Source of the DNA: Gammaproteobacteria bacterium
GTDB lineage: Bacteria > Pseudomonadota > Gammaproteobacteria > Thiohalospirales > Thiohalospiraceae
Length of the DNA: 43,195 bases
Direction: 5' to 3'
Assembly: GCA_014762495.1 (NCBI GenBank)
Contig: JABURT010000092.1
Coordinates: 1 to 43,195, forward strand
Positions 1-43,195 of this stretch are shown piece by piece. Both the position numbers and the translations under genes were made by a program. The first letter of the stretch is position 1. Each line of letters begins with the position of its first letter. A model generated the notes under the pieces. That model was not told the DNA's origin. It did no database searches and worked only from the letters and a program-made list of their open reading frames with translations.

Positions 1-365
1 TACTCGCAATGCTACTGGCACGATGGATCTTGAGGCTGTTTGTCCGACTACGGGAACGGGTACTGTTCTATCGGCTTGCTCTTCGACTACTCATCCGGGC
101 GCGGGAGGGCGGGGATATCCGTGAGGCGATGAGATGGATAGCGAGAGCCGAGTCATGGCCTGACAATTTAAGTGTGCGGGAATGGTGCAGACATTGGTGG
201 ACACGAGCTGATCATGCGGCAGCTGAATCTTGGCGCAGCCAACTCGAACGATGCCTGTATCGTGACGGTAATGATGTTCAAAGAATTGCCGCAGAGATGA
301 GGACCATGCTATTGAAACGTCTCGGGATTATGAAAGCCATAATGAACTATCGTTTGAACGTATAA
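1..365 (+). CDS. C-terminal fragment of a membrane-associated protein, possibly BatD-like
   Basis: The reading frame is open to the left window edge, so the first ATG at 9 is probably internal and this is the tail of a larger gene. What is visible is a hydrophobic, arginine-bounded stretch near the start (WILRLFVRLRERVLFYRLALRLLI), then a soluble helical tail with the pattern of aromatic, Leu and Arg residues seen at the cytosolic end of BatD/oxygen-tolerance proteins (A..W....W; LERCLY near residue 80). BatD sits at the end of bat operons with MoxR, DUF58 and von Willebrand proteins, which would lie upstream of the window. The match is by general pattern only; the visible part has no catalytic motif. 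It could equally be the tail of another membrane protein. Confidence 0.4.
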   Translation, partial: LAMLLARWILRLFVRLRERVLFYRLALRLLIRAREGGDIREAMRWIARAESWPDNLSVREWCRHWWTRADHAAAESWRSQLERCLYRDGNDVQRIAAEMRTMLLKRLGIMKAIMNYRLNV

Positions 366-497
366 GGGTTCGGATACAAACGATATTTTTACACAATTTG
401 TTTACACACTCTTTGCCAAAATATTACATGCGTCACCGATTTTATTGCTGCGTTGGCGTTAATATGTCGGGACTTAACACGTGTGGAGGTCCTGACA

Positions 498-572
498 ATG
501 CAATCACTGGCCTGGGCAATTCCTTTATCCTCGATGATCTGGCTGCTTGCAATTGGCCTGATGCTGCTTTGA
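498..572 (+). CDS. putative 24-residue hydrophobic membrane peptide
   Basis: An ATG at 498 follows GGAGG (485-489) with 8 nt spacing, the best ribosome site in this stretch. It opens a 24-codon frame ending in TGA. After a four-residue polar start the peptide is almost wholly hydrophobic (two Trp; the second half is MIWLLAIGLMLL), long enough for one transmembrane helix. The IPLSSMIWLLAIGLMLL part loosely recalls the hydrophobic core of VPLPA-type sorting tails, but nothing is fused upstream and no basic tail follows. A very stable hairpin begins 8 nt after the stop. It could be a small membrane protein, a type I toxin-like peptide or a chance frame; I do not recognise a named family. Confidence 0.35.
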   Translation: MQSLAWAIPLSSMIWLLAIGLMLL

Positions 573-580
573 ATCCGTTT

Positions 581-603
581 TGCCGCCGCCCGAGGCGGCG
601 GCA
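581..603. other. perfect GC-rich hairpin
   Basis: TGCCGCCGCC (581-590) and GGCGGCGGCA (594-603) are exact reverse complements around a CGA loop. No T-run follows on either strand (GGGTTG on plus, AAAACGG on minus), so it is not a standard intrinsic terminator. Its place just after the 24-codon frame suggests 3'-end protection or a transcript end, but this is inference. Confidence 0.5.
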
Positions 604-828
604 GGGTTGAACCGACGCAGCTTACGTATTGCAATAAGATATCCTTGTGTTGAATTCCCACCCACTGCGTGATCGACGTCCACGGCGCGTCGCTAATCGC
701 GGTAGTCTCATCTCTTGATATAACTATCTGAAATTTCAGTTTATTTATAAACACCCGACGGCTGTATATCGGGGGGCAATTCGCTAGAATGACAGAACAA
801 TCCAACGAGAAATTTGTGGGTTTAATAC

Positions 829-859
829 TTGACAGTTTTACTTGGTTTTAGTGTAATAT
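829..859 (+). promoter_or_regulatory. sigma-70-type promoter of tusE/dsrC
   Basis: A perfect TTGACA at 829-834 and TAATAT at 854-859 are separated by 19 nt, slightly longer than the usual 17. The predicted start near 866 gives a leader of about 60 nt before the ATG at 928. Confidence 0.55.
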
Positions 860-871
860 AGGTATTTACGG

Positions 872-896
872 GGTCACCGTGTAGGCGGTGCCTTTT
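872..896 (+). promoter_or_regulatory. leader hairpin with short T-run upstream of tusE/dsrC
   Basis: GG(T)CACCG at 872-879 pairs with CGGTGCC at 886-892 around a TGTAGG loop with one bulged T, and TTTT follows at 893-896. It lies within the first nucleotides of the predicted transcript and upstream of the start codon. It could act as a weak attenuator or as a 5'-stabilising stem. The T-run is short, so termination would be partial at best. Confidence 0.4.
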
Positions 897-927
897 GAGT
901 TATCAAGAAAACGAGAGGATTGAAAGT

Positions 928-1221
928 ATGTCACTTCCAGAGCGCGATGGAGATGGATATCTCACGGATATGAGTCTTTGGACCGAAGAGGTTGGCCGCG
1001 CCATGGCCGAGGCAGATGGTGTGGAGCTTGACGATGCAAAATGGAACCAGATCATCAAGGCTCGTGAGTATTACGAAGAGTTCAATGTCGTACCGCCAAT
1101 CCGCAAATTTGCCAAACATATTGGTGAAGATCAGAAAGAGATGTTCAAGATGTGGATGACAGGCCCAATGAAGCCTATCACCAAGTATGGCGGACTGCCC
1201 AAGCCGACCGGCTGCGTGTAA
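928..1221 (+). CDS. tusE: DsrC/TusE family sulfur-carrier protein
   Basis: This 97-residue protein belongs to the DsrC/TusE/DsvC family, which carries sulfur as persulfide on a C-terminal swinging arm. It acts in 2-thiouridine synthesis (TusE) or dissimilatory sulfur metabolism (DsrC). The family tail GGLPKPTGCV is intact with the invariant cysteine second from the end (Cys96). The second cysteine of true DsrC, 11 residues earlier, is Thr here, so the protein is TusE-like or one of the single-cysteine DsrC relatives of sulfur oxidisers. The start is ATG 928 because GAGAGG lies 9 nt upstream; a TTG at 895 would add residues with no ribosome site. It is monocistronic, with its own promoter and terminator. 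No tusBCD or dsr genes are in view. Confidence 0.88.
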   Translation: MSLPERDGDGYLTDMSLWTEEVGRAMAEADGVELDDAKWNQIIKAREYYEEFNVVPPIRKFAKHIGEDQKEMFKMWMTGPMKPITKYGGLPKPTGCV

Positions 1222-1249
1222 TCATTCGCAAATATTTTACGGGCTAAGT

Positions 1250-1285
1250 AAGGCCGGTAGGAGCTAAACTACCGGCCTTTGTATT
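1250..1285 (+). terminator. intrinsic terminator of tusE/dsrC
   Basis: AAGGCCGGTAG (1250-1260) and CTACCGGCCTT (1269-1279) form a perfect 11-bp stem with an 8-nt loop, followed by TGTATT. It lies 29 nt after the stop codon. Confidence 0.85.
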
Positions 1286-1377
1286 ATACAGATTTAGTTT
1301 TTTCACCTAGGCGGGAGATTACGTCCAGCCGGTATATGGACTACAATCTGCATAGGTTTAATCAAAGAGGAATGCAT

Positions 1378-1863
1378 ATGAAGCGTCTAGGCTTGTTACT
1401 AATTGCCATGATGATCGGAACGGCCGTGCATGCCGGCTCCAATTCCATGAATATTGAAGATACCGTCGTGAAAATGAAAATTGCGGACGATATCACTATG
1501 GATGATGCCGTCTCATCCATGAAGTTGCGGGCAAATCTGCGAAACATGAAGCTTGTTGCGGAACTGCCGCTTTCCAAACAAATCGAGTCTATGGGGAAAG
1601 AGGCTCGTCGTATGGAAATTTTCCAGTTCTGCGATCCCTTGACTGCACAGCGTATGGTAGAGGCCAATATCAACTTCGCAGCCTACCTGCCCTGTCGTAT
1701 TGCCCTGGTCGAAGATCAGGATGGTAAAGGCTGGCTGGTTATGATGAACCTGGATATCATGATTAAGGGTGCTACGCTTAGTCCAGAATTGAAATCCAAG
1801 GCTATCGAGGTTCGCGATGCCCTCAATGACATCATCCAGGCGGGTGCAAACGGAGATTTGTAA
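1378..1863 (+). CDS. exported DUF302 domain protein
   Basis: This 161-residue protein begins with a signal peptide (MKRLGLLLIAMMIGTAVHA, probable cleavage after AHA-type site near residue 19). A DUF302 domain follows, recognised from the FCDP...A..M....F..YLPCRIA pattern and the GKGWLVMMNLD strand. DUF302 proteins are small periplasmic or extracytoplasmic proteins of unknown activity, often found near sulfur-oxidation genes. Two cysteines (in FCDP and LPCRIA) could form a disulfide. ATG 1378 is preferred over ATG 1372 because AGAGG (1366-1370) lies 7 nt from it but only 1 nt from the other. It follows tusE/dsrC but is separated by a terminator, so it needs its own promoter; TACAAT at 1342-1347 is a -10 candidate with no good -35. 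Confidence 0.8.
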   Translation: MKRLGLLLIAMMIGTAVHAGSNSMNIEDTVVKMKIADDITMDDAVSSMKLRANLRNMKLVAELPLSKQIESMGKEARRMEIFQFCDPLTAQRMVEANINFAAYLPCRIALVEDQDGKGWLVMMNLDIMIKGATLSPELKSKAIEVRDALNDIIQAGANGDL

Positions 1864-1887
1864 TTCGCTGCTGAGTTGTTAACTGTG

Positions 1888-1919
1888 AAAAAAGGCCGGT
1901 TCATTACCGGCCTTTTTTT
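1888..1919. terminator. bidirectional intrinsic terminator
   Basis: AAAAAAGGCCGGT (1888-1900) pairs with ACCGGCCTTTTTTT (1906-1919) around a 5-nt loop. The A-run on one side and the T-run on the other make it work in both directions. It sits between the convergent DUF302 and HD-GYP genes. Confidence 0.9.
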
Positions 1920-1947
1920 ATGTTGTATGCATTATGATGAAAAACGC

Positions 1948-3294
1948 CTAACGACGGTTCATTAGGTTGCTCGGTAGATTTCCCAGCATGGAGTCAATAA
2001 AGACTATCCAGTTAATCAATGGAGTATCTTTCTCTTGCTTGATGTCTGCATCCATGAGTGGCCATCGTATTAATACTTCACGAATCAGTTCTACAAGTTG
2101 ATAGATGTGGTCATCAACCAGTATCGAAAGCTCGGCTAGATATTGAGGGTCATTATCAAAATATTGCTCTAGCATACTCTTGATGTTCAATTCGCCGACG
2201 TGTTCAAGATGTGTGTTTATCAAACCACATCGGATCATTGATATTTTCATGGTTTCAAGCCTTATGGTAACAAGGCTCGCAGGGGATTTGATGGCATCTT
2301 TTGCATCAACCATCATAAAAGGTTGTTGCCAGGCATTCATTGCCTCGTGGATGATAATCAGCTTGCGTGTAATATTGGTACGTAGGGTTAACTCATCCTG
2401 ACTGCCTGTAGAGGACTGTAGCGGAAGCAAGGCAGTAATGATATCCGACAGATATTCCGGATCATAGTGTTCCATTCTCGTACGAATGACCGTCAAGGCC
2501 AGTCTGATACTGCCTGTCTTGGAATAGATGCTGGCAATTACTTCGACAATGGCCATTACCTTTCCGTACGGAGAAAGCTTGTCCAGGTCGAGCTGATGAG
2601 GATAACCAGTGGCGTCATTGCGTTCGTGGTGTTCGACCACGGCAGCGGTCACAAAGGGTCGAAATTCCTCAAAGTTTTGCAAAATCATGAAGGCAATTAT
2701 GGGGTGAGCAGAGATCTGTTTTATGATGTTCAGGTCCAGACGCTCTTTCTTGGTTGGTATGCTGGGATCGATGTGTAACATACCCATATCATGCAGCAGG
2801 CCAGCGGTGGCCAGGATAATACATTCCTTTTCGCCGAAGCCGCATACAACGCCGGAATAAGCAGCCAGTAACGAGGTACAAAGTGAGTGACGATATAGGT
2901 CGGGATCGCTGGTACGCATGACGGTAAGCTTACCGGCGATACTGTCGGGAAACTTGATATTCTTTAGTATGGCGATGAGTTTTTTATCTATTTGTGAGTG
3001 TTCAAGGATCGCCGACATTAGCGCATCGGAACGAAACATTTGATCGAAATCGTCCTGCAGGGTTGCAACAGTCAGGCTGTCACCGACAGAAATGGAAAGA
3101 TCAAGAGGCTTGAGCAGCTTATGCTGCATCAGTTTGTCATAGAGTTCGTCATCAATGGTGACGTTTTTGGAGATGAGCTTTAGTCCGGATTCGGAATATA
3201 CATCTTCATGCGCCTTGATTTCATGTTGTTCTCCTGCCTTGCGCAAGTGATTGACATAATGCGTTTCGTTGACAGGCTGTGCTTCTTCACTCAT
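1948..3294 (-). CDS. HD-GYP domain protein, probable c-di-GMP phosphodiesterase
   Basis: This 448-residue cytosolic protein has an N-terminal region of about 130 residues without a recognised fold, then an HD-GYP domain. Visible metal and substrate residues are H136 (RHS), H168-D169 (LLHDMGM), H197 (SAHP), H222-H223-E224 (EHHERNDATGYP) and the GYP at 230-232. HD-GYP proteins hydrolyse cyclic di-GMP. The usual HDIGK is HDMGM here, so the lysine after the metal-binding pair is lost; activity is probable but not certain. The C-terminal 120 residues are helical and unassigned. It is transcribed away from a GGDEF gene starting at 3520, so both may share a regulatory region. The ribosome site before ATG 3294 is weak. 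Confidence 0.8.
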   Translation of the reverse strand: MSEEAQPVNETHYVNHLRKAGEQHEIKAHEDVYSESGLKLISKNVTIDDELYDKLMQHKLLKPLDLSISVGDSLTVATLQDDFDQMFRSDALMSAILEHSQIDKKLIAILKNIKFPDSIAGKLTVMRTSDPDLYRHSLCTSLLAAYSGVVCGFGEKECIILATAGLLHDMGMLHIDPSIPTKKERLDLNIIKQISAHPIIAFMILQNFEEFRPFVTAAVVEHHERNDATGYPHQLDLDKLSPYGKVMAIVEVIASIYSKTGSIRLALTVIRTRMEHYDPEYLSDIITALLPLQSSTGSQDELTLRTNITRKLIIIHEAMNAWQQPFMMVDAKDAIKSPASLVTIRLETMKISMIRCGLINTHLEHVGELNIKSMLEQYFDNDPQYLAELSILVDDHIYQLVELIREVLIRWPLMDADIKQEKDTPLINWIVFIDSMLGNLPSNLMNRR

Positions 3295-3519
3295 GACAGG
3301 CCCAATGTTAGTATCCTTGCCTTGATTTTGGCGTCCATCTGGTTGTTTTGCAAGGGATTTGTGCCAGTCCTGGTAAGCCCTGCCAGGAGCTATGCCTGGA
3401 CTGTGTCTAAGCTTTGGAAAATTATAGAAATATTAACGGGTAAAACGATTGATACGGTGCCTGTGACGTACCCACAAAAGGTGGGAAAATAAATGACACC
3501 ACTGTAAGGGAGACTTGGT

Positions 3520-4527
3520 ATGCGGACGTGGATCTCGATCCGTAATAGTCGGAAAATCATTGCCGAATACACCCTCTATTTGATTTTGTCATGGGTTGTA
3601 TTGCTCTACCTGGGCCACCTTGCTTTCGGGTATTGGGAGTTATATGACGAAGCGCTGATATTGCTTATCCTTATCCCTGTATCGTTGTTTGTGAGTAAAC
3701 GTTATGCCATCGGGTATTTGAATAACATACTGGCCCTAATGTTTATGTTTGGATTTTTATCATACTCGATAATTCACTCGTTCTACGCTACATGGATAAA
3801 CCTGATTATAGTTATTTCGCCTGTTTTGTTTTTTCTTTTGAGCAATATACTTATTGGCTCGCTGCTATCGATGTTCGTACTGATTGTTTATTTTGTTGTT
3901 GCTCAGATGTCGATAGACCAGCTAAAGCCTGATGAATTCCAGCTTTTTCTGCAAACGATAGTTATATTCACAAGCGTATGGTTTGTTTCCGTTCTTTATG
4001 AGCGGGACTGGTTATCTGTCGAGTCTCGACTATTGGTTAATTCGGATATCGATTTCTTGACACAGATCTATAACCAACGTGGTTTGAAGCGTATGTTGCA
4101 AAAGTGCATGGCGGATTCAACACGATATCACCACAGCATGGGTATAATAATGTTCGAGATCGATAGCCTGGCGGACATCAACAGGAAATATGGCTATACA
4201 ACTGGAGACCGTGTCCTGATTGAAGTGAGTGAATTATTACTTCGCCACATACGTGGCGGTGATTCCATGGGTCGATGGTCGAATGGGAAATTTATGATAT
4301 TGGCACCCAATACTGGGAGCGATGGTGCTGAACAACTGGCTGAAAAGATGCGACGATTGATTTCGGCATATTTCTTTGAAGAGGTTGGTCATGTCGATGC
4401 AAGTTTTGGAGTAGTGCCCTTGCAGCACGAAAGCATTGATGAATTGATACATAAAGCGGAGCAAATGTTGCGTTTGGCCAGAGATAATCAAACTCGTATT
4501 CAGGTTTACAGCGATGATACGGCTTGA
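3520..4527 (+). CDS. membrane protein with degenerate GGDEF domain
   Basis: The 335-residue protein has six predicted membrane helices in residues 15-160 and a C-terminal GGDEF-fold domain from about 175 (LTQIYNQRGL, the usual LTGLYNRR start). The catalytic signature is lost: the position of GG(D/E)EF reads SNGKF (254-258), and the first metal aspartate is Glu (FEID, 212-215). It is unlikely to make cyclic di-GMP, though it could bind nucleotide or act as a sensor or dimerisation partner. AAGGGAGA (3506-3513) sits 6 nt before the ATG. The divergent neighbour is an HD-GYP protein, and the last 14 nt overlap rsuA, so the two plus-strand genes are translationally close. Confidence 0.78.
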   Translation: MRTWISIRNSRKIIAEYTLYLILSWVVLLYLGHLAFGYWELYDEALILLILIPVSLFVSKRYAIGYLNNILALMFMFGFLSYSIIHSFYATWINLIIVISPVLFFLLSNILIGSLLSMFVLIVYFVVAQMSIDQLKPDEFQLFLQTIVIFTSVWFVSVLYERDWLSVESRLLVNSDIDFLTQIYNQRGLKRMLQKCMADSTRYHHSMGIIMFEIDSLADINRKYGYTTGDRVLIEVSELLLRHIRGGDSMGRWSNGKFMILAPNTGSDGAEQLAEKMRRLISAYFFEEVGHVDASFGVVPLQHESIDELIHKAEQMLRLARDNQTRIQVYSDDTA

Positions 4528-5209
4528 CAAATATTTGTCTCAGTCGAGTGACTACAGTCGAAAGGAAATTAAGAAGGCGATTCGTCAAAAGGCCATCGAA
4601 GTCAATGGTGAGACTGCTACTGATCCGGGCATGAAAATCAGTGAGCAAGATGATGTCGTGTTATACGGTATCGGTGTGGATTTTCAGGGCAAGCGTTATT
4701 TTATGATGAATAAACCGGAAGACGTGGTCAGTGTAACCCGTGACGGTCGAAATACTACGGCTCTTGATCTATTGGAAGAACCAAACAAGGAGCGCTTGCA
4801 TGTCGCCGGGCGACTCGATAAAGACGCTACTGGCCTGCTATTGATCACGGATGACGGGGTCTGGACACATCAGGTGATTAGCCCACGCAAACACTGTACC
4901 AAGGTCTACCATGTCTGGACGGCAGAATCCATTGATGAATCAATGGTGGAAAAATTTGCACAGGGTATATGGCTTGAGAGTGAAAACAAACGCACCCTCC
5001 CGGCAGAATTGCAAATTCTCTCATCCCACGAAGCACGATTGTCTATACAGGAGGGGCGTTACCATCAGGTTAAGCGTATGTTTGCGGCCCAGGGTAATCG
5101 GGTGGTCGCCTTGCATCGTGAACAGATTGGTGAGATCCGACTCGATCTAGAGCTGGCAGACGGTGAATATCGAAGTCTAACCCAGAAGGAGATCGACTCA
5201 GTCTGGTGA
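4514..5209 (+). CDS. rsuA: 16S rRNA pseudouridine synthase RsuA
   Basis: This 231-residue protein has an N-terminal S4 RNA-binding domain (residues 1-60, RLDKYLSQ...SRKEIKKAIRQKAIEVNG) followed by the RsuA/RluB/E/F catalytic domain. The motif GRLDKDATGLLL places the catalytic aspartate at D102. The later motif EGRYHQVKRMFAAQGN is the family's second hallmark. RsuA makes pseudouridine 516 in 16S rRNA of the small subunit. The length matches E. coli RsuA (231). It starts inside the 3' end of the GGDEF gene with a 14-nt overlap, suggesting translational coupling despite unrelated roles. RluE/RluF-type paralogues are possible, but the N-terminal domain favours RsuA. Confidence 0.88.
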   Translation: MIRLDKYLSQSSDYSRKEIKKAIRQKAIEVNGETATDPGMKISEQDDVVLYGIGVDFQGKRYFMMNKPEDVVSVTRDGRNTTALDLLEEPNKERLHVAGRLDKDATGLLLITDDGVWTHQVISPRKHCTKVYHVWTAESIDESMVEKFAQGIWLESENKRTLPAELQILSSHEARLSIQEGRYHQVKRMFAAQGNRVVALHREQIGEIRLDLELADGEYRSLTQKEIDSVW

Positions 5210-5273
5210 GGCTTGTTAAAAACGACTCGCTCTTTGTGTACACTGGTATTAGTTAATTAAGCGGGAAAATATT

Positions 5274-6377
5274 TTGGATCTCGAGCAAACACGTACAGAG
5301 AATCAGGAAAGACTGACACCACACCTCAGCGATATTCGCAGTGGAAAAATGCTTGATGCCCTGGAGCCTTTCGCCAAGGCCTATCTTGGATTGTATTATC
5401 AGCTCGATAATACCGTCCCACCACTGGGACGAGTCGAACAACTCAGTGGTGGTGAGCTATACGATGCCATACTTGAAGGTTTTGATAATTTTCTACGCGG
5501 AGACTCGATCCCAGCCGCCGAAGAAATCGGTCGCATTGTGGTTGATGGCGAACAACTGGAACAGGGTTATATCCTGCTTGCTGCTCTTGAGGAGTTTTGC
5601 CAGGATGACGGTGCAAGAATTGAACAGCTTTCCGAGTCGGTGATGCGAGCGGCGGTCTGTTACCAACTGGCTCACGGTACCTACCAAACCAATAACTGGA
5701 TGGAACACCTCTTTACTCAGCGTGATGAGCTGGTGGTGGAGACTCTTCTGGCGTTCTGGCAGCCGTTTTATGAAGAAGGACGTGAACTCCTGCCCGGACT
5801 GGCCAGCCTGTTGCGTGGTCGTCGTTATCCAAAAATAACCTCGGCCGTCTCGGTTTCCCTACTACAACGCTGGTCAGACTGCGATCCCTATACACTGCGC
5901 CGCCTGTTGCAGGCGGCACTCGCCACCGGTGCACGCGGTGAGCTATACGAAATCGCCCGTCAACGTATCGCCGAGCTGGACAGTTCCGACATCAAACGAA
6001 GGGTATACTGGTTGTGCACGGCGTACTTCATCGATCCGGAGCAAATGGGGCAGGAGTTGACTAACTACATGGGACGGACCAAGGAAAAGGTCCTCAGACT
6101 CATGGATTTCAGCTATGAGCTACTCCAGGACGATGACATCAAGCAGCTCATCGGCGCCATGGACCTGGCACAGCTAATGCGCCTGATCGCCCCCATCATC
6201 ATACGCAACGAGGGGCGCGGTGGCCTGCTGGATGAGGACTCGACCAAGGTGTTGTGGATGTTCGAGCAGTTTTGGGATTTCCCGCGACAGGAGCGTATCG
6301 AGGCCATCTCATGGCTACAGACGGTCAGGGTGATGAAGGTCTACGACGACGTGCTGCGGGACTTACAGGCCCGATAA
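5274..6377 (+). CDS. conserved-looking protein of unknown function, 367 aa
   Basis: I do not recognise this protein. It starts with TTG at 5274 (the alternative ATG is residue 26, 5349). It has no signal peptide or membrane helix. It is acidic and rich in Leu, Glu and Arg with strong helical periodicity, resembling helical-repeat proteins. Notable local sequences are RLLQAALATGARGELYEIA in the middle and the aromatic-rich LWMFEQFWDFPRQERIEAISW near the end. The ribosome site is weak (GCGGGA about 10 nt upstream). A -10-like TACACT lies about 40 nt before the start. It is 64 nt after rsuA and is followed by a separately regulated peroxidase gene, so context gives no function. Confidence 0.7.
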   Translation: MDLEQTRTENQERLTPHLSDIRSGKMLDALEPFAKAYLGLYYQLDNTVPPLGRVEQLSGGELYDAILEGFDNFLRGDSIPAAEEIGRIVVDGEQLEQGYILLAALEEFCQDDGARIEQLSESVMRAAVCYQLAHGTYQTNNWMEHLFTQRDELVVETLLAFWQPFYEEGRELLPGLASLLRGRRYPKITSAVSVSLLQRWSDCDPYTLRRLLQAALATGARGELYEIARQRIAELDSSDIKRRVYWLCTAYFIDPEQMGQELTNYMGRTKEKVLRLMDFSYELLQDDDIKQLIGAMDLAQLMRLIAPIIIRNEGRGGLLDEDSTKVLWMFEQFWDFPRQERIEAISWLQTVRVMKVYDDVLRDLQAR

Positions 6378-6383
6378 TTCGTT

Positions 6384-6412
6384 TTGACAGGACTGTGATA
6401 ATAAATGATAAT
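6384..6412 (+). promoter_or_regulatory. strong sigma-70 promoter of the di-heme peroxidase gene
   Basis: A perfect -35 TTGACA (6384-6389) and a -10 GATAAT (6407-6412) are exactly 17 nt apart. This is the closest match to consensus in the window. The -10 lies inside a Fur-type operator. Confidence 0.7.
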
Positions 6413-6422
6413 GAGAAACATT
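6396..6422 (+). promoter_or_regulatory. putative Fur box, two tandem TGATAAT half-sites
   Basis: TGATAAT occurs at 6396-6402 and again at 6406-6412, one helical turn apart. The second copy continues as TGATAATGAGAAACA, matching 11 of 14 informative positions of the 7-1-7 Fur consensus TGATAATnATTATCA. The site covers the -10 element, so a bound iron-loaded repressor would block transcription. Confidence 0.6.
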
Positions 6423-6450
6423 CGTAACTGCATACACCAGGATTTCGCGC

Positions 6451-7572
6451 ATGAAGTTTCTCCGTCTCTGTTTTACCGGCCTTATTCTTTTGGGCATACA
6501 GGCCTGTCAGTCTGACCCGGCTCCCACCGAGCAGCTAAGCGCCGAAGCCGAACTGGGCAAGGCGATGTTCTTCGACACCTCGCTCTCCTCGCCGGCCGGG
6601 CAGTCCTGTGCCAGCTGTCACTCACCCCAGCATGGTTTTGCCGATCCCGATCAGCTGTTCCCGGTCTCACAAGGTGTCCATCCCGAACGATTCGGTAATC
6701 GCAACACGCCGAGCGCCGCCTACGCCGCCTACAGCCCGGCCTTTCATTATGATGAAGAAGAAGGGCTCTATGTGGGAGGGCAGTTCTGGGACGGTCGGGC
6801 CGCGACATTAGAGGCCCAGGCCAAGCAGCCGTTTCTCAATCCTGTTGAGATGAACAATGCCAATCCCGAGGAAGTCGTCAACAAGGTTCGCCGCGCCGAC
6901 TATGCCGAGCAATTCGAAAGCTTATATGGCAAGGGGGCGTTGGATGAGGTCAGCCAGGCCTATGAGTATATCGCTCGGGCCATCGCTGCCTATGAGCGCA
7001 GCCATGAACTCAACCCCTTCACTTCCAAATTTGATTACTATCTTCGTGGAAAGGCGCAGCTCAGCGAGCAGGAGATGCGCGGGCTCAAGTTGTTCGAAGC
7101 CGAGAACAAGGGCAACTGTGCCGCCTGTCATCCTACGTCCATGGGTGAAGACGGCTCACTGCCCTTATTGACAGACTTTACCTACGACAATCTGGGCTCG
7201 CCGGCCAACCTGGAGAGTCCGTTCTACGTCATGGATAAACGCTTTAATCCAGATGGCTCAGCCTTCCGCGATTTTGGTCTGGGCGTGACCACGGGTAAAA
7301 CCGAGGAGAATGGAAAGGTCAAGGTCCCGACCCTGCGAAATATCGAGTTAACGGCTCCCTATAATCACAATGGCGTCTTCACCACTCTCAGGCAGGTGGT
7401 GGATTTTTATAACACGCGTGATGTGGATGAAAAATGGGGCGAGCCGGAGATAGAGGCCAATGTAAACCGGGATGAACTGGGCGACCTCAAACTCACAGAG
7501 CAAGAGGTAGAAGATATTGTTGCCTTTATGAAGACGCTCACAGATGGATACGAATCCAAGGATAAAAATTAA
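6451..7572 (+). CDS. di-heme cytochrome c peroxidase / MauG-family lipoprotein
   Basis: This 373-residue protein has a signal peptide ending in a probable lipobox (GIQAC, Cys19), then two c-type heme sites, CASCH (53-57) and CAACH (223-227), in the spacing of bacterial di-heme peroxidases. The first is followed by the family's HGFADP. The C-terminal PTLRN...TAPYNHNGVF segment is also typical. Such enzymes reduce hydrogen peroxide in the periplasm using cytochrome electrons, while MauG relatives oxidise protein side chains; the sequence alone does not separate the two roles. As a lipoprotein it would be membrane-tethered. AGGA lies 8 nt before the ATG. The promoter carries a Fur-type operator, implying induction when iron is scarce, which is notable for a heme enzyme. 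Confidence 0.87.
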   Translation: MKFLRLCFTGLILLGIQACQSDPAPTEQLSAEAELGKAMFFDTSLSSPAGQSCASCHSPQHGFADPDQLFPVSQGVHPERFGNRNTPSAAYAAYSPAFHYDEEEGLYVGGQFWDGRAATLEAQAKQPFLNPVEMNNANPEEVVNKVRRADYAEQFESLYGKGALDEVSQAYEYIARAIAAYERSHELNPFTSKFDYYLRGKAQLSEQEMRGLKLFEAENKGNCAACHPTSMGEDGSLPLLTDFTYDNLGSPANLESPFYVMDKRFNPDGSAFRDFGLGVTTGKTEENGKVKVPTLRNIELTAPYNHNGVFTTLRQVVDFYNTRDVDEKWGEPEIEANVNRDELGDLKLTEQEVEDIVAFMKTLTDGYESKDKN

Positions 7573-7630
7573 ACTTTTTAATGCTTAACGCCGTTAAAGA
7601 CAGGGATAACTACAACAAAGGAATGCATCA

Positions 7631-8680
7631 ATGGAACCTAATCTGGCGGCAATGCGCGAGCACCGCATTGAGTTTACTGGCACGGGCAAGGAATATTTCG
7701 GGATCTGGATAGTCAATATACTATTGACCATACTTACCCTGGGCGTCTATTCCGCCTGGGCCAAGGTTAGAAACCGTAAGTACTTTTATAATAATACCTG
7801 GCTCGATGGCTCACCTTTCGATTATCTTGCCAGCCCGGTGGCTATACTCAAGGGTTGGTTGATTGCTGCCGCTGTCTTCATTGTCTACACGCTAACAGCG
7901 GATTTTGCGCCTGCCATATCACTCATCATTCTGGCCTTTATTATCCTGGTTACGCCCTGGGTCGTTGTGCGTGCAATGCGTTTTAATCTCATCAATACAG
8001 CCTATCGAAATGTCCGTTTTAGTTTTCGCAAGAACTACCAAGACAGCAACAAGGTATTTCTTGGCTGGATGTTTGTTTCCATGCTGACGCTTGGTATGGC
8101 CTTTCCATACTATTATTACCGACAAAAAAAATTCGCCCTGGATAATGCCAGCTTCTCACAGGACTGTTTTTCGCTCGATGCAATCGGCCGCGAGTTTTAT
8201 TTACTGTTTTTTAAGGCGCTTGGTGTCACAGTATTGTTCTTTATTGTTTTATTCGGCAGCTTTTTCGGGATTGGATTTGGTGTTGGCCTGAGTGACATCG
8301 GATCGGACACCATTGGTGCGACAGCAGGTGTAATTACGAATATCCTTGTCTATCTGTTTATTATATTCATGGTGGCCTACTTCAATGTGCGGGTTAATAA
8401 CCTGATCTGGAATAATGTGAGCCTTGGGCAGCACCGCTTTCGTAGTGTGATGCGCGTCTGGCCCATGTTTATTATCTATTTCACTAATTTGCTGGCAATC
8501 GTGTTTACCTTAGGCCTAATGATTCCCTGGGCAAAAGTTCGTACCGCACGCTATCGTCTGCACCATACAAGCATGCTGACCGCGCATAACCTTGATGCGT
8601 ACGTTACAGAGCGTATGCAGGAGCAAAATGCATTGGGTGATCAGTTGGGCGAGGCCTTTGACATAGAGATTGGCTTATAA
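7631..8680 (+). CDS. YjgN family (DUF898) inner-membrane protein
   Basis: This 349-residue polytopic protein has about eight hydrophobic helices. It shows the DUF898 internal repeat in which an EFTGTGKEYFGIWIVN-type segment precedes a helix ending in TLGVYSAWAKVR, partly repeated near residues 285-310 (TLGLMIPWAKVRTARY). The YjgN family has no established activity. AAGGAATGCATCAATG carries a plausible ribosome site. The stop TAA shares its last A with the ATG of the next gene (TAATG), so the M48 protease is almost certainly co-translated. The pairing suggests a membrane complex of YjgN with a protease. Confidence 0.87.
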   Translation: MEPNLAAMREHRIEFTGTGKEYFGIWIVNILLTILTLGVYSAWAKVRNRKYFYNNTWLDGSPFDYLASPVAILKGWLIAAAVFIVYTLTADFAPAISLIILAFIILVTPWVVVRAMRFNLINTAYRNVRFSFRKNYQDSNKVFLGWMFVSMLTLGMAFPYYYYRQKKFALDNASFSQDCFSLDAIGREFYLLFFKALGVTVLFFIVLFGSFFGIGFGVGLSDIGSDTIGATAGVITNILVYLFIIFMVAYFNVRVNNLIWNNVSLGQHRFRSVMRVWPMFIIYFTNLLAIVFTLGLMIPWAKVRTARYRLHHTSMLTAHNLDAYVTERMQEQNALGDQLGEAFDIEIGL

Positions 8681-9687
8681 TGGCTATATCGGGACAATTC
8701 TACGATGGTATGACTTCCGCTCGGCACGCGGTCGAAATCAAGCTTACCGAAAGCGGCATGATTGCCATTAAGGGCGCGGAATTCACTCGTAACTATAGAG
8801 TCACTGATGTGGCCGATGCACAGAGGCTGGGAGGGCGAGTCCGCATACTAAGGTTTCGCGATAATGCCAGCCTGGAAACCGACGCAGTCGAAGCCATTGA
8901 CTCCTATCTCGATCAACATAGTATCGGTCGAACCCATGCGGCTCTACATAAGCTTGAACGCAGTCTAAAGTACGTGGCGATGGCGGCCGTATTCACGGTG
9001 GCCATTGCCTGGTTGTTTCTGACCTGGGGGGTTCCCGCAATCGCCAAGGTGGCCGCATTTTCCCTGCCTGTGGAAACGCAGGACTCGCTTGGCGAAGGAA
9101 CTCTTGAAGTATTTGATCAGTACTTCATGGAGCCCTCTCAGCTTGACGAGGCCCGGCGACAGTCTATTCGTATACGGTTCACCGATCTGATCGAGGGTCT
9201 TGAAGAACAGTCGCGGTATCGGCTTGAGTTTCGCGACAGTGAAGACCTGGGGGCAAATGCCTTTGCTCTGCCATCCGGCACTATTGTCGTTACAGATGAT
9301 CTGGTAGAACTTGCGGAAGACCCTCATGAGATTGATGCCGTGCTTGCACATGAGATCGGTCATGTTCACTATCGGCACTCTCTACGCGGGGCTCTACAGA
9401 GCTCTGCAACGGCGGTCCTGCTGGCTTTGATGAGTGGTGATATCGCCTCCATGTCGAGTTTTGCATCTGCACTACCTACGCTAATTCTGACTTTGAGCTA
9501 TACGCGTGATTTTGAGCGCGAAGCGGACGACTATGCCCGTCAGCTCATGCAGCAAAAGGGTATCCCTCTGCACCATTTCGCCAACATGCTGCGACGCTTG
9601 AGCGAGTCTCATGGTGTTGACGATACGGAAACCGGTTTCCTCGATTCCCACCCCGCTCCCGGTGAACGCATCCAGTCGTTTCTGTGA
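8680..9687 (+). CDS. M48 family zinc metalloprotease with N-terminal cytoplasmic domain
   Basis: This 335-residue protein starts with a small beta-rich soluble domain of about 90 residues (DUF7092-like). One membrane helix follows (97-120), then an M48 peptidase domain. The zinc motif is HEIGH (224-228), with the third ligand in EREADDYA (Glu281). The C-terminal DSHPAPGERI is the usual M48 end. The topology puts the protease on the outer face of the inner membrane if the N-terminus is cytosolic. Unlike secreted M48 proteins (BepA, LoiP) it has no cleavable signal. It overlaps yjgN by one base; the two form an operon. The substrate is unknown; membrane or envelope protein quality control is the likely area. 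Confidence 0.87.
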   Translation: MAISGQFYDGMTSARHAVEIKLTESGMIAIKGAEFTRNYRVTDVADAQRLGGRVRILRFRDNASLETDAVEAIDSYLDQHSIGRTHAALHKLERSLKYVAMAAVFTVAIAWLFLTWGVPAIAKVAAFSLPVETQDSLGEGTLEVFDQYFMEPSQLDEARRQSIRIRFTDLIEGLEEQSRYRLEFRDSEDLGANAFALPSGTIVVTDDLVELAEDPHEIDAVLAHEIGHVHYRHSLRGALQSSATAVLLALMSGDIASMSSFASALPTLILTLSYTRDFEREADDYARQLMQQKGIPLHHFANMLRRLSESHGVDDTETGFLDSHPAPGERIQSFL

Positions 9688-9809
9688 GACCCGACAATAG
9701 ACGCGCTCAAAATTGGAACTGCATCATGCAATATTTTCAAATGCCGTATAGAATGGGCAACGGTTTGCAGGGTGAACAGGCGTTTTTAGAGAACGGTCAG
9801 AGGAGTAGC

Positions 9810-10472
9810 ATGGACACTGAATTTTGGCATGGCAAGTGGCAACAGAATGAAATCGGTTTTCATCAAAGTGAGATCAATCAGCACCTGATGAAGCACTGGG
9901 CAACGCTTGCCATTCCAGAGGGAGCGACTGTATTTGTACCACTTTGTGGCAAGAGTCTCGACCTGCTATGGCTACTCGATAAGGGTTACCGCGTGATTGG
10001 TGTTGAGCTCAGCCCGATTGCAGTCGAAGACTTTTTTAATGAAAACGGAATAGCCTTTGAAGTGAGTGAAGAAGGGCCGTTCTATGTCTATCGACATGAT
10101 GAGCTGACCATCTACATGGGTGATTTTTTCGATCTCACTCGCGAACAACTGGACGATGTTGAAGTCATATACGACAGGGCGGCACTGGTGGCCCTGCCCG
10201 CCGAGATGCGTGAACGATATGCCGAGCATCTGTGCAAGATGGCACCGGACAATGAAGACGTGCTGCTGGTAACCATGGAGTACGAGCAGGCGGAGATGAG
10301 TGGTCCGCCCTTCTCAGTGTCCGAGACCGAGGTGCATGATCTGTTTGCGAACAAATACGATATCCACAGTCTGGAACGCTTCGATGTGCTGGAACACATG
10401 CCCCGATTCAAGGAGCGTGGTATCAGCTCGCTCAACGAGTGTATCTACCACATGAATATCAAGTCCAGCTAA
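9810..10472 (+). CDS. tpm: thiopurine S-methyltransferase (TPMT) family enzyme
   Basis: This 220-residue SAM-dependent methyltransferase begins with the bacterial TPMT signature MDTEFWHGKWQQNEIGFHQ and continues with VFVPLCGKSLDLLWL, the SAM-binding loop, and VIGVELSPIA. A YDRAALVALP motif, typical of the family, follows near residue 120. Bacterial Tpm enzymes methylate thiopurines and are linked with selenium and tellurium methylation. The start is ATG 9810, preceded by AGGAG at 9801-9805; the frame is open further upstream, but family alignment and the ribosome site fix this start. It lies 122 nt after the protease gene and probably has its own promoter. Confidence 0.9.
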   Translation: MDTEFWHGKWQQNEIGFHQSEINQHLMKHWATLAIPEGATVFVPLCGKSLDLLWLLDKGYRVIGVELSPIAVEDFFNENGIAFEVSEEGPFYVYRHDELTIYMGDFFDLTREQLDDVEVIYDRAALVALPAEMRERYAEHLCKMAPDNEDVLLVTMEYEQAEMSGPPFSVSETEVHDLFANKYDIHSLERFDVLEHMPRFKERGISSLNECIYHMNIKSS

Positions 10473-10496
10473 GCCTTCTCACATAAGTCGATATAT

Positions 10497-11531
10497 TCAG
10501 GGAATTTCCCTGCCCTCGCCAAACGCCATCACACGGAACGCCTTGTCACTCACGGCCTCCTGAATTCGTGCCTGTTCCAGGTCGCGAATAGGCTCAAACT
10601 GGTCATCATCAGCCAGCGGAAAGGTACCAAAGTGAATACCGATAGATGTGCGGCTTTGCAATAGTTTATGAGCCAGCACTGCCTCGTGCGGATTGATATG
10701 TACCCCGGCCATAAACCAGCGCGGCTTGTAGGCACCGATGGGCAGCATCGACAGACGTATGGGGCCAAAGCGTTCGCGGATCTGTTCGAAGTGAGGTCCC
10801 ATGCCGGTATCCCCGGCAAAATAGATCGGCCCCTGCGGGCTGTCTATCACAAAACCCATCCACAGACGTTCATTGCGATCGTTCAACCAACGCATGGAAA
10901 AGTGTTGCGCGGGTACGCCATATATCAGGGTGTCGGGGGAGAGTGTATGAGCTTGCCACCAGTCCAGTTCCCTGACCCCTTTTATCCCGGCTGAGTGGAG
11001 AATGCTGGCATTGCCAAGGCCCAGCAGGAACAAAGGTTGATCGCGTTCGTACAGGCGCTTGAGTGTAGGCAGATCCATGTGATCGTAGTGGCTATGACTG
11101 ATGATGACCACATCGATAGGGGGAAGATCCTCAAAGCGTATCCCCGGTGGCCGCATGCGCCTTGGTCCCGCCCAGCTAACCGGTGAGGCACGCTCCGACC
11201 ATATCGGATCCGTGAGGATGTTGAAGTCTCGGGTCTGGATTAACACCGTGGCATGGTTGATGAAAGTGGCTCGTAGCCCCTTTCCCTGTTTCGGTGGCGG
11301 GGGACCGTAGCGGCTATCGTTAATCTCACGCCATGTCCCCGCTTCCCGCTTCCACCTCCAGCGCAGGAAGTCACTGAAGCTGTGGTTTTGAAGCTGTTTC
11401 TGATTGAAAAACTGTTCACCGTCAAAGTGCGGACTCACGGGGCCGTCATAGGTGGGGGGCGTAGAGCAAGCGAGCAGGCCTGAGCTGGCCAACAACAGCA
11501 GCACAAGCCTGTGCAAACGACGTCTTGACAT
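10497..11531 (-). CDS. metallo-beta-lactamase-fold hydrolase, lipoprotein (NAPE-PLD/UlaG-like)
   Basis: This 344-residue protein has a lipoprotein signal with lipobox LLAC (Cys22). It then has the MBL-fold metal motif HSHYDHMD (H146, H148, D150, H151), a downstream GDTGMG (D241) and a PAQHFS histidine (H210). The combination WAGPRRMRPPGI and NHATVLIQT is typical of the MBL branch that includes NAPE-PLD-like phospholipases and UlaG-type lactonases. It is probably anchored to the periplasmic side of a membrane; the substrate is unknown, possibly a phospholipid-derived compound. The start at 11531 is chosen because GGGAGA lies 5 nt upstream and the signal peptide begins there; 14 further upstream codons in frame lack support. 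It ends convergently with tpm. Confidence 0.85.
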   Translation of the reverse strand: MSRRRLHRLVLLLLASSGLLACSTPPTYDGPVSPHFDGEQFFNQKQLQNHSFSDFLRWRWKREAGTWREINDSRYGPPPPKQGKGLRATFINHATVLIQTRDFNILTDPIWSERASPVSWAGPRRMRPPGIRFEDLPPIDVVIISHSHYDHMDLPTLKRLYERDQPLFLLGLGNASILHSAGIKGVRELDWWQAHTLSPDTLIYGVPAQHFSMRWLNDRNERLWMGFVIDSPQGPIYFAGDTGMGPHFEQIRERFGPIRLSMLPIGAYKPRWFMAGVHINPHEAVLAHKLLQSRTSIGIHFGTFPLADDDQFEPIRDLEQARIQEAVSDKAFRVMAFGEGREIP

Positions 11532-11625
11532 CAATGTCTCCCAGGCCGGCAAAAGTTGACAAGTCTTCACCACGGGGGCATAAGAGAGTTAAGCCTACCA
11601 GCCTTCGGGAAAGTTTCCTATAACC

Positions 11626-12507
11626 ATGAAAAACTTAATATTTTTAGTGTTTATCATGTCATTGTCCGGCTGTCTCGCCCAGCCCAGGTTAGAACCCATG
11701 GCCGATGTCCATCTGCATTACAACTGGAACCAGGCCGAGCTGACCACGGCCGAGGAGGCGGGGAAGGCGCTGCGGGATCACAATGTCGTGCTGGCGGTAG
11801 TGTTTAGCGTGCCCTCAAAGCGGGCACGTGATCTGGTCGAGGCCGGGGGCGACTGGATCATTCCCTTCTTCAGTCCCTATTACGATGCCCGCAATCGCTA
11901 TAACTGGTTCAGGGATCCGGGTGTGGTGGAGCAGACACGCAAGGCCTTGGCCTCTGGCTACTACCGCGGCATTGGCGAAGTGCACCTGGTCTCCACCGTC
12001 GGTCCGCGACGGGATAATCCCGTGTTTCAGGGTTTGTTAGCGCTCTCTGCCGAGTTCAATGTACCCATGAACCTGCACACCGACGCCTCCGGCTATGAAT
12101 ACCTGTTGCCCATCTGCAAGGGGCATCCCGATGTTCGAATCATGTGGGCGCATGCCGGCGGGGTCATGGGGCCCAAGGACATTGAGGGCCTGTTTGCCGA
12201 ATGCGACAACGTGTGGGTGGAGTTTTCGGCCCGTGATCCCTGGCATTATGGCAACCTCACCGATGACGAGGGCAAACTGTTACCCGGATGGGTAGAGGTG
12301 ATAAGCGCCTACCCGGAGCGGTTCATGGTGGGCACAGACCCGGTATGGAAGGCGCACCAAATGTACAAATGGTACGAGGCCGATGAGGGTTGGCGGCACT
12401 ATGGCAAGTTGAATGAGTATCATCGCAACTGGCTCAAGCAGCTGCCCGAGCCGGTCCGTAAAAAGGTGTTGCTGGATAACGCACTCAACTTCTTTGAACG
12501 TCGCTAG
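11626..12507 (+). CDS. amidohydrolase-family lipoprotein
   Basis: This 293-residue protein has a lipoprotein signal (LSGC, Cys16) followed by a TIM-barrel amidohydrolase. ADVHLHYN supplies D27, H29 and H31, the usual first metal motif. NLHTDAS and WAHAGG supply barrel histidines, and MVGTDP the terminal aspartate. These fit the amidohydrolase-2 / TatD-like branch. An envelope-anchored member is unusual because most are cytosolic. The substrate is unknown. It is divergent from the MBL-fold lipoprotein gene with about 95 nt between them, so the two envelope hydrolases may share regulation. Confidence 0.8.
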   Translation: MKNLIFLVFIMSLSGCLAQPRLEPMADVHLHYNWNQAELTTAEEAGKALRDHNVVLAVVFSVPSKRARDLVEAGGDWIIPFFSPYYDARNRYNWFRDPGVVEQTRKALASGYYRGIGEVHLVSTVGPRRDNPVFQGLLALSAEFNVPMNLHTDASGYEYLLPICKGHPDVRIMWAHAGGVMGPKDIEGLFAECDNVWVEFSARDPWHYGNLTDDEGKLLPGWVEVISAYPERFMVGTDPVWKAHQMYKWYEADEGWRHYGKLNEYHRNWLKQLPEPVRKKVLLDNALNFFERR

Positions 12508-12599
12508 GCGAGTGTATCCGTGCGAGCGGCTAGACCGGGTGACAGTGACGGTTGACGCGGACGATGGGAGCGTCCCATAAACGCCACCACAGTTGTCAG

Positions 12600-13046
12600 T
12601 TAAACCCTGACCTTAACCACGATCTTTTTGACCGGTGCCGCCACCCTGCCCATGCCGGGCATATGCAGATCGGTCGGGAAGAAAATGGCGAACATACCCG
12701 CATGCATTTCTATAAAGCTCGGCTCATCACGATACAGGGCATAGTCCTTGTCATCGGAATAATCCCGGCTGGGCGCCTGCTGGTCCAGGGCGCAATAGCC
12801 CATTAATTCGCTACCCTTCACAACATATTGCACGTCAATGTATTTGCGATGTGCCTCGAGAGAATGGTCTTCATAGACCTGGGTGTCGTACTCATTGACG
12901 ATGGCAAAGATGTCATCGCCCTCGATCGGATGCTGCCCCGTCTCCAGTGCCAGCAGGTCGCTATTCTGTAGAAAATTCAGTGCACGCATGATGCGTTCCC
13001 CGAGGGGGTAGTAGAGTGAGGCGTTTTCCAGTCGATCGGCGATCAT
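12600..13046 (-). CDS. YhcH/YjgK/YiaL family protein
   Basis: This 148-residue protein belongs to the DUF386 cupin-like family (YhcH, YiaL, EbgC). Recognisable parts are the start MIADRLENASLYYPLG, the central EAHRKYIDVQYVVKG with its likely metal residues, and FAIFFPTDLHMPG near the end. Members are linked with sugar and sialic-acid catabolism and beta-galactosidase function, but no sugar genes lie nearby here. ATG 13046 is preferred to ATG 13058 because family members begin at MI.D.LEN and AGGT precedes it. The gene is divergent from the DAO enzyme gene. Confidence 0.88.
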   Translation of the reverse strand: MIADRLENASLYYPLGERIMRALNFLQNSDLLALETGQHPIEGDDIFAIVNEYDTQVYEDHSLEAHRKYIDVQYVVKGSELMGYCALDQQAPSRDYSDDKDYALYRDEPSFIEMHAGMFAIFFPTDLHMPGMGRVAAPVKKIVVKVRV

Positions 13047-13114
13047 GTTTACCTGCATTAAGGGTTGTTGATATGGCTGTTACACTATAGCCCTTCGTCA
13101 GGATAGGTGTACAT

Positions 13115-14167
13115 ATGCTTGATGTTCTTATCGTCGGTCAGGGACTGGCGGGCAGCCTGCTTGCGAGCGAACTGATCGCCCAGGGCCAGCGCATCCGCGT
13201 CCTCGATAATCGTCATCGGCATGCCTCCTCGATGGTAGCGGCCGGACTGATCAACCCTGTGACCGGACGGCGCCTGGTCAAATCTCCATACACCGAGGAC
13301 TGGATGGCGGCGGCCTGGTCATGCTATCGCCAGCTGGAATCCGAACTTGGTCTGGCCTTGCTGTTTGAAAAACCGATGTGGCGCCTGTTTACCTCCGCCA
13401 AACAGAGAGAGATCTGGCAGCAACGCCAGTCGCAAGAGGAGTACGCCGGTTTTCTGTCGACGCCCGACACAGAACCGGCTTCCCTTTATCAGGCTCCCCA
13501 TGGTATGGGCAAGGTTTCGCATACCGCCTATGTCGACACCAAGGTCATGCTGACGGCCTTGCGTGATTGGCTCGAACAACAGGATGCCTATCTCGAGCGC
13601 GAGGTCGAATACGAGGCCATCCATCCACGCCAGGGGCATGTCGAGGTGGATGGACTCAAGGCGCGACAGCTGGTGTTTTGTGAGGGCTATCGCGGGATGC
13701 ACAACCCATGGTTTGGTCAATTACCGCTCACACCGGTGAAGGGGGAGATCCTGACCCTGAGCCATGACACTGATCTGCCCGACCTCATTGCCAACTTTGG
13801 CAAATGGCTCTTACCCATTGATACCAATCTCTTTAAACTCGGGGCCACCTATGACTGGGAGCATCTAGACAACGTCCCGACCCAGGCGGCACGGCAACAT
13901 CTGCTCGACGCCCTGGCGAAGGTCCTGAGTCATCCACTGTCGACAACACTCCAGGCCCATGAGGCCGGAGTGCGTCCCAACAGTCGGGATCGTCTACCGC
14001 TCATAGGTCCGCACCCCGATCACCGGTCTCTGTACATCTTCAATGGATTTGGCTCGCGTGGCGCACTCATGATTCCCTATTATGCGAGTCAGCTGGCGGC
14101 ACATATGCGACAGGGTGAAGCCCTGCCATCACATTGTGATATCGCGCGCTTTGAGGACAGACATTGA
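13115..14167 (+). CDS. DAO-family FAD-dependent oxidoreductase, possibly MnmC oxidase-like
   Basis: This 350-residue enzyme has an N-terminal FAD dinucleotide motif (VGQGLAGSLLASEL, residues 7-20). The stretch MVAAGLINPVTGRR, typical of stand-alone DAO proteins, lies at about 41-54. The C-terminus has GVRPNSRDRLPLIGPHP and FNGFGSRGALMIP, standard for the glycine-oxidase/MnmC-oxidase branch. The family oxidises C-N bonds of amines. In MnmC the equivalent C-terminal domain removes the carboxymethyl group from cmnm5U34 of tRNA. The next gene, 1 nt downstream, is a YtqB/MnmM-type methyltransferase, whose family performs the methylation that follows. A role in the same tRNA wobble-uridine pathway is therefore proposed, not shown. 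A general amino-acid oxidase remains the alternative. Confidence 0.82.
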   Translation: MLDVLIVGQGLAGSLLASELIAQGQRIRVLDNRHRHASSMVAAGLINPVTGRRLVKSPYTEDWMAAAWSCYRQLESELGLALLFEKPMWRLFTSAKQREIWQQRQSQEEYAGFLSTPDTEPASLYQAPHGMGKVSHTAYVDTKVMLTALRDWLEQQDAYLEREVEYEAIHPRQGHVEVDGLKARQLVFCEGYRGMHNPWFGQLPLTPVKGEILTLSHDTDLPDLIANFGKWLLPIDTNLFKLGATYDWEHLDNVPTQAARQHLLDALAKVLSHPLSTTLQAHEAGVRPNSRDRLPLIGPHPDHRSLYIFNGFGSRGALMIPYYASQLAAHMRQGEALPSHCDIARFEDRH

Positions 14168-14168
14168 A

Positions 14169-14744
14169 ATGAGTGGTCCCCGCTTGGTGGAGCAGGTGCA
14201 TGCGAGGCTGGGCAAGGCGCTCGGCGAGGGTGACCTGGCGCTTGATGGCACCCTGGGCAACGGCCATGACCTTTGTTTCCTGGCCGAAGGTGTCGGGGAG
14301 TCGGGGCATGTGTATGGATTTGATGTGCAGACGGAGGCGATCGAGGCGAGTCGATCTCGTCTGCAGGCCGCCGGGCTGGCATCGCGTGCCACGCTCTTTG
14401 TGGCAGGTCATGAAACCCTGTCTCAATACCTGCCTCTTGGGGTCACGGGGCAGCTTGCGGTGGCGATGTTCAATCTCGGTTACCTTCCGGGCAGCGACAA
14501 GCGGACCGTCACCCGGACCGACACCACGCTCATCGCGCTCACCGCCGCGCTCGCCGCCCTCAGGCCCGCCGGGCTGTTGTCGGTGGTGGCCTATCCCGGG
14601 CATGACGGCGGAGGTGATGAGACCTCGGCAGTGAGGGATTGGGCCCATCGCCAGGCGGCGGCCGGATGCGGGCTGAACATCCATGTGCCCGAACACCGCC
14701 GCGGTCCGGCACCGCATTGGTACCTGATCACAGCCCCCGGCTAG
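14169..14744 (+). CDS. SAM-dependent methyltransferase of the YtqB/MnmM family
   Basis: This 191-residue protein matches the rRNA_methylase/YtqB family closely: ALDGTLGNGHDLCFLA (SAM motif I), VYGFDVQTEAIEASRSRL (motif II), then MFNLGYLPGSDK and VVAYPGHDGGGDE. These are the diagnostic blocks of the family. The family is long annotated as rRNA methylase; Bacillus YtqB was later shown to be MnmM, which methylates nm5s2U34 of tRNA to mnm5s2U34. The start ATG 14169 is 1 nt after the TGA of the DAO gene, with GAGGA about 10 nt upstream, so translation is coupled. The frame is open upstream, but those codons lie within the DAO gene. Confidence 0.85.
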   Translation: MSGPRLVEQVHARLGKALGEGDLALDGTLGNGHDLCFLAEGVGESGHVYGFDVQTEAIEASRSRLQAAGLASRATLFVAGHETLSQYLPLGVTGQLAVAMFNLGYLPGSDKRTVTRTDTTLIALTAALAALRPAGLLSVVAYPGHDGGGDETSAVRDWAHRQAAAGCGLNIHVPEHRRGPAPHWYLITAPG

Positions 14745-14780
14745 CGTTATACTGAGACCAAGCGAACTAGGGATTTGGAT

Positions 14781-15662
14781 ATGACAGCCATACACATTTC
14801 GGCCCTGCGCCACTCTGCCTTTTACTCACCCTTGCTCTACACCATCGGCAGTGGCCTGTGCCAGAAAGAGGGACTGGAGCCCCACTATGCGCCGGCCACG
14901 CCGGACAACCCCGTGCCCGAGGCGATACGCGCCGGCCGGGTCCATCTCGCTCAGTCGGCGGTGGCGGCCAGTTTCGCCGAACTGGAGGCGGGCGATGCGC
15001 TGGATATCGTCCACTTTGCCCAGATCAATGAGCGCGATGGCTTTTTCCTCGCCGGGCGCGAGCCCGAGCCCGCGTTTGACTGGCAGCAACTGGTCGGGCG
15101 CGAGGTCCTGGTGGACCATTTCTTTCAACCCCTGGCGATGTTCAAGTACGCCTGTCACCGCCAGGGTCTTAACTTCGATTCCATTAAGGTCATCGATGCC
15201 GGTGACGTGGGTGCCATCGATGACGCCTTTCGTGCCGGTCAGGGTGAGTATGTGCACCAACAGGGACCGGCGCCGCAACAGATGGAGCAGGACGGGATTG
15301 GCCACGTGGTGGCCTCGGTGGGCGAGGTTATCGGGCCGGTGGCCTTCAGCTCATTGTGCGCCTCGCGAGAGTGGCTTGAGAGCGACATGGCCAGGGCCTT
15401 TATGAATGCCTATCGCGAGGGACGTGAGCAGGTGATCTCGCGCCCGGCCTCCGAGGTGGCGTCAGTGGTGCAGCCTTTCCTGCCCGATATCGATCGGCCG
15501 GTGCTGGAGGCGACCATTACCAGCTACCAGGCCATGGGGACCTGGAGCCCGGGCGTCGAGATCCCGCGAGAGGCCTACGAAACCCTGCTCGATGTCTTTC
15601 TCCACAGTGGGGTCATCACGCAGCGTCATGCCTACGACGCGGTGGTTGCCCCGCCGCCCTGA
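14781..15662 (+). CDS. NMT1/THI5-like substrate-binding-fold protein without signal peptide
   Basis: This 293-residue protein has the fold pattern of NMT1/THI5-like and SsuA-type proteins: an early SALRHSAFYSPLLYTIGSGL segment, then GRVHLAQSAVAAS and the hinge-region LVGREVLVDHF. Periplasmic members feed ABC importers, but this one has no export signal and no transporter genes beside it. It may be a cytosolic binding protein or an enzyme, as THI5 is. The start is ATG 14781, preceded by TAGGGA with 7 nt spacing; a TTG two codons earlier is less likely. A -10-like TATACT lies about 30 nt upstream, so it may have its own promoter despite following the methyltransferase. Confidence 0.72.
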   Translation: MTAIHISALRHSAFYSPLLYTIGSGLCQKEGLEPHYAPATPDNPVPEAIRAGRVHLAQSAVAASFAELEAGDALDIVHFAQINERDGFFLAGREPEPAFDWQQLVGREVLVDHFFQPLAMFKYACHRQGLNFDSIKVIDAGDVGAIDDAFRAGQGEYVHQQGPAPQQMEQDGIGHVVASVGEVIGPVAFSSLCASREWLESDMARAFMNAYREGREQVISRPASEVASVVQPFLPDIDRPVLEATITSYQAMGTWSPGVEIPREAYETLLDVFLHSGVITQRHAYDAVVAPPP

Positions 15663-15674
15663 GAGTTTGAAGTG

Positions 15675-16043
15675 ATGTACCTGATCGATCGCCTGGTGGA
15701 GAAGAAGCTCGCCGAGGCCACGGAGCGGGGAGAGTTCGATGCACTACCCGGCCATGGCAAACCGCTCGAACTGGATGACGACTCCATGGTGCCCGAGTCC
15801 CTGCGCGCTGGCTACCGCCTGTTGAAAAACGCCGGCTACCTGCCGGCCGAGTTGCAGCTGCGCAGGGAGATAGCCGATGTCGAGACGCTCATCAGACAGG
15901 CCGAGGATGGCGAACATCGCGCCGCCCTCAACCGCCGCCTGCTCTACCTGATCCAGCAATTGAAGATACAGCGTCCCGCGGCCAGCCTGTTATATGAAGA
16001 TGATTATGGTGACCAACTCAATCGTCGCCTGCAACGAGAGTAA
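15675..16043 (+). CDS. DUF1992 (DnaJ-C28-like) small protein
   Basis: This 122-residue protein carries the DUF1992 core: IDRLVEKKLAEATERGEFDALPGHGKPLELDDD, then VPESLRAGYRLLKNAGYLPAELQL. These blocks are the conserved domain of bacterial homologues of human DNAJC28, which lack a J-domain. The function is unknown. The C-terminal half is helical and probably forms a coiled coil (EIADVETLIRQAEDGEHRAALNRR). GTG 15672 and ATG 15675 are adjacent; ATG fits the family start. It follows the NMT1-like gene by 12 nt and precedes the FGE-like gene by 5 nt, so all three are likely co-transcribed. Confidence 0.87.
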   Translation: MYLIDRLVEKKLAEATERGEFDALPGHGKPLELDDDSMVPESLRAGYRLLKNAGYLPAELQLRREIADVETLIRQAEDGEHRAALNRRLLYLIQQLKIQRPAASLLYEDDYGDQLNRRLQRE

Positions 16044-16048
16044 GCCCT

Positions 16049-16939
16049 ATGACGTCCCTGCAATCTCACACCCTTGATACCTCACTGCCCGATGTCCAGA
16101 GCCTGTCCGAGGAGGCTCTGCTCAAACTTCAGCGTGAGGCCGCCGAGCAGGCCGGGCTAAAGGTGGAATTTCGTGATCGCCTCGAGGACGGGCGTGAAGC
16201 GGAGCCGATGATGGTGATCCCGCCGGGCCTATTCGAAATGGGGGCCGGGGCGGGTGAGTTTGGTTACAGCCCCGAGGAGGGACCGCGGCACATCGTCTCC
16301 ATCGGCTATGCCTTCGCCCTGGGCAAGACCCCGGTCACCGCAGAGGCCTTCGCTCGCTACATGGATGACACCGGTTTTCGTTTTCGCCGGGATCTGCTTA
16401 CCGCTCGTGGCCAGCAGCCGGTGATCAACCTGCGCCGTGATGAGGCCGAGGACTATGCACGCTGGCTGAGCCAGCAAACCGGACAGCGCTATCGGCTGCC
16501 CACCGAGGCGGAGTGGGAGTACGCCTGTCGTGCCGGTACCTCCACCGCCTTTAGTTTCGGCGAGTCGGTCTCGTGTAGGCAGGTCCATTTCAATCCTGCC
16601 TTTCCCTACGAGGAGGCCAGGCAGAAGCGCAAGTGGTATCTTCCGCGTTGCATGCCCAGCACCCTGCCCCTGGATACCGGCTTATTGCCACCCAACCGAT
16701 GGGGGTTGCAGGATATGCATGGCAATGTATGGGAGTTCACTTCCAATGAATGGCGCGACAGTCATGAAGGCACGCCTCGCGACGGCAGTGCCGGCAGGGC
16801 GGGGCGGGTCAAGCGCATCGTGGTGAAGGGCGGCTCCTATTTTGACAGCGCCATTAAGTCACGCAGTGCGGCCCGCATGCCCAGGGTCTGGGACGAACTG
16901 GACATCAACCTGGGCGTTCGACTGCTGCGCGAACTCTAG
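16049..16939 (+). CDS. formylglycine-generating-enzyme-fold (SUMF1/PvdO) protein without catalytic cysteines
   Basis: This 296-residue protein shows the FGE-sulfatase fold from about residue 50. MMVIPPGLFEMGAGAGE opens it, then GKTPVTAEAFARYM, RLPTEAEWEYACRAGT, WGLQDMHGNVWEFTSNEW and VVKGGSYFDSAIKSRSAARM. In true FGE the block after GGS carries two copper-binding cysteines; here there are none, so sulfatase activation is unlikely. The fold is also used by ergothioneine and pyoverdine enzymes and by binding proteins. No sulfatase gene lies nearby and no signal peptide is seen, so the protein is cytosolic and its role is open. It begins 5 nt after the DUF1992 gene. Confidence 0.82.
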   Translation: MTSLQSHTLDTSLPDVQSLSEEALLKLQREAAEQAGLKVEFRDRLEDGREAEPMMVIPPGLFEMGAGAGEFGYSPEEGPRHIVSIGYAFALGKTPVTAEAFARYMDDTGFRFRRDLLTARGQQPVINLRRDEAEDYARWLSQQTGQRYRLPTEAEWEYACRAGTSTAFSFGESVSCRQVHFNPAFPYEEARQKRKWYLPRCMPSTLPLDTGLLPPNRWGLQDMHGNVWEFTSNEWRDSHEGTPRDGSAGRAGRVKRIVVKGGSYFDSAIKSRSAARMPRVWDELDINLGVRLLREL

Positions 16940-16943
16940 ATCG

Positions 16944-18761
16944 TCAGTCTTTCGCGCAGGGCAGGGTGAACCAGAAGGTCGTGCCCTGGCCCAGCGTGGA
17001 GTCAAAACCGATCTCACCACCATGCCGTTCCACGATCACCTTGGCGATATTCAGGCCAAGGCCGGTGCCGTACTGGTAGCGTGCGTCGGTGGTATCGCCC
17101 TGACAGAACTTGTTGAAAACCTGCTCACGAAAGGCCTCGGCTATGCCGGGACCGCGATCACGCACCGCTACACGAACCCAGTGTTCGGTCTCGTTCACGG
17201 AGACCTCCACGCTTTCCCCGCCGGGAGAGTACTTGGCGGCATTGGATAGCAGGTTGGTGAGCACTTGCACCAGTCGTTCACGATCGCCATACAGCACCAG
17301 GCTGTCGGGGTGTTCTCCCAGTGTTAGCGCGACGCCCAGCTGTTCTGCATAGGCGAGGTTCTCCTCGATGGCATCCCGTATTATATCGATGAGATCCAGG
17401 GGTTTGCTTTCCAGCGGCAGTCCGCCGAATTCCAGCTTGTCGATATCGAGTATGTCATTGACCAGGTGACTGAGTCGCATGGCGTTGCGCTCGGCCACGT
17501 TGATCATGTCCCTTGTCCTGTCGTTGAGTTCACCGGTCACGCCACCTTTAATCAGGCCCAATGTGCCGGAGATGGATGTCAAAGGCGTGCGCAACTCGTG
17601 ACTGACGACGGAGATGAAATCGTTCTTGATGCGATCCATCTCCTTGCGCTGCGTGATGTCGAGGGCGATGGCCGCGAGCCCCTGCACCTGGTTTGTGTGA
17701 TCCGTTCGCGGAACGCCCTGTTCCTCTAGCACAATTGGATGACCATCCCCCCGTCCAACACGATACTCCACCTTGTAGGACGTCATGCTGGCTAGGGCCT
17801 TGCGTCTCGTATCGTCTACCTTTTGACGGTCTTCCTCGACGATACCTTGCAGACAGGCCCGGTAGGCATAATTGGATACCGCCGGATTGAGGCCGAACAA
17901 GTTTCGCATTTGTACCGACAGCGATACCCGATCGGTGTCGAGGTCCCATTCCCAGCTACCCAGTCCGGCAATACGCTGTGCCTCTTCGAGACTGACTTCC
18001 TTACGACGCAAGCTCATTTCCGCGGTCAGTCTCTGGGCGATCTCCTGTTTCAGGTTTTCGTTTAACCCTTCGACCTGTTGTTTTTCGCGCGCCAGGTTTT
18101 CCAGCAGTTGCTGATTGTCATAATTAAGATTGAGGGAGGTGAGAAGGTTTTCACTGTTGCGTCGCGCCGAGCCGAGCATGAAGACAATGAAAATGGCAGT
18201 CAGCGCTGCCAGGACATAATGGGTCAGACCGCCCAGGTACAGCAGATGGAAAAACAGCGGCAACAGGCTGAGCAGGCTGAAGGCCTTGAATGAGGCAAGC
18301 AGCGCCGATTGGGTGGCGGTGGCGCCGGCGACGGTGCCGGCCAGGACCAACATGGTGATGACCTGTTGCAGGGGATGGCCGACCGGCATCAAGAGGATAG
18401 CGGCCAGGCCCCAGGCGGAGCCGGCAAAACCGGTGCCGATAATGAAGATGCGCTTCCAGCGCTCGGAATCCGAGACGGCTGGGCTTGTGCGCTGATAGGC
18501 ATTGACGAAAACATAGCGCACCAGGTTGACCAGGAACAGATAGCCCAGCCATCCAAACAGGACCAGGTGGTCGACGACGTTGAACTGGATATAGGTCAGC
18601 AACAGGGCGTTTACGAGAGAGGCTAAGATGCCGGGCTTGATGTGTTCGTAGACGATGCGGACCTGTTCGGCGCCGACGACGTCCTGGCGACTGTCGGTCA
18701 CCGTTTGCGACTGCTCAGATGGCACTTCAGCGGATTTCCTAGTGGTTTCTCCCGAAATCAT
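16944..18761 (-). CDS. membrane sensor histidine kinase with PAS domain
   Basis: This 605-residue kinase has six predicted membrane helices (residues about 45-195) and a coiled coil (200-260). A PAS domain starting IAGLGSWEWDLDTD (264-370) follows, then a HisKA domain with the phospho-acceptor H388 in SVVSHELRTPLTS and a HATPase_c domain (N box NLLSNAAKYSPGG, then DRGPGI and GTGLGL). All catalytic motifs are intact, so it should autophosphorylate. No response regulator is encoded nearby, which makes it an orphan kinase. It ends 4 nt from the end of the convergent FGE-like gene. Its architecture matches the kinase at 19392, suggesting an old duplication. Confidence 0.9.
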   Translation of the reverse strand: MISGETTRKSAEVPSEQSQTVTDSRQDVVGAEQVRIVYEHIKPGILASLVNALLLTYIQFNVVDHLVLFGWLGYLFLVNLVRYVFVNAYQRTSPAVSDSERWKRIFIIGTGFAGSAWGLAAILLMPVGHPLQQVITMLVLAGTVAGATATQSALLASFKAFSLLSLLPLFFHLLYLGGLTHYVLAALTAIFIVFMLGSARRNSENLLTSLNLNYDNQQLLENLAREKQQVEGLNENLKQEIAQRLTAEMSLRRKEVSLEEAQRIAGLGSWEWDLDTDRVSLSVQMRNLFGLNPAVSNYAYRACLQGIVEEDRQKVDDTRRKALASMTSYKVEYRVGRGDGHPIVLEEQGVPRTDHTNQVQGLAAIALDITQRKEMDRIKNDFISVVSHELRTPLTSISGTLGLIKGGVTGELNDRTRDMINVAERNAMRLSHLVNDILDIDKLEFGGLPLESKPLDLIDIIRDAIEENLAYAEQLGVALTLGEHPDSLVLYGDRERLVQVLTNLLSNAAKYSPGGESVEVSVNETEHWVRVAVRDRGPGIAEAFREQVFNKFCQGDTTDARYQYGTGLGLNIAKVIVERHGGEIGFDSTLGQGTTFWFTLPCAKD

Positions 18762-18891
18762 GATAACCGATGATAGTCCGTCTGTGTTCGTTTCCGATTC
18801 TACGAGATGCCGGTGCCAGGTGTTCTCTCACACGGCCATAGTTCATATGCCTTGGCCATGGCGAGCCAAATGAGGCCGAGCCGATGGCCTG

Positions 18892-19239
18892 CTAGCGTGG
18901 AGGGCGAGCTTGCTCCGAGACCAGCACCGCTTCGGGGATGTGTAGTTTGATGGCGGCGGCCAGTTCGTAGGTCAGGCCGTAGACCGGTTTATAGCTCAAC
19001 CACAGCACATTGAGTTTGAGGTTGAGATCGGCGAATACGACGACGTGCTTGTATTGTTCCAGAACCGTTGTGATAAGCGAGATCCGCTGATTGATCTCGT
19101 CCTGCGGACGCTTGCCGAGTCGGGGGATGATCATCATCAGGTCGCTGTAGGATTTGCCTGATTCGTCGCGAGATGGCACACGCTTCCAGAGCGGCTCGGA
19201 TGGTGACAGTCCCGATGCCTTCAACAAGTCAGAGCCCAT
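18892..19239 (-). CDS. unknown 115-residue protein between two histidine kinases
   Basis: I do not recognise this protein. The start at 19239 is chosen because GGAG lies 7 nt upstream (ATG then GGTTCTGAC); the frame stays open a further 100 codons, but that part is low-complexity, Arg/Pro-rich and overlaps the promoter side of the next gene. The protein is soluble, with a beta-like centre (HVVVFADLNLKLNVLWLSYKP) and a helical C-terminal part. It lies 130 nt upstream of the minus-strand kinase in the same direction and divergent from the other kinase, so it may serve one of them as an accessory or regulator; this is inferred from position only. Confidence 0.68.
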   Translation of the reverse strand: MGSDLLKASGLSPSEPLWKRVPSRDESGKSYSDLMMIIPRLGKRPQDEINQRISLITTVLEQYKHVVVFADLNLKLNVLWLSYKPVYGLTYELAAAIKLHIPEAVLVSEQARPPR

Positions 19240-19290
19240 AGCCACTCCGTCACAATTTGTCTTACACCCGAGATTGGCATAAACAGGGGG

Positions 19291-19312
19291 CTGGCGCCAG
19301 TTTTGGCGCCGG
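19291..19312. promoter_or_regulatory. palindromic GGCGCC repeat in a divergent intergenic region
   Basis: CTGGCGCC (19291-19298) and GGCGCCGG (19305-19312) form an inverted repeat around AGTTTT, and each GGCGCC is itself a palindrome. The two copies are 12 nt apart. The site lies between the divergent unknown gene (start 19239) and the kinase (start 19392), where an operator would be expected. It could instead be an RNA hairpin in either leader. Confidence 0.4.
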
Positions 19313-19391
19313 ACTGCTTGTTTTATCGAATTGAAAAAAGGCCGCACCCATCTATCTTTTGGAGTTCCCCTCCCGGATTTTCGAGGTTGAT

Positions 19392-21188
19392 ATGGAAATT
19401 GCGGCTCGAAAAAAGGTCGAACAACAGGACATGGGCCATTATCTCCTCGGGCATATGCCCCAGGCGATCGCCACCGGTGTGGTGATCCTCGTGGTGTTGC
19501 ATGCCTTGCTGGAGGGGGTCGTGAGCCCTTTCTATCTAAGTACATGGTCCCTTATGCTGGTGGCCGTACTGTTCACATCCGCGGTGATCTATGTAAGTCG
19601 GCGTAATGCCGTCAACGAAGACGGTACCTTTGACGACTACTGGCTGAGATTGCTGCTAATGAACACGATCCTGTTCGCCGTGCTCTGCTCAACACTGCTG
19701 CTCACAGTGTTTGACGCCATCGATATCTATTACCGTTTTTTGATCATCCTGGGCGCTTGCGGCATGAGTGCCCTGGCGATGCCGGCCCTTATGTTATTTC
19801 GCCAGGTCTATCTGGCATTTGCCTCCATTATGTTGCTGCCACTGATTGCCTTTCAATTCTACATGGGTACGCAGACGGCCCAGATCAGTGCCGCCGTCAT
19901 GTTGCTGTTTTATCTTGGCCTCATCGTCGCCAGTCGCAAGCTGGCGGAGTCCATGCATGCCCTGCTGACACTCAAGCATGAAAATATCCGTCTGGTGCAA
20001 AGTCTTGAACAGAGCAACCAGAAGCTGGAGCAGAGTAACGATAAACTGAACCAGGAGATTCGTCATCGTCTGCAGGTAGATACCCGACTGCGCCAGGACA
20101 CGGAACAGCTGGCACGGATCGTGGACGCAGCAGACGACGCCTTGCTGGTGGTGGATGCCAGTGGACGTGTCGTTCGAGTTAATCAGGCCATGCTGCACCT
20201 CTGTGGACATCCGGCCGAAGAGTTATTGGGACACCATTACCTCGATAACGTACCGCCTAACTCGGATCCACAGATTGCCGCCATGATCCATGAGGCCCTG
20301 GAAGGACGGGTGCATGAACACGGCTGCGGTGCATGGCTGATGCATCGTGACGGCAGAATGCACGACCTTCGCATCGCGGTGCATGCCATAGCAGATCGGG
20401 AAAGGGTCGAAATGGTGGTCTGCACGCTTACAGACATCAGTCGTGAAAAGTCAGAGGTCCGAATCAAGGATGAGTTCATCTCCACTGTGAGTCATGAGTT
20501 GCGTACCCCATTGACCGCAATCCACGGTACCCTGCGCCTGCTCGATGGAGGGGTGGCCGGAAAGTTTACCGATGATGTGCATCAGATGCTGAGGGTGGCG
20601 ATGAACAACAGTGAACGTCTCAGTCTACTGGTCAATGACCTGCTCGATGTGCAGAAGATGGAAGCCGGTCGGATGGATTACCAGTATGAGGAGATCAATG
20701 CCTGTGAACTGGTCGAAGAGGCGGTGCAGGCGATACAGGGTTATGCACACAATTATCATGTGGCATTGCAACTAGTGAACTGTCTCGATGAGGTGATTCG
20801 TGTCGATCGCAGGTTTTACATTCAGGTCCTGTTCAACCTGCTATCCAATGCCATCAAATATACCCCGGGTGGAGAGACCGTTACGGTCAGCATGAGCCGG
20901 ATCGGTAGCAAGCTCAGGGTATGCATCAGCGATCGCGGTGGCGGCATACCCGAGGTATTTCGGCCCTACCTGTTCGAGCGTTTCAGCCGCTTGCACCAGT
21001 TAGATCAACGACAGCACCGGGGCACCGGCCTGGGCCTGAGCATCGCCAAGCAAATGATTGAATCCATGGGTGGTAATATTGCGTATGATACCAAGATGGG
21101 GGAAGGTACCCGCTTCTTTGTCGATATAGGCGTATCACAGACGCAATTGCCCGAGGAGGATAAGAAATACAATGAACAATTTGGTTAG
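19392..21188 (+). CDS. membrane sensor histidine kinase with PAS domain
   Basis: This 598-residue kinase has six or more hydrophobic helices in residues 20-185, then a glutamine-rich coiled coil (LEQSNQKLEQSNDKL). A PAS domain (about 240-350) and a HisKA domain with H368 in STVSHELRTPLTA follow, then a HATPase domain (NLLSNAIKYTPGG, DRGGGI, GTGLGL). It is intact and orphan, as no response regulator lies nearby. GAGG about 5 nt upstream supports ATG 19392 over an in-frame TTG at 19359. Its end overlaps the start of a thioredoxin-like gene by 17 nt, suggesting coupled expression and perhaps a redox connection. Confidence 0.9.
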   Translation: MEIAARKKVEQQDMGHYLLGHMPQAIATGVVILVVLHALLEGVVSPFYLSTWSLMLVAVLFTSAVIYVSRRNAVNEDGTFDDYWLRLLLMNTILFAVLCSTLLLTVFDAIDIYYRFLIILGACGMSALAMPALMLFRQVYLAFASIMLLPLIAFQFYMGTQTAQISAAVMLLFYLGLIVASRKLAESMHALLTLKHENIRLVQSLEQSNQKLEQSNDKLNQEIRHRLQVDTRLRQDTEQLARIVDAADDALLVVDASGRVVRVNQAMLHLCGHPAEELLGHHYLDNVPPNSDPQIAAMIHEALEGRVHEHGCGAWLMHRDGRMHDLRIAVHAIADRERVEMVVCTLTDISREKSEVRIKDEFISTVSHELRTPLTAIHGTLRLLDGGVAGKFTDDVHQMLRVAMNNSERLSLLVNDLLDVQKMEAGRMDYQYEEINACELVEEAVQAIQGYAHNYHVALQLVNCLDEVIRVDRRFYIQVLFNLLSNAIKYTPGGETVTVSMSRIGSKLRVCISDRGGGIPEVFRPYLFERFSRLHQLDQRQHRGTGLGLSIAKQMIESMGGNIAYDTKMGEGTRFFVDIGVSQTQLPEEDKKYNEQFG

Positions 21189-21684
21189 ATCGACCCTGAT
21201 AGTCTTATTGTCGATAGTTTCAGTCGGCCTGTCTGCCGCCGAGCAAGAGGGTGAAAACAAAGCGGTATTGCAGGGGCTCAATCATGGCAACCCGGCACGT
21301 ATTGAAGATTATACCGGCAAGGGGAAGTGGCTGGTGGTGATGATATGGGCCCATGACTGCCATGTTTGTAATGCCGAAGCCAGTCACTATGATTTCTTTC
21401 ATGATGCCCACAAACGAACCGACGCGACGGTGCTAGGAGTGACCCTGGATGGTCAGGCACATCGTGAAGAGGCCATGGAATTTGTCGCCCGCCATGATCT
21501 TTCGTTTCCAAATCTTATCGGTGAGCCCAGTGATGTCATGCGTATGTTCAGTGAGCTGACTCAGGTCGCATGGGTCGGCACTCCCAGCTTCCTTATCTAT
21601 GACCCCGAGGGCAAGCTGGTGGTACAGCAGATAGGCGCGGTGCCGGTAGAGTTGATCGAGGCCTTCATCAAGCGCAACAGTTAA
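21172..21684 (+). CDS. exported thioredoxin-fold (TlpA/redoxin) protein
   Basis: This 170-residue protein has a signal peptide (about residues 1-22, ending LSAAEQ) and a thioredoxin fold with the active-site-like motif WAHDCHVC (Cys63, Cys66). A cis-proline region GTPSFLIYDPEG follows. The first position of the usual W-C-x-x-C is separated by AHD, as in several TlpA-like proteins. It is predicted to be periplasmic and to handle disulfides or peroxide-type substrates. Its start lies inside the end of the kinase gene (17-nt overlap, with GAGGAGG 12 nt upstream). It ends facing a second thioredoxin-like gene on the opposite strand. Confidence 0.85.
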   Translation: MNNLVRSTLIVLLSIVSVGLSAAEQEGENKAVLQGLNHGNPARIEDYTGKGKWLVVMIWAHDCHVCNAEASHYDFFHDAHKRTDATVLGVTLDGQAHREEAMEFVARHDLSFPNLIGEPSDVMRMFSELTQVAWVGTPSFLIYDPEGKLVVQQIGAVPVELIEAFIKRNS

Positions 21685-21780
21685 GACATGGGTACAAGAC
21701 GATAGCACTGAGATTCAGCTTGGCAGGCAGTGCAGGCCCTGCCGACGGACTTACACAGCTTCGCTTCAAACCCGTTTCAC

Positions 21781-23034
21781 TTACTCGTCCATTAAGGCCT
21801 TCATTTGTGCGCGTATCTTTGGTGTATCCCAGTCGATGGCGCCATACATGGCCGAGCGTATGCGCCCCTGCTTGTCGATGATATAGGTGGTGGGGTAGAC
21901 AAATACGTCCCAGTCCTTGAGGGCCAGGCCCTTATTGTCCAGCAGTACCGGGAAACTGACGCTGATATCGCGCTTGAGGAAGGTTTCCACCACTTCACGC
22001 TCCTCGGCCATGTTGACGGCAAGGATGGCAAAGCCTGCTGCGCCCAGGTCCTGTTGCAGGCGGTCCATGGAAGGCATTTCGTGGACGCAGGGAGGACACC
22101 AGGTGGCCCAGAAATTGAGCAACACCACCTTGCCCCGGTAATCCTCCAGCCGATGCATGCGCCCCTGGGTATCCTCAAAGGCAAGATCCGGTGGCTCGGG
22201 GTCCCCGGTATAGGGCTCGATGCCCCGAATCTTGGGGGCCTCGCGGCTTTGTTCCGAATTTAGGCGAGCCACGGGATCAGAGGGCAACTCCAGCTTGCCA
22301 AGCAGGTGCGCGGCCTTTTGCAGGGTCGCGGGAAGCCTTTCACGCAGGGCAAGCTCTTCATCACTGGGTTGGGGGTTGTGAAAATAGAAGTTACGTACCC
22401 CCTGTACCAGTTCAATAAATACCGGCGCTCCCTGTGACTGGAGCATGGCGGCATCTTCCTCGATGCGCCAACGGCTGGGAGACTGGGTTGGCGATAGAAT
22501 ATAAACCGGTAGCTGATTGGCGGTGACGATGGGCATGTAGGTCTGGGCCTCGCCTGGTGAGGGGGTTCCGACATAAAGCTTGGGGTGGAGCAGGATCAGG
22601 CCCTTGAGCGCGGTCTTGTTCAATGGGGCTTTAAACCATTCACGCCCGGCCCTGAGCGCCGGTATTGCGCCCCGCCCATAGGCCACCAGCACCACCGGTT
22701 TGCCGCTTTGACGATGGGCGAAGTCTATGAGGGCGGCGATGTCAGTGGCGGGGATTTCGTCCATGCTGGCAGTGGAGATAGGCAGGAAATAGGGACTGAA
22801 AAGGTCCAGTACCCAGGTATGCAGTCCCTCTTTCTGCATTCGCGTGCCAAGGCGGATATTGGCCTGTTCGAAGCCGAACTCGGCGGGAAACAGCAAATAG
22901 AGATACTCGGAATCGCCGGCTAGATCCTGGTAGCTGATCTCGGTGCCGTCCTCGGTGGAAAATTGGCTGGCGTGCGTTGTGAGGGCATAAGAAAGGAACA
23001 GCATTCCCAGTAGCAGCAACAGGCTATGTCTCAT
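21781..23034 (-). CDS. fusion of a degenerate alpha/beta-hydrolase domain with a TlpA thioredoxin domain
   Basis: This 417-residue exported protein has a signal peptide (about 1-22), then an alpha/beta-hydrolase-like domain (about 25-245, resembling DUF3530). A linker of about 30 residues follows, then a TlpA/ResA-type thioredoxin domain from about 275 with WCPPC (Cys313, Cys316), YPTTYIIDKQGRI and EMPSMDRL. In the hydrolase domain the nucleophile elbow reads AYGRGA: the serine position is Gly120, so hydrolysis is not expected. The thioredoxin part looks active and periplasmic. The hydrolase-fold domain could bind a lipid, glycan or partner protein. It converges with the smaller thioredoxin-like gene and is divergent from trmO. 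Confidence 0.85.
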   Translation of the reverse strand: MRHSLLLLLGMLFLSYALTTHASQFSTEDGTEISYQDLAGDSEYLYLLFPAEFGFEQANIRLGTRMQKEGLHTWVLDLFSPYFLPISTASMDEIPATDIAALIDFAHRQSGKPVVLVAYGRGAIPALRAGREWFKAPLNKTALKGLILLHPKLYVGTPSPGEAQTYMPIVTANQLPVYILSPTQSPSRWRIEEDAAMLQSQGAPVFIELVQGVRNFYFHNPQPSDEELALRERLPATLQKAAHLLGKLELPSDPVARLNSEQSREAPKIRGIEPYTGDPEPPDLAFEDTQGRMHRLEDYRGKVVLLNFWATWCPPCVHEMPSMDRLQQDLGAAGFAILAVNMAEEREVVETFLKRDISVSFPVLLDNKGLALKDWDVFVYPTTYIIDKQGRIRSAMYGAIDWDTPKIRAQMKALMDE

Positions 23035-23072
23035 CGGGTACTTCCGTCTGATTCGGTTCAGAGCTTAATGAT

Positions 23073-23825
23073 ATGCTTGACCACATGGTAAATAAAAGCC
23101 ATAGCGAACAAAATGCCTTCCAGTTTCAGACACTGGGCGTGGTGCACTCGGTGTACAAGGAAAAGTTCGGCACCCCGCGCCAGCCCGGACTTGTCCCCTT
23201 GGCACGTGCCGAGATCGAGGTCATGCCGCCCTATGACGTCGACGAGGCCTTTCGTGGCCTGGAATCGGTCAGCCATGTCTGGATTGTGTTTGTTTTCCAC
23301 CAGTCCCAGCGTGAGGCCTGGCGCCCAACGGTACGACCGCCGCGCCTCGGCGGGAACCGACGTCTGGGAGTCTTCGCCACCCGCTCCAACTTTCGTCCCA
23401 ATCCCATTGGCCTGTCACTGGTGCGCCTGCACGGGCTTGAACGCAAGGGCGGCAGGCTGATTTTGACGATCAGCGGAGCCGATCTCATCGAGGGCACACC
23501 GGTGCTGGATATCAAGCCGTATATCCCCTATGCCGACAGGGCCGAGGATGCGTATACCGGTATTGCTGACATGGCGCCACTTGCCCTGGATGTACGCTTC
23601 AGTGACGAGGCAGTAATACAGCTTGCGCACCTGGTGCCGGGAAAAGCGGATGAATTCCGAGCCCTGATACAGTCTATATTGAGCTATGACCCACGCCCTG
23701 CCTACCAGGGAAATGAGTCGGAGTCTCGTCAATATGGCTGTCGAGTGGATGAACTGAATGTGTTGTGGACCGTGGTCGATGGTGTGGTACAGGTTCAAGG
23801 CATAGAAAAATTTCATGAGTCCTAG
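23073..23825 (+). CDS. trmO: tRNA (N6-threonylcarbamoyladenosine(37)-N6)-methyltransferase TrmO
   Basis: This 250-residue protein is TrmO (TsaA/YaeB), which adds a methyl group to t6A37 of tRNA-Thr. Visible family blocks are FGTPRQPGLVP, GLESVSHVWIVFVFH, RPPRLGGNRRLGVFATRSNFRPNPIGLS (SAM binding) and DIKPYIPYAD. The C-terminal third (about 165-250) is the small domain typical of proteobacterial TrmO. Starts at 23073 and 23085 are both possible, as neither has a strong ribosome site; the family motif begins well inside. It is divergent from the fusion-protein gene with only 38 nt between start codons, so the promoters must overlap. Confidence 0.9.
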   Translation: MLDHMVNKSHSEQNAFQFQTLGVVHSVYKEKFGTPRQPGLVPLARAEIEVMPPYDVDEAFRGLESVSHVWIVFVFHQSQREAWRPTVRPPRLGGNRRLGVFATRSNFRPNPIGLSLVRLHGLERKGGRLILTISGADLIEGTPVLDIKPYIPYADRAEDAYTGIADMAPLALDVRFSDEAVIQLAHLVPGKADEFRALIQSILSYDPRPAYQGNESESRQYGCRVDELNVLWTVVDGVVQVQGIEKFHES

Positions 23826-23887
23826 CCGGGCAGCTTGCCATGGGTTGTCTATACTGAAGTCACAGTGCTGGAACGAAGAGTGGTGTC

Positions 23888-24532
23888 ATGCAAACACCGG
23901 AACTGCGCCTGCATGTGTTTTCCGATTATATCTGTCCATTTTGTTATATCGGTAGCGAACGCCTGCTACGCCTGAAACAGGAATTTGATCTCAAGATCAA
24001 CTGGTGCCACGTGGAGATTCATCCCGAGGTGCCTGATGCCGGGCTTGAGTTGGGACAGTTGGGCTATGCCGATAGCCAGTGGAAGTCGATGCAGGACAAT
24101 CTCAGGCGCCTTGCCGAGGAAGACGGTCTTGATCTCATCCTGCCGCTACGGGTCTCACGCTCACAGAAGGCCCTGCTCCTGGCCGAGGCCGCCAAGCGAC
24201 AGGGCCGCAAAATCTACTATCCCCTGCATAAGGCGTTATTCGATGCCTATTTTCATGCTAGCCGCGATATCGGTGATGAAGAGACATTGCGAGAGATTGC
24301 CTCGACGGTTGGCATGGAGGAAGACAGCATAGAAGACGCCTGGCGTGAACAAGAATATCAGGAAAGGCTAACTTACAATCTGAATCTCGCACGACAGATC
24401 GGCATCCACTCGACTCCGACCTTTGTCATAGGCGACTGTGTCCTGGGCGGCGTGCAACCCCTTGATCGTATGCGTGAGGTGATGGAAGACACATTGCGTA
24501 ATATTGGAAGTGTTGAAGACAGGGTGCACTAA
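23888..24532 (+). CDS. DsbA-family (FrnE-like) oxidoreductase
   Basis: This 214-residue protein has the DsbA/FrnE signature VFSDYICPFCYIG with the redox pair C16-P-F-C19 right at the start and no signal peptide, so it acts in the cytosol. The helical insert and the later STPTFVIGDCVLGG with the cis-proline complete the fold. FrnE relatives include cytosolic disulfide isomerases linked with oxidative stress and 2-hydroxychromene-carboxylate-isomerase-like enzymes. GAAGAG lies about 10 nt before the ATG. It follows trmO by 62 nt; a long palindrome begins at its stop codon. Confidence 0.85.
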   Translation: MQTPELRLHVFSDYICPFCYIGSERLLRLKQEFDLKINWCHVEIHPEVPDAGLELGQLGYADSQWKSMQDNLRRLAEEDGLDLILPLRVSRSQKALLLAEAAKRQGRKIYYPLHKALFDAYFHASRDIGDEETLREIASTVGMEEDSIEDAWREQEYQERLTYNLNLARQIGIHSTPTFVIGDCVLGGVQPLDRMREVMEDTLRNIGSVEDRVH

Positions 24533-24555
24533 TCGATATCGATTTCGATATCGAT
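24532..24555. repeat. 24-bp inverted repeat built from ATCGAT/GATATC units
   Basis: ATCGATATCGA (24532-24542) is exactly complementary to TCGATATCGAT (24545-24555) with TT between. The stem begins at the stop codon of the frnE-like gene. It is AT-rich with no T-run after it, so it is not a standard terminator. A TATAAA at 24567-24572 could be the -10 of the next gene, which would place the repeat across the -35 region, an operator position. Confidence 0.5.
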
Positions 24556-24649
24556 ATGGCGTAATTTATAAAAGATTTTACCTTTTATGATTGCCGCTAA
24601 TGCGTGATTTGTCTGATCCTGTAAACAAGCTCAAATACAGAGGTTTGTC

Positions 24650-24943
24650 ATGGATAAGATCATCATTGAGGGCGTCACCGAAGAGGGCAAAACCTTTCGA
24701 CCTACTGCCTGGGCCGAGATGATCTCATCCAACCTCGCCAGTTTTGGCCGTGACCACCGTTTGCGTTACGACCGTGGCGTGCATCCCTGCATCATCAACG
24801 GCAACAAGTGTCTGGTCATCGCACGCGAGCTACAGGACAGTGACCCCAATGCCTACCAGTATGTTATGGAGTTCGCCGAGCAGAACGGTCTCAAGATACA
24901 GCGCGATAGACGTACCGGCGAGCGTGCACTGACCTATCCTTAA
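24650..24943 (+). CDS. DUF3579 family protein
   Basis: This 97-residue cytosolic protein matches DUF3579: IIIEGVTEEGKTFRPTAWAEMISS at the start, then a CLVIARELQDSDPNAYQYVMEFAEQNGLKI block in the second half. The family occurs in beta- and gammaproteobacteria and has no known activity. GAGG about 8 nt upstream supports ATG 24650. It is followed 47 nt later by a MazG-like gene and preceded by the palindrome at 24532. A possible -10 (TATAAA, 24567) suggests its own promoter. Confidence 0.85.
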   Translation: MDKIIIEGVTEEGKTFRPTAWAEMISSNLASFGRDHRLRYDRGVHPCIINGNKCLVIARELQDSDPNAYQYVMEFAEQNGLKIQRDRRTGERALTYP

Positions 24944-24990
24944 GTCTGCGGTACTTGCCGCGTTCTCTCATCATCGCCACAATAGCTGGC

Positions 24991-25341
24991 ATGGATGATT
25001 ACATAAACGATCTCAAACTTCGTCTACGTCAGTTCGCAAGGGAACGAGAGTGGGAGCAATTCCATGCCCCCAAAAACCTGAGCATGGCATTGAGCGTTGA
25101 GGCCTCGGAACTTCTCGAGCATTTCCAGTGGCTCAGTGAACAGCAATCATGCGAGCTGCCTGCCGACAAACTCAGTGAAGTCAGTCACGAGATGGCGGAC
25201 GTTTTTATCTATCTCATTCGCCTGGCAGATACGCTGGATGTCGATATTCTCAAGGCAGTGGAAGAGAAGATTGTCCTGAACGCCAGTAAGTATCCAGCTG
25301 ACAAGGTGCGTGGTAGCAGCAAGAAATACAACGAGTACTGA
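24991..25341 (+). CDS. MazG-like nucleotide pyrophosphohydrolase (RS21-C6/dCTPase type)
   Basis: This 116-residue protein has the all-alpha NTP pyrophosphohydrolase pattern. FHAPKNLSMALSVEASELLEHFQW supplies the E-x-x-E metal residues on the first helix pair, and HEMADVFIYLIRLADTLDVD supplies the E-x-x-D motif. These enzymes hydrolyse non-canonical or deoxycytidine nucleotides to monophosphates. The C-terminal KYPADKVRGSSKKYNEY is the family tail. ATG 24991 matches the usual start; an upstream in-frame TTG (24955) adds unrelated residues. Confidence 0.88.
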   Translation: MDDYINDLKLRLRQFAREREWEQFHAPKNLSMALSVEASELLEHFQWLSEQQSCELPADKLSEVSHEMADVFIYLIRLADTLDVDILKAVEEKIVLNASKYPADKVRGSSKKYNEY

Positions 25342-25353
25342 GCCCTTGTGATG

Positions 25354-25827
25354 CTATCTCTGGTTGCCAATGTGTTTGGACATGATCGTGGCGGGGTGGC
25401 CACGGTAGATGACGCATTCATGATGCGCCCATGCCAGGCCTCGATAAAAGTCCTCCGACTTCGGTGTGAATAGATAGAGTGTCTTGATGCCAATCGCCCT
25501 GGCCCGCTCTTCAGTGGCCTTGAGCAGCTGTTTACCGATCCCCTGGCCTCGATGCTCCTCTCTTACGTAGAGGCTGGCAATCCAGGGAGATAAATGGGGG
25601 TGTGTCTCCATATCGTTTTCCACCAGGCTGACGCTGCCGAGCAGTTCATCTTCGTCGTGCGCGACCAGGGTGAAGGGGACGCGATCGGTATTCAGGCGTT
25701 GGGTAATGGCTGCCTCCACGTCCTCTTGACTGCGCCCTGGATAGAGATAGCCCCATTCGCTTTGTGACCATCCCGCGAGGGTGGGTATGGCCTCGGGATG
25801 CTCGGCCAAAAATGTAATTTTTACCAT
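25354..25827 (-). CDS. GNAT family N-acetyltransferase
   Basis: This 157-residue protein has the GNAT acetyl-CoA-binding motif A, VREEHRGQGIGKQLLKATEERARAIG (Q/R-x-x-G-x-G/A at RGQGIG), and the preceding strand SPWIASLYV. The N-terminal VPFTLVAHDEDELLGSVSLVE segment is typical of small-molecule acetyltransferases. The substrate is unknown. It lies 30 nt downstream of slyD on the same strand and converges with the MazG-like gene. Confidence 0.87.
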   Translation of the reverse strand: MVKITFLAEHPEAIPTLAGWSQSEWGYLYPGRSQEDVEAAITQRLNTDRVPFTLVAHDEDELLGSVSLVENDMETHPHLSPWIASLYVREEHRGQGIGKQLLKATEERARAIGIKTLYLFTPKSEDFYRGLAWAHHECVIYRGHPATIMSKHIGNQR

Positions 25828-25857
25828 CGCAGTCGTTCACGGCACACGTCGAGCCAC

Positions 25858-26325
25858 TCAAGGGCTGGCGGCGCCGAGTTCCTCAGGGCGGGCATCGCGG
25901 ATGTTGTCGATGGTGATATGGAAGGTGATGATCTTGCCGGCATAGGGATGATTGGCATCAAAGGTGAGCTTTCCGTCCTCAATACGGGTAACCAGCATTT
26001 CCAGGCCCTCACCCAGCTCGTTTTCAAAGCGCATGCGGGCCCCGACATAGCGATGTTCCTGCGGCACGTTGTCGAGATCTTCGGTGAAGGTAAGCTCCGG
26101 ATCATGCGGACCAAATCCTTCTTCGGGGGCCAGCACCACCTCGACGACGTCGCCCATGCGCCTGCCCTCAAGGGCCGCCTCCACCTTGGGAAAGACCTGG
26201 CTGGTTGGACTGCCGTGAATGTATTCTAATGGAACGTCCGAGCGTTCTACGGTTTTGCCAGCCTCGTCGGTAATGCTGTAGATGAAGGATATCACCTTGT
26301 CTTTCTCGACCACTTTTTCACTCAT
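25858..26325 (-). CDS. slyD: FKBP-type peptidyl-prolyl isomerase, SlyD-like
   Basis: This 155-residue protein is a SlyD-type FKBP: an FKBP half (VISFIYSITDEAGKTVERS, PLEYIHGSP), the insert-in-flap domain (ALEGRRMGDVVEVVLAPEEGFGPHDPEL), then FDANHPYAGKIITFHITI. It has chaperone and prolyl isomerase roles in the cytosol. It lacks the His/Cys-rich metal-binding tail of E. coli SlyD. AGGA lies about 6 nt before the start at 26325; the frame continues 20 codons upstream, but the ribosome site fixes this start. It lies 60 nt downstream of dinB with a GNRA-loop hairpin between. Confidence 0.88.
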   Translation of the reverse strand: MSEKVVEKDKVISFIYSITDEAGKTVERSDVPLEYIHGSPTSQVFPKVEAALEGRRMGDVVEVVLAPEEGFGPHDPELTFTEDLDNVPQEHRYVGARMRFENELGEGLEMLVTRIEDGKLTFDANHPYAGKIITFHITIDNIRDARPEELGAASP

Positions 26326-26362
26326 GTAGGATTCCTGTGCATTGGTTTTGTCCGAGTCTAAC

Positions 26363-26382
26363 GCATGGCCTTTCGGCCATGC
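26363..26382 (-). other. stable hairpin between dinB and slyD
   Basis: GCATGGCC (26363-26370) and GGCCATGC (26375-26382) pair perfectly; on the minus-strand transcript the loop is GAAA, a stable GNRA tetraloop. No U-run follows, so it is more likely an RNA-processing or stability element, or a factor-dependent stop, than an intrinsic terminator. Confidence 0.4.
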
Positions 26383-26385
26383 CAC

Positions 26386-27558
26386 TTAGCCTTTCTCCTG
26401 GCCCGGCCTTCGCAGGCCTCGCGCCCTTTGCAGCACCGCGTCGCCAAAGCGTTCACGCAGGCTGTCATTAAGTTGATCCAGCTCAGAACCCGCGTCCGGT
26501 TCCATGAACAGGTCGTTTTGCGCGGGCATAGATTCATTGTCAAAGCCGTGCACCCCCATTCCGATCAGTCGTACCGGAGGCAGTGGGTGTTGCAGGCGCG
26601 TGTCGAACAGTTCCCGCACCGCCCGCCACAGGGTATCGGTTCGATCGGTGGACGAGGCCAGGCTCTGAGAACGGGTGAGGGTGGTGAAGTCCTGAAAACG
26701 TATCTTGAGCTGCACCGTGCGTCCCTGCAGACTATGTCGGCGCAGGCGCCAGGCTACCTGCTCGGTGAGCTGCAACAGGCTCGCCCTCAGTACCGAGGCA
26801 TCGATGATGTCCTCGGAGAAGGTGGTCTCGTGGGAGACCGACTTGGCCTCGCGTTCGGCCACCACGGGGCGTGCGTCGCGTCCGTGGGCCAGTTCCCACA
26901 GCTGCATGCCATGGCGTCCTAGGGCCCGCTGCAAGAGTTCCGCTTCACTCTCGCGAACGTCCCCTACCGTATAGATGCCAAGTCCGTGGAGGCGCTGCTG
27001 GGCTGCCTTGCCCACCCCCCAAAGGCGCGAGACGGGCAGCGGATCGAGAAAGCTCTGGACCTGCGCCTCTTCCACCACGACAAAGCCTCGTGGTTTTTCC
27101 AGGTCCGAGGCGATCTTGGCGAGAAACTTGTTAGGCGCCACGCCGACCGAGGCATGCAATTGCAGTTCGTCGAGAATCGCCCGCTGGATCTGGTGCGCGA
27201 TGCTCACTGCATCACCGAACAGACCCTCGCTGCCGCGTACATCAAGGAAGGCCTCGTCCAGCGAGAGGGGCTCAATGACCGGGGTGTAGCGTTGAAAGAT
27301 ATCGTGGATCTGCTGCGAGACGCCGATGTAGCGCTCCATGCGTACCGGTAGGAACACCCCCTCAGGACAGAGGCGTGCGGCAGTCACCGTGGGCATGGCG
27401 CTGTGGACGCCGTAGCGGCGGGCGACGTAGTTGGCGGCGGAGACCACGCCGCGGCCTTGTGGCGAACCGCCGACGATGACCGGCCTGTTCGCCAGCTCTG
27501 GACGGTCGCGCTCTTCCACCGAGGCGTAGAAGGCGTCCATGTCGACGTGGATGATCAT
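26386..27558 (-). CDS. dinB: DNA polymerase IV (Y-family)
   Basis: This 390-residue Y-family polymerase begins with IIHVDMDAFYASVEERDRPEL (metal aspartates D6 and D8). It has GVVSAANYVARRYGVHSAMP and EPLSLDEAFLDV, the second catalytic acid pair. A thumb with helix-hairpin-helix (LWGVGKAAQQRLHGLGI) and a little-finger domain (TFSEDI...QLKIRFQDFTTLTRS) follow. Pol IV performs error-prone lesion bypass. Its C-terminus is about 30 residues longer than E. coli DinB, ending in an Arg-rich RGLRRPGQ tail; a clamp-binding QNDLFM-like segment lies near 360. I see no clear LexA box in the 25 nt separating it from the upstream DUF2797 gene. Confidence 0.92.
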   Translation of the reverse strand: MIIHVDMDAFYASVEERDRPELANRPVIVGGSPQGRGVVSAANYVARRYGVHSAMPTVTAARLCPEGVFLPVRMERYIGVSQQIHDIFQRYTPVIEPLSLDEAFLDVRGSEGLFGDAVSIAHQIQRAILDELQLHASVGVAPNKFLAKIASDLEKPRGFVVVEEAQVQSFLDPLPVSRLWGVGKAAQQRLHGLGIYTVGDVRESEAELLQRALGRHGMQLWELAHGRDARPVVAEREAKSVSHETTFSEDIIDASVLRASLLQLTEQVAWRLRRHSLQGRTVQLKIRFQDFTTLTRSQSLASSTDRTDTLWRAVRELFDTRLQHPLPPVRLIGMGVHGFDNESMPAQNDLFMEPDAGSELDQLNDSLRERFGDAVLQRARGLRRPGQEKG

Positions 27559-27583
27559 GGCCTAACCTCCAGGGATTGTGCCA

Positions 27584-28411
27584 TCAGGTCTGCAGTTTGA
27601 TCTCGTAGCCGCCGAACTTGCGCATGTTGATGACGCCGTTATCGAAGATCAGGTACTGTCCCTTGATTCCCATGAGGGTGCCTTCTACCACGGGTTTCTT
27701 GTCGAAGTTGAAGGAGCTCACCTTCGTTGGGTACTCCAGTACAGGGTAGTTGATCTGCACCAATTCCTCCGCCGGCAGGAAGCTGGCGGCATCGTCGCCG
27801 CGTTCCTTGCGCAGGTCCTTGAGCTCCCCCTCGCACTCGGCGCTAAGGTGGTCGCGAGTGGCGGCCAGGTCCACCGCATCGGGCGACCCCTTGAGCATGG
27901 CGCGCCAGTCGGTGCGGTCATTGACGTGCTGCTTGAGGATCACCTCCACCAGCCCTGCCATGTGGCGATCTCGTGTGCGAAAGATGGGCAGGGCCTGGCT
28001 CGCTCCCTGATCCATCCAGCGTGTCGGGATCTGGCTGCCACGGGTGATCCCCACCTTGATACCCGATGAATTGGCCAGATAGACATAATGGTCCTGCATG
28101 CAATGGTCTCGGGCCCAGTCCGGTTCACGGCAGGTGCCTGCATCATAGTGGCACTGTTCTGGCTTGACGATACACATGTCGCACTGTGCCAGCGTGGTGA
28201 AACAGGGATAGCAATAGCCCTGGCTGAAACTCTTGGAGGTCTTGCGGCCGCAGTGGATGCAGTTAATGGCACCCTGATACTCTAGTTTGAGCGCCTGGCC
28301 CAGCAGTGGGTTCATGTCCACGTACTGTTCCCCCACGGGCAGACGGTACTCGACGGTATCTCCCAGCGCGGTGAGCATCTTGGCGATATTACCCTGGTAG
28401 GTGTAGGTCAT
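27584..28411 (-). CDS. DUF2797 zinc-binding protein
   Basis: This 275-residue protein matches DUF2797: GAINCIHCGRKTSKSFSQGYCYPCFTTLAQCDMCIVKPEQCHY carries a dense series of CxxC pairs that should bind zinc. VYLANSSGIKVGITR follows, which resembles a GIY-YIG-like or nucleotide-handling strand. The family's function is unknown; its T-x-x-KVGITR recalls the GIY-YIG fold of nucleases, but a catalytic residue is not evident. It lies directly upstream of dinB (25 nt) in the same direction and may be co-expressed with it. It is divergent from slyX. Confidence 0.82.
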   Translation of the reverse strand: MTYTYQGNIAKMLTALGDTVEYRLPVGEQYVDMNPLLGQALKLEYQGAINCIHCGRKTSKSFSQGYCYPCFTTLAQCDMCIVKPEQCHYDAGTCREPDWARDHCMQDHYVYLANSSGIKVGITRGSQIPTRWMDQGASQALPIFRTRDRHMAGLVEVILKQHVNDRTDWRAMLKGSPDAVDLAATRDHLSAECEGELKDLRKERGDDAASFLPAEELVQINYPVLEYPTKVSSFNFDKKPVVEGTLMGIKGQYLIFDNGVINMRKFGGYEIKLQT

Positions 28412-28485
28412 CTTATATTCACTTGTGGCAGGATCAATCCGTGGATCTTATCATTCGCGCAAGCTTGCTGAAACGAGGCATATCG

Positions 28486-28698
28486 ATGCAGGACATGAAC
28501 GAGAGAGTGGTGGAGCTGGAGACCCGTCTGGCCTTTCAGGACGATGTGGTCAATCAGTTGAACGAGGTCATCGCGGCGCAACGACTGGAACTGGATGAAC
28601 TGATGCTGCGGATGCGACGCCTGGAGGAACAGATGAAGCAGGCCCTGCCCTCCCTGATCAAGAGCGAGGCGGAGGAGACCCCGCCGCCACACTATTAG
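28486..28698 (+). CDS. slyX: SlyX family coiled-coil protein
   Basis: This 70-residue protein is SlyX: RVVELETRLAFQDDVVNQLNEVI is the conserved coiled coil, and it ends with the family's PPPHY. The function is unknown; SlyX is found in most gammaproteobacteria. ATG 28486 is supported by GAGG about 8 nt upstream. Its last 4 nt overlap the end of the convergent gene at 28695. Confidence 0.92.
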   Translation: MQDMNERVVELETRLAFQDDVVNQLNEVIAAQRLELDELMLRMRRLEEQMKQALPSLIKSEAEETPPPHY

Positions 28699-29216
28699 AA
28701 CAGTTCTACTTCCTGCTCTGATTCACGAGACGTCTTTGACAGCTGATGGGCCTCATCGAAGCTCTTGCCGTTGCGAATGGCCTCTAGGAAGACCGCATCC
28801 GACTGGATATGGCAGTTGCGAATGATCTGTTGCTGCAGGTCCAGCCATTGTGATTCGCTGTCGCGCTTGTCGGTGTCGTGTATAAGCTCGGACATGGACT
28901 GCAGGGCATTGGCGACGAATTCCAGTCGCTGGGTCAGGGTGTCATAGAATTGCATGCTCACAACCGCCGAATCGGTTTGCGCGGTGCAGAACTCAATGTC
29001 CTGATGAATGCTCGCCTGTTTGGCTTCATCTCCACAATCCCCAACCGCGTCGCGAACGGATTCCAGGTGTTGGGTAATGGCCCTGAATGAATCGGTGAGG
29101 CTGGTGATAGAGTCCTGTCCCTCATGCATGGAGAGCTGAATATGGGCGGTGGTCTGGCGCAGCATATCCGCGGTCTCACTTGCATAGTGCCAGTTTTTGT
29201 CACGTTCTGTCGTCAT
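28695..29216 (-). CDS. helical protein of unknown function, faintly CheZ-like
   Basis: This 173-residue soluble protein is helical throughout with long amphipathic segments (QLSMHEGQDSITSLTDSFRAITQHLESVRDAV, then SMQFYDTLTQRLEFVANALQSM). The FYDTLTQRL segment is faintly like the QDLTGQ region of CheZ, but the length and tail differ, and no flagellar genes are near. I cannot name a family. It overlaps the end of slyX by 4 nt and is divergent from the YecA gene, 146 nt away. Confidence 0.65.
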   Translation of the reverse strand: MTTERDKNWHYASETADMLRQTTAHIQLSMHEGQDSITSLTDSFRAITQHLESVRDAVGDCGDEAKQASIHQDIEFCTAQTDSAVVSMQFYDTLTQRLEFVANALQSMSELIHDTDKRDSESQWLDLQQQIIRNCHIQSDAVFLEAIRNGKSFDEAHQLSKTSRESEQEVELF

Positions 29217-29362
29217 GGCGGTGCTTCAATTACTGTCTTATCAATTCACTGTAACCTTATTTATAATGAAAGTAGTCCCCGGTGACAGGATTTTTACAGA
29301 CTTGTTACTGTTTTCATCAATATTCGGCCCCGGTCGAGTCGAATTCAAAGGAGTTTCCCCGA

Positions 29363-29920
29363 GTGCTAGCAGGTCTGAATGAACCGCAATGGGAAGAGAT
29401 GGGAGAATTTTTTCACGCCGAACAGACCCCCGACGAGGTCATGGACCTGTTCGAATTGCACGGATTTATGACGGCCCTGGCGATCTTGCCTGAGCCAAGT
29501 AGTCAGGATGCGTGGCTGGGCGCCGTAATGGGTGACAGTGGCGTCGAGCCCCCCGAGCGTATTCGGGAGTTAATGCAAACCATGCTGCAGGGCATTGCGA
29601 ATGAGCTGGATAGCGGCGACGGGGTCGAAATGCCGATGGAACTGCTACCGGATGACGAGGAGGAGGGTGAATTTTTACGCTCCTGGTGTCTGGGCTTTAT
29701 CGAGGGGCAAATGCTCAATGAGGAGCCGTGGTTCCAGCAAGATCCCGATCGGGTGGCCGGTTTGTGCCTGCCCATAGCGGCCTTCTCGGGTGCCGTGGAC
29801 GAGGAAGACCTGGGCGGTCTGCTCGCCGATGCGAGCCAGCGCGAACGCCTCGCGCAACAGATCCCTGACAGCCTTGATGAACTCTTTCTCCATTTTCGTG
29901 AGGAGCATACGAAACGGTGA
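29363..29920 (+). CDS. YecA/UPF0149 family protein
   Basis: This 185-residue protein has the UPF0149 pattern: DLFELHGFMTALAILPEP near residue 27, LRSWCLGFIEGQ in the middle and a conserved acidic C-terminal half. Members (YgfB, YecA) are small helical proteins; YgfB is a regulator in Pseudomonas. The usual SEC-C metal tail is absent. The GTG start at 29363 follows AAAGGAG; earlier in-frame starts have no ribosome site. Its stop overlaps the start of the lytic-transglycosylase gene by 4 nt (GTGA), so they are coupled. Confidence 0.8.
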   Translation: MLAGLNEPQWEEMGEFFHAEQTPDEVMDLFELHGFMTALAILPEPSSQDAWLGAVMGDSGVEPPERIRELMQTMLQGIANELDSGDGVEMPMELLPDDEEEGEFLRSWCLGFIEGQMLNEEPWFQQDPDRVAGLCLPIAAFSGAVDEEDLGGLLADASQRERLAQQIPDSLDELFLHFREEHTKR

Positions 29921-30528
29921 GAGGTATCAAGCCGGTACTACCGGTTCTCATGGTCTTGATCATAACCAGCGCCTGCAGCTCCATACCACCGCGCAACATG
30001 GATGATGCCTGCGCCATCTTTAAGGAGAAAGGGGGCTGGTATAAAAGCAGTGCCCGTTCGTTCAAGGCGCATGGTGTTCCCATCCACGTGCAACTGGCCA
30101 TCGTCCATCAGGAATCGCGATTCCGCGCCAAGGCGAGACCGCCGCGAAAGTGGATACTGGGGATCATTCCATGGTTTCGGCCTTCATCGGCCTACGGCTA
30201 TGCACAGGTCAAGGACGAAACCTGGCAGTGGTACCAGGACAAACGGGGCGGTGCCTTCGCCGACCGTGACGACTATGAGGATGCAGTGGACTTTATAGGA
30301 TGGTACGGGCGCATAACCTACGAACGGCTCGGAGTTTCGAAATGGGATGCCTACAATCAATATCTGGCCTATCATGAAGGACAGGGCGGTTTTAAACGCA
30401 AGACCTATTTGAAAAAACCTTGGCTGGTAGATGTCGCGCGCAAGGTCAAGACAAGGGCCTCGCGCTATCACACCCAGCTGTCACGATGCGAGGAGGATCT
30501 CAATAGTCCATGGTGGTGGCCGTTTTAG
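29917..30528 (+). CDS. lytic-transglycosylase-like (SLT domain) lipoprotein
   Basis: This 203-residue protein has a lipoprotein signal (ITSAC, Cys20) and a lysozyme-like SLT domain with the catalytic-type glutamate E66 in IVHQESRFRAKA. Then SSAYGYAQVKDETW and a tyrosine-rich YHEGQGGFKRK segment follow. Such enzymes cleave peptidoglycan glycan strands from the outer membrane side. An insertion (RPPRKWILGIIPWFRP) separates E66 from the GYAQ block, larger than in classical members. The start is GTG 29917, overlapping the YecA stop by 4 nt. Confidence 0.82.
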   Translation: MRGIKPVLPVLMVLIITSACSSIPPRNMDDACAIFKEKGGWYKSSARSFKAHGVPIHVQLAIVHQESRFRAKARPPRKWILGIIPWFRPSSAYGYAQVKDETWQWYQDKRGGAFADRDDYEDAVDFIGWYGRITYERLGVSKWDAYNQYLAYHEGQGGFKRKTYLKKPWLVDVARKVKTRASRYHTQLSRCEEDLNSPWWWPF

Positions 30529-30549
30529 CGAAGAATTCAAGGGATGCCC

Positions 30550-31665
30550 ATGGTCGCTGAAATGTCGGTGGTGCCGAGTCACTCGCCGATGGAACGCTAT
30601 CGGCGTGACCAGGAACACGGCTTCGAACATGACCCTGCCCAGGCCGTCGTAATCGATTATCTTCAGGGAATCTATTTTTCTCTGAAGCAACAGTCGGATT
30701 CACAACCCGGTTTTATCTCTCGACTGATTGGCAGAAAACAGGACCCGCTCAAGGGACTCTATCTGTGGGGAGGCGTTGGGCGTGGCAAGACCTACCTGGT
30801 CGATACCTTCTGTGAATCCCTCGACTTCGTGCCGCGACGTCGCATCCATTTTCACCACTTCATGCGCGACATACACGATCAGCTCAAAGAACTGCCCAAG
30901 AGCCCAAATCCCATGCCTATTATCGCCAACCGGCTAGCGGCAAAATACAAGGTGCTCATTCTGGATGAGTTCTTTGTCGACGATATCGCGGATGCCATGT
31001 TACTGGTTGGCCTGTTGCCGCCCCTGTTCGAAAGTGGCTTGGTGCTTGTGACGACCTCAAATATCCATCCTGATGAGCTATACAAGAACGGACTGCAGCG
31101 TCTCCACTTTATCAAGGCCATAGATGAGATTAAGGCCAATACCCATGTTGTGGAGCTTGTCGAAGGTGATGATTACCGCCTGAAAATGCTCAAGCGCAGT
31201 GGCACTTATCATGTCACCGACTCAAAGCAAGCCGGAGATAGAGTTCTACAGCAGCAGTTTATGGAGCTTGTGCCGGAACATGAACGGCTCTGTGAGCCGC
31301 TCATCATTAACAACCGTGAGATTCAGGCACGAGGACTATCGCCGGATATTGTCTGGTTTGATTTCCATGCCATATGCGAGACGCCGCGTTCCTCATCAGA
31401 TTATGTTGAAATCGCGCAGAGCTATCACACGGTTCTAATCGGCGCCGTGCCCATTATGAGTGAGGCGAAGGAGGATGTCGCCAAGCGGTTCATGCACCTT
31501 ATCGATGCCCTATATGACCATGGTGTGAAACTGATCCTCACCGCCGAGACGGAGGCGAACCGGCTCTATGAAGGCAAGTTAATCGCGACGGCATTTGCTC
31601 GCACCGTAAGTCGTTTACACGAAATGGGCAGCCAGGACTATTTGTCGCAACCTCATCGTGTCTAG
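30550..31665 (+). CDS. zapE: cell-division AAA-type ATPase ZapE
   Basis: This 371-residue AFG1/ZapE ATPase has Walker A GGVGRGKT (residues 74-81), Walker B LILDEFFVDD (D139, E140), the conserved HFHHFMRDIH segment, VTTSNIHPDELYKNGLQR and a C-terminal AFARTVSRLHEM. ZapE associates with FtsZ during division under stress or low oxygen. ATG 30550 is placed 6 nt after AAGGG; the ATG at 30544 abuts that site, so the longer form is less likely. It begins 21 nt after the lytic-transglycosylase gene, which fits a cell-wall and division theme. Its last 4 nt overlap the convergent gene. Confidence 0.9.
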   Translation: MVAEMSVVPSHSPMERYRRDQEHGFEHDPAQAVVIDYLQGIYFSLKQQSDSQPGFISRLIGRKQDPLKGLYLWGGVGRGKTYLVDTFCESLDFVPRRRIHFHHFMRDIHDQLKELPKSPNPMPIIANRLAAKYKVLILDEFFVDDIADAMLLVGLLPPLFESGLVLVTTSNIHPDELYKNGLQRLHFIKAIDEIKANTHVVELVEGDDYRLKMLKRSGTYHVTDSKQAGDRVLQQQFMELVPEHERLCEPLIINNREIQARGLSPDIVWFDFHAICETPRSSSDYVEIAQSYHTVLIGAVPIMSEAKEDVAKRFMHLIDALYDHGVKLILTAETEANRLYEGKLIATAFARTVSRLHEMGSQDYLSQPHRV

Positions 31666-32099
31666 TCCGCGTCAATTTTAAAGAACTGTGTATCGCCATA
31701 TTGATGACGTCCACGATGTAGCCGTTTGTAGTTGCGTAGCATGATGACGGTTTTGAGTAGGGCTGATGGGTTAATCTCGGGAATGTCATGCACAATGGTC
31801 ACAGGCAGCGGCTCAATGTCTCGCTCACTGATCTCGATGAACTGTTGCAGTTCTACGCAATCCCCAAGCTGATAACGGCCTGCATGGCATTCATGATGCA
31901 GATAGGCCTCGAAATTCATTAGCAATGCATCCCAGATGATCTCTCGACCTTCGAATGGTCCGAGAAACCAGAAGCGTGCCTGATCGGGGCGATTAGGTGT
32001 TTGCAGGAGGTATGCCTGATCACTGTTCTGCAGTTGCTTATGAAGTGAAATCAGGGAGGGATGGCCGGGAACGATCTCCCGGCCTTTGTGGTCAGTCAT
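31662..32099 (-). CDS. unknown 145-residue protein downstream of the RRM gene
   Basis: I do not recognise this protein. It is soluble, with no signal peptide. Visible features are an aromatic PNRPDQARFWFLGPFEGREIIWDAL segment, a His/Cys-containing AYLHHECHAGRYQLGDCVEL and a basic C-terminal NYKRLHRGRHQYGDTQFF. Its start overlaps the end of the RRM gene by 8 nt on the same strand, so the two are translationally coupled. It may therefore act with that protein, but this is by position only. Its end overlaps zapE by 4 nt. Confidence 0.7.
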   Translation of the reverse strand: MTDHKGREIVPGHPSLISLHKQLQNSDQAYLLQTPNRPDQARFWFLGPFEGREIIWDALLMNFEAYLHHECHAGRYQLGDCVELQQFIEISERDIEPLPVTIVHDIPEINPSALLKTVIMLRNYKRLHRGRHQYGDTQFFKIDAD

Positions 32100-32550
32100 T
32101 GTCGCTCTTGGGGCGATTGGCGGTATTGACCTTTAGGGTTCGACCAAAGAATTCCTGTCCATCGAGCTCCTTGATGGCAGCCTTGGCAGCGGAGCGCTCC
32201 ATTTCAACAAAGGCGAACCCTCGGGGTTTGCGTGTGAGGCGATCCTTCATGATGCGAACGGATTGTACCTGGCCATATTTGGAGAACAGTTCACGCAGGG
32301 CACTTTCGCTGGTCTTAAAGGCGATATTACCGACATAGAGGGTGGTGATGCGGATCTTGGCCTCGGTGAAGATGGAAGAAAGCAGTACCATCAACAATGC
32401 CCCGACGGCCAAACCGGCGGTGAAGATTGTATTGCTTGTGGTGTTACCGAGTCCAAGTGCGGGGTAGGCGATATGGCCGATGAAAGCCAGTACAGCGGCA
32501 AGCACAACACCTCTTGCCAGACTGGAGACAGTAGGAAAATAGATATTCAT
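32092..32550 (-). CDS. membrane-anchored RRM-type RNA-binding protein
   Basis: This 152-residue protein has two predicted membrane helices (residues about 13-35 and 41-60), then a complete RNA recognition motif (about 69-145). RNP2 is LYVGNI (71-76) and RNP1 is RGFAFVEM (110-117), with the aromatic residues needed for RNA stacking. Bacterial RRM proteins are usually short and soluble; two N-terminal helices would place this RRM at the inner face of the cytoplasmic membrane. AGGA lies about 10 nt upstream. The downstream unknown gene overlaps it by 8 nt. Confidence 0.85.
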   Translation of the reverse strand: MNIYFPTVSSLARGVVLAAVLAFIGHIAYPALGLGNTTSNTIFTAGLAVGALLMVLLSSIFTEAKIRITTLYVGNIAFKTSESALRELFSKYGQVQSVRIMKDRLTRKPRGFAFVEMERSAAKAAIKELDGQEFFGRTLKVNTANRPKSDND

Positions 32551-32773
32551 TACGAAGCGTTCCTATTTTTTTGTAGTTTAAAAAGAAAGCCCTCCGAATG
32601 CTCTGCACCTGCGCGTATATGAGAAAAGGACTGAATATGTCCTTAAAAAATAGGTCAGGCAAACGGTTCTAGCTGAAGCCATACACGATATCATACTTCC
32701 CGACTGCCGTGCATGGGCCCCACCTGCTCTGTGATACACTTCAACACGCACTTATCGCCGGGTTTTGTCTGTA

Positions 32774-34690
32774 ATGCTCAATCTCAATCACCTCACGCTG
32801 CGTCGTGGCAATAAGCTACTGTTCAACGATGTCAGCCTCACTATCCATGCCGGGCAAAAAGTCGGCATCACCGGTGCCAATGGCAGCGGCAAATCTTCTC
32901 TGTTTGGCCTGATACGAGGCGCTGTACAAGCAGACGGTGGCGAGCTCAGCCTGCCGGGTAATCTGGTGATTGCCCATGTCGAGCAGGAAATGCCCGCAGT
33001 GGATGACTCCGCGCTCGATTACGTATTGCAGGGGGACGACGAATATTTTTCCCTGCAAGGAAAAATCGCCACAGCACAGGCCGGGGGAGACACCGAACAT
33101 CTGGCCGAATGGCACGAGCGTATGAATCAAATCAACGGCTATGCCGCGCCAGCTCGAGCCGCACGCCTGCTCGATGGGCTGGGTTTTTCCCAGGACCAGT
33201 TGCAGCAGGCGGTGCGCGCATTTTCAGGCGGCTGGCGTATGCGCCTCAATCTGGCCCGTGCCCTCATGTGTCGTTCCGACATATTATTGCTCGATGAACC
33301 CACCAACCATCTCGATCTGGATGCGGTGATCTGGTTGCAGGATTGGCTGCGCGTATACCCGGGGACCCTGTTGCTCATCTCACACGACCGCGATTTTCTC
33401 GATGAAGTGGCCAGCCAAATCGCCCATGTTGCCCAGCAGGACATCATCCTCTACAGCGGAAATTACAGCGAGTTCGAACGCCAGCGTGCCGAGAAACTGG
33501 CTCAGCAACAGGCGGCCTTCGACAAGCAGCGTCGCGAGATAGACCACGTGCGCCAGTTCGTCAATCGCTTTCGTGCCAAGGCCACCAAGGCTAAGCAGGT
33601 GCAGAGCCGTATCAAGGCACTGGAACGTATGGAGGCCATCGCCCCGGCCCATGTCGACTCCCCGTTCCGCTTTCGCTTCCTGCCCCCCGAGAAGATGCCC
33701 TTCCCGCTGGTGAGTCTGGAGCAGGGACGTCTGGGCTATGATGAGACTACGATCTTGCGCGAGGTGGGCTTCTCTCTCCTGCCCGGTGAACGCATTGCCC
33801 TACTGGGCGCCAACGGCGCCGGCAAGTCTACACTCATCAAGCTGCTGGCCGGTGAAATGCAACCGCTCTCTGGCAAGATGGAGCGGGCCAGGGATCTCAA
33901 TATCGGCTATTTCGCACAGCATCAACTGGAACGGCTCAATCCCGACAAGAGCCCGTTGCAGCATCTTCTGGAACTGGATCCAAAAGCCAGCGAGCAAAGC
34001 ATGCGAGATTTTCTGGGTGGCTTCGGTTTTCACGGCGACAAGGTGCTTGACGTCGTCGCCCCCTTCTCCGGAGGAGAAAAGGCGCGTCTGGTCCTCGCCC
34101 TTATCGTCTATCAACGCCCTAACCTGCTACTCTTAGATGAACCTACCAACCATCTCGATATTGAAATGCGCCATGCCTTGTCGCTTGCGCTGCAGGATTA
34201 CGAGGGGGCCATGGTCGTGGTGTCTCATGATCGTCATCTGATGCGCACCATCAGTGACGAACTATGGTTGGTCAGCGATGGTCGCCTGGAGGCCTTCAAA
34301 GGGGATCTCGACGAGTACCGTGATTGGTTGTTAAATAAAAAGCGAGCCGCCGAGATCTCAGCGAGGCCAGCTGGCGAGAGTGCCGGACAATCGAAAAAGG
34401 AAAAGCGCCAGCAACAGGCCCAGCAAAGAAAACAGCTCCAACCCCTGCGCAATCAGGTGAAAAGGCTCGAACAGCGGCTGGAGGAGTTGAACAGCAAGAG
34501 GCAGGAAATGGAAACTTTACTCGCCGATAACACTCTCTATGAGTCAAGCAATAAGGATCGTCTGACCCAGTTGCTAGGCGAGAAGGGTAATCTTGATCAG
34601 GAACTGCATGCCGTAGAAGAAGAGTGGCTGGAACGTCAGGACGAACTGGAACAGGCCGAGGCCAATATTGGTAAGGGAGAAGAGTCATGA
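32774..34690 (+). CDS. yheS: ABC-F ATPase YheS
   Basis: This 638-residue ABC-F protein has two ATPase domains in tandem: Walker A GANGSGKSS and GANGAGKST, signatures AFSGGW and PFSGGE, and two DEPTNHLD Walker B blocks. The signature GGW with the linker between domains and a C-terminal coiled-coil arm of about 90 residues (KKEKRQQQAQQRKQL...) match YheS rather than Uup, EttA or YbiT. ABC-F proteins act on ribosomes in translation. ATG 32774 is used because family members begin ML.L..L.LRRG. Its stop overlaps the ATG of the signal peptidase gene by 4 nt. Confidence 0.9.
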   Translation: MLNLNHLTLRRGNKLLFNDVSLTIHAGQKVGITGANGSGKSSLFGLIRGAVQADGGELSLPGNLVIAHVEQEMPAVDDSALDYVLQGDDEYFSLQGKIATAQAGGDTEHLAEWHERMNQINGYAAPARAARLLDGLGFSQDQLQQAVRAFSGGWRMRLNLARALMCRSDILLLDEPTNHLDLDAVIWLQDWLRVYPGTLLLISHDRDFLDEVASQIAHVAQQDIILYSGNYSEFERQRAEKLAQQQAAFDKQRREIDHVRQFVNRFRAKATKAKQVQSRIKALERMEAIAPAHVDSPFRFRFLPPEKMPFPLVSLEQGRLGYDETTILREVGFSLLPGERIALLGANGAGKSTLIKLLAGEMQPLSGKMERARDLNIGYFAQHQLERLNPDKSPLQHLLELDPKASEQSMRDFLGGFGFHGDKVLDVVAPFSGGEKARLVLALIVYQRPNLLLLDEPTNHLDIEMRHALSLALQDYEGAMVVVSHDRHLMRTISDELWLVSDGRLEAFKGDLDEYRDWLLNKKRAAEISARPAGESAGQSKKEKRQQQAQQRKQLQPLRNQVKRLEQRLEELNSKRQEMETLLADNTLYESSNKDRLTQLLGEKGNLDQELHAVEEEWLERQDELEQAEANIGKGEES

Positions 34691-35367
34691 ATAGAATGCA
34701 ACGGATTTGGCTAAACTGGCGTGGGCTTATCTATTTCGCAATACTGATGCTAGGTTTTCGAGCCGCCATCGCAGACTGGTACCTGGTACCCACCGGCTCA
34801 ATGAAGCCCACCGTCCTTGAAGGCGACTACGTCTTCACCAACCGGCTCGCCTATCAATTGAAATTTCCATTTACTGACAAGGTCCTTGCCCAATGGGATG
34901 TACCCAGGCGAGGTGACATCGTTGTGTTTGATTCGCCCGCTGACGGTACCCGTCTGCTCAAGCGAGTGGTCGGACTGCCGGGAGATATCGTGCAGATGAG
35001 CAACAACCGAGTTTTTATCAATGGACAGCCACTGCCATATGAAGTTATGGACCAGACACTGGCCAACGAGGTTTGGTCAGACATTCCCGCGCCCCTGCTG
35101 GTGGATGAACAACTGGGTGATGTTCACCATATCGTGGCCTTGCGTAGCGACCGCTACAGCTCATATCAAAGCTTTCCTGCGGTGAAGATCCCGGATGGCG
35201 AGTACTTCATGTTGGGCGATAACCGGGATAACTCGGGGGACTCACGCGTATTCGGCACGGTGCCGAGGGAATTGATAGCAGGCCGGGCAAGCCATGTGAT
35301 CGTTTCCCTGGACTGGGGCGGCAGTTATCTGCCGAGGGGCGAGCGGAGTCTACGCCGCTTGCATTAA
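34687..35367 (+). CDS. signal peptidase I (S26 family)
   Basis: This 226-residue protein has one N-terminal membrane helix (about 10-30), then PTGSMKPTVLEGD with the catalytic serine S38, a lysine in LLKRVVGLPGD (K92), and the box MLGDNRDNSGDSR. These are all catalytic parts of the Ser-Lys signal peptidase family. It is shorter than E. coli LepB (324) and has a single N-terminal helix, so it may be a second, specialised signal peptidase. It overlaps yheS by 4 nt (ATGA), an unusual partner, implying coupled expression. Confidence 0.88.
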   Translation: MNRMQRIWLNWRGLIYFAILMLGFRAAIADWYLVPTGSMKPTVLEGDYVFTNRLAYQLKFPFTDKVLAQWDVPRRGDIVVFDSPADGTRLLKRVVGLPGDIVQMSNNRVFINGQPLPYEVMDQTLANEVWSDIPAPLLVDEQLGDVHHIVALRSDRYSSYQSFPAVKIPDGEYFMLGDNRDNSGDSRVFGTVPRELIAGRASHVIVSLDWGGSYLPRGERSLRRLH

Positions 35368-35416
35368 GCTTTACCGGATTAATATTGTTTGTCCATTGAT
35401 CTGGCTTGACAACGCT

Positions 35417-35905
35417 TTACTGAAAAATCGCCTCAACAACAAAACTGCCGCTGTATGCCCCCGGCGCCTGGGCAGCGCTGATATTGAGTCGGGCACCGAC
35501 ACTCATAGTGGCCAGCCCGCTTGCATCGAGCACGCCACTAGCCTCGAGATCGGACGAAAAATTATCCACCATCATGCTTGATGTCGCGGAGCTTAAGGTG
35601 GCGCTATCCGGGAGGACGATGACAAAGGTATTGTCCGCGCAGCCGGTGATATCAAATGATGCCGGACTGATGATTCCCCCCGCCTGTATGACGCCACCGG
35701 TGGTTTGATAATTACCATTGGGTGCAATCGTGATACTTCCCGCAGTGGTCACAAGCGAGGTGCCGAACTCCAGTCCGGTATTGGTATTGACGACTGCATT
35801 GTTGCGGCAGTATCCGGCGGGTGGATTGGGGGGGCCGACGCCAGGCGCCATCGTCACCAACGCGACGGCCGAGGTAAACAGGAGTGTGATTGCAGGCCGA
35901 TACAT
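35417..35905 (-). CDS. secreted DUF4402-type protein
   Basis: This 162-residue protein has a signal peptide (MYRPAITLLFTSAVALVTMA), then a Gly/Ser/Thr-rich beta domain with little charge. LEFGTSLVTTAGSITIAPNG and GGVIQAGGIISPASFDITGC, then VLPDSATLSS and GARLNISAAQAPGAYSGSF, are the DUF4402 pattern. Such proteins look like surface or pilus-type beta-sandwich subunits, but their role is not established. The ribosome site is weak. It stands alone, converging with the signal peptidase gene. Confidence 0.78.
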   Translation of the reverse strand: MYRPAITLLFTSAVALVTMAPGVGPPNPPAGYCRNNAVVNTNTGLEFGTSLVTTAGSITIAPNGNYQTTGGVIQAGGIISPASFDITGCADNTFVIVLPDSATLSSATSSMMVDNFSSDLEASGVLDASGLATMSVGARLNISAAQAPGAYSGSFVVEAIFQ

Positions 35906-36215
35906 AGATACTGAAATTCCGTGACAGTTTCAGTTAATTAACATCGGCTTATATTAGGATGAGATTGATTACATTCTGTTAATGTTTTGTGAAACCAGAT
36001 GGTTTGTGGCATCGATGTATAGTCACGAGGCGCGAGGTCTCGATGAATCCCGAGAGAATTCTGTTTGATCCGCTTTTGACGGTCAGACAGTACAAAACAG
36101 AATTAATATCGATACCTGGGCAGAGCAGGGGTGGACAGAGGGGATCTGAGGGGGAGTGTCCTTTTTATCAACGGACAACAGGTGTCACGCACACATCCCT
36201 GTGCGTGCTGGACGC
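35906..36215. other. intergenic stretch between two minus-strand genes
   Basis: No gene is evident here. An exact 8-bp inverted repeat, CACGCACA (36186-36193) and TGTGCGTG (36200-36207), lies just past the end of the gene at 36216 and could mark its transcript end, although no U-run follows on the minus strand. The AT-rich part 35930-36000 probably carries the DUF4402 promoter, without a clear match to consensus. Confidence 0.5.
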
Positions 36216-36689
36216 TTAAAAATTTACCCGGATCTGGTGATTGGTCCCAAGGCGTTGCCATTGGCGACCGTAGTGTTCCAGCGCCTGGATAATTTCCTGA
36301 AGTTGTTCTTCGCTGACGGTGGGCACCGGTACGTTGTGTGCTCGGCAATAGCGTTGTAGCAGGCGTTGAAAGTTACGGATGCGAGTACGGTTGCTAAGCA
36401 CTTCATTTTGAATCGCCTGTACCAGGGATTCGCTCTGCCAATTTTCGGTTATATCGGGGACATCGGCCAACGGACGGTTGTGTTCGTGGTGATAGCCAAT
36501 GGGGGCGCCGCTGGCCACCAGTCCGTAGAATGCCTTACTAAACCCCAGGGTCTTTTCGACAACATAGTGTATAAGGTCGTGTGGTAATGGGCCGGCATTG
36601 GGAAACAGGGATTCGCTGCGTGAGCCATCGTCACGAGTGCAGATCAACTGGCTATAGCGGCCCTCACGCTTTTTAAAGGCGATATTCAT
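36216..36689 (-). CDS. unknown 157-residue protein with a structured leader
   Basis: I do not recognise this protein. It is soluble. The first half is beta-like and has REGRYSQLICTRDDGSRSESLFPNAGPLPHDLIHYVVEKTLG, then a Gly/His segment GAPIGYHHEHNRP. The second half is helical and basic (RNRTRIRNFQRLLQRYC; QIIQALEHYGRQW). The first half suggests a small ligand- or nucleic-acid-related domain but is not diagnostic. GGGAGGAG immediately before ATG 36689 is a very strong ribosome site. A promoter and leader hairpin lie just upstream; no neighbours share the unit. Confidence 0.72.
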   Translation of the reverse strand: MNIAFKKREGRYSQLICTRDDGSRSESLFPNAGPLPHDLIHYVVEKTLGFSKAFYGLVASGAPIGYHHEHNRPLADVPDITENWQSESLVQAIQNEVLSNRTRIRNFQRLLQRYCRAHNVPVPTVSEEQLQEIIQALEHYGRQWQRLGTNHQIRVNF

Positions 36690-36702
36690 GATGATCTCCT
36701 CC

Positions 36703-36736
36703 CACCAATTTTGTATGAATAGTTTTTGAATTGGTG
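36703..36736 (-). promoter_or_regulatory. leader hairpin next to the ribosome site of the 36689 gene
   Basis: CACCAATT (36703-36710) and AATTGGTG (36729-36736) are exact complements 18 nt apart. On the minus-strand transcript the stem ends directly against GGGAGGAG. It lies at the 5' end of the predicted mRNA, so it could stabilise the message or change access to the ribosome site; as DNA it could be an operator. Confidence 0.45.
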
Positions 36737-36743
36737 ATGGCTA

Positions 36744-36773
36744 GTTTTACCTAGGGAGGGGGTTGTGTGTCAA
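36744..36773 (-). promoter_or_regulatory. promoter of the 36689 gene
   Basis: Read on the minus strand, a perfect TTGACA (36773-36768) is followed after 18 nt by TAAAAC (36749-36744), which matches the -10 at 4 of 6 positions. The predicted start is near 36736. Confidence 0.5.
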
Positions 36774-36847
36774 TCGTTTAACAATCTTTTCGAATTCAAA
36801 AATGTCCCTAGATTCAGTATGTAAACGTGGCTTGGGTAAATCTATGC

Positions 36848-37363
36848 TTAGACCATGTCCAATATCTCTGTGTAACTGTCAAAGACAGCTCGCAAAGGAC
36901 CGCGAACCATGAGCGAACGATAGCCCTCGGCAATGCATTCAAAGGTCATACTGTGAAAGCTGAACACGTAATGTTTCAGTGGCTCCCAATCCGAGGCATT
37001 GTACAACCCACTGTTAATTTGCATCACCTTTAGGGACTGGAGCCAGTTTGAATTCTCCACTACGTAGATGCCATCGGCTCGCAGGCCCTGTGCGTACAGG
37101 GGATGTCCCTGTATACCACCATCATCTGGCGGCCCCTGATAGTGAGCCAGCGCGTTATGAAATTTCACCGCCAGCATGGGTTCGTCTTCATAATGATCCA
37201 GCCGCTCGCTCTGGGACGCATCTTGAGCGTCATCATCACCTACGACATAGCAGAGGATGGTATTGAGTTCATCGGCGAGGATGATAGGCAGGGGGGCATC
37301 GCGATAGGGGCGAGGAAGAGTGGTAACTTCGAGCAGGGTTTCATGACCTGAACTCTGGTACAT
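36848..37363 (-). CDS. unknown 171-residue protein after the DUF3549 gene
   Basis: I do not recognise this protein. It is acidic and soluble, with no signal peptide. Visible features are APLPIILADELNTILCYVV, an Asp-rich GDDDAQDASQ loop, KFHNALAHYQGPPDDGG, and a C-terminal block HYVFSFHSMTFECIAEGY that looks conserved (His, Cys, aromatics). The start at 37363 is chosen because AGGA lies 6-7 nt upstream; ATG 37369 sits too close. It begins 14 nt after the DUF3549 stop and is the last gene of the minus-strand run. Confidence 0.7.
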   Translation of the reverse strand: MYQSSGHETLLEVTTLPRPYRDAPLPIILADELNTILCYVVGDDDAQDASQSERLDHYEDEPMLAVKFHNALAHYQGPPDDGGIQGHPLYAQGLRADGIYVVENSNWLQSLKVMQINSGLYNASDWEPLKHYVFSFHSMTFECIAEGYRSLMVRGPLRAVFDSYTEILDMV

Positions 37364-37377
37364 CGACATGTCCTGAA

Positions 37378-38430
37378 CTATTGGCGTAAGGCCGCAAAAA
37401 ACTTTCCGATTGCGCTGGCCAGTGTATCGGATCGTTCTGGATCGCGCAGGCTAGTCATGATTGGTTCGCGCATGCCATCAATAAAAAACAGATCCACCAA
37501 CACCCGATTGAATACGGCCTGGCCCTCGGCATTGTTGGCCAGTGCCTCAAGGTAGAGTTTTCTAAGATCCTTATCCAGAAGGTCCTCCCAGCTTCGTCCC
37601 GAGATGGCTACCAGTATATTGATGTCCGATGCGAGGCTCGATTTGAGTATATTTTGCATCAGCTCGCGGCGAAGTCCCTGAGCAGGGGCCAGGGCCAGGG
37701 CACGCAGTCCCAGGCTCAGCAGGGTGGGATTGGGTGCATCCTTGTTCAGCTCATTATTCATGTGTGCGGCGATGGCCTCGCTAAGGACCGTTGGTATAGG
37801 TTCGTTTTCCAGGCACTTGGCCAATGCCTCGAAGGGGGCCTCGGGTAAACCGGGGACAGCCTTTGCCAGGCATTGTGCATTGTCCTCTTCATCGACACGC
37901 GCGGCGAGGTCGGCGATCCCCTGCATACCAACGAAGGCCCATTGATCAAAGCCGGTCTTGCCATCGAAATAATCGCGCGCGTGTTCATAGAATTTACTCG
38001 GTGGCAGGCCCAGGGCCTTTAGGGCCTTGGCATGAAATACCGCCATGCGATCTTCGGTCGGTTTGAAGCCGTAGGGATTTTCTTCCAGCGGTTGCTGAAC
38101 CTCCTCGCTATCGTCGCCACTGAGGCCGGACTCGGCCATTTGCGCAAGACGGCTCAGGAGGTCGTCACGGGCGGCATAGGAGACATGTCCGGTCTCGTCA
38201 AGGGGCAGGCGCAGGAACCAGATGAAATGGCGCGCAGTGTCGTCTCCGGGCCAGCACAACAGACCCAGCCAGGCCTGATTCTGCAGGGGATAGGGGTAGG
38301 TCGCCTTGCCCTGTTCGAACTGGCCGAAGGCTTGTTTGCCCAACGGAACCACTCGACGGCCCATGTCGAAGATGCGGCAGCGGATATTTGATTGTTCAAA
38401 AAAGTCGAGCAGCGAGGTAATGGTACTCAT
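37378..38430 (-). CDS. DUF3549 family protein
   Basis: This 350-residue soluble protein matches DUF3549: STITSLLDFFEQSNIRCRIFDMGRRVVPL at the start, FGQFEQGKATYPYPLQNQAWLGLLCW, and helical repeats to the end. The family is found in gammaproteobacteria such as Vibrio and Pseudomonas and has no known activity. It follows the dctM gene by 10 nt in the same direction, so it may be expressed with the transporter. Confidence 0.85.
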   Translation of the reverse strand: MSTITSLLDFFEQSNIRCRIFDMGRRVVPLGKQAFGQFEQGKATYPYPLQNQAWLGLLCWPGDDTARHFIWFLRLPLDETGHVSYAARDDLLSRLAQMAESGLSGDDSEEVQQPLEENPYGFKPTEDRMAVFHAKALKALGLPPSKFYEHARDYFDGKTGFDQWAFVGMQGIADLAARVDEEDNAQCLAKAVPGLPEAPFEALAKCLENEPIPTVLSEAIAAHMNNELNKDAPNPTLLSLGLRALALAPAQGLRRELMQNILKSSLASDINILVAISGRSWEDLLDKDLRKLYLEALANNAEGQAVFNRVLVDLFFIDGMREPIMTSLRDPERSDTLASAIGKFFAALRQ

Positions 38431-38440
38431 GTGCTTCCGA

Positions 38441-39715
38441 TTATCGTCCAGGCAGGCCGAGGCTGAGACCGGGCCAGTAAGTAATGATAAGAACCGCCAG
38501 CAACAGGATGAAGAAGAAGGGCAGTGTTGCTCGATAGAGCTGCATCACCGGCTTGGCAAAGCGATAGCTGGCGATAAAAAGGTTCATGCCCACCGGCGGT
38601 GTGAAGTAACCCAGCTGCATATTGGCGAGGAAGATGATGCCAAAGTGTACCGGATCGATGCCATAGCCAATGGCAATGGGCAGCAATAAGGGCACCATCA
38701 ATACCAGCGCGGAAAAGATGTCCAGCATCGCGCCCAGTAACAGCAGGAAGATGTTGAGCATGATGAGGAAGGTGAGCTTGTCGTCGATATGGCTACGGAT
38801 GAACTCGAACATGCGATCGGGTACACCGTTGTCGATGAGGACGTTGGTCGAGGCCAGCGAGACACCGAGGATCACGAGGATACCTCCCACCAGTACCATG
38901 GAGTTGCGCGCCACATCGGGCAGCTTGGGCAACGGAATTTCACGCAGGATGAAGACCTCGACGATGACCACGTAGAGCGCGGTGACGGCGGCGGCCTCGG
39001 AGATGGCGAAGTAGCCGCTGTAGATGCCGCCGATGATGATAAAGGGCAGGGGGAGCTCCCACTTGGCCTCGATCAGGGCGTCACGGGCACGGACCCAGGA
39101 GAAGGTGGTGAGCTCATTGTCGCGGTTCTTCCAGTACGACCATAGCGCCAGCAGACCCATCATAAGGATGCCGGGCATGATGCCGGCCAGGAACATGTCG
39201 TCGAGGGTAAAGGGATCGCCGCCGAGGCTCATCTGCTGGGCAATCACGCCGTAGAGGATGAGTGGCAGGGAGGGCGCGAATAATAGCCCCAGCGAACCGG
39301 CGGATGTAATGAGGCCGAGGTTGAAGTTTTCCCTGTAGCCGGCCTGGGCCATGGCTGGATAGAGCAACGCCCCGAGGGCAACGATGGTGACACCGGAGGC
39401 GCCTGTGAGCGCGGTGAGCATGGCACTGGCGACAATGGCGACGATGGCCAGCCCGCCCGGCGCCCAGCCGAGAAAGGCATTGGTCATCCTGAGTAGCCGC
39501 TTTGGTGCATTGGACTCGCTAAGGACATAACCGGCGAAGCTGAACAGGGGGATGGCGATGAGGACCGGCATCTCCGCAATGCGATAGAATTCGATGGCGA
39601 TGGCAGAGAGGTCGATTTCGGAGGTGTAGTAGCCAACCAGGGCCCCCGAGGCAATGACCACAAACAGAGGTACGCCGAGCAGCGCCAGGACAACGAGGAT
39701 GATGGCAGTGGTCAT
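38441..39715 (-). CDS. dctM: TRAP transporter large permease DctM
   Basis: This 424-residue membrane protein is the large TRAP subunit (DctM family, elevator type). It has about 12 helices, with ALLGVPLFVVIASGALVGYY at the start, SVLTALTGASGVTIVALGALLYPAM-type and GSLGLLFAPSLPLILYGVIAQQ segments, and a GILVILGVSLASTNVLI region. It moves a carboxylate substrate with sodium. It overlaps dctQ by 4 nt. Confidence 0.92.
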   Translation of the reverse strand: MTTAIILVVLALLGVPLFVVIASGALVGYYTSEIDLSAIAIEFYRIAEMPVLIAIPLFSFAGYVLSESNAPKRLLRMTNAFLGWAPGGLAIVAIVASAMLTALTGASGVTIVALGALLYPAMAQAGYRENFNLGLITSAGSLGLLFAPSLPLILYGVIAQQMSLGGDPFTLDDMFLAGIMPGILMMGLLALWSYWKNRDNELTTFSWVRARDALIEAKWELPLPFIIIGGIYSGYFAISEAAAVTALYVVIVEVFILREIPLPKLPDVARNSMVLVGGILVILGVSLASTNVLIDNGVPDRMFEFIRSHIDDKLTFLIMLNIFLLLLGAMLDIFSALVLMVPLLLPIAIGYGIDPVHFGIIFLANMQLGYFTPPVGMNLFIASYRFAKPVMQLYRATLPFFFILLLAVLIITYWPGLSLGLPGR

Positions 39716-40212
39716 GCCTGCTTATCCTCGGTCAAAACCTTCTTGGCCGGGCGAAAGGCCTGGGTCAGGAAACGCAGGCCCATGAGCCCGAAGCCGAGGG
39801 GCAGGATCAGCTCGGTGATCCAGGCCGGGAAGGCGGCGAAGCTAAAGGCCTGGGTGCCATCCAGATATTCATAATGCACGAAGCGAGCGCTCTGATATGC
39901 CAGCAGCAGACTGACGGCGGCACTGATTAACTGGACAAAAATATACTGCAGGTGTCGTGCGCTGGGCCCGAGCAGGCGTGAGAGCACGTCGATATTGATA
40001 TGGTTGCGCTCGCGGGTGGCCACCATGGCACCGAGCATGGCGGCCCAGAGTACCAGTAGTTTGAGCAGAGGGTCACTCCAGATGAGACCGGAGTCGAACA
40101 GGTTTCGCATCAAGATCTGGATGCCGGAAAGCAGCAACATCACCGCCAGCACCACGGTGAGCAGTCCGTCTTCGAGTCGGCGTATCCACAACAGGAGCTT
40201 GTCGAGATTCAC
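39712..40212 (-). CDS. dctQ: TRAP transporter small permease DctQ
   Basis: This 166-residue protein has four helices of the small TRAP permease: RRLEDGLLTVVLAVMLLLSGIQILMRNLF at the start, LLVLWAAMLGAMVATRERNHINIDVL (the family block), and FAAFPAWITELILPLGFGLMGLRF. It is the scaffold of the elevator subunit DctM. It overlaps both dctM and dctP by 4 nt, so all three are translated together. Confidence 0.92.
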   Translation of the reverse strand: MNLDKLLLWIRRLEDGLLTVVLAVMLLLSGIQILMRNLFDSGLIWSDPLLKLLVLWAAMLGAMVATRERNHINIDVLSRLLGPSARHLQYIFVQLISAAVSLLLAYQSARFVHYEYLDGTQAFSFAAFPAWITELILPLGFGLMGLRFLTQAFRPAKKVLTEDKQA

Positions 40213-41198
40213 CTGGACTCCCTGTAGTCCGCCAACAGCTTGAGCATTTTCTCGTAATTGGCCTTGGTCAGGTGATCACTGCTCAAAAGTTCCTGGATCG
40301 CCGCGTCGCTCAACTTGCGCCAGCTGGCCTGTTCTTCCTTGGGCGGTTCCACGAACTGGATACCCACGGTCTTCAACACCTCGAGCGCACGGGAGTCATC
40401 GGCACGGTTCTGGTCGTTGATGCGCTTGAAGGCCTTGCCCATCTCTTCTTCGACTATGACCTGATCGGGCCTGGATAGACGCTCAAAGGCACTCTTCTTC
40501 ACCATCATGCCGCCATAGAGATACATCAGCGGGGCATCGGTGAGATAGCTGACCTGGGTGTGCCACTGCAGGGCGATGGTGCCGACCGGCGAGGCGGCCA
40601 CGGTGTCGATGAGGCCGGTCTGCAGACCGGTGAGTACGTCGGCCAGAGGCAGCGGCAGGGGCGATATCTCAGCGGCCTCGAAGGCGGCCTTGGAGATGCG
40701 GTCGCCTTCGGGGATCCAGACCTTGAGACCCTCCAGGTCGCTGATGCCATAAAGCGGCTTATTGGCCATCATGTAGGCGAATCCGCCTTCGCTGAAACCG
40801 AAGCTCTTATAGCCTTGCTCTTCCAGTCCCTTCAGGATCACCGGGTCCATCTTGCTACGAATGTAGTCCACCTCGTCATAGGTCTGAAACATGAAGGGCA
40901 GGTTATACAGGTTGGCATCGGAGTAGACCGTGGCCAGGCCGCCTCCGGTGATCAAGCCGCCATGGAGTTGGCCGATTCGTATCTTGCGCAGCACACTCTT
41001 GTCACTGCCCATGACCCCACCGGGGTAGAAGCGAAAATCCACACGTCCGGATGTACGCTCCTCGATGCTCTTGGCCGCGCTACGCAGCTCCTGCATCCAC
41101 ATGGTGCCGTCGGGCGCGGCGGTGGCAATTTTAAGAGTCTTGGCCTGGACCGGGGTCAGTGCCAGGCTGAATAAAACAAGGCTTATGAATCTATACAT
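40209..41198 (-). CDS. dctP: TRAP transporter substrate-binding protein DctP
   Basis: This 329-residue periplasmic protein has a signal peptide (to about residue 19, PVQA) and the TRAP SBP fold: LKIATAAPDGTMWMQEL, FRFYPGGVMGSDKSVLRKIRIGQLHGGLITGGG, and LKVWIPEGDRISKAAFEAAEISPLPLPLADVLTGLQTGLIDTV. The usual carboxylate-binding Arg lies in a W-x-P-x-G-D-R variant (WIPEGDR), so the ligand could be an unusual carboxylate. It overlaps dctQ by 4 nt. The substrate cannot be read from the sequence. Confidence 0.92.
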   Translation of the reverse strand: MYRFISLVLFSLALTPVQAKTLKIATAAPDGTMWMQELRSAAKSIEERTSGRVDFRFYPGGVMGSDKSVLRKIRIGQLHGGLITGGGLATVYSDANLYNLPFMFQTYDEVDYIRSKMDPVILKGLEEQGYKSFGFSEGGFAYMMANKPLYGISDLEGLKVWIPEGDRISKAAFEAAEISPLPLPLADVLTGLQTGLIDTVAASPVGTIALQWHTQVSYLTDAPLMYLYGGMMVKKSAFERLSRPDQVIVEEEMGKAFKRINDQNRADDSRALEVLKTVGIQFVEPPKEEQASWRKLSDAAIQELLSSDHLTKANYEKMLKLLADYRESR

Positions 41199-41207
41199 GA
41201 CGAAATC

Positions 41208-42065
41208 CTAGAAATAATCCTTCCCACTTTCCATCAATTGCTGCGCCCGTTGTTGAGCCAGGGTATTGGTCAGGGTCAGCCCCTTTACATTCGGGTCGCC
41301 CTCAATGACCTCCTTTAGCAGGCGGTCGTGCAAGGCCTGGTTGAACACCAGACGGGCATAATTTTCGGCATACAGGACCTTGGCCATCATATCCTTGCCC
41401 CCTGACAGTTCGAGGGCGGTCTCGAAGTGTGACTTACCGCGTTCCGGTTTGCCTCCAAGGGATGGTGGGATCTGACTGCGCATGACACCGAGATAGAGAT
41501 GCGGCTGGCCGTTCTCGTACAGCGGTTTGAGTTCGATCACCTTCTCCAGCAGGGCCTCCACTTTAGGCAGGTCGGCGATGTTTTTCCAGTCACCGGGATT
41601 GGCCTGGATCATCCCGGCCCAGGCGCTGGCATAGGCATACAGTACCGGCACGTCGGATTTATCGGCGGCCTCCAACGCCCTGGGGTAATCGCGAAAGGGC
41701 TTGGTCTCGGCGGCACAGACCTTGGGGAGGCGCTCACACAGGGCGAGACGGGCGTAGTCACGGGCCTTGCCGGCCATATGCCGGCTGCGTGCCCGATCGT
41801 TAGAGAAAATACTGGCATAGGCGCCGTTGAGTTTGGCACCTGCAATGAGAAGCCCCTCGCTCTTGGGATTGTCCATGATGAGACCATCGATGAGAAGCAG
41901 GTAGGCGGGGGCGCCATCGCGGACCAGGGTCGGGTCATCCTGGTTGAGGATGGCGTTGGAGAGGGTATTGGACATGCTCTTGGAGATCATGCTCATGCAG
42001 CCGCTGCTTAGCATTAGCATCGCGGACAGTAGTATCAACAGGGAATGGCGACGTGGCTCAAACAC
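41208..42065 (-). CDS. tatT: TRAP-associated lipoprotein TatT
   Basis: This 285-residue protein is a TatT-type TRAP component: a lipoprotein signal (LSSGC, Cys23) and then a TPR-like helical array. DGAPAYLLLIDGLIMDNPKSEGLLIAGAKLNGAYASIF is the family start; VLYAYASAWAGMIQ and QPHLYLGVMRS come later. TatT forms trimers that bind TRAP substrate-binding proteins and carry hydrophobic ligands in known systems. GTG 42065 has GGAG 7 nt upstream; TTG 42086 is possible but less likely. It starts the TRAP operon. Confidence 0.85.
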   Translation of the reverse strand: MFEPRRHSLLILLSAMLMLSSGCMSMISKSMSNTLSNAILNQDDPTLVRDGAPAYLLLIDGLIMDNPKSEGLLIAGAKLNGAYASIFSNDRARSRHMAGKARDYARLALCERLPKVCAAETKPFRDYPRALEAADKSDVPVLYAYASAWAGMIQANPGDWKNIADLPKVEALLEKVIELKPLYENGQPHLYLGVMRSQIPPSLGGKPERGKSHFETALELSGGKDMMAKVLYAENYARLVFNQALHDRLLKEVIEGDPNVKGLTLTNTLAQQRAQQLMESGKDYF

Positions 42066-42123
42066 GACTCGGCTCCGGCTATACAAATGGGCTTAGTGTA
42101 TCACGAAACCATGAAATGCCGGT

Positions 42124-43195
42124 CTAGCGCCCCAGTTGCTTGAGCAAGTCCTCGGCCCCTTTCTGCAGCTGGTCCTTGACCTGTTGCTCGGCCTTGCGTT
42201 TCTCTGCATCCACCTGTTTCTGGTAGGCATCGATCTGGTTTTGCAGGGCGACCTGTTGTTGCTGCAAGCGCGTTTCGGCCTCGGCCAGCTGACCCTCGAT
42301 GTCCTGGCGTAACGCCGCGACCTGTTGACGGGCCTCGGCGATGGGTTTGGCGGTGGCCGCCTCGATGCGCTGATTGAGATCCTCTCGATAGGCCTTGATG
42401 CGGCGGTCAAAGGCCTTCTGGATCTGGGTGTTGAGACGGCGGTCGAGATCGGAGCTGATCTTGAGACCCGGCTGACCCAGCGTCCCCGTTACCCGGGCGT
42501 CGATATTGAAATCCTTGACCTCGTTAAATGATTCCACCATGACGCGCTGGAACTCACCGCTGCCGGCCTCGTTGTCGTATACGATGTCGCGAATGTGCAT
42601 ATTCATGTCGCCGTCGAGCTTGCCGTTGATGCGACTGAGATTGAAACGGGTGTCGCTCAGTGCCGAGTCCATGCGCAGGCGCAGGCCCGGGGCCTGGGTC
42701 AGGTCGGTTTCGGAGACCTTGTAGGCATCAATGGCGAGATCGAGGCGTTCCACCCGTTGCTGCGGATTGACGTGGTCGAAGCGCCCGGTCAAGAGCAGGG
42801 ATTGCATGCCGCGCATGTCACGACCACTGAATTTGAGGGTGGCGGGCCGACCGATGATTTCGGGCTGGTGGGTAACGTCAAGCACCACGCCATCGAAGTC
42901 GCCCTTGGCGGTGCTGACCGAGGCCTGTATCTGCCTGATATGAAAATCCGGGCGTGGATGGTACTCGGTGAAGGTGATATCGACGCCCTCCAGACGTTCG
43001 GGTTCGGGCTCTGACTCCTCGCCGGCCAGATAAGGCGCCAGTTTTTCGTACCAATACAGGCCCTGGCGTGTCCATTTGGCGGCCTTGGGTCCAAACAGCA
43101 GTTCGCTCATATTACCGATCCCCTGGGAACTGGGGGCGTACTTGTTGGCCAGGTGTTCCTTGTCCTGGGCCGGTGCCTTGAGCAGGGCGTTGTAC
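42124..43195 (-). CDS. C-terminal part of a TIGR03545-type membrane protein
   Basis: The frame is open through the right edge: codons before the ATG at 43110 read in frame (...KYAPSSQGIGNM), so that ATG is internal and the N-terminal half lies outside. The visible part has a beta-rich AsmA/AIDA-like region (FTEYHPRPDFHIRQIQASVSTAKGDFDGVVLDV), then a long coiled coil rich in Gln, Glu, Arg and Ala (AEARQQVAALRQDIEGQLAEAETRLQQQQ). This matches the TIGR03545 family of gammaproteobacteria, whose role is unknown. It lies 58 nt upstream of tatT on the same strand. Confidence 0.78.
   Translation of the reverse strand, partial: YNALLKAPAQDKEHLANKYAPSSQGIGNMSELLFGPKAAKWTRQGLYWYEKLAPYLAGEESEPEPERLEGVDITFTEYHPRPDFHIRQIQASVSTAKGDFDGVVLDVTHQPEIIGRPATLKFSGRDMRGMQSLLLTGRFDHVNPQQRVERLDLAIDAYKVSETDLTQAPGLRLRMDSALSDTRFNLSRINGKLDGDMNMHIRDIVYDNEAGSGEFQRVMVESFNEVKDFNIDARVTGTLGQPGLKISSDLDRRLNTQIQKAFDRRIKAYREDLNQRIEAATAKPIAEARQQVAALRQDIEGQLAEAETRLQQQQVALQNQIDAYQKQVDAEKRKAEQQVKDQLQKGAEDLLKQLGR

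Follow-up and report, generated by a model that had tools for sequence, protein, structure and literature searches.

Which enzyme carries out the MnmC(o) step in organisms that have MnmM or an orphan MnmC(m) was left open by Cho et al., who named Bacteroides among the organisms without mnmC(o) (PMC9976899). The window analyzed here, a stretch of 43,195 nucleotides from contig JABURT010000092.1 of a gammaproteobacterium of the Thiohalospiraceae, brings this question to a single locus. A gene for an FAD-dependent oxidase of the DAO family lies directly upstream of a gene for MnmM. Is the oxidase the missing partner of the methyltransferase, or simply its neighbor? The evidence makes it very likely that the two make up an operon-like unit that carries out the two final steps of (c)mnm5(s2)U34 synthesis, with an MnmC(o)-type oxidase that is not orthologous to MnmC(o).

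The gene pair and its two proteins

The DAO gene (13115..14167, + strand) encodes 350 aa and the MnmM (YtqB) gene (14169..14744, + strand) encodes 191 aa. The DAO stop codon, TGA, occupies 14165-14167 and the ATG of MnmM begins at 14169, which leaves the intergenic gap of 1 nt that an earlier note on this DNA had given. Shine-Dalgarno-like sequences can be read 7 nt 5' of the DAO start (AGGATAGG, 13100..13107, + strand) and 12 nt 5' of the MnmM start (GAGG, 14153..14156, + strand). Because the second of these lies within the DAO gene, translation of DAO and MnmM is probably coupled. An antisense ORF at 14067-14813 is a mechanical ORF that nothing backs.

A YhcH/YjgK/YiaL family protein (sugar anomerase-like) is encoded on the opposite strand at 12600-13058, divergent from the DAO gene. 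Just 3' of MnmM, at 14775-15662, is a gene with a TTG start for an NMT1/THI5-like substrate-binding-type protein, which has no NCBIfam match. The gene at 16049-16939 encodes an FGE-sulfatase-like, PvdO-related protein (143 bits vs a cut-off of 500). The outer neighbors of the window pair are not conserved, with the exception of this PvdO/FGE-like gene, the sole neighbor kept near the pair, in one genome of the same family (L103).

The second protein passes the curated NCBIfam model for MnmM, NF053511 (170.1 bits vs a cut-off of 135), and its closest match in the PDB is the YtqB/MnmM of B. subtilis (4pon/8h0s, E ~1e-35). The motifs GNGHD (14256..14270), FNLGYLPGSDK (14469..14501) and YPGH (14592..14603), all on the + strand, are in place, and the full YtqB/MnmM signature claimed earlier is borne out. 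Residues D34, N102, Y105, K111, Y142 and H145 correspond to D34, N101, Y104, K110, Y141 and H144 of the B. subtilis enzyme; all are kept, and mutating them in B. subtilis MnmM strongly lowered activity (PMC9976899). The MnmM proteins of B. subtilis, S. aureus and plants belong to the same methyltransferase family with the key residues kept, and work in Bacillus and plants has established the methylation of nm5U34 by this family (PMC9976899). From its sequence, the window MnmM is predicted to methylate nm5(s2)U34 to mnm5(s2)U34.

The first protein belongs to the DAO family (PF01266, 126 bits), and its placement within that family is less straightforward. The MnmC1 model (TIGR03197) gives it 101.5 bits, below the cut-off of 174.2, and other members of its clade score 56-112 bits. 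The ThiO model (TIGR02352) scores it equally, at 96.3 bits, and this cut-off (250.8) is missed as well. When the AlphaFold2 model of the protein (pLDDT 93.7) was used in a Foldseek search, the nearest folds were glycine oxidases, iminodiacetate oxidase and MnmC, with a TM of 0.82-0.83 against the MnmC of Y. pestis. Iminodiacetate oxidase takes a carboxymethyl group off a secondary amine, which is the same carboxymethyl-amine chemistry.

The GxGxxG FAD-binding motif (G8, G10, G13; 13136..13153, + strand) is invariant in the DAO clade. Arg287 (codon 13973..13975, + strand) is equivalent to Arg567 of E. coli MnmC and to the conserved Arg of ThiO, and the position does not vary in any of the three groups, the DAO clade, MnmC(o) and ThiO. 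Arg345 (codon 14147..14149, + strand), in a C-terminal DIxR motif, aligns with Arg653 of E. coli MnmC; this position is conserved in 92% of the DAO clade and 100% of MnmC(o), and has no equivalent in ThiO. Both Arg567 and Arg653 are more than 98% conserved in MnmC (PMC3648344). The MnmC1-conserved Ser304, Arg567 and Arg653 are present in the window protein as S39, R287 and R345. The DAO clade as a whole conserves counterparts of four E. coli MnmC residues, Ser304, Arg567, Asp572 and Arg653, whereas ThiO does not conserve the last two. The GSRG-type motif of the clade is also MnmC-like.

In the trees the DAO clade forms one side of a well-supported branch (99/97 and 99/99), as do MnmC(o) and ThiO each in their turn. 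With E. coli DadA, SolA, PuuB and LhgD as outgroups, the trees do not single out its nearest relative, which may be MnmC(o) (AU p 0.49 for the union), ThiO (0.23) or neither. The separate clade and the missed TIGR03197 cut-off speak against a plain MnmC(o) orthologue. The earlier proposal that the protein has the DAO fold of the oxidase half of MnmC stands, with one amendment, that by the curated model the protein is no MnmC(o) orthologue. In annotation it is best kept apart from MnmC(o); it probably works like MnmC(o).

Distribution of the pair and natural fusions

The assembly that holds the window comprises 2.67 Mb in 228 contigs and is 91% complete. MnmE and MnmG, for which the earlier note suggested a search, are both present, on one contig, and the genome should therefore be able to make cmnm5U/nm5U. 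A fused MnmC elsewhere in the genome was named in the same note as the finding that would speak against a split module; no match over the cut-off of the fused model (NF002480) was found in the 91%-complete genome, nor was the MnmC(m) domain (PF05430).

The association of the two genes is much wider than one genome. Among 274 genomes drawn evenly from the gammaproteobacteria, MnmM is over its cut-off in 21, and the profile of the DAO clade finds members in 20, which score 245-510 bits; no other match exceeds 93 bits. Both genes occur in 19 genomes, DAO only in 1, MnmM only in 2 and neither in 252 (Fisher p 5e-26, a value that ignores shared ancestry). When counted by taxonomic family, the corresponding numbers are 12, 1, 1 and 157 (p 2e-16). 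DAO and MnmM are adjacent, with DAO first, in 18 of the 19 genomes that have both. The two are both present but unlinked in G079 and two Sedimenticola genomes. Strong matches to MnmC(m), found in 63 of the 274, are absent from all 22 genomes with MnmM or DAO (p 0.003-0.004).

That two housekeeping genes sit together here by chance, or for historical reasons alone, is very improbable: gene order is indeed common to related genomes, but the adjacency recurs in 18 of 19 genomes while the outer neighbors are not conserved, the pair is kept intact in at least 11 gammaproteobacterial families and another class with varying flanking genes, the two genes co-occur even where unlinked, and six fusions are known from the present survey.

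In a 398-genome sample of the phylum, the DAO clade was found in 37 further genomes, which belong to one family of another class that we take, as a guess, to be the Zetaproteobacteria. At most of the 29 loci examined in this class, MnmM is directly downstream of DAO and the gene ends overlap or abut. At two loci of this class (L222 and L223, family f198) MnmM is found ~1.1 kb downstream of DAO, a distance that indicates an insertion between the two genes.

The six fusions, all from this other class, are single uninterrupted ORFs of 554-583 aa (L202, L203, L204, L205, L206 and L216), and the genomes that carry them represent two genera. The DAO part occupies residues ~8-358 (16-373 in L216) and is followed by MnmM. 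Pfam recognizes a DAO and an MnmM domain in one chain, and in the two fusions that were scanned the MnmM half is over the NF053511 cut-off (195 and 174 bits). The fusions directly support a shared pathway. A 680-aa ORF in G067 was considered as a further fusion and rejected; Pfam has no family that matches its first 340 residues, which probably represent no more than open frame upstream.

Our literature search found no description of a DAO-MnmM pair or fusion, although Jaroch et al. 2024 may partly cover the subject. The abstract of that work, on alternate routes to mnm5s2U, reportedly mentions fusion proteins and alternate arrangements. The survey of adjacency proposed in the earlier note thus yielded a very strong association, natural fusions included. 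The idea of an alternative two-gene arrangement is supported, and the arrangement is not confined to this genome: it is found widely among gammaproteobacteria and recurs in another class.

The DAO clade and stand-alone MnmC(m) in Bacteroidia

Stand-alone MnmC(m), or MnmC2, is described from Aquifex and Bacteroidota. It resembles MnmM as an orphan nm5U methyltransferase that needs an oxidase partner, but has no family-level homology to MnmM. In Bacteroidia it is accompanied by the DAO clade. Of 198 sampled Bacteroidia genomes, 141 have a member of the DAO clade, 142 have a stand-alone MnmC(m), and 120 have both (p 2e-10, shared ancestry ignored); one partner only is present in 21 and 22 genomes. 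MnmC(m) is directly upstream of DAO on the same strand, with overlapping frames, in five Bacteroidia genomes; a further three have them as divergent neighbors ~1 kb apart. One of these MnmC(m) neighbors scores 186 bits with the curated MnmC2 model and passes it. The named Bacteroidota genomes were also searched for MnmM and none was found.

One oxidase clade is thus found with two different nm5U methyltransferases. MnmM and MnmC(m) share the substrate nm5U34, which points to DAO as the source of nm5U34. For many of the organisms in which the MnmC(o) enzyme is sought, among MnmM-bearing proteobacteria and most of the sampled Bacteroidia, the clade supplies a concrete candidate. We lean, with moderate confidence, towards a broader interpretation in which this as yet unnamed clade provides the MnmC(o)-type enzyme in many bacteria that supposedly lack one. 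Its methyltransferase partner would be MnmM in gammaproteobacteria and in a further class of proteobacteria, and stand-alone MnmC(m) in Bacteroidia. The MnmM fusion would then be a second, independently assembled bifunctional enzyme of the MnmC kind. If this is true, a bifunctional enzyme like MnmC has evolved twice, the second time with a different methyltransferase.

The proposed reaction and its alternatives

The enzymes of the MnmE-MnmG families make cmnm5U34, and in the proposed pathway they would do so here in tRNA. The DAO protein is predicted to convert cmnm5U34 to nm5U34. The conserved Arg would hold the carboxylate of cmnm5U34 while the enzyme, with FAD, would oxidize the carboxymethyl C-N bond. 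The resulting imine would hydrolyze to nm5U34 and glyoxylate, and MnmM, with SAM, would convert nm5U34 to mnm5U34.

The MnmC of E. coli and other proteobacteria likewise combines a DAO-fold FAD oxidase and a SAM methyltransferase, for the conversion of cmnm5U34 to mnm5U34 that is predicted for the pair here, and the active-site Arg and C-terminal Arg are common to MnmC and DAO. However, MnmC is one polypeptide, whereas DAO and MnmM are encoded by two genes here and form one polypeptide in some relatives. The oxidase of MnmC is MnmC(o), whereas DAO is from a separate clade under the MnmC1 cut-off. The methyltransferase of MnmC is MnmC(m), a different family from MnmM. The order of the domains differs as well, with the oxidase first in the DAO-MnmM fusions and the methyltransferase first in MnmC. 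There is good reason to expect that the module resembles MnmC in action while its parts are a different oxidase clade and a methyltransferase family that is not homologous.

Another reaction on U34 could be imagined for DAO, such as a switch that demethylates mnm5U34 to nm5U34, or the synthesis of a different derivative together with MnmM and MnmC(m). The genome context indicates the nm5U/mnm5U step and does not fix the reaction, and the DAO clade is no proven orthologue of MnmC(o). But the Arg that in glycine oxidases holds a carboxylate is invariant, which suits a substrate with a carboxymethyl group more than a methylamine. In addition, cmnm5 tRNA would not get as far as MnmM unless an oxidase acted first, and MnmC pairs the same activities. 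Such a role is improbable.

It is also quite improbable that DAO is one more glycine oxidase of the ThiO kind, or an amine oxidase for some other small molecule, with no tie to MnmM beyond its position. Among solved structures, those of ThiO and glycine oxidase come nearest to DAO in sequence and fold, the FAD motif and the carboxylate-binding Arg are shared with ThiO, and the gene that follows MnmM is NMT1/THI5-like. That gene does not recur next to the pair, however, and another contig of the genome encodes a true ThiO (292.6 bits vs the cut-off of 250.8), the best other match of the MnmC model, which already serves thiamine synthesis. The DAO protein, for its part, is 155 bits under the ThiO cut-off, belongs to its own clade and has the C-terminal Arg that ThiO lacks, all of which disfavor ThiO as its identity. 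Adjacency and fusion to MnmM, and adjacency to MnmC(m), recur over phyla. The preferred interpretation remains a tRNA oxidase that acts on the carboxymethyl group of cmnm5U34.

A different partner for MnmM was also considered. In Bacillus this partner is, according to what Jaroch et al. 2024 are said to report, MnmL, a radical-SAM protein. The MnmL model (TIGR01212) finds no protein over the cut-off in the window genome and is passed in 6 of 24 searched genomes. Because most genomes with DAO and MnmM have no MnmL over the cut-off, MnmL cannot account for the pattern. The TIGR01212 family also takes in E. coli YhcC, and its presence is not diagnostic of MnmL. For the MnmM of Bacillus, no FAD oxidase partner was found (PMC9976899).

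The few gammaproteobacterial genomes with one partner are of two kinds. G155 and G266 (L027 and L028), which are from one taxonomic family, have MnmM beside an OmpA-like gene, and a search of both found no member of the DAO clade, MnmC(m), or MnmL over the cut-off. MnmM is apparently without an oxidase partner in these genomes, where the ammonium route of MnmEG could feed it directly. The reverse case is G034, a complete genome with a member of the DAO clade (L091:5600-6742) and without MnmM or a strong match to MnmC(m). Here nm5U is perhaps the end product, or perhaps another methylase exists; G034 does encode a protein of the TIGR01212 (MnmL/YhcC) family that is over the cut-off.
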